From contig JADFVZ010000050.1 in the NCBI GenBank assembly GCA_015222805.1, forward strand, positions 1 to 48,428: 48,428 nucleotides of DNA. The letters run 5' to 3'. The translations under genes and the position numbers were made by a program. The notes beneath the pieces are model-generated. The model made no database searches and was not told where the DNA came from. It saw only the letters and a list, made by a program, of their open reading frames with translations. This DNA comes from Pseudomonadota bacterium (lineage in GTDB: Bacteria > Pseudomonadota > Gammaproteobacteria > Xanthomonadales > SZUA-36). Of this stretch, positions 1 to 48,428 are shown in pieces. Each line of letters starts with the position of its first letter. Position 1 is the first letter of the stretch.

Positions 1-1654
1 AAATGGTGATGGCCTCATCCCACTCCGCATTAAAAACTGGAATGATGTATTCCAACTGAGGAGAGACCAGAGCGGCCTCATCGCCGAATCCGTAAAGCGC
101 CAGCAGATATGCCAGACTCCTACGTGTCTGAGTGCGTCCCGGATCCAATTCCAGTACCTGGTAGTAAAAACCCATTGCGGCCGGAATATTGCCGCGTCGC
201 CGCTCAACTGAAGCCCGCGCAAATAAGCCGTATCCCTTATCCAGACCGTAGAGCCTTTGCAGCAGTGCTTCAATTTTTTGATCATCGTCATAAGGGGTGT
301 TGGGTAGACTGACAATGCCGTTAAACAGGGTGATCATGGACATTGGGTCAACCTCGAGCATATGGATATTTGTTTCGAGAGCTTCCTTCATCCGCCCGGC
401 ACCCAATAAGGCCATGCGATTCCAGTTCAGCACTTCACCGCTGGATGGATTCAGCGCCAGTGAGCGCGCGTAATACTCGAGCTCAGTCGATGTGTTGTCT
501 TCATTGCCTTCGAGCATGCCGTAGACCGCCAGTACCTGCGGATCATTGGGAGCCAGTTGCAGCGCTGTTTCCAATAAAGGTCGAGCCATTTCAGTGGTTT
601 CAATTGTAGGGATGTCACCGTATGAGGTGCCACTGTCGCTAAGAAACATGATCGCCTGTGCTTCACCAGCCAGGGCGAGAGCAAAACCGGGATCAAGTTG
701 CCGGGCATGTTCAAACCACCTACGTGCAGCTTCAATTGATGGCCGTGTACGTTGATCAAGTTCAGCACGGCCTTTAAAATACTCTTCCAACGCCGCCATG
801 TTCTGTGTCGGAACATCGGCCATCCGGCTTTGTTCTTCGGGTGACAGGGTGGCCCGCATCGCCTGCGTAACTGCCGCGGCGATCTCACTCTGGATCGTGA
901 AGATATTATTAGCGGTCAACTCCCGATCATAGGTCTCGGCCCACAGGTGGGCATCGGTAGCGGCATCGATTAACTGCATGTTGATGCGTACCTGGTTGCC
1001 AGCACGCTGAACCCCACCTTCAAGAATGGTTGCCACGCCCAGCAGTTCGGCTATTTCGCGGATGCTTTTGCTGGTGTGTTTAAATTGCACAACTGAGGTA
1101 CGTGAAATCACCCGCAGTGATGATATTTGTGCCAACTGGGTCAACATATCATCGTGGATGCCAGTGGTAAAAAATTCGTCTTCTTCATTAGTGCTGCGGT
1201 TTTCAAATGGCAGTACCGCAATGGATTTATCGGTGGGCAAGGTGGGCTCATTCGGTATCATGTCAGCACTTTCCTTACTGACAATTTCCGCAGCGGGATC
1301 GGGCGTTGAGTCGACTGTAAATTTATCCCAGACGAAATATGCCAGAGCCAGTACAAGTACCATAATGATTGTGCGATTCAGCTTATGGCCTGTTTGAGGT
1401 GTAATGGACTGGCTTCGGTCAACGTCTTTTTCTTTCTTGATGCCTTCGGGTGTCATTTCGAAAGCCCAGGCAAAAAACAGCGCGAATGGAAAACCGATCA
1501 GGAACATCGAAAGCAGGGTTTTCAGCGCCCAGTCGGGCGCTCCGAATGTCTCCAGCAATAGCTCCGCGACCTGTGCCATCAGCCACGAAAGAACGATGTA
1601 GGCAATCGCTACACGAAAGACATTACGTCGTTTGAGCTCTTCAAAAATTGACAT
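1..1654 (-). CDS. TolB-like/TPR membrane protein, 3' end cut by window edge
   Basis: The reading frame opens with ATG at 1654 and stays open for 551 codons to the left edge, so the C-terminus is missing. The N-terminus starts MSIFEELKRRNVFRVA, the usual opening of a family of inner-membrane proteins with a TolB-N-like domain followed by TPRs. Hydrophobic segments lie near residues 13-33, 47-66 and 95-110. A TolB-like module covers about 143-265 (SIAVLPFENRS, then VATILEGGVQ and AETYDREL). The remainder is TPR-like helical repeats, for example FEHARQLDPGFALALA. It is a paralogue of the gene at 5740-8022. In related proteins this module often follows an adenylate cyclase or winged-helix domain; neither is present here. 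The role is unknown; a membrane-anchored scaffold or sensor is an inference. AAGGA lies about 13 bases upstream, a rather long spacing. Confidence 0.85.
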   Translation of the reverse strand, partial: MSIFEELKRRNVFRVAIAYIVLSWLMAQVAELLLETFGAPDWALKTLLSMFLIGFPFALFFAWAFEMTPEGIKKEKDVDRSQSITPQTGHKLNRTIIMVLVLALAYFVWDKFTVDSTPDPAAEIVSKESADMIPNEPTLPTDKSIAVLPFENRSTNEEDEFFTTGIHDDMLTQLAQISSLRVISRTSVVQFKHTSKSIREIAELLGVATILEGGVQRAGNQVRINMQLIDAATDAHLWAETYDRELTANNIFTIQSEIAAAVTQAMRATLSPEEQSRMADVPTQNMAALEEYFKGRAELDQRTRPSIEAARRWFEHARQLDPGFALALAGEAQAIMFLSDSGTSYGDIPTIETTEMARPLLETALQLAPNDPQVLAVYGMLEGNEDNTSTELEYYARSLALNPSSGEVLNWNRMALLGAGRMKEALETNIHMLEVDPMSMITLFNGIVSLPNTPYDDDQKIEALLQRLYGLDKGYGLFARASVERRRGNIPAAMGFYYQVLELDPGRTQTRRSLAYLLALYGFGDEAALVSPQLEYIIPVFNAEWDEAITI

Positions 1655-1809
1655 TAGATGGGTGCCGTCCTTTTTATTCTGCCCACAAGCCTATACTTTT
1701 CTGGTGGTATTAACCACTGGAGGGACCAAATTAATTAATAATGGGGTGACTGTACCTCCCCGAGTTCTCCTAATTCCGACACAGTGAGCATTAGCAATAT
1801 CTTTCTGCA

Positions 1810-3324
1810 CTAGTACCAGGGTGATTTGTTTACTTCGGTAGCTGTACGGATAGTTTCCACATATTGTTTTGCCAGTTGCATGGGTATGTAGGGAATAACG
1901 ATGCTTCCGGCCGCCAGGTGTATCTTCAGGGTGGCAAGCTTACGACGGCGCTGCAAGGGCGACTGTTTGATCACTGTGTGCTGTACTTTGTATAGGGGGA
2001 ACAGGGTGCGTTTAAAGCCAAATAGCCCGCTTTGATAAATCCCGAATGTCCTGGTGAAACCATAACGAAACATACTCCAGTGTTTAATCACTAAAGGTAA
2101 AATGATAAGTGATGACAGTATGGGTACAGCAAAAAACCAGAAACCAATTTTCATAGAGAGAGGAATGGATGGTAAAACCAGGGGTAGTAAAAACCAGAGC
2201 AACCAGGTTTTTATAATATAACGTCGGTCAATTTTATTTTCAGCTATGTCAGTTGGTGCATCAGCAAAAACCAGGCTTTTCAATGCGGGAATTTGCTCTG
2301 CAGTTCGCGCTGGAATGATGAAAATATTGCGCTTTCCCTGCGTACCGTTTTGCGCCGATACCACCTGTCCAAGAATAACATTCTGACGTTTTATCCAACG
2401 GCCGATAATGTTGCTCTGGGTAACGAAAGTTTGTACTTTGACCAGTTTGAGTGATTCTTCAAAACGAGTTAACAGGCCGCTTTGGCGCTTCAGGGTTTGT
2501 TGTTTGCGGCTCAACTGATAACCGTAGTACCTGTAGATGGACCCGAGGATCGAGAATAAAAACATCAGTGCTATCAGCCCGGCAAGCAATACCAGGCCGA
2601 GCATGAAATTCCCGGGAAAACCACCTCCGTGTGAATTAATTATAGGAATAATGTTTTGTTTAATCATTTCTTCGGTAGCATCTTCAAATGAGTTGAAAAA
2701 TGCACCCACTACCGGACCTAGAATTGCCAGGAATAAAAACACGCTATTACTCGAAACCCCATATGCAAGCAGATCTCTTAAAGATGCGCTTGCAACGATT
2801 GTAGAATTTTCATGGTTTTCGACAGTAGCGGTTTCTGTGGCATGTTTTCCGCGGCTTGATTGCTGGTAGTCTAATATCTGCCGGCGTAACTGCTCTGCTG
2901 TGGCAATCGGTATTCCAGCAAGATCTGCCTCATTGTCTTTCGAACCTGCGGTTTCTACCTGGAGTGTTACCAAACCGAAAGGTCGAAAGTAGATGGGTGA
3001 TAAGAGATTAATATTCTGCACCCGTTCAAAGCGAATGACCCGGTGGTTTTTCTGGAATACACCATCGTTAATCAAAATTTGATCATCGTGTTGACGAAAT
3101 TTAAAAAACCAGAATTGCAGTACGGAACCGCCGAGCATAAGTGTGAGCAGTCCAGCCCCCAATACCGCCATCATGATAAGTTTGTTACTAGAGGCAAGAA
3201 TGATGATGAGCAGTGGCGCAAATGTACTAAGCCCATCTTTTATCAGGCGTACAAGAAACTTGCCAATAAAGAAAATCACCGATAGTGGAGAAAGCCGTTG
3301 CCAATGATCCAAGTGTTTACTCAT
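1810..3324 (-). CDS. PH domain-containing membrane protein (YdbT/DUF304-like)
   Basis: This 504-residue protein resembles the YdbT family of bacterial PH-domain (bPH2) membrane proteins, which normally carry several PH-like modules between membrane helices. The first module lies near residues 75-155 (FKFRQHDDQILINDGVF, RVIRFERVQNINL), a second near 270-350 (SRKQQTLKRQSGLL) and a third near 410-490 (GIYQSGLFGFKRTLFP). Hydrophobic pairs lie near 15-70, 195-265 and 375-400. I start it at ATG 3324 rather than at a further upstream codon. This start overlaps the stop of the preceding gene as ATGAGTAA, the typical arrangement of coupled YdbS/YdbT pairs. The function of the pair is not established; a link to membrane lipids or envelope stress is only suggested for relatives. 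Confidence 0.88.
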   Translation of the reverse strand: MSKHLDHWQRLSPLSVIFFIGKFLVRLIKDGLSTFAPLLIIILASSNKLIMMAVLGAGLLTLMLGGSVLQFWFFKFRQHDDQILINDGVFQKNHRVIRFERVQNINLLSPIYFRPFGLVTLQVETAGSKDNEADLAGIPIATAEQLRRQILDYQQSSRGKHATETATVENHENSTIVASASLRDLLAYGVSSNSVFLFLAILGPVVGAFFNSFEDATEEMIKQNIIPIINSHGGGFPGNFMLGLVLLAGLIALMFLFSILGSIYRYYGYQLSRKQQTLKRQSGLLTRFEESLKLVKVQTFVTQSNIIGRWIKRQNVILGQVVSAQNGTQGKRNIFIIPARTAEQIPALKSLVFADAPTDIAENKIDRRYIIKTWLLWFLLPLVLPSIPLSMKIGFWFFAVPILSSLIILPLVIKHWSMFRYGFTRTFGIYQSGLFGFKRTLFPLYKVQHTVIKQSPLQRRRKLATLKIHLAAGSIVIPYIPMQLAKQYVETIRTATEVNKSPWY

Positions 3325-3829
3325 GGCTGGATTGGTATTCAGCCTGCGCGTAAGTGAGTATCTGTTCACGGATTTGTTCCGCATCTGCTTTGCGCAATCC
3401 CGGAATACTCAAATCTGATTTTGCCCCGCCGGCGGTAAAAAAATTTAATGTGGCCAGACCAAACTTTCGTTCCAATGGCCCATGTGCAAGGTCGATATGC
3501 TGGATTCTTGAGAAGCTCACAGCTGTTTGGTTTTTCCACCAGAGCCCGCTTTTATACATCAGCTCAAATTCACCCCGGTGATAAGCACGAGCCTTTGCCG
3601 CAAAGTAGCTGAACAGTATGGATAGTGTGGCTAGCAAGGTAAAAACGGGTAGCATGAAAACCGGCAGGATGACTTTATCCAGAAAAAAAGCACTCGCAAG
3701 CATGACCAGTAAAGCAAAGCCCCAGCCCAGAGCTGACGACAAAGCGGCTAACTTCGGGTAGTTGTCAGCCAGCGGTAAAAAGCGGGCTTTTTCGGTTGTT
3801 GTGTCATCTAAAGCTGATGCTGAATTCAT
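3317..3829 (-). CDS. PH domain-containing membrane protein (YdbS-like)
   Basis: This is a 170-residue protein with two adjacent hydrophobic helices near residues 31-75 followed by a single PH-like module (FELMYKSGLWWKNQTAVSF, RIQHIDLAHGPLERKFGLATL). The RIQHIDLxxGPLER segment is characteristic of the YdbS/bPH2 family. It precedes and overlaps the YdbT-like gene by 8 bases, so the two are almost certainly cotranslated and may form a membrane complex. The biochemical role is unknown. Length is normal for the family. Confidence 0.88.
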   Translation of the reverse strand: MNSASALDDTTTEKARFLPLADNYPKLAALSSALGWGFALLVMLASAFFLDKVILPVFMLPVFTLLATLSILFSYFAAKARAYHRGEFELMYKSGLWWKNQTAVSFSRIQHIDLAHGPLERKFGLATLNFFTAGGAKSDLSIPGLRKADAEQIREQILTYAQAEYQSSHE

Positions 3830-3955
3830 CTTTGGCCCCTCTGCCGTGAATCATGTGCCTGATTTTAGCTTGTCGGGAGTCAAATTAAATGTGGAATAAG
3901 TCACAGTTACTCGTTAGTGGCAATCTAACGGAAGCGGAGAGCAGATAGAAATGGA

Positions 3956-4186
3956 TCAGAGCTCTTCTATTTTTTTCTCTAAAGCCTCCAGCTTTTCACG
4001 GCTGCGCAGCAGCACGGCTTTCTGGACTTCAAACTCTTCCCGGCTGACCAGGTCCAGGCCTTCCAGTCCCTGATTCAGTATCTGCCGAAAGCGGTTGCGG
4101 ATTTCGCTGGCCACTTGTTGGCCACCTTCGGGCAGGGCATCGCTGAGGCGACGGCTAAGAGCATCAATTTTTGCGGGGTCAATCAT
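3956..4186 (-). CDS. ubiK: Ubiquinone biosynthesis accessory factor UbiK (YqiC/BMFP family)
   Basis: This small 76-residue protein has the two-part layout of UbiK. An amphipathic N-terminal helix (MIDPAKIDALSRRLSDALP) is followed by a charged coiled coil at the C-terminus (LVSREEFEVQKAVLLRSREKLEALE, shown only in part by SREEFEVQKAVL). UbiK works with UbiJ as an accessory factor of the soluble ubiquinone-synthesis complex. It is transcribed away from the P-II gene at 4295, a neighbourhood seen in many gammaproteobacteria. The stop is at 3956 and the length matches the family. Confidence 0.93.
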   Translation of the reverse strand: MIDPAKIDALSRRLSDALPEGGQQVASEIRNRFRQILNQGLEGLDLVSREEFEVQKAVLLRSREKLEALEKKIEEL

Positions 4187-4276
4187 ATCCTGTACCTTTT
4201 TGATTGCTTTATAATGTTGTAAATACTGGATGACAGAATAGCATTAACCAAACAAAATAAAAGCCTCACAAAATAA

Positions 4277-4633
<357 letters not shown>

Positions 4634-4802
4634 TATTGAAAGGTTTGTAACTAAAAGCAGCTTTGTTTCGTTTTAACTATAAATCAGGTTAATTTATCGC
4701 AGCTCTACCGGTCCTGCCCGGGATTCGGGGAACTATCATAAATTTATCGAGACTAAAAAGGCAGTTACACCATAATCAGTTGCAGGGGCATGCTGAGGGA
4801 AA

Positions 4803-5708
4803 ATGAAATCTATGCAGAATACTGCAGAAAAATTCACAGTTGGTTTTATCGGCCTGGGAGCCATGGGCTACCCCATAGCGGGGCACCTGCTGCATTCCGA
4901 CAGTCCGATACAGGTATGGAATAGAACTTCAGCGGTTTCAGCCCGCTTCCAGGCCGAATATGCTAATCAGGGCGAGCTGCAGGTAGCTTCAGCCTTGCCG
5001 GAGCTGGCAACTGCCTGCCGTGTAATTTTTACCTGTGTATCTGCAGATCAGGATTTATTCAATATTATTGATCAGTTACTACCGGCACTGGTCGCAGGGA
5101 CGGTTATTTGTGATCATTCAACCACAGCACCCGATACTGCCCGACAGATAAATAAGAGTTTACAGGCGGTTCAGTGCCATTTCGTAGACGCGCCGGTTTC
5201 CGGTGGTGTAGAAGGTGCCCGCAGGGGCACGCTGGTAACAATGGTCGGTGGCGAGAAAGCCATTATTGAGCAAATTTCGCCACTATTGACCTGTTATACC
5301 AGCAAAATTGCCAGGATGGGGCCAGTTAGTACCGGTCAGGCGACCAAAGCCGTGAATCAGGTCATGGTGGCGGGGATAGCAGAAGCCGTGACTGAAGCAT
5401 TGGCCCTGGCTGAAAAAATGGAACTGCCCGCAGGTCAACTGCTGGAAGTCCTTGGCGGTGGTGCGGCTGGCAACTGGTTTATGGCACATCGTGGTAAAAC
5501 AATGCTGGCAGACGAGTTCGAAGTGGGGTTTAAATTGTCCCTGCTACATAAAGATTTAGGAATTTGTGAGGAGTTGGCACGAAACTTGGATTTAGACTTA
5601 CATCTGGTCAGGCAGGCGAGGGAAGATTACCGTCGCCTGATGGAAGCAGGTGAGGGAGATTCTGATATCTCCGCCTTGATTCATATTAAGCAGGGGAAAA
5701 TTGATTAG
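4803..5708 (+). CDS. NAD(P)-dependent beta-hydroxyacid dehydrogenase (3-hydroxyisobutyrate dehydrogenase family)
   Basis: This 301-residue oxidoreductase shows the Rossmann motif GFIGLGAMG at residues 14-22, the substrate-binding motif PVSGGV at 131-136, and the catalytic lysine at about residue 182 in GQATKAVNQ, with Asn186 four residues on. These are the marks of the 3-hydroxyisobutyrate dehydrogenase/tartronate semialdehyde reductase/GLYR family. The C-terminal helical domain (FKLSLLHKDLGICEEL) is complete. The substrate cannot be settled from motifs; no valine-degradation or glyoxylate genes lie nearby. A GAGGG Shine-Dalgarno sequence a few bases upstream supports ATG 4803. It occupies the place where amtB is often found after glnK. 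Confidence 0.9.
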   Translation: MKSMQNTAEKFTVGFIGLGAMGYPIAGHLLHSDSPIQVWNRTSAVSARFQAEYANQGELQVASALPELATACRVIFTCVSADQDLFNIIDQLLPALVAGTVICDHSTTAPDTARQINKSLQAVQCHFVDAPVSGGVEGARRGTLVTMVGGEKAIIEQISPLLTCYTSKIARMGPVSTGQATKAVNQVMVAGIAEAVTEALALAEKMELPAGQLLEVLGGGAAGNWFMAHRGKTMLADEFEVGFKLSLLHKDLGICEELARNLDLDLHLVRQAREDYRRLMEAGEGDSDISALIHIKQGKID

Positions 5709-5739
5709 GGCTGCCGAAGGGCTGCTGCTGATTATTTAG

Positions 5740-8022
5740 ATGATGAAAACGACTCAACAACATACAACTCAGATTAGGGCTGAATACCAGTCGCTGACAG
5801 CGCCGGGCAATCACAGCATTACCCAGACTGGGAATCCGCCCTTTATTTCCGCGGTTATTGGTGAGCTGAGCCAACGCCGGGTATTGCGCACCCTGGGTGC
5901 CTATGCGGTAGCGGCCTTTGTGGTGCTGCAGCTGCTGGATGCAACCGGTGATGCATTACTGATCCCGCAATGGCTGCAAACCGTGATTGCCAGCCTGACG
6001 ATCATCGGCTTTCCGGTTACTTTCCTGCTGGTATGGCTGTTCCAGCTGACCCCGGATGGTATCCGCCTGCAGCGTGACGGCCTTTTGTCCCGGCGTCAGG
6101 CGAGCGGTCTTTTTGCCTTTATGCTGGTTGTTACCGCAGGTGTGGGTTACGGCCTGTTTAACTTCTACAGTGCGGCCTTTGAAAAGGGCAACGGTATTAA
6201 CTCGATCCTGTCCAGGTCGTCTGCTGCAAGTACAGCGGATGAGGCATCGATCGCCGTGCTGCCATTTGCCGATATGAGCCCGAACAAAGATCAGGGTTTT
6301 ATTGCTGATGGCATTGCCGAAGAAGTACTTAACCTGCTGGCCCAGATTGATGGCCTTAAAGTTGCCGCCCGTACATCTTCGTTTGCACTCAGGGACGGAC
6401 AACAGAATATCCAGGAAATTGGACGTCTGTTAAATGTAAGCAAAGTGCTTGAAGGTAGTGTTCGCCGTGAAGGTGATCGTATCCGGCTGACCGCGCAGCT
6501 GATTAACGTAGCCGACGGGTTCCATATCTGGTCAAAAACCTATGATCGCGAAATCACCGATATCTTTGCACTGCAGGATGAAATTGCCGAGTCGATTACC
6601 AATGAGCTTGTGGCCTCTATCGATGATGTGAATAAACCTTTGTTGCGGTTCGGGCGGACGGATTCACTGGAGGCCTGGGAGTCATACCAGACCGGGCGCC
6701 GGTATTGGTGGAAACGCGGAGTAGATGACTTACAAAAAGCCGCTGAACTGTTTACCCAGGCGATTGAGCAAGATCCGGAATTTGCAGCGGCCTATGCCGG
6801 GCTTGCAGATTCATGGCTGCTGCTAAACAGCTATGGCAACCTCTCTCGTGAGGAAGCACTGGATCGTTCACAAAGTTTGATTAAAAAATCGATCGAGCTT
6901 GATCCACTTTCTGCCGAGGGTTTTGCCGCCCTGGGCCTGGCGCGCTGGAAACTGGGTGAACTGGATTCAGCTGAATCGGCCTTACGTCGGGCAATAAAAC
7001 TGGATGGTAACTATATACCCGCCCAACTTTGGCTGGCAGGATTGATGGGTGAGCAACAGCGCCTGCAGGAAGAACTGCTGGTGTTAGAGCCGGCGATCAA
7101 GCTCGACCCCCTGAATGAGCTACTGGTGATTAATTATGTGGGTACCATGGTCGGAACAGGGGACTTTGAAGGTGGCTTGAATAAGGCGCTGGAATTACTA
7201 CAGGTCAAACCAACGTCCATTCCCCTGCTGCGGACACTTTCAGGATTGATGTATAAGCGTGGCCGGTTGGCCGAATCGTATGAATATTCACAGCAGGCGT
7301 TGGCACTTTCGCCGGAAGATCCCATGGCGCTGATCATGGCTGCTGAGGTCAGTATGTTGATTGGCAACCTTGAGCAAAGCCGCAGTTTACTGCTGACTTT
7401 ATCCCGTGTGGCACCTAATAATGAGAAATTTGACAGCTTAAAAATGCTGCAGATGTTAGTTGATGAACAGTTTGAGCAGTTGGCAGAATGGCTGGGTCCG
7501 GGAGATCTTGACAGTTCTGAGAAGCTACCTATGCCGGAGCTCTCAAAAACTATCTGGCGGGGCTGGATTGGCCTGAATCAGGATGAAAATCGTGTAGCAC
7601 TGGATAATTTCTTACGCGTGAGCGAACGCCTGGATGAAATCAATAATGATTCACTACGGGCAGAGATTTTTTCCATGCGGGCAGTTGCTGAACAGCGTTT
7701 AGACCTGTCGGAAGAAATGAATTCCAGCCTTTCACAGGCACGTGCGGCCGTCAGGCGGATGCAGGTTGTAGGGCTTAAGGGGAGCCAGATTCATTATTTG
7801 CTGAGTGCCATTGAATCGCTTTCCGGAAATACTGAACAGGCAATAGCCCAGTTTCGCCAGGCAGTGGATGGCGGTTTTAGTGACATCCTGACTATTCGTT
7901 ATGATGCCCGCCTTGATGCCCTGCGGAACTTGCCTGAATTTGCCAATATCGTCCAGGTAATGCAGCAACGTGTCAGTAATGCCAAGCTTGAAATCAATGC
8001 CAGGCAGATCACTTCACTCTAG
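5740..8022 (+). CDS. TolB-like/TPR membrane protein, full length
   Basis: This 760-residue protein is a full-length paralogue of the truncated gene at the left edge. After a variable first 34 residues comes the family opening (GELSQRRVLRTLGAYAVAA) with membrane helices near 48-65, 75-100 and 120-140. A TolB-like module follows at about 165-290 (SIAVLPFADMSP, VLEGSVRREGDRIRL, WSKTYDREI). The C-terminal 450 residues are TPR-like repeats (FTQAIEQDPEFAAAYAGLAD is one unit). No cyclase, kinase or DNA-binding domain is seen. No convincing Shine-Dalgarno sequence precedes ATG 5740, and the extra N-terminal residues relative to the paralogue make the start less certain. The likely role is a periplasm-facing repeat scaffold, but this is inferred. 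Confidence 0.88.
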   Translation: MMKTTQQHTTQIRAEYQSLTAPGNHSITQTGNPPFISAVIGELSQRRVLRTLGAYAVAAFVVLQLLDATGDALLIPQWLQTVIASLTIIGFPVTFLLVWLFQLTPDGIRLQRDGLLSRRQASGLFAFMLVVTAGVGYGLFNFYSAAFEKGNGINSILSRSSAASTADEASIAVLPFADMSPNKDQGFIADGIAEEVLNLLAQIDGLKVAARTSSFALRDGQQNIQEIGRLLNVSKVLEGSVRREGDRIRLTAQLINVADGFHIWSKTYDREITDIFALQDEIAESITNELVASIDDVNKPLLRFGRTDSLEAWESYQTGRRYWWKRGVDDLQKAAELFTQAIEQDPEFAAAYAGLADSWLLLNSYGNLSREEALDRSQSLIKKSIELDPLSAEGFAALGLARWKLGELDSAESALRRAIKLDGNYIPAQLWLAGLMGEQQRLQEELLVLEPAIKLDPLNELLVINYVGTMVGTGDFEGGLNKALELLQVKPTSIPLLRTLSGLMYKRGRLAESYEYSQQALALSPEDPMALIMAAEVSMLIGNLEQSRSLLLTLSRVAPNNEKFDSLKMLQMLVDEQFEQLAEWLGPGDLDSSEKLPMPELSKTIWRGWIGLNQDENRVALDNFLRVSERLDEINNDSLRAEIFSMRAVAEQRLDLSEEMNSSLSQARAAVRRMQVVGLKGSQIHYLLSAIESLSGNTEQAIAQFRQAVDGGFSDILTIRYDARLDALRNLPEFANIVQVMQQRVSNAKLEINARQITSL

Positions 8023-8093
8023 GAGGCTGTCGGGTTTGACCGATGGTAGTGAGGGGTAAGGCAGTACCACTAGCTGGGATAAAAACAACCGAA

Positions 8094-8129
8094 TGTAATA
8101 AAACCCCGGGAAGTCGGCTCTTTATTACA
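8094..8129 (+). promoter_or_regulatory. Inverted repeat overlapping the start of the 8129 gene
   Basis: The arms TGTAATAAA (8094-8102) and TTTATTACA (8121-8129) are perfect 9-base complements around an 18-base GC-rich spacer. The right arm includes the first base of the ATG. It could form an RNA hairpin that hides the start codon or act as a DNA operator. This is read directly from the sequence; the function is inferred. Confidence 0.4.
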
Positions 8130-8587
8130 TGCGCATCACAATCCCGGAACAAATACGAAATAATGCCGTTGCCCTGATCAGCCTGGTCATCGCCCTCAGT
8201 AGCCTGGCATATACCGGTTGGCGCAACGAAACCTCAGAAGAACAGCGGAATATCCGCTACGCCTCATTCCAGGTACTAACTGAACTGGGTGAGCTACAGG
8301 AACTGGTTCTATATAACACCTACTTTGCCGCCAGCACGGACAAACCGATTTCCGGTCGTGGCAGGGTTGAGGGTTATGGCCATCTGTTACTCGTCAGGGA
8401 CTTAATGAACCTGATGCCGGAGCCTGCACCAAAAGCAGGTTCCGGGCTTTATCTGGTTTGGGAGCAACAGGTCGATCAACTGCTGCTGGAAGAGCCTGAC
8501 AAAAGACAGTCTGCCGAAAAGATACTCAGCGCGTCAATAGAGGATACCCGGAGTGCGGTGCTTGAAGTCCTGCACATGCTGGATTAA
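8129..8587 (+). CDS. Hypothetical protein with one N-terminal membrane helix
   Basis: I do not recognise this 152-residue protein. It has a hydrophobic segment near residues 11-29 (NNAVALISLVIALSSLAYTG), a polar spacer, then a mostly helical, acidic soluble region (VLTELGELQELVL, WEQQVDQLLLEEPDK). The layout suggests an inner-membrane protein anchored once with a small helical domain outside. There is no clear ribosome binding site. An inverted repeat (8094-8102 with 8121-8129) covers the initiation region. It lies 106 bases after the TPR gene on the same strand, but cotranscription is not shown. Confidence 0.7.
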   Translation: MRITIPEQIRNNAVALISLVIALSSLAYTGWRNETSEEQRNIRYASFQVLTELGELQELVLYNTYFAASTDKPISGRGRVEGYGHLLLVRDLMNLMPEPAPKAGSGLYLVWEQQVDQLLLEEPDKRQSAEKILSASIEDTRSAVLEVLHMLD

Positions 8588-8596
8588 GAAAAACCT

Positions 8597-8628
8597 GCGT
8601 AGGGTGGGCATAAATGCCCACCCTACGC
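8597..8628. repeat. Perfect REP-like palindrome, convergent terminator candidate
   Basis: Arms of 15 bases (8597-8611 and 8614-8628) are perfect complements around a 2-base AA loop; the core is GTAGGGTGGGCAT. It lies between the convergent 8129 gene and recG, and the recG stop codon (8623-8625 on the minus strand) is inside the right arm. A second, half-degraded copy is at 45669-45693. The GTAGGGTGGGCA core resembles dispersed REP-type palindromes found in many bacterial genomes. Confidence 0.8.
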
Positions 8629-10713
8629 TTCAGCATATCGCTCTGCATTACCCAGCCAGCGGGCGATCAGGGCATCGCTGCGTTGTTTGTCATTAATCAG
8701 GGATTCGGCCAGTTGCGGCACTTGCTGGATCAGGGTAGCATCGCGGGCCAGGTCGGCCAGGCGAAACTGCAGTGCTCCGGTTTGGCGGGTTCCCAGAACT
8801 TCGCCAGGACCGCGCAATTCCAGGTCCTTTTCGGCGATACGAAAACCATCGTTGGTGGCACGCATGATATCCAGGCGCGCTCTCGCGGTTTCACCCAGTG
8901 GGGGTTTGAAAAGCAAAACACAGCTGGATTGTTCCGAACCCCGGCCCACGCGGCCGCGTAGCTGATGCAACTGGGAGAGCCCAAGGCGTTCAGCATTATC
9001 TATGACCATTAATGAGGCATTGGGCACATCTACCCCAACTTCTATTACGGTTGTGGCCACTAAAAGTTTGATTTCACCCGAGCGAAAAGCATCCATGATC
9101 GCGCTTTTTTCAGCCGGCTTCAGGCGTCCGTGAACCAGCCCGATGTTTAAATCCGGGAGTTCTTCCAGTAATTGCCTGGCGGTATCTTCGGCGGCCTGGG
9201 CTTCAAGCAGTTCTGATTCCTCAATCAAGGTACAAACCCAATAGGCCTGTCGGCCTTCACGGCAGGCGTATGCAATCCGCTTAATCACCTGCTCACGCCT
9301 TTGCTGGTCTATAGCGACCGTTGTAACCGCCGTACGTCCGGGTGGCAGCTCATCGATCACTGAAATTTGCAGGCCGGCATAGGCGGTCATTGCCAGGGTC
9401 CGGGGAATTGGGGTGGCAGTCATGATTAACTGGTGTGGCCAGTGCCCGCCGGCCTGGCCTTTTTCCCTCAAAGCAAGCCGTTGATGGACGCCGAATCGGT
9501 GCTGTTCATCGATGATGACTAACCCCAGTTGTTTGAATTCCACACTTTTCTGCATTAAGGCGTGGGTGCCGATAACCAGTGCGGCTCCGCTGGCGATGGC
9601 ATTCAAGGCGTGTTCGCGGGCCTTGCCGGTCACCCTGGAAGATAACCAGACAGTTTCAATGCCCAGGGGCTTTAGTGTTTGGCTGAAATAATCACGATGT
9701 TGCTCGGCCAGCAGTTCGGTGGGTGCGGTAATCGCGACCTGATAACCTGCGGCGATCACCGGCAAGGCACTGAGGGCGGCGACAACGGTTTTACCGCAGC
9801 CTACATCTCCCTGCAACAGGCGCATCATCGGTTGTGTCCTGCCGAGATCCTGCTGGATTTCAGCTACTACCCGCGCCTGGGCAGCGGTCAGTTGAAAGGG
9901 TAGTTGGCTGAGGAAGTTTTCTTCCAGGGAGCTGTGTTGCGAAAAAGCCAGTGCCTGCCTGCGCTGTTGCTGTTGTTGAATTCGACGCATGCTCAGGTGG
10001 TGGGCCAGCAGCTCCTCAACAACCAGGCGGTCGCGGGCCGGGTGATGGAAGTTTTCATCTTCGCGGTTCATGTTGGCCAGCTCGCTGTCCACTTCAGGAC
10101 GGTGCAGCGTCAGTAAAGCAGCTTTCAGCCCGGGTAACTGATGTTGCTTGAGCAAGCTGGCGGGTAGCAACTCCGTAAGTTCGGTTTTATCCTGTTTCAG
10201 GCTTTCCAGGGCCTGGTTGCTGAGATTCATCCAGCTGGCCTGGCGGATGCCCTCGGTTGAAGGATAAATTGGGGTTAACTGGGCCTCATCCTCATCGCCG
10301 TCCACGGTTCTCTGGTAGCTGGGATGGATCATCTCCAAACCCCGGCCGCCGCCGCGTATCTCGCCGAATGCCTGTAAGCTGACTCCGCGCCCAAGGGAGC
10401 GTGCCTGGGCTGCATGAAAGTTGAAAAATCGCAGTGTGAGCATGCCGCTGCCGTCACTGAGGGTAACCACCAGCATGGCGCGGCGGTGGCGTACAATAGC
10501 GCTGTGTTCAATGATGCCCTCGATTAAAACCCTGTCGCCGGGTCGGCAATCGCCAATTGCCTTTTTCTGACTGCGGTCTTCGTAGCGTAAGGGGAGGTGG
10601 AACAGCAGGTCGGCAACACTTTCAATACCAAGTTTTTTCAGGCCGTCCTGCATGCCCGGGCCAACGCCGCGGAGTACACGGACAGAATCGTTGAGGCGGG
10701 GCAGGGTGGTCAC
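8623..10713 (-). CDS. recG: ATP-dependent DNA helicase RecG
   Basis: This 696-residue protein is a full-length RecG, the helicase that remodels stalled replication forks and Holliday junctions. It has the N-terminal wedge/OB region (LRGVGPGMQDGLKKLGI, then LPLRYEDR), Walker A GDVGCGKT at 302-309, motif Ia TAPTELLAEQH, the Walker B box DEQH at 402-405, and C-terminal motifs QLRGRVGRG and ELRGPGEVLGTRQ. The start codon is GTG at 10713; it shares its G with the TAG stop of ridA (TAGTG), so translation is coupled. The final codons and the stop lie inside the palindrome at 8597-8628. It is the last gene of the yicC-gmk-rpoZ-spoT-ridA-recG cluster. Confidence 0.97.
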   Translation of the reverse strand: MTTLPRLNDSVRVLRGVGPGMQDGLKKLGIESVADLLFHLPLRYEDRSQKKAIGDCRPGDRVLIEGIIEHSAIVRHRRAMLVVTLSDGSGMLTLRFFNFHAAQARSLGRGVSLQAFGEIRGGGRGLEMIHPSYQRTVDGDEDEAQLTPIYPSTEGIRQASWMNLSNQALESLKQDKTELTELLPASLLKQHQLPGLKAALLTLHRPEVDSELANMNREDENFHHPARDRLVVEELLAHHLSMRRIQQQQQRRQALAFSQHSSLEENFLSQLPFQLTAAQARVVAEIQQDLGRTQPMMRLLQGDVGCGKTVVAALSALPVIAAGYQVAITAPTELLAEQHRDYFSQTLKPLGIETVWLSSRVTGKAREHALNAIASGAALVIGTHALMQKSVEFKQLGLVIIDEQHRFGVHQRLALREKGQAGGHWPHQLIMTATPIPRTLAMTAYAGLQISVIDELPPGRTAVTTVAIDQQRREQVIKRIAYACREGRQAYWVCTLIEESELLEAQAAEDTARQLLEELPDLNIGLVHGRLKPAEKSAIMDAFRSGEIKLLVATTVIEVGVDVPNASLMVIDNAERLGLSQLHQLRGRVGRGSEQSSCVLLFKPPLGETARARLDIMRATNDGFRIAEKDLELRGPGEVLGTRQTGALQFRLADLARDATLIQQVPQLAESLINDKQRSDALIARWLGNAERYAEA

Positions 10714-11099
10714 TACTCGGGTGGGAGGACCATCACCGCATCCATTTCTACATCGGTGCCCTTGGGCAGTGCGGCAACCTGGACGGCGGCACGCGCAGGG
10801 TAGGGTGCTTCAAAAAACTCGGCCATGATGCTGTTTACGGTTTCAAACCCTGCCAGGTCAGTCAGGTAGACATTCAGCTTGACGATATCGTTGATATTAC
10901 CACCCGCTTCGGCACAGACCGCTGAAATATTTACCAGTACCTGCTGAACCCGACTAGTGAAGTCGCCATCTATCATATTACCGCTGGCAGGATCCAGGGG
11001 GATCTGGCCTGAGAGATAAATGGTATTTCCAGCTGCGATTGCCTGGGAGTAAGTGCCAATTGCAGCAGGAGCCATGTCAGTATTGATAAATTTTTTCAT
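10713..11099 (-). CDS. ridA: RidA family reactive enamine/imine deaminase
   Basis: The 128-residue product is a RidA/YjgF protein, which hydrolyses reactive 2-aminoacrylate released by PLP enzymes. Family marks are APAAIGTYSQAI at the N-terminus, YLSGQIPLDP, VKLNVYLTDL, and the catalytic region YPARAAVQVAALPKGTDVE with the conserved Arg and Glu. The open frame continues further upstream, but ATG 11099 is preceded by AGGAG at good spacing and matches the family start, so the extra upstream residues are discarded. It lies 28 bases after spoT and overlaps recG by one base. Confidence 0.96.
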   Translation of the reverse strand: MKKFINTDMAPAAIGTYSQAIAAGNTIYLSGQIPLDPASGNMIDGDFTSRVQQVLVNISAVCAEAGGNINDIVKLNVYLTDLAGFETVNSIMAEFFEAPYPARAAVQVAALPKGTDVEMDAVMVLPPE

Positions 11100-11127
11100 G
11101 TTGATTCTCCTGCAATTTAAGATGGTT

Positions 11128-13260
11128 TCAGGTGCTTCGGGTAACCCGTAAAACATTGCCGTTACGTCGTAGGCGGCGGATGACTTTGGCCATGTGGTCA
11201 CGATCCTTGACCAGGATATGGAAGAGCAGGGTCGCAGTATCCGGGTTGGTTTCTGACTGCTGGACCTTTTCAATATTGGCGCCGGCATCACCAATGCTGG
11301 CAGATATTGATGCCAGTACTCCGGAAATGTGCCGTGCCAGAATGGTCAGGGCAACCTCAAAAGTGCCGGTAGTAATCGCCGCCCACTTTACATCCACACA
11401 GCGGTCCGGGTGTTTAAGGAATTCGCTGACATTGTTGCATTCAAGGCGATGTAGAACCACGCCTTTGCCTGCGGACAGGTAAGCCATTACCGGGTCACCC
11501 GGAATCGGGTGGCAGCAACTGGCAAAACTTAAAGCACTGCCTTCGGAGCCGGCTACAGTCAACGCCTCGGTAACGATATCTTTTGAATTTAGCCGCCGGA
11601 GCTTATCTGGTGCGAGGGTTGCGGCAACCAGGTTTGCCAGCTGCTGTCCCAGTGCCAGGTCGGTGAACAACTCTTCAATACCAGGGTAGCGGTTTTTCTT
11701 CAGGTATTTACGCAGCTTTCGGGGAGAAACATCTTCCAGTGAGCTGTTGCGTGCAAGCAGGGCTTTTTCCAGTAACTGGTTGCCGAGGCTGACGGTATCT
11801 TCAGCCCCCAGGCTTTTGAGATGGTGACGAATGGCGGCACGGGCTTTGGCAGTAGCAACGATTTGCAGCCACTCTGTTACCGGTTGGACTTGCGAGTCTG
11901 TTTCGATTTTAATTGTCTGGCCGTTGGCCAGTGGGGTGCCTAATGGTACCGGATGTTTATCGACTATTGCTGTTACTGCGCGATCGCCAACCTGGGTGTG
12001 GATAGCGTAGGCAAAATCCAGTGCACTGGCACCGCGTCTCAGGCTGATAATTTTTCCCTTGGGGGTAAACACAAAGATATCATCAGGAAACAGGTCGGAT
12101 TTAGCGTCTTCCAGGAACTCCAGTGAATCACCGGAATGTTTCTGGATATCCACCAGGCGCATCAACCATTGACGTGCACGTACAGCGGCAGAAACATTTT
12201 TGCTGTCGCTACTCTTATACAACCAGTGTGCCGCAGCACCCTGTTCGGCAACAATATCCATTTCTTCTGTACGAATCTGGATTTCAACCGGTACATTGTA
12301 CGGGCTGTAGAGCACAGTATGCAGTGACTGGTAGCCATTGGGTTTTGGCAGGGCGATATAATCCTTGAACGATCCCTGTTTAGGGCGGTAAAGATTATGC
12401 GCGGCTCCCAGCGCCTGGTAGCAGTGTGGTTCAGAATAGGTTATGACTCTAAATCCATAAACATCGGTAACATCGGAAAACGACAGGTTTTGATTTTGCA
12501 TCTTCATATAGATGCTGTAGGGCGTTTTTTCCCGGCCGATAATGCGGTGGGGGAGGCCGGATTCGTCCAGGCGTTTTTTTAAATCCTGGGTGATGGAGTC
12601 AATAATTACCTGACGATCCCCGGCGATTGACTCGACTTCTTTTACCACCACCTGGTAACGCCAGGGGTGGAGGTTTTTAAAACCGAGGTCTTCCAGTTCC
12701 GACTTGATGCTGTTCATGCCCAGGCGGTCGGCAATCGGCGCATAAATGCTGAGTGTTTCGCGGGCAATCCGGCGACGTGAATCCGGCTCCATGGAGTCCA
12801 GCGTCCGCATGTTATGCATGCGGTCGGCCAATTTGATAAAGATAACCCGCAGGTCTTCCGACATCGCCAGCAGCAGTTTACGAAAACTTTCCGCATCGGC
12901 TTCCTGGCGGGTACGGAATTTAATTTTATCGAGTTTGGTTACACCGTCGACAAGGTCCGCTATTTCCGCCCCGAACTGACGGCTGAGCTGGTATTTATCC
13001 AGATGCGTGTCTTCGAGGGTGTCATGCAGGATTGCGGCAGCGATGCTGGCATAGTCCATCCGCATCCGTGCGAGAATGCCGGCAACTTCCACAGGATGGA
13101 GGATATAGGCTTCACCGCTTTTCCGGGTTTGCCCTTCGTGCGCTTCGGCACCTACTTTGTAGGCATTGAGAACAACGGCAACCTTGTCTGGATCCAGATA
13201 GGTGTTGAGCAGGTCTCGAAGTTCGAGAACCGCTTCTGGGAAGGCTGCCTCTGAGCTCAT
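11128..13260 (-). CDS. spoT: Bifunctional (p)ppGpp synthetase/hydrolase SpoT
   Basis: This 710-residue protein is the RelA/SpoT homologue that makes and degrades the alarmone (p)ppGpp. The N-terminal hydrolase HD domain keeps its active-site residues: HPVEVA near residue 55 and ILHDTLEDT near 77-85. The synthetase domain follows (DVTDVYGFRVI, LPKPNGYQSLHT, EIQIRTEEMD). A TGS domain lies near 390-450 (DIFVFTPKGKIISL), and a C-terminal ACT domain is near 630-710. The intact HD motif argues for SpoT rather than hydrolase-dead RelA. The position between rpoZ and ridA is the standard one in gammaproteobacteria. The gap to rpoZ is 20 bases. Confidence 0.98.
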   Translation of the reverse strand: MSSEAAFPEAVLELRDLLNTYLDPDKVAVVLNAYKVGAEAHEGQTRKSGEAYILHPVEVAGILARMRMDYASIAAAILHDTLEDTHLDKYQLSRQFGAEIADLVDGVTKLDKIKFRTRQEADAESFRKLLLAMSEDLRVIFIKLADRMHNMRTLDSMEPDSRRRIARETLSIYAPIADRLGMNSIKSELEDLGFKNLHPWRYQVVVKEVESIAGDRQVIIDSITQDLKKRLDESGLPHRIIGREKTPYSIYMKMQNQNLSFSDVTDVYGFRVITYSEPHCYQALGAAHNLYRPKQGSFKDYIALPKPNGYQSLHTVLYSPYNVPVEIQIRTEEMDIVAEQGAAAHWLYKSSDSKNVSAAVRARQWLMRLVDIQKHSGDSLEFLEDAKSDLFPDDIFVFTPKGKIISLRRGASALDFAYAIHTQVGDRAVTAIVDKHPVPLGTPLANGQTIKIETDSQVQPVTEWLQIVATAKARAAIRHHLKSLGAEDTVSLGNQLLEKALLARNSSLEDVSPRKLRKYLKKNRYPGIEELFTDLALGQQLANLVAATLAPDKLRRLNSKDIVTEALTVAGSEGSALSFASCCHPIPGDPVMAYLSAGKGVVLHRLECNNVSEFLKHPDRCVDVKWAAITTGTFEVALTILARHISGVLASISASIGDAGANIEKVQQSETNPDTATLLFHILVKDRDHMAKVIRRLRRNGNVLRVTRST

Positions 13261-13280
13261 TAGAGTGCTGGTTACCGGTA

Positions 13281-13568
13281 TTATCCGGCCTCTGCTTTAA
13301 TCCGTGCTTCAATCGCGGCTTCGGCTTCAGCGGCTTCAGCAAATTCTGCCTGGGTGTCCAGTTCAGCTTGCAAAATGTCTACATTGCGTTCATTGATCAG
13401 CCCATCGGCAATTTCGCGCAGGGCTAAAACCGTGGGTTTGTCATTTTCGACGGCAACCAGGGGCTCCGCACCGTGTGAAATCTGGCGGGCGCGTTTGGTG
13501 GCTGTAAGTACCAGCTCAAAGCGGTTGTCGATGTTTTTGAGGCAGTCTTCTACTGTAATCCGTGCCAT
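13281..13568 (-). CDS. rpoZ: RNA polymerase omega subunit RpoZ
   Basis: This 95-residue protein begins [20 protein letters not shown] and has the omega signature TATKRARQI, followed by VALREIADG (seen as [10 protein letters not shown]). Omega helps assemble the beta-prime subunit and, in proteobacteria, contributes to a ppGpp binding site. That fits its location directly upstream of spoT. The C-terminus is a short Ala/Glu-rich tail ([18 protein letters not shown]), variable in the family. Confidence 0.97.
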
Positions 13569-13612
13569 GTTATCTGTTCCAAATAAATAATTTTAAAGTC
13601 GAACCGCTTATT

Positions 13613-14272
13613 TTAGTCGGTTTTGAGCAATTCTTCCAACAGTTTCCGCTGCCTGATGCGCTGATAGGGCAGTGATAGTCGTGCTGCACTGATGATCGAG
13701 GCCATATCGCTGAGGGCCAGTTCAAAATCATCGTTAATAATCAGGTAGTCAAACTCGACCCAATGCGAAATTTCACAGCGTGCATCACGCATACGCCTGG
13801 CTATGGTTTCAGCACTGTCCTGGCCGCGTTTACCCAGTCGCTGGCGCAGGCTTTGCAGTGATGGCGGCAGGATGAAAATGCTAACGGCGCCGGGAAATGC
13901 CTGTTTTACCTGGCGTGCACCCTGCCAGTCTATTTCAAGAATGATATCCCGCCCCTGTTCCAGGGTTTTTGCAATCGTCCTGCGACTGGTGGCATACCAG
14001 TGATCAAAAACCCGGGCATATTCCAGGAATTCACCAGCTTCGCGACTGGCTTCGAAGCTTTGGGGACTGACAAAATGATAATGCTCACCCTCACTTTCCC
14101 CCGGCCTCGGCGGACGGGTTGTGGTTGAGATTGAGAGCGCGATTTGCGTATCCCGCTCGAGCAGGGCGTTCACCAGGCTGGATTTACCGGCCCCGGAGGG
14201 TGCAGCAACAATAAATAAATTGCCGGTACTCCTTGTTTCCTCGGCTATTTTGACAGGCTTGTCACTCGACAT
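13613..14272 (-). CDS. gmk: Guanylate kinase
   Basis: This 219-residue enzyme phosphorylates GMP to GDP. The P-loop is APSGAGKSS at about residues 24-32. The GMP-binding segment STTTRPPRPGE and GEHYHFVS follow, then the lid and C-terminal DAREIS-like region (DARCEISHW). The N-terminus carries about 16 extra residues before the core (MSSDKPVKIAEE), a modest extension. The gene overlaps the 3' end of yicC by 11 bases and precedes rpoZ by 44 bases. Guanine nucleotide supply here sits next to (p)ppGpp metabolism. Confidence 0.97.
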   Translation of the reverse strand: MSSDKPVKIAEETRSTGNLFIVAAPSGAGKSSLVNALLERDTQIALSISTTTRPPRPGESEGEHYHFVSPQSFEASREAGEFLEYARVFDHWYATSRRTIAKTLEQGRDIILEIDWQGARQVKQAFPGAVSIFILPPSLQSLRQRLGKRGQDSAETIARRMRDARCEISHWVEFDYLIINDDFELALSDMASIISAARLSLPYQRIRQRKLLEELLKTD

Positions 14273-15134
14273 TCTGTATTTGCTCGCGCATCTGTTCGAT
14301 CAATACCTTCAGCTCTACTGAAGCCCTGGATGTCTTTTCATCCACAGATTTGGACCCCAGGGTATTGGATTCGCGGTTGAACTCCTGCATCAGGAAGTCC
14401 AGTCGACGACCTACAGCTTCATCCCGCTGGAGAATATGCCGGGCTTCACTGACATGGGCTCGCAGGCGGTCGAGCTCTTCATCGACATCCATTTTCTGCG
14501 CAAGAATAGCAATTTCCTGTTCAAGGCGGCCCGGATCGAGGCTTTGCTCGGCAAAGGCTGCAACTTTTTCTGTTAATCGCTGGCGTAATTTTTCCCGGAT
14601 TTCGGGCAGCCAGTCGCTGACATTCTGCACCCAGCTATCAATTCCCTCCAGGCGCTCACTAATCATTGCCGCCATTTTTTCGCCTTCGCGTTCGCGTGCT
14701 GCGATTAGTTCGACCAGGGTGCTGTCGAGCATTTCCAGGGCCGCATCATAGGCCGGCTGCATATCACCGGTTTCTTCTACTACCAGATCCGGCCAACGCA
14801 TCAGGGTGAGCAGTCCTGGGCTTTGTTTATGGCCGCTCAGGTACTCAAGCTGCCCATGGATATCCAGTAGTGCCCTGGCGAGATCCTTATTTAACTTCAA
14901 ACCCCCGGCTACGGACGCTCCCTGGGGGTGGAAACGCAGGTTGATGTCAATTTTTCCGCGTTGCAAGCTAGCTGTGAGGCGTTCACGAATGGCCGGCTCC
15001 AGCGCTCGGAAGTCTTCAGGCAGGTGCGGGTGAAGGTCAAGGTAGCGATGATTCACGCTACGGATTTCCACTACCAGCCGGCCGAAGGGGAATTGTTTTT
15101 CTGTACCTGCGTAGGCAGTCATACTTTTAATCAT
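14262..15134 (-). CDS. yicC: YicC/YloC family endoribonuclease
   Basis: The 290-residue product starts MIKSMTAYAG and has EIRSVNHRYLDL, both signatures of the YicC family, and ends with the DUF1732 core (LDFLMQEFNRESNTLGSK) and a C-terminal VELKVLIEQMREQIQN. YicC proteins are reported to act as metal-dependent endoribonucleases; that function is taken from the family. It is the first gene of the minus-strand cluster and overlaps gmk. The start region faces rph across about 100 bases. Confidence 0.95.
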   Translation of the reverse strand: MIKSMTAYAGTEKQFPFGRLVVEIRSVNHRYLDLHPHLPEDFRALEPAIRERLTASLQRGKIDINLRFHPQGASVAGGLKLNKDLARALLDIHGQLEYLSGHKQSPGLLTLMRWPDLVVEETGDMQPAYDAALEMLDSTLVELIAAREREGEKMAAMISERLEGIDSWVQNVSDWLPEIREKLRQRLTEKVAAFAEQSLDPGRLEQEIAILAQKMDVDEELDRLRAHVSEARHILQRDEAVGRRLDFLMQEFNRESNTLGSKSVDEKTSRASVELKVLIEQMREQIQNVE

Positions 15135-15162
15135 GGCGTGCTCTATAGATCTGATCGTGACA

Positions 15163-15171
15163 GTATATAAT
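15163..15171. promoter_or_regulatory. Candidate divergent -10 elements between yicC and rph
   Basis: A TATAAT hexamer lies at 15166-15171 on the plus strand, and on the minus strand the overlapping bases read TATACT. Neither strand has a good -35 at the usual spacing, so this is a weak call for a shared divergent promoter. Confidence 0.3.
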
Positions 15172-15236
15172 GCCTGATTATCTCATGAATAAGCCAAAAA
15201 AGTACGGCCCTTCCCAAGTTGACAACAGGAAATAAA

Positions 15237-15977
15237 ATGACATCAGATCTACAAAATTTTCGACCCAGCGGCAGAACTACCGATCAACTGCGAAAAGTAA
15301 CCATAGAGCGGCACTTTACCTGCCATGCTGAAGGTTCGGTCCTCATCAGTTGCGGCCAGACCCGTGTGCTTTGTACTGCCAGCGTTGAGGAGCGGGTACC
15401 GCCCTTCCTGCGGGGTAAAGGCAAAGGCTGGGTAACGGCTGAATACGGGATGCTGCCGCGTTCCACCGGTAGTCGCATGGGCCGGGAGGCCGCCAGGGGA
15501 AAACAGAGCGGTCGTACCCAGGAAATCCAGCGCCTGATTGGCCGCAGCCTGCGTGCCGTGGTTGACCTGGAGGCGCTGGGCGAGCGGACTATTACCCTTG
15601 ATTGTGATGTGCTCCAGGCCGATGGTGGCACCCGTACAGCATCGATTACCGGGGCTTATGTGGCGCTACTGGATGCCTGTAACGGCTTGCTTAAGCGCAA
15701 AAGGATAAAAAAAGATCCTATTCATGGCCAGGTGGCTGCCGTTTCTGTAGGCATGTACCAGGGTATCCCGGTGCTGGACCTGGATTATCCGGAAGACTCC
15801 CAGGCCGGTACTGATATGAATGTTGTGATGAATGACGGCGGTGGTTATATCGAGCTGCAGGGTACCGCTGAAGGTCATGCTTTCAGGCCGCAAGAGTTGA
15901 CTGAGATGCTGGAACTGGCCTGGAAAGGCATCCAGGAACTACAGCTGGCCCAACGGGAAGCCCTGGAAGAAAACTGA
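15237..15977 (+). CDS. rph: Ribonuclease PH
   Basis: This is a 246-residue 3'-to-5' phosphorolytic exoribonuclease that trims tRNA 3' ends. Motifs include [51 protein letters not shown] and the active-site region [20 protein letters not shown]. An upstream TTG at 15219 also keeps the frame open, but ATG 15237 has AGGA about 7 bases before it and is preferred. The stop overlaps the rdgB start as TGATG, implying coupled translation. Confidence 0.97.
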
Positions 15978-16573
15978 TGCAGCAACTGGTTTTAGCCACT
16001 GGCAACTCAGGTAAACTTGCCGAAATGCAGGTTTTATTATCGCCGTTGGGGTTTGAGGTTTTGCCCCAATCCGAGCTTGGGGTCGATGATATTGATGAAC
16101 CCGGCCCGGGCTTTATTGAAAATGCTTTGATAAAAGCGCGGCATGCCTCACGGGTAACAGGCCTGCCGGCAATCGCAGATGACTCTGGCCTGGTAGTGCC
16201 GGCGCTGGCGGGTGCGCCGGGAGTGTATTCAGCCCGCTATGCGGGTAAAGATGCCAATGCAGCTAACAACAACCTGAAACTGCTCACTGACATGGCCGGA
16301 CTGAAAGGCGCAGACCGCAAAGCTTACTTTATTTGCCAGGCAGTGGCGGTAGTGAGTGCAGATGATCCTTTGCCGTTGCTGGCGTTAGGGCGCTGGCACG
16401 GGACTATTCTGGAGTCCCCGAGAGGCGTGGAAGGCTTTGGCTATGATCCCCTGTTTACACCAGGGACTGAAGGCTGCAGTGCGGCGGAGCTGCCAGCGGC
16501 AGTTAAAAACAAACTCAGTCACCGGGGGCTGGCGATGCAGCAGTTGATCGAACAAATCCGTACCTTCTGGTAG
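15977..16573 (+). CDS. rdgB: Non-canonical purine NTP pyrophosphatase (RdgB/HAM1)
   Basis: The 198-residue enzyme hydrolyses dITP, XTP and ITP to monophosphates, keeping deaminated purines out of nucleic acids. Family marks are VLATGNSGKLAEM at the N-terminus, FIENALIKARHA, IADDSGLVVPAL, the APGVYSARYAG motif, and GFGYDPLF and SHRGLA near the end. It overlaps rph and is followed 7 bases later by hemW, the usual order in many proteobacteria. Confidence 0.97.
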   Translation: MQQLVLATGNSGKLAEMQVLLSPLGFEVLPQSELGVDDIDEPGPGFIENALIKARHASRVTGLPAIADDSGLVVPALAGAPGVYSARYAGKDANAANNNLKLLTDMAGLKGADRKAYFICQAVAVVSADDPLPLLALGRWHGTILESPRGVEGFGYDPLFTPGTEGCSAAELPAAVKNKLSHRGLAMQQLIEQIRTFW

Positions 16574-16579
16574 GCTTCA

Positions 16580-17767
16580 GTGGCAATGCCCCAGTCTCAG
16601 ACCCAGGCCCAGCTCAGTAATCCACCGCTCAGCCTGTATATCCATATCCCCTGGTGTGTGCGCAAATGCCCCTATTGTGATTTTAATTCGCATGCGCTTA
16701 AGGGTGAAATTCCTTTCAGCAGGTACATTGAAGCATTACTGAAAGACCTTGAAGCAGACCTGCCCCAGGTCTGGGGACGGCAGGTACACTCTATTTTTAT
16801 TGGTGGCGGCACCCCTAGCCTGTTTCCCGCAGCAGCGATTGCGGAACTGATCTCAGGGGTACGTGCACGCATCAGTGTTTCACCTGCCGCTGAAATTACC
16901 ATGGAAGCCAATCCCGGTACGCTGGAACATGATAGTTTCACTGCATATCTTGAGGCTGGCATCAACCGGTTTTCCCTGGGTGCTCAGAGTTTTTCTGACA
17001 GACAGCTGAAAACCCTTGGGCGGATCCATGCCAGTGACGAGATCTTGCAAGCGGTCGCAGGGCTGAAGTCTGCCGGGGCTGAAAACTTTAACCTTGACCT
17101 GATGTTCGGCCTCCCCGGGCAGACGCAATCGCAGGCGCTGGCTGATTTGCAGGCGGCAATCGATTGTTCACCCAGCCATATATCACATTACCAGCTGACC
17201 ATGGAGCCTAATACCCTGTTTGCACATAAACCCCCACCGGGGTTGCCGGATAATGACCAGCTGGCGGATATCCAGGATAGCTGTGCCGTGCTGCTTCAAA
17301 GTGCCGGGTTTGTGCAGTATGAGGTATCCGCCTGGGCAAGAACCGCGCGGCAGGGCGATAATCGCAGCCAGCACAACCTTAACTACTGGCGTTTTGGTGA
17401 CTACCTTGGGGTTGGAGCTGGCGCACACGCCAAGATTACCCTGGCGGCAGAGGGCCGGGTTGTACGCATGGCCAAGCACCGCCATCCGGATGCTTACCTT
17501 GAAGATCGGGATGGTACATTCATCTGTGAGCAGCGGCAACTGGAGAACAAAGACCTGGTATTTGAGTTTTTCCTGAATCAGTTGCGTCTCAAAGCAGGTG
17601 TGCGCAAGGCAGATTTTCCGGCGCGTACCGGTCTCCCGTGGCAACAGGTTGCGGGCCAGGTTAAGCAGGCCATGGAAGAGGGCCTGTTAACGGATCAGGG
17701 TGAGTATTTGTCCACTAGCAACAGGGGTTGGCAGCATTTAAATACACTTCAGGCTATTTTTCTTTAG
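16580..17767 (+). CDS. hemW: Radical SAM family heme chaperone HemW
   Basis: This 395-residue protein has the radical SAM cluster CVRKCPYC (Cys26, Cys30, Cys33), the GGGTPS motif, EANPG, and the C-terminal HemW domain (LVFEFFLNQLRLKAGV). HemW binds heme and is thought to hand it to target proteins; it resembles HemN but does not carry out its oxidase step. GTG 16580 is the first start; ATG 16586 is an alternative two codons on, and neither has a strong ribosome site. The last ~98 bases recur in degenerate form at 22355-22452. Confidence 0.95.
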   Translation: MAMPQSQTQAQLSNPPLSLYIHIPWCVRKCPYCDFNSHALKGEIPFSRYIEALLKDLEADLPQVWGRQVHSIFIGGGTPSLFPAAAIAELISGVRARISVSPAAEITMEANPGTLEHDSFTAYLEAGINRFSLGAQSFSDRQLKTLGRIHASDEILQAVAGLKSAGAENFNLDLMFGLPGQTQSQALADLQAAIDCSPSHISHYQLTMEPNTLFAHKPPPGLPDNDQLADIQDSCAVLLQSAGFVQYEVSAWARTARQGDNRSQHNLNYWRFGDYLGVGAGAHAKITLAAEGRVVRMAKHRHPDAYLEDRDGTFICEQRQLENKDLVFEFFLNQLRLKAGVRKADFPARTGLPWQQVAGQVKQAMEEGLLTDQGEYLSTSNRGWQHLNTLQAIFL

Positions 17768-18218
17768 ATTTACTGTCAACGCAATTCAGAGAGAAATAGA
17801 GGAAATAGAGAGAAATAAGAAATAGGGGATAGACCCCAATTAAATTTCCAGGAATATTATATATGTAGTGGTCAAGGAGCAGAATCCAGTCTTTACCACG
17901 TAACCCTTGAAATAATTCATGGTGAATTAACTCCAGTCCCGAGGTAGCGCAATTTTCAATAGGATGCAGGTTTCTGGCAATATAGCTTTAATGCTTCCTA
18001 TACCCTGGGTTGACCTGGTTGCTTTCACAGCTCATAGAAGACCAACATCCAGCGACTCGGTGCAAAACCCAAATACCAGGCTCTGAATTTATAGACCAGT
18101 TACTGAATGGTGCTTTGCGGATATTATCAATGGGTTAGATTACATATTAAGTGATTTATTTATGCTATCGTCAAGCGATGGTTACCTAAATCAAGGTCAA
18201 TCAGGAAGGGAGAAATTT
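17768..18218. other. 451-base gene-free stretch after hemW
   Basis: No convincing ORF is present. Right after the hemW stop there is a purine-rich run built on AGAAATAG-like units (17787-17830), followed by a short GGGG-ATAGA-CCCC palindrome. The remainder to the 18219 gene is AT-rich with no RNA gene I can recognise; it forms the left part of the accessory islet. Confidence 0.6.
17787..17838. repeat. Purine-rich repeats ending in a GGGG-ATAGA-CCCC palindrome
   Basis: The tract has several imperfect GAGAAATAGAG units and runs into AATAGGGGATAGACCCC. The latter resembles the short GGGG-N5-CCCC palindromes that occur in many copies in gammaproteobacterial genomes, some linked to REP-associated transposases. 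The link is from memory of the motif, so it is tentative. Confidence 0.4.
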
Positions 18219-18929
18219 ATGTTAAAAGTGTTTCATAAGCTCATTTTCGGGCTGGTAATGTTTGCTGTTCCTATGAGTGCCTATGCACAGGCTGCCCCCG
18301 AGCCATTGACCTGCAACGGTGCAGCCGTCAGTTTCGAAGCGGGTGTTATGCCCAGCGACTGGTCCATTTCTACCGCCGCGGCTGCGGGTGGTGAGTTTGT
18401 GATCTCAACCAACAACAGCTCTTCTTTCTGGCTCCCCGGGCCAGCACCCGATGGTTCATACTACGCATCAGCCAACGATGATACCACCGGTCCCATCAGT
18501 GATGGTAGCTCCGACTATCTGTACAGCAATGTCTTTAATCTCACCAATAGTTCTGCTGCATCACTTGCATTCGATTATCACTTCAATGCCACATTCGGTC
18601 ATATCGCTGGCGGCGTACAGGTCAGCTCGGATGGCGGCATCACCTGGGATGCCGAGATCATAGTAGCTGCAGGTCCTGACTGGCAAAATCACAACCTCGA
18701 CCTGGCAGCCTATACGGGTCTGCCCACTGTTCAGGTGCGATTTCATTCCGACGACGGTGGCGCCTGGGCCGCTGGTTACGGCATCGACAATCTCGCCCTG
18801 AGCTGTGACATTGACGTGCCCATCATAACCGCAATCGCTATTCCCACAGCATCCTTCTGGGGCTTGCTGTTGCTGGCAGGCTTGTTGCTGGTTGTAGCCA
18901 TGCGCAGGATGCGCCCCGAACGCAACTAG
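18219..18929 (+). CDS. Secreted protein with C-terminal IPTL-like sorting signal
   Basis: The 236-residue product has a signal peptide (LIFGLVMFAVPMSAYAQAA) and a C-terminal tripartite tail: IPTASFWG, then a hydrophobic helix of about 18 residues, then a basic end (RRMRPERN). That tail closely resembles the IPTL-CTERM protein-sorting signal. The middle is a beta-rich extracellular domain rich in Ser, Asn and Gly (SSDGGITWDAEIIV, QVRFHSDDGGAWAAGYGIDN), like lectin or MAM-type folds; I cannot name the family. ATG 18219 has a GGAAGGGAG ribosome site and places the signal peptide at the N-terminus, so upstream in-frame codons are dropped. No sorting enzyme gene is visible in the window. It is the first gene of the islet after hemW. 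Confidence 0.85.
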   Translation: MLKVFHKLIFGLVMFAVPMSAYAQAAPEPLTCNGAAVSFEAGVMPSDWSISTAAAAGGEFVISTNNSSSFWLPGPAPDGSYYASANDDTTGPISDGSSDYLYSNVFNLTNSSAASLAFDYHFNATFGHIAGGVQVSSDGGITWDAEIIVAAGPDWQNHNLDLAAYTGLPTVQVRFHSDDGGAWAAGYGIDNLALSCDIDVPIITAIAIPTASFWGLLLLAGLLLVVAMRRMRPERN

Positions 18930-18960
18930 AGCACCTTCTGGCTACTAGCTCACACCGGTC

Positions 18961-18992
18961 ATGGGTAACCGTCTGAAATGCGGTCTACCCAT
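18961..18992. repeat. Hairpin between IPTL gene and pepT
   Basis: ATGGGTA (18961-18967) pairs with TACCCAT (18986-18992), extended by ACCG with CGGT with one bulged base. It precedes the stronger hairpin at 18999-19035. It may protect or terminate transcripts from either side. Confidence 0.5.
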
Positions 18993-18998
18993 CAAAAT

Positions 18999-19035
18999 AC
19001 GGCCCTGTAATGTGATGACCACACTACAGGGCCGT
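18999..19035. terminator. Strong hairpin between convergent genes
   Basis: A 16-base-pair stem (18999-19014 with 19020-19035, one mismatch) closes a 5-base loop between the convergent IPTL gene and pepT. It is followed by TTCTGATTT, so the T-run is poor, but position and stability fit a bidirectional terminator. Confidence 0.65.
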
Positions 19036-19104
19036 TCTGATTTCCAGGCACAGGCTTCCTTTTACAGACTCTAGAAGAATCACCGGCCGGGAAATAATTG
19101 AAAT

Positions 19105-20364
19105 TTAGTATTTGTTTTTGTATCTGACAGCCGTTAATTCAGCAATTTTTACAACTACATCTTTTGCTTTTTGCATCGATTCTAGTGTTATAAATTCATA
19201 TTTCCCGTGGAAGTTATGGCCGCCAGCAAATATATTTGGGCAGGGGAGGCCTTTGTATGAAAGTTGCGAGCCGTCAGTACCTCCACGAATGGCTTGTATT
19301 CTGGGTTTGATGCCCAGGTCTTTCATCGCCTGTTCTGCTATATCCACGATATGCATCATGGGTTCCAGTTTTTCACGCATATTAAAGTACTGGTCTTTTA
19401 CCTCAGCTTTAATGAGGTCCTCACCTAATACCTTATTCATATCCTCGGCAATGTTTTTGAATAAAACTTTACGCTGGTTAAATTTACTCATGTCGTGATC
19501 ACGAATAATATACTCAAGCTCTGTCTCTTCAACCCCGCCTTTGATAGTATGCAAATGAAAGAAACCTTCACGGCCCTGAGTATGTTCCGGAACTTCCTCT
19601 GCTGGCAAGGCTTTAATAAAGTCTGCAGCAATCATCATGGAATTTATCATTTTATTTTTAGCATATCCCGGATGTACGTTTTTACCTTTAATCACAACCT
19701 TCCCACCAGCCGCATTAAAGTTTTCAAACTCTAACTCACCAACTCGACTGCCATCCACCGTGTATGCCCACTCGGCATTAAACTTTTTGACATCAAATTT
19801 ATGCGCACCCTTGCCTACCTCTTCGTCAGGCGTGAATCCTATTCTTATATCTCCATGTTTTATTTCAGGATGATCAATTAAATACTGCATAGCTTCCAGG
19901 ATTTCTACAATCCCGGCTTTGTCGTCAGCACCTAATAAAGTTCTGCCATCCGTGGTGATTAATGTTTGTCCTTTATACAGTTTTAGTTCGCCAAAATAGT
20001 CTGCGGACATGACAATATTTTGTTTTTTATTCAGGACTATATCTTTGCCATCATAGTTTTCATGTACATGTGGCTTGACGTTGGCTCCAGAAAAATCCGG
20101 GCTTGTATCCATATGGGCAATAAAGCCGATAACAGGCACTTTATACTCAACATTAGAGGGTAAAGTCGCCATGATATAGGCGTGATCGTCGATACTGATG
20201 TCCTGCAGTCCCATTGCTTTAATTTCTTTTACTAATAGCTTTGCCAGATCCCATTGTTTTTCTGTACTTGGAAAAGCATCTTCATTGAGCGGGTCTGACT
20301 GTGTATCAATTTTTATATAGCGAAAAAACCTGTGCATTAATGTTTGCATGATTTCTGTATTCAT
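19105..20364 (-). CDS. pepT: Peptidase T (tripeptide aminopeptidase)
   Basis: This 419-residue M20-family zinc peptidase releases N-terminal residues from tripeptides. Metal-site motifs are GFIAHMDTSPD, LGADDKAGI, TPDEEVGKGAH and the C-terminal GGHNFHGKYEF; VDGSRVGELEFENFNA is typical of PepT. Length is normal. The gene is visibly AT-richer than its neighbours (for example the line at 19621-19680 is about one third G+C), which suggests acquisition from another lineage. It lies inside the segment bracketed by hemW-tail copies. No clear Shine-Dalgarno sequence precedes ATG 20364; ATG 20349 is an alternative. Confidence 0.95.
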   Translation of the reverse strand: MNTEIMQTLMHRFFRYIKIDTQSDPLNEDAFPSTEKQWDLAKLLVKEIKAMGLQDISIDDHAYIMATLPSNVEYKVPVIGFIAHMDTSPDFSGANVKPHVHENYDGKDIVLNKKQNIVMSADYFGELKLYKGQTLITTDGRTLLGADDKAGIVEILEAMQYLIDHPEIKHGDIRIGFTPDEEVGKGAHKFDVKKFNAEWAYTVDGSRVGELEFENFNAAGGKVVIKGKNVHPGYAKNKMINSMMIAADFIKALPAEEVPEHTQGREGFFHLHTIKGGVEETELEYIIRDHDMSKFNQRKVLFKNIAEDMNKVLGEDLIKAEVKDQYFNMREKLEPMMHIVDIAEQAMKDLGIKPRIQAIRGGTDGSQLSYKGLPCPNIFAGGHNFHGKYEFITLESMQKAKDVVVKIAELTAVRYKNKY

Positions 20365-20626
20365 CTGGTCTGATTGAAAGGGATTGTTTTAAAGATTCTA
20401 CACCTAAGCTTGCCGGTCGAGATAGAATTATCAATTTTCTCTGTGCCGGTTACATCAGCCAGGCTACTGGCTAAACAACTTGTTGCTGCGGGCGGTCCGC
20501 CATTTGTGTATCGCGAGAGTACAGGTATGACCATGGCCTCGGCGAAATACAAATACAAATACAACAACACTACAAAATACAAAGGACAGGCACTCAATAG
20601 CCTGAGGTTTTGCCGCGTTAGGTGGT
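20365..20626. other. Gene-free stretch between pepT and the CNNM gene
   Basis: Open frames exist on both strands but neither looks like a protein I know, and both run into neighbouring genes. A microsatellite of three AAATAC units lies at 20545-20562, with a further ACAAAATAC just downstream. No promoter or terminator is clear. Confidence 0.5.
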
Positions 20627-21697
20627 TTAGGGAGTATCTTTGATCAAGCCGATGCGCCTGGCGCGCTGTTCCCAATTTTTACGTGCCAGTACCTGCATGT
20701 CGACCGTGCTGTCCAGTTCGTCGGTAATTTCCATGCCCAGCAGGGTTTCCATCACGTCTTCCATAGTGACAATGCCGGCCATGCCGCCGTATTCATCAAC
20801 AACCAGGGCGATATGCTCCCGATTTTCGAGGAAATGGGTAAACAATTCGGAAATCGGCAGGTTATCATGCAGCACTTTGATGTTACGTTTGATGCTTTTG
20901 AGAGGCTGGTCTCCATTGCCCTCTACCAGACTCTCGAGTAATTCGGCCTTCAGGAAATAACCGGAAATATGTTCCTTGACCTTGCCCTCAAACAAGGGTA
21001 TCCGGGAAAAGGGTAATTCACCGGCGGCCTTGTAAAAATCCTTGATCGTTTGTTCCTCGGAGGCCAGTCTCACGACCGTCCGGGGCGTCATGATGTCTTT
21101 GGCACGCACCTTAACCATCTGCAACAGGTTGCTGATAATCTCCGAATCCTGCTTTTCAACCACGCCTTCAGTCACGCCGATCTCGGCCATGGCAATAAAC
21201 TCAGACCGCGAGAAAATGCTTTGCGATTTATCTTTTTTCAGTTTCCGCGTAATGATCTGGCTGACCCAGACCAGCGGGTAAAGCAGAAAAATGATGATAT
21301 TGAGGGTGCTAACGGCAAACGGAACCAGTTTTTGCCAGTGGTTGGCGCCCAGTGTTTTTGGAATGATCTCGGAAAGGATCAGAATACCCAGCACCATGAT
21401 CGTCGGCACGACCACACTGGTGATCATCGGGTTGGCGTCTGCCCAGATTTTTGCAGACTGATCACCCACACCAATCGCACCCACCGTGTGAGCGATGGTG
21501 TTGAGCGTCAGGATGGCCGCCAATGGCCGATCAATGTTGGACTTGAAAGATTCGAGCTGGCGTCCGATCCGACCGCCCTGTTTCAGTTTGACCCGTGCAT
21601 ACGTCGGCGTAATGCTCAGCAATACCGCTTCCAGCAGGGAACACAGGAACGAGACCAGAATGGCCACCAGGAAAAAAATGATCAGGAGCTTATACAT
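20627..21697 (-). CDS. CNNM/DUF21 and CBS domain membrane protein (CorC/YfjD-like)
   Basis: The 356-residue product has an N-terminal CNNM (DUF21) membrane domain of about 170 residues (SLLEAVLLSITPTYAR, TLNTIAHTVGAIGVG, LSEIIPKTLGANHW). A linker ends in RAKDIMTPRTVV, and a CBS pair covers about 195-330 (FSRIPLFEGKVKEHISG, ALVVDEYGGMAGIVTMEDV). The usual C-terminal CorC_HlyC domain is absent; the protein stops about 25 residues after the CBS pair. Relatives act in magnesium efflux or cation homeostasis; the transported ion here is inferred. It lies 21 bases after the small membrane protein gene and is probably in one operon with it. Confidence 0.92.
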   Translation of the reverse strand: MYKLLIIFFLVAILVSFLCSLLEAVLLSITPTYARVKLKQGGRIGRQLESFKSNIDRPLAAILTLNTIAHTVGAIGVGDQSAKIWADANPMITSVVVPTIMVLGILILSEIIPKTLGANHWQKLVPFAVSTLNIIIFLLYPLVWVSQIITRKLKKDKSQSIFSRSEFIAMAEIGVTEGVVEKQDSEIISNLLQMVKVRAKDIMTPRTVVRLASEEQTIKDFYKAAGELPFSRIPLFEGKVKEHISGYFLKAELLESLVEGNGDQPLKSIKRNIKVLHDNLPISELFTHFLENREHIALVVDEYGGMAGIVTMEDVMETLLGMEITDELDSTVDMQVLARKNWEQRARRIGLIKDTP

Positions 21698-21718
21698 GGA
21701 TATCGTAAAGTTCCATAG

Positions 21719-22066
21719 TTACGGAATAATCATACCTGAATATATCTTTCGCAAAGCTTTACTTCTGAAAACCAGTCCGGAAAGAGCCGTAAACAAGGCA
21801 ACTGCACCCAGGATGATGGCCATGCGCGTCCAGGGCATGCCAAACTCTATGCGCATCTGTGCAACAAACATCAGCGTACGCAGCCATTCAATTGCTCCCA
21901 GCAACAAGGTCACCTGTATCACCCAGGGCACCCAGGACTTTTTGAGCGTTAACAGCAACAGCAGGATAAACAGGGCCAGGGCATAGGAATTTTGACCGGC
22001 ACGGACAAAGTGAGCAGCCAATAACAGGAAGCTGAAAATAACGGGCAATAGCCTGATAAAATTCAT
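21719..22066 (-). CDS. Small hydrophobic membrane protein of unknown function
   Basis: The 115-residue protein has four hydrophobic stretches (about residues 4-22, 28-42, 47-65 and 80-98) joined by short polar loops, with a basic end before the C-terminus (RSKALRKIY). I do not recognise the family. ATG 22066 has a perfect AGGAGG site 6-7 bases upstream, which decides the start over an earlier in-frame codon. The neighbouring CNNM protein gene begins 21 bases after its stop, so the two are probably cotranscribed. Confidence 0.8.
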   Translation of the reverse strand: MNFIRLLPVIFSFLLLAAHFVRAGQNSYALALFILLLLLTLKKSWVPWVIQVTLLLGAIEWLRTLMFVAQMRIEFGMPWTRMAIILGAVALFTALSGLVFRSKALRKIYSGMIIP

Positions 22067-22354
22067 GTAAAACCTCCTGTGTTGAATTGCACTCAAATTT
22101 AAACTATGAATATTGACCCGGGATGAGCCTAATATTATAGTGATTACACACTATATTATCATCTATATACTGGTGCAGTTTTGAATGCAAATATACCGAA
22201 AAATGGTGCATATCTGGATGCAAATCAACACCGCCAGCTTCGGACCAGGCGTTCGGTCTTCTGCCGGTCTCCATCAACGGCACTGATAAGTGCCATTTGT
22301 AGTTTCTGGCGATTATGAATGAATTTACCATCTGACTTCTGCACTTTTTCTAAC

Positions 22355-22452
22355 CCATGGATGCTGGTCTGTTAATAGGCCAGTGCGAGTATTTATCCAC
22401 TAGCAACGGGGGTTTGGCAACATTGGATACACTTCAGGCAACTTTTCTCTAG
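22355..22452 (+). pseudogene. Degenerate duplicate of the hemW 3' end
   Basis: The segment aligns over its full length with 17670-17767, the last ~98 bases of hemW including the stop TAG. Shared stretches include CTGTTAA, TCCACTAGCAAC and ATACACTTCAGGC; by eye about four fifths of positions match. Single-base insertions and deletions break the frame, so it cannot encode the HemW end. It is in the same orientation as hemW, 4.7 kb away. Confidence 0.8.
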
Positions 22453-22465
22453 AATTTCTCTAGAA
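22444..22465. repeat. Tandem 11-base direct repeat
   Basis: TTTCTCTAGAA occurs twice with no gap (22444-22454 and 22455-22465), exactly where the duplicated hemW tail ends and just before the rpmE2 promoter. It may mark a duplication at the junction of the islet. Confidence 0.7.
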
Positions 22466-22469
22466 TGAC

Positions 22470-22498
22470 TTGTTATCGAGTTTGAAAGCCAATATAAT
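22470..22498 (+). promoter_or_regulatory. Sigma-70 type promoter for rpmE2
   Basis: TTGTTA (22470-22475) and a consensus TATAAT (22493-22498) are separated by 17 bases, giving an expected start near 22505, about 30 bases before the rpmE2 ATG. No obvious Zur-type palindrome overlaps it. Confidence 0.7.
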
Positions 22499-22533
22499 TA
22501 CTGGCTCTTTTAAAGATTTTGGCAGTACAGATA

Positions 22534-22776
22534 ATGAAATCCGGCATACACCCAAAAACAAATCAAGTAGTTTTTCAGGACGTTTCTTCTGATTTTGCGT
22601 TTTTAACGCGGTCAACTATAAACACTAAAGAAACCATCAAGTGGGAAGATGGTAACGAGTATCCTTTAGTCAAGATTGAAATTTCCAGCAAGTCCCATCC
22701 GTTTTATACCGGCAAGCACCGTGTTGCAGAGTCTGGTGGACGAGTTGACAAGTTCAAACAGCGTTACGGCAAATAA
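22534..22776 (+). CDS. rpmE2: Type B 50S ribosomal protein L31
   Basis: The 80-residue protein starts [16 protein letters not shown] and continues with [18 protein letters not shown] and [16 protein letters not shown], the type B L31 pattern. It has no cysteines, so it is the zinc-independent form; the zinc-binding L31 is usually encoded elsewhere. A TTG five codons upstream keeps the frame open but ATG 22534 fits the family start. A sigma-70 promoter and a strong terminator flank it, so it is transcribed alone. Confidence 0.96.
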
Positions 22777-22810
22777 TGCACGTAAACAAAGTTTTAGCTT
22801 AAGAACAATG

Positions 22811-22846
22811 AAAACCCGTTCCTGTTTCAGGATCGGGTTTTTTTTT
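22811..22846 (+). terminator. Rho-independent terminator of rpmE2
   Basis: AAAACCCGTTCCTG pairs with CAGGATCGGGTTT across a 3-base loop, followed by a run of nine T residues. Confidence 0.9.
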
Positions 22847-22884
22847 GTTGATTTTACTGCTATCCCGAAAGTCTGATGTATATC

Positions 22885-22913
22885 AGTTAAATCTAAAGTA
22901 ACAGGGATATACT
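22885..22913 (+). promoter_or_regulatory. Candidate gltA promoter
   Basis: A TATACT -10 hexamer lies at 22908-22913 with a weak -35 (AGTTAA, 22885-22890) at 17 bases. It lies just upstream of the gltA leader. Confidence 0.4.
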
Positions 22914-22965
22914 AAACCGCATGTTCAGCTTTAATTGTTAAGTGAACCACACTCAGGAGATCGTT

Positions 22966-24255
22966 GTGTCAGAAAATAAAGTAATCCTAAATGACCAGAC
23001 CGCTGGTAAGTTGATCGAATTACCCGTCCTTAAGGGGACCCAGGGCGATCCCACTCTTGATATCAAACAATTACATAAGGAAACTGGATACTTCACCTAC
23101 GATCCGGGCTTTGCACAAACAGCAGCCTGCTCCAGTGCAATTACTTTTATTGATGGTGATAAGGGAGTGCTGCAATATCGCGGTTACCCGATCGAACAAC
23201 TGGCGGAAAACAGTAATTTCCTTGAAGTAGCCTATCTGCTGCTGAATGGCAACCTGCCAAATGCGAATGAGATGGATGAGTTTGATCATGACATCACCTA
23301 CCACAGCATGGTGCATGAGAAACTGAATAACTTTATGAGCGGCTTCCACTATGATGCCCATCCGATGGCAATGATGTCCGGTGCCGTAGGCTCATTGGCT
23401 GCTTTTTATCACGACCGACTGGATCCAGAAGATCCTGTGCAGCGGGAACTGGCTGCGAAACGCCTGATTGCAAAAATGCCGACTATCGCTGCAATATGCT
23501 ACCGTCATCATCGTGGCTGGCCAATCGCCTACCCGAAAAACAAGTTGGGCTTTACCGATCGTTTTCTAGACAATATGTTCTCTGTTCCAGCAGAGCCTTA
23601 TGAAGTAAATCCGGTTGCCTCGAAAGCCCTGGACCTGCTGTTTATCCTGCATGCTGATCATGAGCAGAATGCCAGCACTTCAACTGTACGCCTTGTAGGC
23701 AGTACCGGCGCCAACCCATATGCCTGCATTGCTGCGGGTATTGCAGCCCTCTGGGGGCCTGCACATGGCGGTGCCAACGAGTCTGTTTTAAAGATGCTCG
23801 ATCAGATCGGCTCTGTTGATAATATTTCTAAATATGTAGCCAAAGCTAAAGATCGTGATGATCCTTTCCGGTTGATGGGCTTTGGCCACAGGGTGTATAA
23901 GAATTTTGACCCGCGCGCCTCGATTATTCGCAAAGCCTGCCATGATGTTCTCAATGAGTTGAATATCACCGATCCGCAACTGGATCTTGCCATGGAACTC
24001 GAAGAAATCGCGCTGAAGGATGATTTCTTTGTTGAGCGCAAGCTATACCCTAATGTGGACTTTTATTCCGGCATTATTTACAAGGCACTGGGTATTCCTG
24101 TCAGCATGTTCACGGTGATGTTTGCTATTGCCAGGACCGTAGGCTGGGCAGCTCAGTGGCTGGAAATGAGCGAAGATCCAGGCCGGATCGGACGTCCGCG
24201 TCAGATCTATACCGGTGAAACTGCACGTGATTACCTGGATATGAATCAGCGCTAG
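22966..24255 (+). CDS. gltA: Citrate synthase
   Basis: The 429-residue enzyme condenses acetyl-CoA with oxaloacetate to open the TCA cycle. Motifs include [15 protein letters not shown], the active-site His region [42 protein letters not shown] and the C-terminal [18 protein letters not shown]. The size matches the hexameric type found in gammaproteobacteria. I start it at GTG 22966, which has AGGAG seven bases upstream; an earlier in-frame GTG at 22942 would put that ribosome site inside the coding sequence. Confidence 0.97.
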
Positions 24256-24280
24256 ATCCTGACTATTAACTGTTAAGTGA

Positions 24281-24316
24281 AAAGGGCTTCGGTGTAAAAC
24301 CCGAAGCCCTTTTTTA
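24281..24316. terminator. Bidirectional terminator between gltA and mrcA
   Basis: AAAGGGCTTCGG (24281-24292) pairs with CCGAAGCCCTTT (24301-24312) across an 8-base loop. T residues follow on the plus strand and A residues precede it, so it can serve both convergent genes. Confidence 0.88.
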
Positions 24317-24345
24317 TTGCCTGAAGTCTTGTCCGAAGTAGTGGA

Positions 24346-26880
24346 TTAGAAAACTTCGAAATCCTCTTCAATGCGGGTTTCTGTGCCGTCAATCTCAGTT
24401 TCAGCAGGGCTTTCCTCTTCCGGCAGCTTATCGAACAGGAAGTACTCATCCATCGTACCACTGTCCGTACGCCTGGTTGCCAGGCCGGTTTCCTTATCGA
24501 TCCGGATCTTGACCAGGCCGTCGGCCATCGGCGGGAAGTTGTCTTCACTGCCGACCAACGCTGTCCTCATATACTCAATCCAGATAGGTAAAGCAGCCTG
24601 GCCACCGGTTTCGCGCCTGCCAAGCTTGCCATTATCATCAAACCCTACCCACACAGTGGTAACAATATCGCTGTTATAGCCGGAGAACCAGGCGTCCCGC
24701 TGGTCATTGGTGGTGCCGGTTTTGCCCGAAATATCATTGCGTTTGAGTACCAGTGCTTTGCGCCCGGTACCATAGCGGACCACATCGCGCATAATTGAGC
24801 GGATCTGCCAGGCATTACTTGCTTCAATGATCTGTGGGGCCAGTATTGCTTTACCAATTTGAATTCGCTCAGCAGAATTGGCTGTGGTGGTGTCGACCTT
24901 TTCATTATTGACCCGGCTAATTTCCAATGGCATAAATTTTGTTTCGGGGGCCAACTCCTCGCTTTCTTCTACCACAACTTCCTGGTCTGGTTCGCAGTCC
25001 GGGCAAACCCGGGTATGCTCAGGTATGTAAATGATTTTTCCTGCCGTATTTTCAATCCTGTCAATAAAGCGGATGTCCACCAGGTAGCCGCCGTTTGCAA
25101 ACACCGAATAACCGCGGGCGATGCTGAGGGGCGTCAGCGAGGCTGAACCCAGTGCCATCGAGAGGTTCGCTGGCAGTTTATTCTTGTCTATCCCAAAGCG
25201 GGCAATATAATTGCGGGCGTATTCGATACCAACTTCCCGCAGCAGGCGGATAGAGACCAGGTTGCGTGAATGGATCATGGCTTCACGCAAACGGGTTGGA
25301 CCAAAGAATTTTTGACTGTAGTTTTGTGGTTTCCAGGTTTTTTCGAGCAGGGGATCATTAAATACAACCGGGGCATCATTAATTAAAGTTGCTGGTGTAA
25401 TGGTCTTGTTCAGGGCGGAAGAATAAACAAATGGCTTAAAACCGGAACCGGGTTGGCGCAGGCTTTGGGTGATACGGTTAAAATGGCTGCGCTGGAAGTC
25501 ATAACCGCCAACCAGAGCCTGGACTTCGCCTGTTTGAGACCTTAATGAAATCATTGCACCCTCAACACTGGGTAGCTGTGCCAATTGCCATTGTGGTGTG
25601 CCAGTAGCGACAGTATCTGTGTCTGCTGGTACTTCTGCTGTCCGACTGATGCGAATAACATCACCCGGATGGAGCACATCGCTGACTTTTTCAGGTTTTG
25701 CTTCACGGCGATTATGATCTATATAGGCTCTCGCCCAGGCAACGGCTGCAATATCAAGGCCGATGGTTTGGCCATCAGCCAGGAAAACCAGAGCCAGGTC
25801 ATCGCTGACTTCGGTCACCAGTGCGGGTATCAGTCCGGCGATTATCTGGTGATTTTGAAGCACTTCCCGCCAGTGCACAGGGCCTTCCCCGGCTACCAGG
25901 TCTACACTGGCTTCAGCGCCGCGATAGCCGTGTCGCCGGTCATAGTTGTCTAATCCCGATTTCACCGCCTGGTTGGCTGCCTGCTGCAGGCGGCTGTCAA
26001 CCGTGGTATATAAACTGTAGCCGCCCGTATAGGCACTTTTGCCTAGCTGTTCAATGGCCGCATAACGGGCCATTTCGGCAACATAGGGTGCCCGCAGCTC
26101 AACACTCGGTCCATGGTAACTTGCCCGGTCTTTTTCGCTTTTGGCCTGTTCATATTCTCTTTCGCTGAGGTAGCCAAGATCCAGCATGCGCGACAACACA
26201 TAGTCACGACGGATCAGTGCTCGTTCAGGCCCGCTAATTGGGTTGATACGCGAAGGGGCTTTTGGCAGGGCGGCCAGCATGGCGGCCTGAGCTGTACTGA
26301 GTTGTTGCAGGGTTTTACCGTAATAAACCTGTGCTGCTGCGCCCACGCCATATGCCCGGTGCCCGAGGAAGATTTTATTCAGATATAGGTTGAGGATTTC
26401 TTGTTTGCTGTAAATTTTTTCAATTTTCAGGGCAAGGAATATTTCCCGAATCTTGCGCAGGTAGGTTTTTTCTGAACTCAGGTAGAAGTTTCGGGCTAGC
26501 TGCTGGGTAATGGTACTGCCACCCTGGGTTTTTTCGCCAGTGCGGATCAACTGGAATACAGCGCGGCTCAAACCCTGATAGTCAATTCCCGGGTGCTCGA
26601 AAAAACGAGCATCTTCTCCGGCGATAAACGCATGAATCAGGTTTTCGGGTAATTCTTCATATATGACCGGAATCCGGCGACGCTCACCAAAAATACCTAT
26701 TAACTTATTATCGGCACTGTAAACCCGCAGTGGAACCTCGAGCTGGATCTCTTTGAGGCCACTGATATCAGGCAGGTTGGGAACAATTGTCGTCCACAGA
26801 ACAGCAAAGCCAATGCCGCCAAGCAAGGCCATAATCAGGGCAAAACGGATAAACCAACGGAAATATTTCTTCACAAGCAT
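24346..26880 (-). CDS. mrcA: Penicillin-binding protein 1A (transglycosylase/transpeptidase)
   Basis: This 844-residue class A PBP polymerises and crosslinks peptidoglycan in the periplasm. An N-terminal membrane anchor (FALIMALLGGIGFAVLW) is followed by the glycosyltransferase domain (AGEDARFFEHPGID, GGSTITQQLARN, KIFLGHRAYGVG). After the oligonucleotide-binding-like middle comes the transpeptidase domain, with the SxxK motif SGFK in RQPGSGFKPF and KTG in SGKTGTTNDQRDAW. Length and domain order are normal. ATG 26880 is preferred over a TTG one codon upstream; no strong ribosome site is seen. It diverges from pilM, the classical mrcA-pil arrangement. Confidence 0.97.
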   Translation of the reverse strand: MLVKKYFRWFIRFALIMALLGGIGFAVLWTTIVPNLPDISGLKEIQLEVPLRVYSADNKLIGIFGERRRIPVIYEELPENLIHAFIAGEDARFFEHPGIDYQGLSRAVFQLIRTGEKTQGGSTITQQLARNFYLSSEKTYLRKIREIFLALKIEKIYSKQEILNLYLNKIFLGHRAYGVGAAAQVYYGKTLQQLSTAQAAMLAALPKAPSRINPISGPERALIRRDYVLSRMLDLGYLSEREYEQAKSEKDRASYHGPSVELRAPYVAEMARYAAIEQLGKSAYTGGYSLYTTVDSRLQQAANQAVKSGLDNYDRRHGYRGAEASVDLVAGEGPVHWREVLQNHQIIAGLIPALVTEVSDDLALVFLADGQTIGLDIAAVAWARAYIDHNRREAKPEKVSDVLHPGDVIRISRTAEVPADTDTVATGTPQWQLAQLPSVEGAMISLRSQTGEVQALVGGYDFQRSHFNRITQSLRQPGSGFKPFVYSSALNKTITPATLINDAPVVFNDPLLEKTWKPQNYSQKFFGPTRLREAMIHSRNLVSIRLLREVGIEYARNYIARFGIDKNKLPANLSMALGSASLTPLSIARGYSVFANGGYLVDIRFIDRIENTAGKIIYIPEHTRVCPDCEPDQEVVVEESEELAPETKFMPLEISRVNNEKVDTTTANSAERIQIGKAILAPQIIEASNAWQIRSIMRDVVRYGTGRKALVLKRNDISGKTGTTNDQRDAWFSGYNSDIVTTVWVGFDDNGKLGRRETGGQAALPIWIEYMRTALVGSEDNFPPMADGLVKIRIDKETGLATRRTDSGTMDEYFLFDKLPEEESPAETEIDGTETRIEEDFEVF

Positions 26881-27236
26881 CAAAATTAGTGTATTTTATG
26901 TGCAGTGTACCGGATAAAACACCGAATGATCCAATCGGATGGTGTTATTAAAGTGTCGATCGGTCCCGCAGACTAGCTGATTATTTACTCAGTTTAGTGG
27001 TGGCAGGACCGGTAATTGCCACAGGATGTGGCGGGGTGAAGTTGACACAGGGAAGATGGTCTACAGCAAATTACGTGTTTTGTACATGTGGTTGCCTACC
27101 TGCCTCCCTGTAAAAAAATCACTCGAATGTTCGATTGCTATTGTGAAATTGTCAAAATTTGTTGATAATTGGTTTATAAAGTGTCGGTAAGCTATTGGCA
27201 TATGGGAAAAGATTGGATAATAATCCCGGGGGTAAG
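26881..27236. other. Divergent regulatory region between mrcA and pilM
   Basis: This 356-base gap has no ORF of interest. It contains a good sigma-70 promoter for the pil operon (27141-27169) and small inverted repeats, for example AACACC with GGTGTT near 26918-26946 and GTGGCA with TGCCAC near 27000. No proper sigma-54 site is present: the one TGGCA...TTGC-like match has the wrong spacing. Confidence 0.6.
27141..27169 (+). promoter_or_regulatory. Sigma-70 type promoter for pilMNOPQ
   Basis: TTGTGA (27141-27146), a 17-base spacer, and GATAAT (27164-27169) lie about 70 bases before the pilM start. Confidence 0.6.
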
Positions 27237-28295
27237 TTGAATATATTTAATAAAAAAACACCACCAACCATAGGACTGGATATCAGTTCTACGGCAGTTA
27301 AGCTGATTCAACTATCGCGTTCAGATGGTGGTGTCAGGGTGGAAAATTTCGCAATTGAGCCCTTACCTGCGGGAGCAGTCAAGGACAAGATTGTTGTGGA
27401 TGTTGAGGTAGTCAGTGCCGCCATAGAACGTGCAGTACGCAGATCAGGCGCCAAGTCCAAGTATTGTGCTGTCGCTGTATCCGGTTCTTCGGTTATGACA
27501 AAAACGATCAGTTTGCCATCAGACCTGACCGATGTTGAACTCGAGAGCCAGATCGAAATCGAGGCTGACCAATATATTCCATACTCGCTGGATGAAGTCC
27601 GACGTGATTTTGAAGTGCTAGGCCCTTCCAAACGCAGCGCAGACCTGGTTGATGTCCTGTTGGCTGCTTGTAAAACGGATACGGTTGACCTACTGACAGC
27701 GGCCGTTGAAGACAGCGGCCTGAAACTTCGGGTAATAGATGTTGAGGCCTATGCCATTGCCAACGCCTTTGAGTTGATTCGACACCAGAATGGAATATCC
27801 CTGGATAAAACGATTGCTATCGTGGAAATTGGCGCCCAGCAGTTGGGCTTCATCGTGATGCATGGTGATCGCGTGATATACAGCCGTGAGCATGCTTTTG
27901 GCGCCACCCAGCTGATTGAGGATATTTCCCGACGGTATGAGTTGAGCCCGGAAGAAGCACTGGTGATGCTGCGCGGGGATGACCAGCCTGAAGATTTTGT
28001 GCAGATGGTGATTGAGCCATTCCAGCAATCAGTTGTTCAACAAATTGGTCGTGCCCTGCAGTTTTATTCATCTTCAAATGATTTCAAAAGTATTGACACC
28101 GTCTTTCTCGCAGCCGGTGGTGCTCAACTAAAGGGCCTGGACCAGGTCATCAACGACGAGTTAGGAATCTCGGCAGAGATTGCCGATCCGATTCGTGGGC
28201 TGACATTGGCAAATAATGTTGCTGCGAACAGTTTGCGGGCAAGTTCCTCGGTGCTAATGACAGCATGTGGACTGGCAATGCGAGGGTTCGACTGA
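27237..28295 (+). CDS. pilM: Type IV pilus assembly protein PilM
   Basis: The 352-residue protein is an actin-like cytoplasmic ATPase-fold protein that binds PilN and links the pilus motor to the inner-membrane alignment complex. Signatures are TIGLDISSTAVKLIQL near the start, IEADQYIPYSLDEVRRDF, and AIVEIGAQQLGF. TTG 27237 is chosen: it has GGGGGT immediately upstream and gives a family-like N-terminus (LNIFNKKTPP). A further upstream TTG at 27195 would add 14 atypical residues. Its stop overlaps pilN as TGATG. Confidence 0.93.
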   Translation: MNIFNKKTPPTIGLDISSTAVKLIQLSRSDGGVRVENFAIEPLPAGAVKDKIVVDVEVVSAAIERAVRRSGAKSKYCAVAVSGSSVMTKTISLPSDLTDVELESQIEIEADQYIPYSLDEVRRDFEVLGPSKRSADLVDVLLAACKTDTVDLLTAAVEDSGLKLRVIDVEAYAIANAFELIRHQNGISLDKTIAIVEIGAQQLGFIVMHGDRVIYSREHAFGATQLIEDISRRYELSPEEALVMLRGDDQPEDFVQMVIEPFQQSVVQQIGRALQFYSSSNDFKSIDTVFLAAGGAQLKGLDQVINDELGISAEIADPIRGLTLANNVAANSLRASSSVLMTACGLAMRGFD

Positions 28296-28882
28296 TGGCT
28301 AAAATTAATCTATTACCCTGGCGTGAAGAGCAACGTAAAGAACGGCAGCGCGAGTTTTTTATGCTGCTTATATTCTCAGCAGTCGCAGCCATCGGGCTGG
28401 TTTTTGTAGTGCTTACTTACCTGGGTGGTACCTTAAGTGTGCAGAATCAGCGAAATCAATACCTGCAGTCTCAAATCAGTGATATGGACCAGCAGATCAA
28501 AGAAATTTCAGAATTGGAAAAAACCCGTGAAGCCCTGGTTGCCCGCAAACAGGTAATTGAAGATTTACAGAGTAAACGTTCATTGACTGTTCAGTTATTA
28601 AATGAGCTGGTTACAACTACTCCAGTTGGGGTTACCCTCACTAATCTTCAGCAGTTAGGTCTTGAAGTGACGATTTCCGGAACTGCCCAATCAAATGCGC
28701 GGGTTTCTCAGTTCCTGACCAAGCTCGGCACCTCTGCGTTGCTGGTTGATCCAGAATTGGCCATTATTGAAGCCAACGAGAAGCGTGCACAGACGGTGGA
28801 ACCCTACGATTTTCGGATTAAGGTTCGCCTGAATCTGGCGCCAAGCCAGGAAGATGAGGGTTTTGATGAGGAGCAGTCCTGA
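28295..28882 (+). CDS. pilN: Type IV pilus assembly protein PilN
   Basis: The 195-residue inner-membrane protein begins MAKINLLPWREEQRKERQ, the conserved PilN motif that binds PilM. One membrane helix follows at about residues 22-45, then a coiled coil (QSQISDMDQQIKEISELEKTR, seen in part as QIKEISELEK) and a small periplasmic ferredoxin-like domain. PilN pairs with PilO to connect the motor to PilP and PilQ. The start overlaps the pilM stop and the stop overlaps the pilO start. Confidence 0.95.
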   Translation: MAKINLLPWREEQRKERQREFFMLLIFSAVAAIGLVFVVLTYLGGTLSVQNQRNQYLQSQISDMDQQIKEISELEKTREALVARKQVIEDLQSKRSLTVQLLNELVTTTPVGVTLTNLQQLGLEVTISGTAQSNARVSQFLTKLGTSALLVDPELAIIEANEKRAQTVEPYDFRIKVRLNLAPSQEDEGFDEEQS

Positions 28883-29517
28883 TGTTGAATGATATTAGAG
28901 ATATTGATTTCAAAGATGTGGGAAGTGCGCCTTTGGCAGCACGTACATTATTAATTGTCCTGCTTGGAATCGTCCTTATGGTGGCAGGTTATTTCCTGTT
29001 AATTAAAGATAAACAGGAGGAAATCCGCCGGGCACAAGGTACGGAATTAACGTTGCGCCAGGACTTTGAATTTAAACAGCAGAAGGCTGCAAACCTGGAA
29101 TCCTATCGTAAGCAGTTGGCAGATATGGAAGATATGCTGGAAGTTATGGTGCGTCGCCTGCCTGGTAAAACAGAAATGGATAAGCTGTTGGTTGATGTAT
29201 CGCAAACGGCACTTGGCGTTGGGATTAAAAATGATCTCTTCCGTCCTGGCGCAGAAATTGTGCACGATTTTTATGCAGAAAAACCTATTGCTATTAAAAT
29301 GCGCGGCAGCTTCCACCAGTTTGGTGAGTTTGTTGGCAGTGTAGCTTCGCTGCCCAGGGTTGTGATTCTTACAATGAACGATATTGCGATGAGAAAAGCT
29401 AAAGGTGATAACACCGATGAACTGGTCCTTGAGGGAACAGTGAAAACATATCGCTATGTAGACGAAAATGAAACTGCGGAAATGGCCGCGAGCAAGACTG
29501 GCGAGGGCGGGTCATGA
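28882..29517 (+). CDS. pilO: Type IV pilus assembly protein PilO
   Basis: This 211-residue bitopic inner-membrane protein has a single helix near residues 22-42 (LIVLLGIVLMVAGYFLL), then a coiled coil and the periplasmic PilO domain (MEDMLEVMVRRLPGKTEMDKL, read in part as LPGKTEMDKLLVDVS, and MRGSFHQFGEFVG). It forms heterodimers with PilN. It overlaps pilN by one base and pilP by four. Confidence 0.95.
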   Translation: MLNDIRDIDFKDVGSAPLAARTLLIVLLGIVLMVAGYFLLIKDKQEEIRRAQGTELTLRQDFEFKQQKAANLESYRKQLADMEDMLEVMVRRLPGKTEMDKLLVDVSQTALGVGIKNDLFRPGAEIVHDFYAEKPIAIKMRGSFHQFGEFVGSVASLPRVVILTMNDIAMRKAKGDNTDELVLEGTVKTYRYVDENETAEMAASKTGEGGS

Positions 29518-30056
29518 TGAAAATAATTCCACGATGCGGCCGGGTTTTGTTACCAGTGCTATTACTTGCCGCTTTGCAGGCATGTACCGGCAATATGGAT
29601 GAAATCCAGCGTTATGTGAGCGAAGTGAAGCAACGACCCGCAGATCCGGTTGACCCGATTCCGCCAGTTGCAAGTTATTCACCTGTCAGTTATCTCGGTG
29701 CAGATTCACGCAACCCGTTTGCTGAAGTAATAATGGCACCGGAGGAAACTATACCAGGCGGCCCCGTTGGGACCAGTGGTCCGCAACCGGACCTGCAGCG
29801 ACCACGTGAATTCCTGGAACAGTTCTCACTTGATACTTTACAAATGGTGGGTACATTCTCCAGGGACAATGAGCAATGGGCCCTGGTTCAGGATCCTGAC
29901 CTTGTCATCCACAGGGTGTCGGTTGGTTCGTTCCTGGGTCAGAACCGAGGTAAAATTGTTGCAATCTACCAGGATCACATTGAACTATCAGAACTGATCC
30001 CGAATGGAACTCAGGGATGGCTGGTGCGCGAGGCTTCGATTGCTTTGGAAGAGTAG
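29514..30056 (+). CDS. pilP: Type IV pilus lipoprotein PilP
   Basis: The 180-residue protein has a lipoprotein signal ending LLLAALQAC with Cys24 as the predicted lipidated residue, a proline-rich linker (RPADPVDPIPP), and the PilP beta domain (LQMVGTFSRDNEQWALVQDP, IYQDHIELSEL). PilP couples the PilN/PilO complex to the PilQ secretin. ATG 29514 overlaps the pilO stop (ATGATGA). The Cys and spacing fit an inner- or outer-membrane lipoprotein. Confidence 0.94.
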   Translation: MMKIIPRCGRVLLPVLLLAALQACTGNMDEIQRYVSEVKQRPADPVDPIPPVASYSPVSYLGADSRNPFAEVIMAPEETIPGGPVGTSGPQPDLQRPREFLEQFSLDTLQMVGTFSRDNEQWALVQDPDLVIHRVSVGSFLGQNRGKIVAIYQDHIELSELIPNGTQGWLVREASIALEE

Positions 30057-30089
30057 CCTGTTAAGCATCAGTTTTAGAGGGATATAACG

Positions 30090-32288
30090 ATGAAAAATAG
30101 TAGAAATAATGAAAGACCACAGGGAAGCCGTGATATGAACAAGCAGATGCATGGAATAAGAACAGCAGGCAAGTCGGCAGGGCAGGGACCTGGTAATTCA
30201 ACTGCTCTGGCTACCAGGTTGCTAATTGGGTTGTCACTGTTGCTGGTGTCAGTATCAGCAATGGCAGGCAGTTTGTTGACGGTCGATCATATGCTGAACG
30301 ATGATGGTTCGATGACTATCAACCTGCAGGTTGATGGTGATATGCCAGAGCCGAAGAGCTTTATGACCGATAGCCCCAGCAGGCTGGTTGTAGATATGGC
30401 TGATGTCAGCGCAGACGGATTCGATCCGGTTATGGTTGGCCAGGCTGGGGTGAATGAATACAGTGTCATGACGGCCGGTGATCGCACCCGCCTGGTGGTT
30501 GATTTGAGCCAGGCCGCAGCCTATGAGGTTGATGTCAGCGGAGACACCCTGTCCATCAATCTTATTCCCCAGTCCGATTTTGCAACTGGTGCTGACAGTA
30601 GTGCAGATAACCAGATAACAAACCTGGATTTCCGTCGTGGTGACCAGGGTCAGGCAAGAGTTATTGTTTCTATGAGCCAGTCCGGTGCAAGCGTTGCAGT
30701 TAATGAGCAGGGCGACAGGATAAATATTGAATTATTTAATGTAGCTGTTTCAGCGGATAATCAGCAACGTCTTGATGTGAGTGATTTCGCCACTCCGGTT
30801 CGTTTCATTGAAGCACGGGCAAACGGTGATAGCTCCAGGGTGGTGCTGACAGTTGCTGGTGCTTATGACCATACCATGTACCAGACCGGTAATGAATTGA
30901 TCATTGAAGTGAAAAAGAAAGCCATGGTAGCGAAAGCAACCAAGGCGGATATCAAGTTTTTTGAAGACAAATCCTACTCAGGAAAAAAGGTTACCTTTAA
31001 CTTCCAGGACATTGAAGTCCGTTCAGTTCTGCAGTTGATTGCTGATGTATCAGACCTCAACATCGTGGTGGCTGATAACGTCGACGGCAATATTACCCTG
31101 CGCCTGACGAATGTTCCATGGGATCAGGCCCTCGATATCATTCTTGATGCCAAGAACCTGGACATGCGTAAAAATGGAGAAATTATCTGGATTGCTCCGG
31201 CTGCAGAAATTGCAGAGCGTGAAAGACTGTTACTGCAGGCTGCCGAAGACAGAAGGGTGCTGGAACCTTTGCGCACGGAAATGATTCAACTCAGCTATGC
31301 GAAAGCAACCGATTTGCAGGAATTGATCCTCGCCTCGGTTGAAAATGCCGGAGATACAGAATCTGGCATGCTCTCGGGTCGCGGATCGGTTACCGTTGAT
31401 GAACGTACCAACACCTTGCTGGTGAATGATACCGAAGCAAAAATTGTTGAAATCAAACGCCTGGTTGAAGTACTGGATCGCTCAGTTCGGCAGGTGCAGA
31501 TTGAATCACGCATTGTTATTGCCAAAAGTAATTTCAACCGCGAGTTGGGCGTCCGCTGGGGCGTGACCGGATTCCACTTTGGTAGTAATTCCGGCGCATT
31601 TAGTGGTACCGGAGCTGGTGCGGATTCGCTGCTTGCATCAGGTATTGATCCTGACGACGGCGCCAGCATAATTGAGTTACCAGCACTGTCCAATCGTTAT
31701 GGTGTTAACCTGCCGGTAGCCAATCCGGCTGGCTCTTTCGGTCTTTCATTCCTTTCCAGTGATATTTTGCTGGACCTGGAATTGACGGCACTTGAAGAAG
31801 ACGGCCAGGGCGAGGTGATTTCATCACCACGTGTTATTACCGCAAATCAGTCGGAAGCCTTTATCAAACAAGGTGTTGAGATTCCTTATCAACAGGCGAC
31901 TTCATCCGGTGCTACCGCGGTTGAATTTAAGGAAGCCGTACTGGAATTACGGGTAACCCCTTTGATTACACCTGATAACCGGGTGCAGCTCGATATCGAA
32001 GTGCGCCAGGATACAGTGGGTGAAAGCTTTGTACTTCAGGGTGGCGCGGAGATTCCAGCTATTGATACCCGCCAGCTGAATACCTCTGTCCTGGTTAACA
32101 ACGGTGAAACCGTTGTCCTGGGTGGTATCTATCAGCATGAAACCAATAAATCGGAAAGCAAAGTACCATTCCTTGGTGATATTCCGTACCTTGGCGCTGC
32201 CTTCCGCAAACGTGGAACAGAAACCAAGAAGCGTGAATTGCTGATCTTTATTACTCCGAACATCGTTGGAGACCGCCCCACGCAGTAG
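30090..32288 (+). CDS. pilQ: Type IV pilus secretin PilQ
   Basis: The 732-residue protein is the outer-membrane channel for the pilus. After a long N-terminal extension and signal helix (LLIGLSLLLVSVSAMAG) come two AMIN domains (about residues 65-155 and 170-270), an STN/N0 domain (VTFNFQDIEVRSVLQLIAD), an N1 domain (MIQLSYAKATDLQELI) and the secretin core (QVQIESRIVIA, SSPRVITANQSEAFIKQG, VNNGETVVLGGIY, VPFLGDIPYLG). The signal helix starts about 45 residues in, so the true start may be the internal ATG at residue 16. It ends the pilMNOPQ operon and is followed by a terminator instead of the usual aroK. Confidence 0.96.
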   Translation: MKNSRNNERPQGSRDMNKQMHGIRTAGKSAGQGPGNSTALATRLLIGLSLLLVSVSAMAGSLLTVDHMLNDDGSMTINLQVDGDMPEPKSFMTDSPSRLVVDMADVSADGFDPVMVGQAGVNEYSVMTAGDRTRLVVDLSQAAAYEVDVSGDTLSINLIPQSDFATGADSSADNQITNLDFRRGDQGQARVIVSMSQSGASVAVNEQGDRINIELFNVAVSADNQQRLDVSDFATPVRFIEARANGDSSRVVLTVAGAYDHTMYQTGNELIIEVKKKAMVAKATKADIKFFEDKSYSGKKVTFNFQDIEVRSVLQLIADVSDLNIVVADNVDGNITLRLTNVPWDQALDIILDAKNLDMRKNGEIIWIAPAAEIAERERLLLQAAEDRRVLEPLRTEMIQLSYAKATDLQELILASVENAGDTESGMLSGRGSVTVDERTNTLLVNDTEAKIVEIKRLVEVLDRSVRQVQIESRIVIAKSNFNRELGVRWGVTGFHFGSNSGAFSGTGAGADSLLASGIDPDDGASIIELPALSNRYGVNLPVANPAGSFGLSFLSSDILLDLELTALEEDGQGEVISSPRVITANQSEAFIKQGVEIPYQQATSSGATAVEFKEAVLELRVTPLITPDNRVQLDIEVRQDTVGESFVLQGGAEIPAIDTRQLNTSVLVNNGETVVLGGIYQHETNKSESKVPFLGDIPYLGAAFRKRGTETKKRELLIFITPNIVGDRPTQ

Positions 32289-32311
32289 CAGCTTCGGGGT
32301 AAAGCAATAAG

Positions 32312-32343
32312 ATAAAAAGCCCGGGTTATCCTGGGCTTTTTAT
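32312..32343 (+). terminator. Terminator after pilQ
   Basis: ATAAAAAGCCCGGG (32312-32325) pairs with CCTGGGCTTTTTAT (32330-32343) around TTAT, with one wobble pair and a T-run in the right arm. Confidence 0.85.
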
Positions 32344-32377
32344 GTGTCTACAGTTAAGGATAAGGTAGACTGGGTAT

Positions 32378-33178
32378 ATGAGTATATTGATTCCCGCCAG
32401 CGCTTATCAATTCAGTGCCGGTGACACCCCGCTTTTAATTTCAATTCCGCATGCCGGCCTCGGCTTGCTGGAAAGTATGCAGGAACAGTTGACGCCAGAG
32501 GCCATTAACCTGCCGGATACCGACTGGCGGGTTGATGAGCTCTATGCCTGGGCAAGTGGGCTGGGTGTCAGTTTGCTAGCTGCAAATTATTCCCGCTATG
32601 TTGTTGACCTGAATCGACCAGCAGATGATGGACGCCTGTATGCAAGCAAAACCAGCGGCTTGTTTCCACAACAGACATTCCATGGTGACTCGATCTGGCT
32701 GTCACAAGCTGGAAGTGGGGATTCCAGAGAGTGGATTTTGCAGAATATATGGCATAGCTACCATCAAAAGATCGCCTCTGAGCTGGAGCGCATCAAGAAT
32801 CGTCACGGCTATGCGATTTTACTGGATGCGCATTCAATTGCTCCGGTAGTACCGGATTTATTCGAGGGTGTATTGCCGGATTTAAATCTCGGCAGTTACG
32901 ATGGCCGCAGTGCCGCAGCTGATTTAATTGCAACAGCCTACGCCAGCCTCGAATCCCCGGATTATAGTCGGGTATTAGATGGTCGCTTTAAAGGTGGTGC
33001 GATAACCCGGGGATTTGGCCGGCCGGATCAATCCATACACGCACTGCAACTGGAAATATCACAAGCAACTTATTTGCAGGCAGCCGATGCATGGCCTCAA
33101 CTTGATGTTTCAAAAACCGCAAAACTTCGGCAAGTATTGGAAAAACTGCTGGGCAGCCTGCTTGAGTGGAAAAATTAA
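32378..33178 (+). CDS. hutG: N-formylglutamate deformylase
   Basis: The 266-residue enzyme belongs to the N-formylglutamate amidohydrolase family and releases formate and glutamate, the last step of five-step histidine degradation. Visible motifs are LLISIPHAGLG, DTDWRVDELY, VVDLNRPADD, the DAHSI motif after YAILL, and LQLEISQATYL near the C-terminus. The next gene, hutF, makes the substrate, which supports this assignment over other members of the family. The hutH, hutU and hutI genes are not in the window. Confidence 0.93.
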   Translation: MSILIPASAYQFSAGDTPLLISIPHAGLGLLESMQEQLTPEAINLPDTDWRVDELYAWASGLGVSLLAANYSRYVVDLNRPADDGRLYASKTSGLFPQQTFHGDSIWLSQAGSGDSREWILQNIWHSYHQKIASELERIKNRHGYAILLDAHSIAPVVPDLFEGVLPDLNLGSYDGRSAAADLIATAYASLESPDYSRVLDGRFKGGAITRGFGRPDQSIHALQLEISQATYLQAADAWPQLDVSKTAKLRQVLEKLLGSLLEWKN

Positions 33179-34581
33179 TGCATTCGCAAGTGAATTCGCA
33201 TATGAATCTGCAAAGGCAATCTTTTTTTGCAGAACAACTGCTAAGTGAGGAGGGATGGCAATCCTCCAAATTCATCAATGTTGATGACCAGGGCATTATT
33301 GTCAGCATTACCGATGTTGCTGAAACGCAATGTAAAACCAGCTTTAAGGGTGCGGTTATACCCGGGATGATCAATCTGCACAGCCATGCATTTCAGCGCA
33401 GCCTGGTTGGCAGGACCGGTCTAAAGGGGGCAACTGATGACAGCTTCTGGAGTTGGCGTGAAGCCATGTATCAGCAGCTTGGGCAAATGGACCCGGGGAT
33501 CATAGAGGCGATTACCGCCTACTGCTATATGGAATTGCTTCAGGGTGGCTATACTTCTGTGGCAGAGTTCCACTACCTGCATCACCAGGCAGGAGGTGCG
33601 CCTTATGCTGATCCTGCAGAAACATCCCGACGAATTTTAGCCGCGGCTGAGACCGCGGGCATCGGCCTGACTATACTGCCTGTGTTGTATAGCTGGGCAG
33701 GATTTGGTCAACAGCCACTGGCGCAAAGGCAAACACCCTTCGGGCATGGCATCGACAGTTATCTGGATCTTCTTGATAGCCTGGACAAACATTGTAAGGA
33801 AGCAGCCTTATCTGACTGGGGGGTTGCGCCGCACTCACTCAGGGCGGTTGATCAGGTTCAACTGCATGAGTTACTCGACACCCTTGCTCGGAAAAAATTT
33901 AGCGGGCCGCTGCATATTCATATTGCAGAACAGCAGCAGGAAGTTGCCGATTGCATCAATTTTTATGGTGCACGTCCGGTTCAATGGCTGCTGGATAACC
34001 TGCCGGTTAATGAAAACTGGTGCCTTGTACATGCCACCCATGTGAATGAAGAAGAGCTGGAAATGATGCAGCGGGCAGGGGTGGTTGCAGGCTTATGTCC
34101 GACAACTGAAGCTGATTTGGGTGATGGAATATTTCCCGCAAGCCGCTGGCAGGAACTTGGCGGTGCCTGGGGTATCGGTTCTGACAGCAACCTCTGTGTG
34201 AATGCCCCGGAAGAACTGCGCCTACTGGAATTTGGCCAGCGCCTGCGTGACCAGCAGCGAAACCTTATGGCAGCACCCGGAGAAACGGTGGGTGCTGAAC
34301 TTTATGCGAGTGCGTTATCCGGAGGTTTGCAGGCACTGGCAAAACCTCCGGCCAGGGGTTTTACACCCGGCCAACGTGCTGATTTCCTGGTGCTGAATCA
34401 AAATCACCCATTGCTAATGGGTAAAGAAAAAGATCAACTGCTGGATACCTGGGTATTTGCCGGCAGTGCTGAAATGTTGTCACAGGTTTGGGTGGCTGGT
34501 CAGTGCAGGGTAAAAAATGGTCGGCACATCGAAAAAGATAAAATCGAGTCGGAATGGCGTCGCCGGGTTGTTAAATACTGA
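33178..34581 (+). CDS. hutF: Formimidoylglutamate deiminase
   Basis: The 467-residue amidohydrolase converts N-formimino-glutamate to N-formyl-glutamate plus ammonia. Metal-site motifs are INLHSHAFQR near the N-terminus, HIHIAEQQQEV in the middle, HATHVNEEE and GIGSDSNLCVN. SFWSWREAMY and EFHYLHH are typical of HutF within this superfamily. The start ATG 33178 overlaps the hutG stop as TAATG; a GTG four codons earlier is possible but lies in hutG. It is followed with a one-base overlap by the DUF938 gene. Confidence 0.95.
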   Translation: MHSQVNSHMNLQRQSFFAEQLLSEEGWQSSKFINVDDQGIIVSITDVAETQCKTSFKGAVIPGMINLHSHAFQRSLVGRTGLKGATDDSFWSWREAMYQQLGQMDPGIIEAITAYCYMELLQGGYTSVAEFHYLHHQAGGAPYADPAETSRRILAAAETAGIGLTILPVLYSWAGFGQQPLAQRQTPFGHGIDSYLDLLDSLDKHCKEAALSDWGVAPHSLRAVDQVQLHELLDTLARKKFSGPLHIHIAEQQQEVADCINFYGARPVQWLLDNLPVNENWCLVHATHVNEEELEMMQRAGVVAGLCPTTEADLGDGIFPASRWQELGGAWGIGSDSNLCVNAPEELRLLEFGQRLRDQQRNLMAAPGETVGAELYASALSGGLQALAKPPARGFTPGQRADFLVLNQNHPLLMGKEKDQLLDTWVFAGSAEMLSQVWVAGQCRVKNGRHIEKDKIESEWRRRVVKY

Positions 34582-35204
34582 TGGTAGAAAAAACCAGCCT
34601 GGAAAGTCTTGAGCTGCAGGACAGCCTCTACGGGGAGCGTAATAAACAGCCGATACTCGATATCCTGCAGGAATATCTTCAGGCTGATACTGATGTTTTA
34701 GAGATCGGATCCGGCACAGGCCAACACGCGGTGTTTTTTAGTCGTCAGCTGGCTTCTATCCACTGGCAAATGACTGAAATGGCAGAGAACCTGGAAGTAC
34801 TCAAGGCGCGTCACCTACAGCAGGGCAATGAGCGAATGCCGGAGCCATGCGCTATTGATAGCCGGGATTCCAGCTGGGACTTGCCAAGGCATTACGATGC
34901 TGCTTTCAGTGCTAATACCGCACACATTATGTCCTGGCAGGGTGTATGCGGCCTGTTGCATGGAGTTGGCAAGGCGCTGAAGCCTGGCGGCCTGTTTTTG
35001 CTCTACGGACCATTTCGTTATCATGGTGAGGATACCTCACCCAGTAATAGTGATTTCCACCGGCTCTTGAAAAGCCGCTCGCCTGAAATGGGTATTCGTG
35101 ATTATTATGAACTGGAAGCTCTAGCGGCCATGGCCGGTCTATGTCTGTGGAAGGATATGCCGATGCCGGCAAATAACAGGATTTTGATTTTCAAGAATGG
35201 ATAA
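34581..35204 (+). CDS. DUF938 family SAM-dependent methyltransferase
   Basis: This 207-residue protein shows the DUF938 opening (ERNKQPILDIL), the SAM-binding glycine motif LEIGSGTGQHAVFF at about residues 40-53, and FSANTAHIMSW and LYGPFRYHG typical of the family. The substrate of DUF938 enzymes is unknown. The start overlaps hutF by one base and its end overlaps msrC by eight, so it is made as part of the hut operon transcript, though no role in histidine metabolism is established. Confidence 0.92.
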   Translation: MVEKTSLESLELQDSLYGERNKQPILDILQEYLQADTDVLEIGSGTGQHAVFFSRQLASIHWQMTEMAENLEVLKARHLQQGNERMPEPCAIDSRDSSWDLPRHYDAAFSANTAHIMSWQGVCGLLHGVGKALKPGGLFLLYGPFRYHGEDTSPSNSDFHRLLKSRSPEMGIRDYYELEALAAMAGLCLWKDMPMPANNRILIFKNG

Positions 35205-35664
35205 CAAAGCAGAATTTTATACGGACCTGTCTGACCAGTCCAGGGGTTTGCTCTCGGCAACGGATGATCCGATTGCCAATGCCGCAAACCTGGTGGCACT
35301 AATATTTAACTCCCTGGACCGGGTCAACTGGGCCGGGTTCTATTTTTATCGTGATGGCCGCCTGCTGGTAGGGCCGTTTCAGGGCCATCCGGCCTGTGTT
35401 GAGATTCCGCTTGCAAAGGGTGTTTGTGGTGCGGCGGCAAATTCGGGTCAAACCCAGCGGGTAGCAGATGTACATGCCTTCCCTGAGCATATTGCCTGTG
35501 ATGCTGCATCCCGGTCAGAACTGGTTGTGCCGTTGTTCAATGCCGGTCAGCTTATTGGTGTACTGGATCTGGACAGCCCGGTTACCGATCGTTTCGATGA
35601 GATCGATCAGCAGGGAATAGAAGATTTAGCTGAAATTTATATGCACTCGTGTGTGTTTAGTTGA
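35197..35664 (+). CDS. msrC: Free methionine-(R)-sulfoxide reductase (GAF domain)
   Basis: The 155-residue single GAF-domain protein matches fRMsr/YebR, which reduces free methionine-R-sulfoxide using thioredoxin. The start FYTDLSDQSRGLL, WAGFYFYRDGRLLVGPFQG, and the cysteines in GHPACVEIP, AKGVCGAA and HIACDAASRSELVVP are the family marks and correspond to the three redox cysteines. It overlaps the DUF938 gene by eight bases and ends the operon. Confidence 0.94.
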   Translation: MDNKAEFYTDLSDQSRGLLSATDDPIANAANLVALIFNSLDRVNWAGFYFYRDGRLLVGPFQGHPACVEIPLAKGVCGAAANSGQTQRVADVHAFPEHIACDAASRSELVVPLFNAGQLIGVLDLDSPVTDRFDEIDQQGIEDLAEIYMHSCVFS

Positions 35665-35713
35665 ATTATTTTGCTTAGGTTTTCTCGGTAAAGTTTAAAA
35701 GAATATAAATATG

Positions 35714-35744
35714 TTCTCGCAGAGGCGCAGAGATCGCAGCGAAG
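35714..35744. repeat. CGCAGAG-rich dispersed-type repeat
   Basis: The stretch holds CGCAGAGGCGCAGAGATCGC, a repetition of CGCAGAG that resembles a dispersed intergenic repeat type seen in many bacteria. It lies in the gap between msrC and sixA. Only one copy is seen here. Confidence 0.4.
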
Positions 35745-35876
35745 ATCAATAAAACAAAGAAAACCTTACACTACCGTCCCGTTAACCCTGTCTGGATTGA
35801 CTGAAATTTTCTGGCACAATACCCGGTGTGTTTGCGAGAGAAATTGTTTTTAAATAAAATCCACAATTACCATAAA

Positions 35877-36374
35877 TTAGCGCAGTGCTGAATAACGCTT
35901 AAGTAGTTTGGACTTGCCGGGCTGCCAGGTTTCTTCATCTGCGTATCGGCGCAGCCAGGCAAGATCTCCCGGGCGCATTCTCTGATGGTGACGCTGGCCC
36001 TGTGCATCCAGCTCTGCCAGGTAACGAAGGCTGAATTCTATTCCCGGATTGTGTCCTACCACCAGCACCAGTTTCGCCTTTGTTTCTGCATCTGCCAGCA
36101 TCAGGATTTCACCGGTAGTGGCCCCGTACAATGAGTCGAGCTCTTTGACTGCGGTGTCCGGGTGGCGTGCCAGCCAGGGCTGGATAGTCTGTAGGGTTCG
36201 CTTTGCCGCGGATACCAGCACGATATCGGGTTTGGCTCCGGATTGTTCCAGCCAGTCAGCAATGGCTTCAGCCTGGTCAAAACCAAAGTCTTTTAACGGG
36301 CGATCAAAATCACGCATGGGTTGATCCGGGTGTGCGGCTTTTGCATGCCGGAGTAAAATGAGTTCATTATTCAT
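35877..36374 (-). CDS. sixA: Phosphohistidine phosphatase SixA
   Basis: The 165-residue protein is a small histidine phosphatase: the catalytic motif LILLRHAKA is at the N-terminus, with PLKDFGFDQAEAIADWL and VVGHNPGIEF carrying the second active-site His. SixA proteins act on phosphorylated His in relay proteins. Three closely spaced starts exist (ATG 36383, TTG 36380, ATG 36374); GGAGG lies too close to the first and 11 bases from the last. I chose 36374 because it gives a family-like MNNELILLRHA start. It overlaps or abuts the dehydratase gene. Confidence 0.88.
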   Translation of the reverse strand: MNNELILLRHAKAAHPDQPMRDFDRPLKDFGFDQAEAIADWLEQSGAKPDIVLVSAAKRTLQTIQPWLARHPDTAVKELDSLYGATTGEILMLADAETKAKLVLVVGHNPGIEFSLRYLAELDAQGQRHHQRMRPGDLAWLRRYADEETWQPGKSKLLKRYSALR

Positions 36375-37347
36375 AGGCAACATTGCCTCCAGTTAAAATT
36401 AGTCCGACCCGGTGGCCGGAAAATACTTCGGGGTATTCCAGTAGTGCCGCCAGTACCGTGGCAGAAGATGGCTCAATAACCTCCTCGAGGTAATCGCCAG
36501 CCAGTTTTATGGCGGCTTCTATGCTGGCTTCACTCACCCGCAGGACATCTGCAATGCCGGCTTGAATGATCGGAAAAGTCAGTTTACCGATCATCGCCCG
36601 CAAGCCATCCGCGATGGTATCGGGTTGGTGATCTTGTACTCGTTGCCCCAGTTGCAATGAGCGCCAGCAGTCATCGGCCTGTTCAGGTTCGGCTCCAATA
36701 ACTACCGGAGCCCTGCCAGTACGCTGCATAAACAGATTACAGGCAAGGATAGTGCCGGCTGCAAGTCCACCGCCGCCAACAGGTATCAACAATATATCAA
36801 GTTGATCAAACTGCTCGAGGATTTCCAGTGCCCAGGTTCCCTGGCCGGCAATCACCAGGGGATGGTCGTAAGGCGGTATCGGGATTAGCCCCTTTGCAAT
36901 CAATGTTGCAACACCTGCTTCACGTGCGGCCTGAGTCGGTGCACACAAATGAACTACAGCTTCTTCCGCACGCATGGCAGCAAGCTTGGTAGCCACTGAA
37001 TTTTCGGGTGCAACCACCTCGGCGGATACACCGTTGAGGCGTGCCGCCCGGGCCAGGGCTTTGCCGTGGTTTCCCGAAGAGTGTGTACACACGCCGGTGG
37101 TTGTGCCGGCTTTGAGGGTACCTGCCTGCAGTAGGCCAAGTATGGCATTGCTGGCACCCCGGTACTTGAATGCACCAGTGGCCTGTCGATTCTCACACTG
37201 AATAAACAGGTGACAGCCAAACAGCCCATCAAGAGGGGTATCGCGCAATACAGGCGTTGAAGATATTACAGATGCCAGGCGTTTTTGTGCATCTGCCACC
37301 AGTGCAGGTGAAATACCTTTATCAGAAACCCGGTTGCTGCCCGTCAT
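36367..37347 (-). CDS. PLP-dependent threonine/serine dehydratase-like enzyme
   Basis: This 326-residue fold-type II PLP enzyme has the cofactor lysine at residue 61 (TGAFKYRGA), the phosphate/substrate loop SSGNHG, and the glycine loop VGGGGLAAG. The C-terminus has LTGGNV. It resembles biosynthetic/catabolic threonine dehydratases and serine racemases without an ACT regulatory domain. Which substrate it uses cannot be read from motifs. Its stop region overlaps the start of sixA by 8 bases. A ridA gene, whose product clears the aminoacrylate such enzymes release, is also in this window but far away. Confidence 0.88.
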   Translation of the reverse strand: MTGSNRVSDKGISPALVADAQKRLASVISSTPVLRDTPLDGLFGCHLFIQCENRQATGAFKYRGASNAILGLLQAGTLKAGTTTGVCTHSSGNHGKALARAARLNGVSAEVVAPENSVATKLAAMRAEEAVVHLCAPTQAAREAGVATLIAKGLIPIPPYDHPLVIAGQGTWALEILEQFDQLDILLIPVGGGGLAAGTILACNLFMQRTGRAPVVIGAEPEQADDCWRSLQLGQRVQDHQPDTIADGLRAMIGKLTFPIIQAGIADVLRVSEASIEAAIKLAGDYLEEVIEPSSATVLAALLEYPEVFSGHRVGLILTGGNVAYE

Positions 37348-37382
37348 CGGTTTATAATACCCCTCTTTTCCTCATCCAGTGA

Positions 37383-40016
37383 ATGTACATGAAACAGCCA
37401 CAAGCAGAAAACCAGCCCATTATTATTTACCGCAAAGACTACAAGCAGCCGGATTACTGGTTAAAACAGGTTGATCTGGATTTTGATATCAACATGGAAA
37501 AGACCCGTGTTCTCTCGCGCCTGCAGTTTGAAAAGAACAGCAATGTGGCAGGTCATACGCTGGAACTGGACGGCAAGCAGCTGGAAACAGTCGCAATCCG
37601 CATTGACGGCCGTCTGCTGGGGGCAAACGAATACTCTATTGAAGGTGAACGGATGAGTATCCCCGGATTGCCCGAGAACTTCCTGCTGGAAGTTGAGGTG
37701 ATTATCAATCCAGCTGCAAATACCGCTCTTGAAGGGCTGTATCAATCAGGTAAGTTCCTGCTGACCCAGTGTGAAGCCGAGGGTTTCCGCAAGATTACCT
37801 GGTACCCCGATCGCCCCGATGTAATGGCGCCGTTTAATGTCACAATTACTGCCGATAAAACCCAATTCCCGGTGTTGCTCTCAAATGGCAATCCACAGGT
37901 ACTTGAAGAGCTTGCGGATAATCGTCATCGTGTTACCTGGCAGGATCCGCACCCCAAACCGGCCTATCTTTTTGCCCTGGTAGCCGGTGAGCTGGAATTT
38001 ATTGAAGATCACTTCACCACCGCAAGCGGGCGTGAAGTGACCTTGCGCGTATATGTGGAAAAAGAAAATATTGGCCAATGCGACCACGCAATGCAGTCCC
38101 TGATCAAATCAATGCGTTGGGATGAGGAGACTTATGGCCTGGAATATGATCTTGACCACTACAATATTGTTGCCACCAATGATTTCAATATGGGGGCAAT
38201 GGAAAACAAGGGCCTGAATATTTTTAATACCAAATACGTTCTGGCGATTCCCGAAACTGCTACCGATTTTGATTTCCAGGGCGTTGAAGGTGTAATAGCG
38301 CATGAATATTTCCATAACTGGACCGGCAACCGGGTAACCTGCCAGGACTGGTTCCAACTGACTTTAAAAGAGGGTTTGACGGTATATCGTGATCAGGAGT
38401 TCTCTTCTGATATGCAATCGCGCTCGGTAAAGCTGATCGAAGATGTACGTTTTCTACGCTCCATGCAATATCCTGAGGATGCCGGGCCTATGGCACACTC
38501 AATCCGGCCTGATCAATATATCGAAATCAACAATTTTTATACGATGACGGTCTACCGCAAGGGTGCACAAATTATCCGTATATATGAAACCCTGCTTGGC
38601 CATGATGGTTTCCGCCGGGGCATGGACCTGTATTTTGAACGCCACGATGGCCAGGCGGTGACCTGTGATGATTTCCTGGCAGCGATGAGTGATGCCAATG
38701 ATTACGACCTGGGTATGCTCTCCCGCTGGTATTCCCAGTCCGGTACCCCTGAAGTTACAGCCACGGGTCAATACGATGCAGATAAGCGTGAATACCGACT
38801 TAAACTGAGCCAAATGACACCAGCAACCGCAGGCCAGGATGAAAAAATTCCGTTGCTGATTCCAGTACGGATGGGCCTGCTTGCTTCTTCAGGTACGGAA
38901 TTGAACCTGCAACTTGAAGCTGAAGAGCTAGCGGGTACGGAAATGCTATTGCTGTTGGACTGCGCAGAAAAAACCTTTGTGTTCACCCATGTTGATGAAG
39001 CGCCGGTGCCCTCACTGTTGCGTGGTTTTTCAGCGCCAGTCAAACTGCATTATGACTATAGTGCGGCAGACCTGGCCTTGTTAATGGCACATGACAGCGA
39101 TGATTTTGTTCGTTGGGAATCATCGGTACGCCTGTCATTAATGGTGATTAACCAACAAATCGAAAACCCGGAGTTGCCTGCAGATAGCAGGCTGGTCAAC
39201 GCATTTTCTGCGCTGCTGGGCAATCCCGATCTTGATCCGGCCCTGGTGGCAGAAGCCCTGACCCTGCCGGGGGAGGACTATATTGCCGAGCAAATGGATG
39301 TCGTTGATGTTGATGCAATCCACGCTGCGCGCAAGACAGTCATGGTTTCAACAGGTGCTGCCCTGGAGAATGAATTCCGTAAATGCTATCAGGCACTGGA
39401 TACTGCGCAAGCCTATACCAATGATGCAGCGGCGATTGGCCGGCGGGCATTAAAAAACCGCTGCCTTGCCTATATCACTGCAGCGGGTGATTTCTCTACA
39501 GCCGAAACCCAGCTTGCGGCAGCAGACAATATGACCGATACCATGGCGGCATTAACCCTGCTGGTGCATGCTAAAGCAGAGTCTGCCCCTGTAGCGCTGA
39601 CTGATTTTGAAACACGCTGGCATTCAGAAGCGCTGGTTATGGATAAATGGTTTGTGCTGCAGGCAACAACGGCCTCTGCTGATACCGTCAATACTGTGGA
39701 GGAGTTGTTAGGGCACCCGGCCTTTTCACTCAATAATCCAAACAAGGTACGTTCGCTGCTGGCCAGCTTTGCAATGGCCAACCCGGTTGGCTTCCATGCT
39801 GCCGATGGACGGGGTTATCGACTGTTTGCCGACCAGGTGATCAAGCTGAATAGTATTAATCCGCAGATTGCCGCACGCATGGCCGCGGCCTTTAACCGCT
39901 GGAAACGCTTTGATTCCAGCCGCCAGGCTTTGATGAAGACGCAATTACAGCGGATCGCGGCAGTTGAGGATTTAACCCCGGATGTTTATGAGATTGTCAG
40001 TAACGCACTAGCCTAG
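37383..40016 (+). CDS. pepN: Aminopeptidase N
   Basis: The 877-residue M1 metallopeptidase trims N-terminal residues from peptides in the cytoplasm. It has the GAMEN exopeptidase motif (MGAMENKGLNIF), the zinc site HEYFHNWTGNR followed by the distal Glu in LKEGLTVYRDQEF, and the C-terminal alpha-solenoid domain ending in TPDVYEIVSNAL. The length matches E. coli PepN closely. ATG 37383 is used; ATG 37389 two codons later is possible and no strong ribosome site separates them. It diverges from the dehydratase gene across 35 bases. Confidence 0.97.
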   Translation: MYMKQPQAENQPIIIYRKDYKQPDYWLKQVDLDFDINMEKTRVLSRLQFEKNSNVAGHTLELDGKQLETVAIRIDGRLLGANEYSIEGERMSIPGLPENFLLEVEVIINPAANTALEGLYQSGKFLLTQCEAEGFRKITWYPDRPDVMAPFNVTITADKTQFPVLLSNGNPQVLEELADNRHRVTWQDPHPKPAYLFALVAGELEFIEDHFTTASGREVTLRVYVEKENIGQCDHAMQSLIKSMRWDEETYGLEYDLDHYNIVATNDFNMGAMENKGLNIFNTKYVLAIPETATDFDFQGVEGVIAHEYFHNWTGNRVTCQDWFQLTLKEGLTVYRDQEFSSDMQSRSVKLIEDVRFLRSMQYPEDAGPMAHSIRPDQYIEINNFYTMTVYRKGAQIIRIYETLLGHDGFRRGMDLYFERHDGQAVTCDDFLAAMSDANDYDLGMLSRWYSQSGTPEVTATGQYDADKREYRLKLSQMTPATAGQDEKIPLLIPVRMGLLASSGTELNLQLEAEELAGTEMLLLLDCAEKTFVFTHVDEAPVPSLLRGFSAPVKLHYDYSAADLALLMAHDSDDFVRWESSVRLSLMVINQQIENPELPADSRLVNAFSALLGNPDLDPALVAEALTLPGEDYIAEQMDVVDVDAIHAARKTVMVSTGAALENEFRKCYQALDTAQAYTNDAAAIGRRALKNRCLAYITAAGDFSTAETQLAAADNMTDTMAALTLLVHAKAESAPVALTDFETRWHSEALVMDKWFVLQATTASADTVNTVEELLGHPAFSLNNPNKVRSLLASFAMANPVGFHAADGRGYRLFADQVIKLNSINPQIAARMAAAFNRWKRFDSSRQALMKTQLQRIAAVEDLTPDVYEIVSNALA

Positions 40017-40051
40017 CCCTACATGTGCTGACCGGGCGGGCTCAGCCTGGC

Positions 40052-40261
40052 TCAGCTTTCACGTATGGCCCGTACCAGCATATCCCGGGAAAGGGTGGCG
40101 TCTGCACGGTTGGGGAATTTAGCAGTGATGCGGGTGTCGCCGCCGAAGCCTACGTTGTATTGCACGCCTTCGTTGTTGTCCGCATCAAACAGTGCGGTAA
40201 CAAACAGGATTTTATCCACAACCAGTGTGTAACCCTGCAGGTTATAAGTTTTATTGCTCAT
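40052..40261 (-). CDS. Small hypothetical protein
   Basis: I do not recognise this 69-residue soluble protein (MSNKTYNLQGYTLVVDKILF, then GVQYNVGFGGDTRITAKF). It looks like a small mixed alpha/beta domain without membrane helices. AGGAA at 8 bases upstream of ATG supports it as a real gene, and it lies 26 bases after the EamA gene stop on the same strand, suggesting cotranscription. It converges with pepN. Confidence 0.7.
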   Translation of the reverse strand: MSNKTYNLQGYTLVVDKILFVTALFDADNNEGVQYNVGFGGDTRITAKFPNRADATLSRDMLVRAIRES

Positions 40262-40287
40262 TCAAATATTCCTAAGTTTTCTGTTGT

Positions 40288-41244
40288 TTAGTCTGCCGGG
40301 AGATTGACAGCCTGCTGTTGATTATCCCCGGCCATAGCCGTCAACACCGAACCGATTATGACCATCAATGTACCTATCCAGCCAATTAAATCTATGTTCT
40401 CCGAGCCCATCAGTTGAGGCCAGTAATGGTGAATTACCGCTGCAGTCAAAATGGTTCCCAGGGGCGTCAGTGAAACAATGGCACTAACCCTGGATGCTTC
40501 CCAGTGATCCATTGCCTCTGCAAATGCACCATAGGCAACCAGGGTGTTGATTGCACAAAACCCGACTATCCACCAATGCAGACTATCAAGTTCCAGTAAA
40601 GTTGCAGGTTCACTTGCAGGCAGCAGTGCAATGGTGGCAAAAATATACATAAAAGTCATTGCCGAAACAGAAGAGATATCACGCAGCAGTTGCTTTTGCG
40701 CCAGCGCATAGATGGCCCAGACAATTGATGCCCCAACGATTAGCAGGATACCCGTCTGGTAGCTGGAAATATTACCTGCCATTACCCCCAACTGATCTTT
40801 GAAAAACAATAGCAGGCCAGAGATCAGGGTAAAGAACCCCAACCACTGCCAGCGGTTGTATTTCTCGTGGAAAAGCATAATGCCGCCCATGGCCAGCAGG
40901 GCGGGAGCAAGCTGGATGATGACCTGTGCATTGGCGGGTGTGGTTTTTTCCAGGCCCATGAGATAGAACACATAGTTTGCTATCAGCATCACTGAGGCGA
41001 GCAGCATCAGGCCCCACATTGATTTGCCCAGTTTGAAAATCTCACCCCGGTATTTTTTACGGGTTAGCAGGAACGCAGCAGAAATTACACCGGCTATCAG
41101 GAAACGTACCCAGGTCAGGGTCATCGGATCGAGCACTTCAAGGGCAATCTTTAAAGCAGGCGCCAGGGTGGCCCAGGCCACCATGGTGGTGGATGCCAGC
41201 GCCAATCCCAGTTTCCAGTGGCCGGTTGTGGTGTGTCGATTCAT
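40288..41244 (-). CDS. EamA/DMT family transporter
   Basis: The 318-residue protein has ten hydrophobic segments arranged as two EamA repeats (about residues 12-145 and 160-300). Marks include LTWVRFLIAGVISAA and LGLEKTTPANAQVIIQLAPALLA (in part TTPANAQVIIQLAPAL) in the first half, and ALMDHW-like AEAMDHWEASRVSAIVSLTP in the second. DMT-superfamily proteins export or exchange small metabolites; the substrate is unknown. The first gene of a two-gene minus-strand unit with the small gene at 40052. Confidence 0.92.
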   Translation of the reverse strand: MNRHTTTGHWKLGLALASTTMVAWATLAPALKIALEVLDPMTLTWVRFLIAGVISAAFLLTRKKYRGEIFKLGKSMWGLMLLASVMLIANYVFYLMGLEKTTPANAQVIIQLAPALLAMGGIMLFHEKYNRWQWLGFFTLISGLLLFFKDQLGVMAGNISSYQTGILLIVGASIVWAIYALAQKQLLRDISSVSAMTFMYIFATIALLPASEPATLLELDSLHWWIVGFCAINTLVAYGAFAEAMDHWEASRVSAIVSLTPLGTILTAAVIHHYWPQLMGSENIDLIGWIGTLMVIIGSVLTAMAGDNQQQAVNLPAD

Positions 41245-41317
41245 TGTTTGTTCAGTTTATGTTCAAGATGGCTGTGTATAGTAACTCACAAGGTAGATAA
41301 ATACGGCAGTCAGGACA

Positions 41318-42487
41318 ATGAGAAAGCAAATATTAATGGTATTACTTGCAAGCACCGTCTTCAGCGGCTGTGCGGCTCAATCTTATAGTGTTGCCGGTAG
41401 TGGCGTATACCTCGGCTCGAGCTCTTACGTATCTTCGAACCTGAGTATTGGCATTGGCTATTCAAGTGGCCCCGGCTGGTATGGTTATCCATGGTATTCG
41501 TCAGCTTACATCCAGCCTGTTTACCCTGGTTACTGGCCTGGGTATGTCAGTATCGGTTACGGTCCTGGTGGTTTTTATGGTGGATTTAACTGGAACTGGG
41601 GTTATTACTATCCTTCAAACTATTACCGTTATACCGGTTACTCAGGCTACAACCCTTATTACAGTTATGGATATCGCGGGCATCACCGGCATGGCCCTTA
41701 TCGTCATCCCGCTTATCGCCCCTATTATGCATACTCGCCATATCGGCATGGTTATCAAGGCAACCACGGTGGTGGCCATGAGTATGACAGGCGCAATATC
41801 AGGGGAAATGATTATCGCCCCCGCCAATCCGCAAAGCAGCCGGTCCGTATCGTGCGTTTGCCCGAACACAGGCCGGAGACAGGATATTCAGTAAATCGGT
41901 CAACGAATTCAGCTTCCAGTGTCAATTCGCGCTCAGGAAACGTCAGGTGGAAAGGTGATCAACCGCCACCTCAACGCATGCATCAGGGCGCGGCTGATAG
42001 AGCGGGGAACAAACAATCGCGGCATGAATACACGCCTGTAAATAGCAGGCAGCCGGTACAGGTTACACGCAGGGCAGCCGATGTAGTCGAGATAGGTGTG
42101 GGACACACTCCCCCGCACTTATTTACGACACAGCGGCCGGAGGATGGGCGTCACAATCGCAACACCACCCAGCCTGCAACAAGGCAAATTCAACCAGTTC
42201 TAAACCACCTAGCTCCACCGGACCCGCGTAGCCTACAACGCGGAAGGCGGGACAACTCAAGTCCGGGCAGTAATTCACGGTCGCTAGTTGAGACAACGAC
42301 CCCATATCTCCAGCCCGTCTCACGGCATGGCAATTCCAGGCAGGTGCCCGGGCAGAATGACCAGGCTCCATCCCGGCGGCAGGTGCAGAATCAGCCAGCA
42401 CCAAAAAAAGAGGCTCGGCAGCAGCCTAAAAAGGACTCAGGTAAACACCGCTCTAAACAGGGTAAGCATGAAGACAGGCGGCGGTAG
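41318..42487 (+). CDS. Tyr/Gly-rich low-complexity lipoprotein
   Basis: The 389-residue protein has a lipoprotein-type signal (ILMVLLASTVFSGC, Cys18), then a Tyr, Gly, Trp and Pro-rich region at about residues 40-120 (for example GYGPGGFYGGFNWNWGYYY). A His/Arg/Tyr-rich stretch follows near 120-165, and a long basic, Gln/Pro/Arg/Ser-rich tail ends in KHRSKQGKHEDRRR. No enzymatic fold is recognisable. Outer-membrane attachment with a disordered basic C-terminal region is inferred; binding to nucleic acid or acidic polysaccharide is possible but unproven. It lies just upstream of mnmG, on the same strand. Confidence 0.78.
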   Translation: MRKQILMVLLASTVFSGCAAQSYSVAGSGVYLGSSSYVSSNLSIGIGYSSGPGWYGYPWYSSAYIQPVYPGYWPGYVSIGYGPGGFYGGFNWNWGYYYPSNYYRYTGYSGYNPYYSYGYRGHHRHGPYRHPAYRPYYAYSPYRHGYQGNHGGGHEYDRRNIRGNDYRPRQSAKQPVRIVRLPEHRPETGYSVNRSTNSASSVNSRSGNVRWKGDQPPPQRMHQGAADRAGNKQSRHEYTPVNSRQPVQVTRRAADVVEIGVGHTPPHLFTTQRPEDGRHNRNTTQPATRQIQPVLNHLAPPDPRSLQRGRRDNSSPGSNSRSLVETTTPYLQPVSRHGNSRQVPGQNDQAPSRRQVQNQPAPKKEARQQPKKDSGKHRSKQGKHEDRRR

Positions 42488-42540
42488 TTAGGCAGGCTGT
42501 ATAAATAACTGAAAGTTAAGTAAAATAGCCAAACTAATAT

Positions 42541-42603
42541 TAAGGAACTGCTGACGTATTCGTGGCTGAGCATTTTTAGCCAGGATGGGTGAGAAGTTCC
42601 TTA
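42541..42603 (+). promoter_or_regulatory. Folded leader over the mnmG start
   Basis: TAAGGAACT (42541-42549) and AGTTCCTTA (42595-42603) are perfect 9-base complements, enclosing an inner hairpin TGGCT...AGCCA (about 42563-42582). The first available mnmG start, GTG 42589, lies within this structure. A regulatory leader is inferred. Confidence 0.45.
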
Positions 42604-44526
42604 GCTTACTCGGGACTATTTGTTTTGCTAAATCCACATAATTCCAACAGGCAGTATGATGTCATCGTTATCGGTGGTGGCCACGCCGGCACCGAGGCGG
42701 CACTTGCGGCTGCCCGTACCGGGGCTGCAACTTTGTTGCTGACCCACAATATAGAAACGATTGGCCAGATGAGCTGTAATCCCGCTATCGGCGGGATCGG
42801 CAAGGGCCACCTTGTACGTGAGGTGGATGCCCTGGGCGGCATCATGGCGCAGGCAGCGGATGCGGCGGGTATACAGTTCAGGACACTCAATGCCAGCAAG
42901 GGCCCGGCGGTACGGGCTACCCGTGCACAGTGTGATCGTACGCTGTATAAATCATTTATCCGGGAGGCCGTTGAGTATCAGCCTGGTTTGCAGCTGTTTC
43001 AGGCAGCGGTTGATGACCTGATCGTTGAACAGGGCAAGGTCTGCGGATGTATAACCAGTACCGGTTTACACTTTATGGCGCCTGCTGTGGTACTTACTGT
43101 GGGCACTTTCCTTGGTGGCGTGATTCATATCGGCGACCAGCAGCAGGGCGGTGGCCGTGCCGGCGACCAGCCCTCGAATGCACTGGCGCAACGCCTCAGA
43201 GCCCTGCCGTTTACAGTTGGACGCCTTAAAACAGGCACTCCCCCGCGGATTGATGGCCGCAGCGTGGACTTCAGTGTGCTTGAAGAACAGCCAGGTGACC
43301 AGCCGATGCCGGCGATGTCTTATCTTGGCAGTGCCGCCGATCATCCTCAGCAGAGATGTTGCTGGATTGCCTACACAACAGAGGAAACTCATCAGATTAT
43401 CCGTGAATCGCTGCATCTTTCAGCCATTCACAGCGGCAACATCGAAGGCAGTGGCCCGCGCTATTGCCCCTCAATTGAAGATAAAATCACCCGATTTGCT
43501 GATAAAAACTCTCATCAGGTATTTATAGAGCCTGAAGGATTGAATACCACCGAGCTCTATCCGAATGGTTTATCCACATCCCTGCCATTTGCGGTGCAGG
43601 AAGCCTTCATTCGCAGTATGAAAGGCTTCGAGACGGCCCACCTGAGCCGTCCAGGTTATGCGATTGAGTATGATTACTTTGATCCGCGCGGTTTACAGCC
43701 TAGTCTGGAAACCCGCTATGTTGATGGCCTGTTTTTTGCCGGTCAGATTAATGGTACCACCGGCTATGAAGAAGCCGCAGCCCAGGGCCTGATGGCTGGC
43801 TTGAATGCCGCACGTAAAGTAAACGGGCAGTCTGTATGGACGCCACGGCGTGACCAGGCCTATATCGGCGTACTGATCGATGACCTGATCAGCCAGGGTA
43901 CCAAAGAACCTTATCGGATGTTTACCTCACGGGCAGAATATCGATTGACTCTGCGGGAAGACAATGCGGACCTGCGCTTAACCGAAAAGGGCAGGGAACT
44001 GGGCCTGGTTAATGATATTCGCTGGCAGGCTTTTGAGAGTAAACGAGAGGCTATTACAAAAGAACAGCAGCGACTTGGGGAAATCTGGTTAACCCCCGCG
44101 AATGCAGCAGGCAAGGATTTGAACAGCCGTCACGGGGTAGGTTTATCTAAAGAAGTCAAAGCCCTGGACTTACTTAAACGCCCTGAGATGAACTATACCA
44201 AGCTGCTTGAAATTACCGGACTTGGTCCAGGGGTAGCTGACCCGAAAGTGGCTGAGCAGGTAGAAATCCAGGTGAAGTATGCGGGTTACCTCAATCGCCA
44301 GCAGCAGGAAGTCAGCCGCAACCAACGTATGGAAAACCAGCGTATTCCTGATGATTTTGAGTATTCCAGCGTTAATGGTCTATCGGCAGAAGTTGAAGAG
44401 AAACTCACTGACCAACGCCCGCAAACCATTGGTCAGGCTGGACGAATTCCGGGTGTAACACCTGCGTCAATATCCCTGTTACTGGTTTATCTCAAGCGCC
44501 ATGCGGCCGAGAGGAATGTTGCCTGA
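42589..44526 (+). CDS. mnmG: tRNA uridine-5-carboxymethylaminomethyl modification enzyme MnmG
   Basis: The 645-residue FAD enzyme, with MnmE, modifies U34 of several tRNAs. The FAD motif is [37 protein letters not shown], seen in part as [13 protein letters not shown], plus [27 protein letters not shown] and [14 protein letters not shown] are strong family marks. The C-terminal region is complete. No ATG start exists: an in-frame TAG at 42577 means the first choice is GTG 42589, and TTG 42625 is an alternative giving a more family-like length. No good ribosome site is seen. The usual partner rsmG does not follow. Confidence 0.95.
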
Positions 44527-44582
44527 ATAGTTGATGAAATACACTTTTAGGTTTGATTAAAATTAAACATCACATTAACGCT

Positions 44583-44610
44583 TTGTTTACGCTCAGACTG
44601 GCAATATATA
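44583..44610 (+). promoter_or_regulatory. Promoter for the small RNA candidate
   Basis: TTGTTT (44583-44588), a 16-base spacer, and TATATA (44605-44610) lie 5 bases before the first paired base of the RNA at 44615. Confidence 0.6.
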
Positions 44611-44614
44611 GTCA

Positions 44615-44732
44615 TCAGGGTATCAGCAAGTGTGTTAATGCACTCCGTGATTAGACAACACTTGTCCCACACCTCCCTCTCTGCGATACCCTGAAATTCC
44701 AAACCCCGGTTTTCCCTGACCGGGGTTTTTTT
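44615..44732 (+). ncRNA. Candidate structured small RNA with its own terminator
   Basis: About 118 bases between mnmG and the minus-strand gene fold well. An outer 10-base-pair stem pairs TCAGGGTATC (44615-44624) with GATACCCTGA (44685-44694). Inside it CAAGTGT (44627-44633) pairs with ACACTTG (44658-44664), capped by a TAAT-G-CAC / GTG-ATTA arm with one bulged G. A pyrimidine-rich single-stranded strip (44665-44684, core ACCTCCCTCTCT) separates the two stems on the 3' side. A rho-independent terminator follows at once (44701-44732). The promoter is right in front. I cannot match it to a known RNA family. Confidence 0.65.
44701..44732 (+). terminator. Rho-independent terminator of the small RNA
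   Basis: AAACCCCGGT (44701-44710) pairs perfectly with ACCGGGGTTT (44719-44728), followed by more T residues up to 44732. Confidence 0.9.
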
Positions 44733-44759
44733 GTGCGCCAGGCATGGCGCACAAAAAAA
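44726..44759. terminator. Perfect palindrome joining two opposing terminators
   Basis: A 15-base arm (TTTTTTTGTGCGCCA, 44726-44740) pairs with 44745-44759 around a GGCA loop. The core GTGCGCCA/TGGCGCAC is flanked by T and A runs, so it can end transcripts from both strands. Confidence 0.75.
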
Positions 44760-44787
44760 CCACCCCGAAGAGGATTCGGGGTGGTTT
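44757..44787 (-). terminator. Terminator of the 44808 minus-strand gene
   Basis: A 13-base perfect stem (44757-44769 with 44775-44787, loop GAGGA) is followed on the minus strand by a T-run corresponding to the A residues at 44753-44759. It lies 20 bases after the stop of the 44808-45566 gene. Confidence 0.88.
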
Positions 44788-44807
44788 AGAGAAGTACTGG
44801 AAATTAA

Positions 44808-45566
44808 CTATTTGGTATTCAGGTCGGGAAGGGCCCGGACGATCCGGCTGCGGGCAGTTTTATAACTGTCGCGGTAATTACCCAGTAGTTCGTCAAAGTC
44901 ATCTTCATCCATATTCTTTTTCATGACTTCGGCGAAAGTTGGAGAAGGTTCGGCCATATCGGCCCAGGACTCGGCCGGGAAGACGAAGGTGGCGCTATTG
45001 CCATATCCGCCGGAAATATTCCATGAGAGGGCGTAATCATTTTTAAAACCGCCCTTTTGCAGGGTTTCATGAATAACTTTGAGGTGTTTGCTGAAATCCA
45101 TGCCGGGTTTGATGTGCATATCACGCAAGGTGTAAAATTTATATTTCTTGCCTTCAGTCCAATGGTAGATTTCATCATCACCCATGGTCAGGTACTTTTC
45201 TGCATTTTCTATCAGTGGTGCAACATTCAGGGTCCAGAACTTACCAAGATCATCATCCCAGATATTTTCCATGGCATCCAGGTCAGCCCAGTTATGGTTA
45301 GCACTGCGGGCAATATATTGGCCGGTATCTGGACCGGTTTCTACTTTGTACCAATTCCAGTTAGCGTGCCCGGGTTTTTTGTTGTAGAGGTTATGAAAGC
45401 TTTTAATGGCATCTTCAAAGATCTGGTGCTTACCATCGGTAATATCCATTTGCCAGACTACTGCAACGTTGTCTGTTTTTTCCTCGTCTGCTGCGATAAC
45501 GGCCGTACTCAAAAACATACAGGCCAGCAACAGAATTAAGAGGGCTTTTATTGGTGAATTATTCAT
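44808..45566 (-). CDS. Secreted protein of unknown function
   Basis: The 252-residue protein has a clear signal peptide (ALLILLLACMFLSTAVIAA, cut near residue 25). The mature part is rich in Trp, Asp and Lys and appears to hold two similar halves, each with a long helix and a hydrophobic strand (VAVVWQMDITDGKHQIFEDA; KYKFYTLRDMHIKPGMDF), as in dimeric alpha/beta-barrel-type domains. This fold guess is tentative. A GGGAGA ribosome site precedes the ATG. It has its own strong terminator and no obvious operon partner. Confidence 0.8.
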   Translation of the reverse strand: MNNSPIKALLILLLACMFLSTAVIAADEEKTDNVAVVWQMDITDGKHQIFEDAIKSFHNLYNKKPGHANWNWYKVETGPDTGQYIARSANHNWADLDAMENIWDDDLGKFWTLNVAPLIENAEKYLTMGDDEIYHWTEGKKYKFYTLRDMHIKPGMDFSKHLKVIHETLQKGGFKNDYALSWNISGGYGNSATFVFPAESWADMAEPSPTFAEVMKKNMDEDDFDELLGNYRDSYKTARSRIVRALPDLNTK

Positions 45567-45668
45567 TTAGTGATTCTCCCTTACGAGTTTGAATGGGAAT
45601 TATTCCACATTCAACTCCAAGTATAGGAGAAAATAAAAATTTTGCTCACAAACGTTGAATAGCCGGTC

Positions 45669-45693
45669 CGTAGGGTGGGCATTTATGCCCACG
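45669..45693. repeat. Partial copy of the REP-like palindrome
   Basis: CGTAGGGTGGGCAT is followed by TT and ATGCCCAC. The left arm matches the copy at 8597-8628; the right arm diverges after CCCAC, leaving an 8-base perfect stem. It lies in the 172-base gap between the secreted protein and the symporter gene. Confidence 0.7.
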
Positions 45694-45738
45694 TGATCTG
45701 GTGGTTTCCTGGAAATGCATTCTTATTTTTAAACTTTT

Positions 45739-47031
45739 CTACGGCGTTTGCTCACCCCGTTCGAATTTCAGCCCGGCATTCGGGTCGTGGTATACCGTCA
45801 TATCCAGCTCGCTTTCAGATTTCGCCACAATTGTGGTAACCGCGGCGTCACCGGTAATATTCACAGCTGTTCGGGTCATGTCCAGCAAGCGGTCAACACC
45901 GAGGATCAGGGCAATGCCTTCTGTGGGCAGGCCCACATTGGCGAGTACCCCGGCAAGGATAACCAGGCCCACACTAGGAACGCCAGCAGTGCCAATAGAT
46001 GCCATGATAATCATCACTACAATCATCAGGTACTGGGATAGCGACAGGTCGATACCGTAGAACTGGGCAATAAAGCCGGTGGCGATACCCTGCATGATAG
46101 CGGTACCGTCCATGTTAATGGTGGCACCCATGGGGATAGTGAAAGAGGCCACCCGGTTGTTTACACCGATGCGTTTTTCCACGGTTTCCATGGTAACCGG
46201 AATGGTGGCATTGGACGATGCGGTTGAGAAGGCAAACATCATCGCTGGACGCATTTTCTTTAAGAAGGTTAGTGGGTTGAGGCCCGCAAACAGGATCAGG
46301 ATTGAAGGGTAAACAATCAGTCCATGAACCAGCAGCACAGTAAGGACCAGAACGATGTATTTTGCTACTTTGGCAAACTCGGCAAAATCAAGGCTGGCAC
46401 CGAGCATCAGGATCAGTGCAAAAACGCCTAAAGGTGCCATTTTCATCACCAGGGTGACCAGCATCATAATGACTTCATTCAGGTCGGAGAAAAACCCGGC
46501 AATACTGGCGCCCGCTTTACCACTGTGGGTGATGGCAATACCTAGCATTACCGCAAACACAATAATTGGCAGCATGTCGCCATTAGCCATGGCGCTGATC
46601 GGGTTGGTCGGGACGATATCAATCAATACCTCGACAAAGGTTTTATTTGTGGTTATTTCTTTCAGTGCTGCGGCTGCAGGTTCAGCCCCGATTCCAGGTT
46701 TGAATATAACTGCAGATAACAATGCCAGTGATACTGCAATACCCGTGGTTAACAAATACAGGCCGATGGTTTTTATACCAATCCGACCCAGGGTGGCAGG
46801 ATCAGCTAATGCAGATGTCCCGGTGACAAGGGAGACAAATACCAGCGGAACCACCAGCATTTTCAGCAGGTTGATAAAAATCGCACCGATGATTTTGAAT
46901 ATTCCGCCGGTTAGCCAGAGCTCAACCCATGCGGGGCTGCCAAGGCCATATTGGATAAACAGGCCAATGGAAAGGCCGGCGACCATGGCGAGAAAAATTT
47001 TGCCGCTGAGGCTCATATTACGGTATGACAT
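45739..47031 (-). CDS. Dicarboxylate/amino acid:cation symporter (DAACS family)
   Basis: The 430-residue transporter belongs to the GltP/DctA family that takes up glutamate, aspartate or C4-dicarboxylates with Na+ or H+. Signature elements are the serine-rich hairpin FSTASSNATIPVT, the NMDGTA motif (ATINMDGTAIMQG), the second hairpin AGVPSVGLV and the substrate-site helix DRLLDMTRTAVNITGDA. The last contains an Arg in RTAVNITGD, common in members that take acidic amino acids. Eight membrane helices are visible. The substrate is a prediction only. It diverges from glnS. Confidence 0.93.
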   Translation of the reverse strand: MSYRNMSLSGKIFLAMVAGLSIGLFIQYGLGSPAWVELWLTGGIFKIIGAIFINLLKMLVVPLVFVSLVTGTSALADPATLGRIGIKTIGLYLLTTGIAVSLALLSAVIFKPGIGAEPAAAALKEITTNKTFVEVLIDIVPTNPISAMANGDMLPIIVFAVMLGIAITHSGKAGASIAGFFSDLNEVIMMLVTLVMKMAPLGVFALILMLGASLDFAEFAKVAKYIVLVLTVLLVHGLIVYPSILILFAGLNPLTFLKKMRPAMMFAFSTASSNATIPVTMETVEKRIGVNNRVASFTIPMGATINMDGTAIMQGIATGFIAQFYGIDLSLSQYLMIVVMIIMASIGTAGVPSVGLVILAGVLANVGLPTEGIALILGVDRLLDMTRTAVNITGDAAVTTIVAKSESELDMTVYHDPNAGLKFERGEQTP

Positions 47032-47192
47032 GCAAATCCCTTATGAATTATCGTTATATTTATGCACTTAGAGTGCTATTTAGCACCATAAGCCTTGATG
47101 ATGCGATAGAATTTACACCCTTAATGAACAAAATGCCAAATTAGATGGCAAAAACTTGTAAATAACCTTTGGTAAAAGAAGCGATATTCGAA

Positions 47193-48428
47193 ATGAGTCA
47201 GGATTCAAATTCAGAAAACACGACAAAAACCAGCCACTTTATTCGCAATATTGTTATTGCGGACCTGGAGTCAGGCAAACATCAAAGTATCAAAACCCGT
47301 TTTCCTCCGGAACCTAACGGGTATCTGCATATTGGTCACTCCAAGTCGATTTGCCTGAATTTTGGACTGGCTGCTGAATTTTCAGGGCTGACTAATCTGC
47401 GCTTTGATGATACAAATCCCTGTAAAGAGGAAGAAGCCTATGCCCGCGCGATTGAGAAAGATGTCCGTTGGCTGGGGTTTGAATGGTCAGAATTGCGTCA
47501 CGCTTCAGACTATTTCGAAAATTTCTTTAATTATGCTGTTGAACTGATCGAAGCCGGCAAGGCCTATGTGGAAGAACTCAGTGCCGAAGAAATGCGTGAA
47601 TACCGCGGTACTTTAACTGAAGCCGGTCGAGCTAGCCCCTGGCGGGAACGTCCGCTTGAAGAGTCGCTGGATTTGTTCAAGCGCATGCGTGCGGGTGAAT
47701 TTGAAGATGGCCGCTATGTACTGCGGGCCAAAATTGATATGGCTTCCCCCAATATCAAAATGCGTGATCCCACCATTTACCGAATCCGTAATATCGCCCA
47801 CCAGCGCACGGGTGACAGCTGGCATATCTACCCTATGTATGATTTTGCCCACTGCATATCGGATGCGCTTGAAGGCATCACCCATTCACTTTGTACCCTG
47901 GAATTTGAGGACCACCGCCCGTTGTATGACTGGGTGCTGGATAATATTTCCATCGATTGTCATCCGCAGCAGATTGAATTTGCCCGCCTGAATCTTGATT
48001 ACACAGTAATGAGCAAGCGCCGCCTGAAACTGCTAGTGGATGAAAACCTGGTTAATGGCTGGGATGATCCTCGTATGCCCACCCTTGCGGGAATGCGTCG
48101 GCGCGGTTACCCGGCGGCGGCGATTCGTAATTTCTCGGAAGTCATCGGAGTTACCAAATCGGAATCGATCATCCCCCTGGGCGTACTGGAAAATGAAGTT
48201 CGCAATGAACTTAATCAGACCGCACCCCGCGCCATGGCGGTGCTGGATCCGTTGAAAGTAGTGTTGCTAAACTTCCCCGAAGGTAAAACCGAATGGTTTG
48301 AAGCAGCCCGCCATCCACAGGATGAATCCATGGGCAAGCGCCGGGTACCAATTACCCGCGAGATATTCATTGAACGCGGTGATTTTATGGAAGACCCGGT
48401 ACGTAAATATTTCCGCCTGAAACCGGGT
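47193..48428 (+). CDS. glnS: Glutaminyl-tRNA synthetase, 3' end cut by window edge
   Basis: The frame opens at ATG 47193 and runs 412 codons to the right edge with no stop, so about a quarter of the protein is missing. [15 protein letters not shown] contains the class I HIGH motif and the EPN signature of GlnS rather than GltX. FDDTNP, the KMSKS-loop variant VMSKRRL, and [18 protein letters not shown] are all typical. The missing part is the anticodon-binding region. A weak ribosome site precedes the ATG; the gene diverges from the symporter across 161 bases. Confidence 0.96.

What the first reader, a model, noticed from the sequence alone, without database searches (positions are those of the whole stretch)
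44615..44732. Candidate unannotated small RNA between mnmG and the 44808 gene
A promoter, a multi-stem fold (10 bp outer stem, 7 bp inner stem, 7 bp bulged arm) and a rho-independent terminator follow each other without gaps in a stretch that encodes no protein. The combination is what a trans-acting small RNA gene looks like. I cannot match it to a named family.
Basis: seen in the sequence. Interest (0 to 1): 0.75.

Follow-up and report, generated by a model that had tools for sequence, protein, structure and literature searches.

The report
Unnamed regulatory RNA gene after mnmG
Just downstream of the tRNA-modification gene mnmG there is a real, previously unnamed RNA gene of about 120 bases, found at the same spot in nearly the whole bacterial family; it probably dampens messenger RNAs by pairing through a conserved C-rich stretch, but its targets are unknown.

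Summary
The 10-bp outer stem, 7-bp inner stem and terminator are at the stated coordinates, and the fold beats all 200 shuffles (z -6.25). The promoter is weak by consensus alone. No Rfam 15 family matches.

Comparative evidence turns the candidate into a gene family. An RNA gene lies on the same strand just downstream of mnmG across the window's family. A covariance model finds it in 31 of 39 family genomes, in none of 260 other genomes of the order and none of 369 sampled across the class. The closing stem shows compensatory changes at four pairs. A 5' tail and a loop core, GUCCCCACACUUC, do not vary. Upstream lie four direct repeats exactly 11 bp apart, then a -10 box.

The window's genus carries a diverged form: same place, promoter repeats, C-rich segment and terminator, but rearranged stems, so the model misses it.

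Best explanation: a trans-acting, C-rich-seed sRNA controlled by an OmpR-type response regulator, repressing mRNAs with G-rich sites near their starts. It works like sX13 but is not sX13: RF02232 misses it, and a separate sX13-like candidate lies by polA. Targets and regulator remain unidentified; PhoB is unlikely.

The parts
42589..44526 (+). mnmG (gidA), the constant upstream neighbour
   Evidence: 645-aa ORF; orthologues in 37 of 39 family genomes
44563..44591 (+). three direct repeats (TTAAAC, TTAACG, TTTACG) with AC every 11 bp: likely response-regulator site
   Evidence: AC at 44567, 44578 and 44589; four such repeats in all 28 core relatives, three in the window and G001
44603..44612 (+). 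probable -10 region (AATATATAGT)
   Evidence: position matches the TATGCT-like box of relatives within a few bases; weak by consensus
44613..44732 (+). sRNA gene, diverged form of the mnmG-linked family; 5' end inferred
   Evidence: fold z -6.25; similarity of promoter plus body to the core family above all 200 shuffles
44615..44624 (+). closing stem, 5' arm
   Evidence: present in G001 and G002
44627..44633 (+). inner stem, 5' arm CAAGTGT
   Evidence: CAAGUG/CACUUG kept in G001 and G002
44658..44664 (+). inner stem, 3' arm ACACTTG
44664..44678 (+). C-rich segment GTCCCACACCTCCCT, the likely seed
   Evidence: matches the invariant loop core GTCCCCACACTTC of the family; mean unpaired probability 0.73 against 0.40 for the whole RNA
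44685..44694 (+). closing stem, 3' arm
   Evidence: covariation of the equivalent stem in relatives
44701..44732 (+). rho-independent terminator with seven T
44757..44787 (-). terminator of the convergent gene 44808-45566, not part of the sRNA

Best explanation
This is a stand-alone small regulatory RNA gene, the diverged form in the window's genus of a family-wide RNA placed just after mnmG. Its promoter likely uses an OmpR/PhoB-class response regulator that binds direct repeats 11 bp apart in place of a good -35 box. The transcript of about 120 nt ends at its own terminator. A closing stem holds an unpaired C-rich segment (UCCC(C)ACAC...) in place. That segment probably pairs with G-rich sites at or near the ribosome-binding sites of several mRNAs, with or without Hfq, and lowers their translation. 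Shown: the anatomy, synteny, conserved promoter architecture, covariation in relatives, invariant C-rich loop core, and an hfq gene in the genome. Inferred: expression, class of regulator, trans pairing and repression.
For: Same place and strand after mnmG in nearly all family genomes; model R1 in 31 of 39 family genomes, none elsewhere in the order or class sample. Covariation in the closing stem. Invariant tail and C-rich loop core. Own promoter: four repeats 11 bp apart in all 28 core members. The window's promoter plus body aligns to the core family above all 200 shuffles. The C-rich segment is open. Hfq is encoded. C-rich loops acting on G-rich sites near start codons are established for sX13 (PMC3771888) and UCCC motifs for LhrC (PMC4132741).
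Against: No transcript data. No shared target at gene starts by simple pattern search. The window's form is diverged and not found by R1; G002 alone does not exceed shuffles in the alignment test (14 of 100). The loop hairpin stem is invariant, so only the closing stem has covariation. The invariant loop could bind a protein instead of mRNA.
Confidence: 0.68

Rival explanations
1. A 3'-UTR-derived sRNA or 3'-UTR element: the structure is mainly the tail and terminator of the mnmG transcript, released by processing or stabilising mnmG mRNA.
For: It always follows mnmG on the same strand, and no terminator was seen between the two. Read-through would end at the same terminator.
Against: A conserved control region with 11-bp repeats and a -10 box lies between mnmG and the RNA; the distance from the mnmG stop to the RNA varies while promoter and RNA stay together.
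Confidence: 0.13
2. A protein-binding or sponge RNA: the invariant loop GUCCCCACACUUCUA is the site of an RNA-binding protein or another sRNA, and the RNA acts by titration.
For: The loop is invariant over many bases, more than a short seed needs; no shared mRNA target at starts was found.
Against: The window's genus changed the loop into an open stretch with extra C-rich sequence, which suits base pairing better than a structured protein site. No GGA motifs typical of CsrA sponges are seen in the conserved loops (sequence).
Confidence: 0.12
3. In the window's genus the element is a decaying remnant of the family's sRNA and no longer functional.
For: Model R1 does not recognise it. In two related species (G029, G032) the RNA has visibly lost its C-rich loop, and G012 lacks it.
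Against: In G000, G001 and G002 the outer stem, inner stem, C-rich segment and terminator all persist despite divergence; the window fold is strong.
Confidence: 0.06

Closest known systems
sX13 (Rfam RF02232), Xanthomonadaceae sRNA downstream of polA
   Same: About 115 nt, own gene after a housekeeping gene, restricted to one family, C-rich unpaired motifs (CCCC) meant for G-rich sites near start codons, terminator (PMC3771888).
   Different: Different locus and sequence; sX13 has three hairpins with C-rich loops, this RNA has one C-rich segment inside a closing stem. RF02232 does not match it, and the family has separate sX13-like candidates by polA.
LhrC of Listeria monocytogenes
   Same: UCCC-type C-rich seed; expression depends on a two-component system, LisRK (PMC4132741).
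   Different: Multicopy, unrelated sequence, distant phylum. Here only one copy is seen in the window's genome, and the regulator is inferred.
RsaE and related UCCC-motif sRNAs of Gram-positive bacteria
   Same: C-rich motif used against Shine-Dalgarno-like sequences (named in PMC4132741).
   Different: No sequence or structural homology known; analogy only.
Spot 42 (RF00021), P15 (RF00627), NsiR1 (RF02399)
   Same: Small RNAs with a terminator that gave weak covariance-model scores.
   Different: All far below gathering (Spot 42: 15 against 80 bits; NsiR1: 25.6 against 39), NsiR1 driven by the terminator.

Membership tests
sX13 (RF02232) | match to covariance model RF02232 at gathering score | tested here: not met
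   no match for the window or mnmG loci of relatives, nor with permissive threshold; positive control at polA in Stenotrophomonas, Luteimonas, Dyella
sX13 (RF02232) | gene downstream of polA | tested here: not met
   this gene follows mnmG; a separate C-rich RNA candidate lies by polA in G000, G021 and G010, without similarity to it
mnmG-linked sRNA family defined here (model R1) | position just downstream of mnmG, same strand, with terminator and 11-bp-repeat promoter | tested here: met
mnmG-linked sRNA family defined here (model R1) | match to the core covariance model R1 | tested here: not met
   no match at the window's sRNA; homology rests on synteny, promoter and alignment above all 200 shuffles
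C-rich-seed trans-acting sRNAs (as a way of working) | unpaired C-rich segment conserved across species | tested here: met
C-rich-seed trans-acting sRNAs (as a way of working) | G-rich mRNA targets repressed through that segment | tested here: inconclusive
   simple pattern searches gave no shared target at gene starts; no experiment possible
C-rich-seed trans-acting sRNAs (as a way of working) | discrete independent transcript | not testable with these tools
   needs RNA-seq or Northern blot
Pho regulon member (PhoB box promoter) | TGTCA-type repeats as at pst promoters of the same genome | tested here: not met
   pstS-like genes in G000 and G001 have TTGTCACATAACCGTCAT-type boxes, unlike TTAAC/TTTAC here

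The most novel reading that the evidence does not exclude
A family-wide sRNA whose control region and C-rich seed are conserved while its scaffold was rebuilt in one genus: the closing stem's 5' arm moved to the 5' end, and the seed moved from a hairpin loop to an open segment. It would be a dedicated output of one unidentified two-component system, and a clear case of a regulatory RNA evolving new structure around a fixed seed.
Probability: 0.3. Interest if true: 0.55.

Novelty: new member of a known kind. Interest (0 to 1): 0.42.

Why it matters
It adds an unlisted RNA family, with covariation and a fixed genomic address, to a group related to Lysobacterales known mostly from fragmented assemblies. 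With the polA-linked RNAs it suggests that C-rich-loop sRNAs, best known there from sX13, are a wider regulatory style in this lineage. The fixed 11-bp repeats make its controlling regulator a directly testable question.

Tried and rejected
Rfam at gathering and permissive thresholds: nothing real. sX13 homology: rejected. PhoB control: made unlikely by the pst promoters of the same genomes. The first promoter pattern search used wrong spacings, so its null result is void; the corrected search found the sRNA promoters of core relatives plus other hits at about control level. Targets by full loop complement or GTGTGGGG before ATG: nothing shared at gene starts. Pseudoknot between invariant tail and loop: no stronger than shuffles. 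Hidden small protein: no conserved ORF. Phage or viral origin: no match. A weak R1 match at 34151 in the window lacks the C-rich core and scores as chance.

Full report
Observation. The outer stem is 44615-44624 / 44685-44694, the inner stem 44627-44633 / 44658-44664, and the terminator 44701-44728 with T to 44732. The region folds far better than 200 dinucleotide shuffles (z -6.25), although the terminator contributes to that. A consensus scan finds the terminator but no good sigma-70 promoter at the start. No Rfam 15 family reaches threshold; weak matches rest largely on the terminator. No ORF is conserved in the stretch.

Homologues. By plain DNA similarity only G001, of the same genus, matches over nearly the full length (83%); other hits are confined to the terminator region. 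Looking instead downstream of mnmG in the family's genomes showed an RNA-like unit at the same place and strand in almost all of them. Consensus: UGCAAGUUGACUGUGCCU, then a closing stem such as GGUGUAUCGC...GCGAUACACC, enclosing AGGCA-GUCCCCACACUUCUA-UGCCU, then a terminator. Of 39 family genomes, model R1 finds it in 31. Three of the window's genus carry the diverged form. Two (G029, G032) keep promoter, part of the tail and terminator but have lost the C-rich loop. One (G012) lacks it. In two incomplete ones (G003, G017) mnmG was not found either. R1 finds nothing in 260 other genomes of the order or in 369 genomes sampled across the class, which held no R1-positive family member (the order search is the positive control). 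Large searches used stricter filters, so diverged forms elsewhere may be missed.

Selection on structure. In 27 distinct core sequences the closing stem shows double changes at four pairs (for example UA to CG, CG to UA), 98% of cells paired, 28 double-changed cells against 9.0 in shuffles, and slid controls at most 48% paired. The loop hairpin stem is nearly invariant, so it gives no covariation evidence. The loop core GUCCCCACACUUC and the tail AAGUUGACUGUGC do not vary, while MnmG of these genomes is only about 70% identical to the window's.

The window's form. G000, G001 and G002 have the closing stem's 5' arm at the very 5' end, an inner CAAGUG/CACUUG helix, and the C-rich segment in an open stretch (GUCCCACACCUCCCU in the window) rather than in a hairpin loop. 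Alignment of promoter plus body to the core family exceeds all 200 shuffles, mean score 31.6 against 23.4 +/- 2.0; each half alone, and G002, are weaker. With synteny and promoter repeats I take it as the orthologue. Rewiring of the scaffold is an inference.

Promoter. All 28 core members have AC at four positions exactly 11 bp apart, ending about 10 bp before a TATGCT-like -10 box; the window and G001 have three, G002 fewer. Four such spacings occur at 2.6e-5 per position in all fetched loci, sRNA promoters included. An 11-bp direct repeat next to the -10 box is typical of OmpR/PhoB-class activators (general knowledge, not tested). pstS-like genes of the same genus carry the usual TGTCA-type Pho boxes, which differ, so PhoB is unlikely. 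The regulator is not identified.

Mechanism. The C-rich segment is among the more open parts of the RNA (mean unpaired 0.73-0.96 against 0.40-0.45 overall), and Hfq is encoded in the genome. sX13 uses CCCC loops against GGGG motifs near start codons and does not need Hfq (PMC3771888). LhrC uses UCCC motifs and depends on a two-component system (PMC4132741). By analogy this RNA most likely represses several mRNAs. My target searches were simple and found nothing shared at gene starts, so this step is unproven.

Known or new. It is not sX13: RF02232 finds sX13 by polA in Stenotrophomonas, Luteimonas and Dyella but never at mnmG, and the family, including G000, has separate polA-linked C-rich RNA candidates without similarity to this one. 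One targeted paper search linking small RNAs and mnmG turned up no obvious description. Verdict: a real, unlisted sRNA family, a new member of a known kind.

Noticed in passing
L282:1170-1314 (+), about G000:C1:24946-25090; also L278 and L280: Downstream of polA the window's genome and relatives carry an sX13-like RNA candidate (C-rich apical segments and a terminator), in G000 and G021 on the strand opposite to polA. sX13 was described as confined to Xanthomonadaceae; RF02232 also matches in Dyella (L281:2757-2875), and these family members lie below its threshold.
   Followed up: partly
window 44733-44752; L027:3559-3576: A palindromic element GTGCGCCAGGCATGGCGC(AC) sits immediately after the sRNA terminator in the window and, in another genus (G018), at the same spot; it looks like a REP-type repeat.
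   Followed up: partly
L013, L016 (G032, G029): Two related species keep the promoter repeats, part of the 5' tail and the terminator of the sRNA but have lost the C-rich loop: a possible decay or change of function.
   Followed up: no
L027:3689-3976: A group II intron (RF02001, RF01998) begins shortly after the sRNA gene in G018.
   Followed up: no
L020 (G010 mnmG): The mnmG match in G010 contains one in-frame TAG inside the aligned stretch; it may lie before the true start codon.
   Followed up: no
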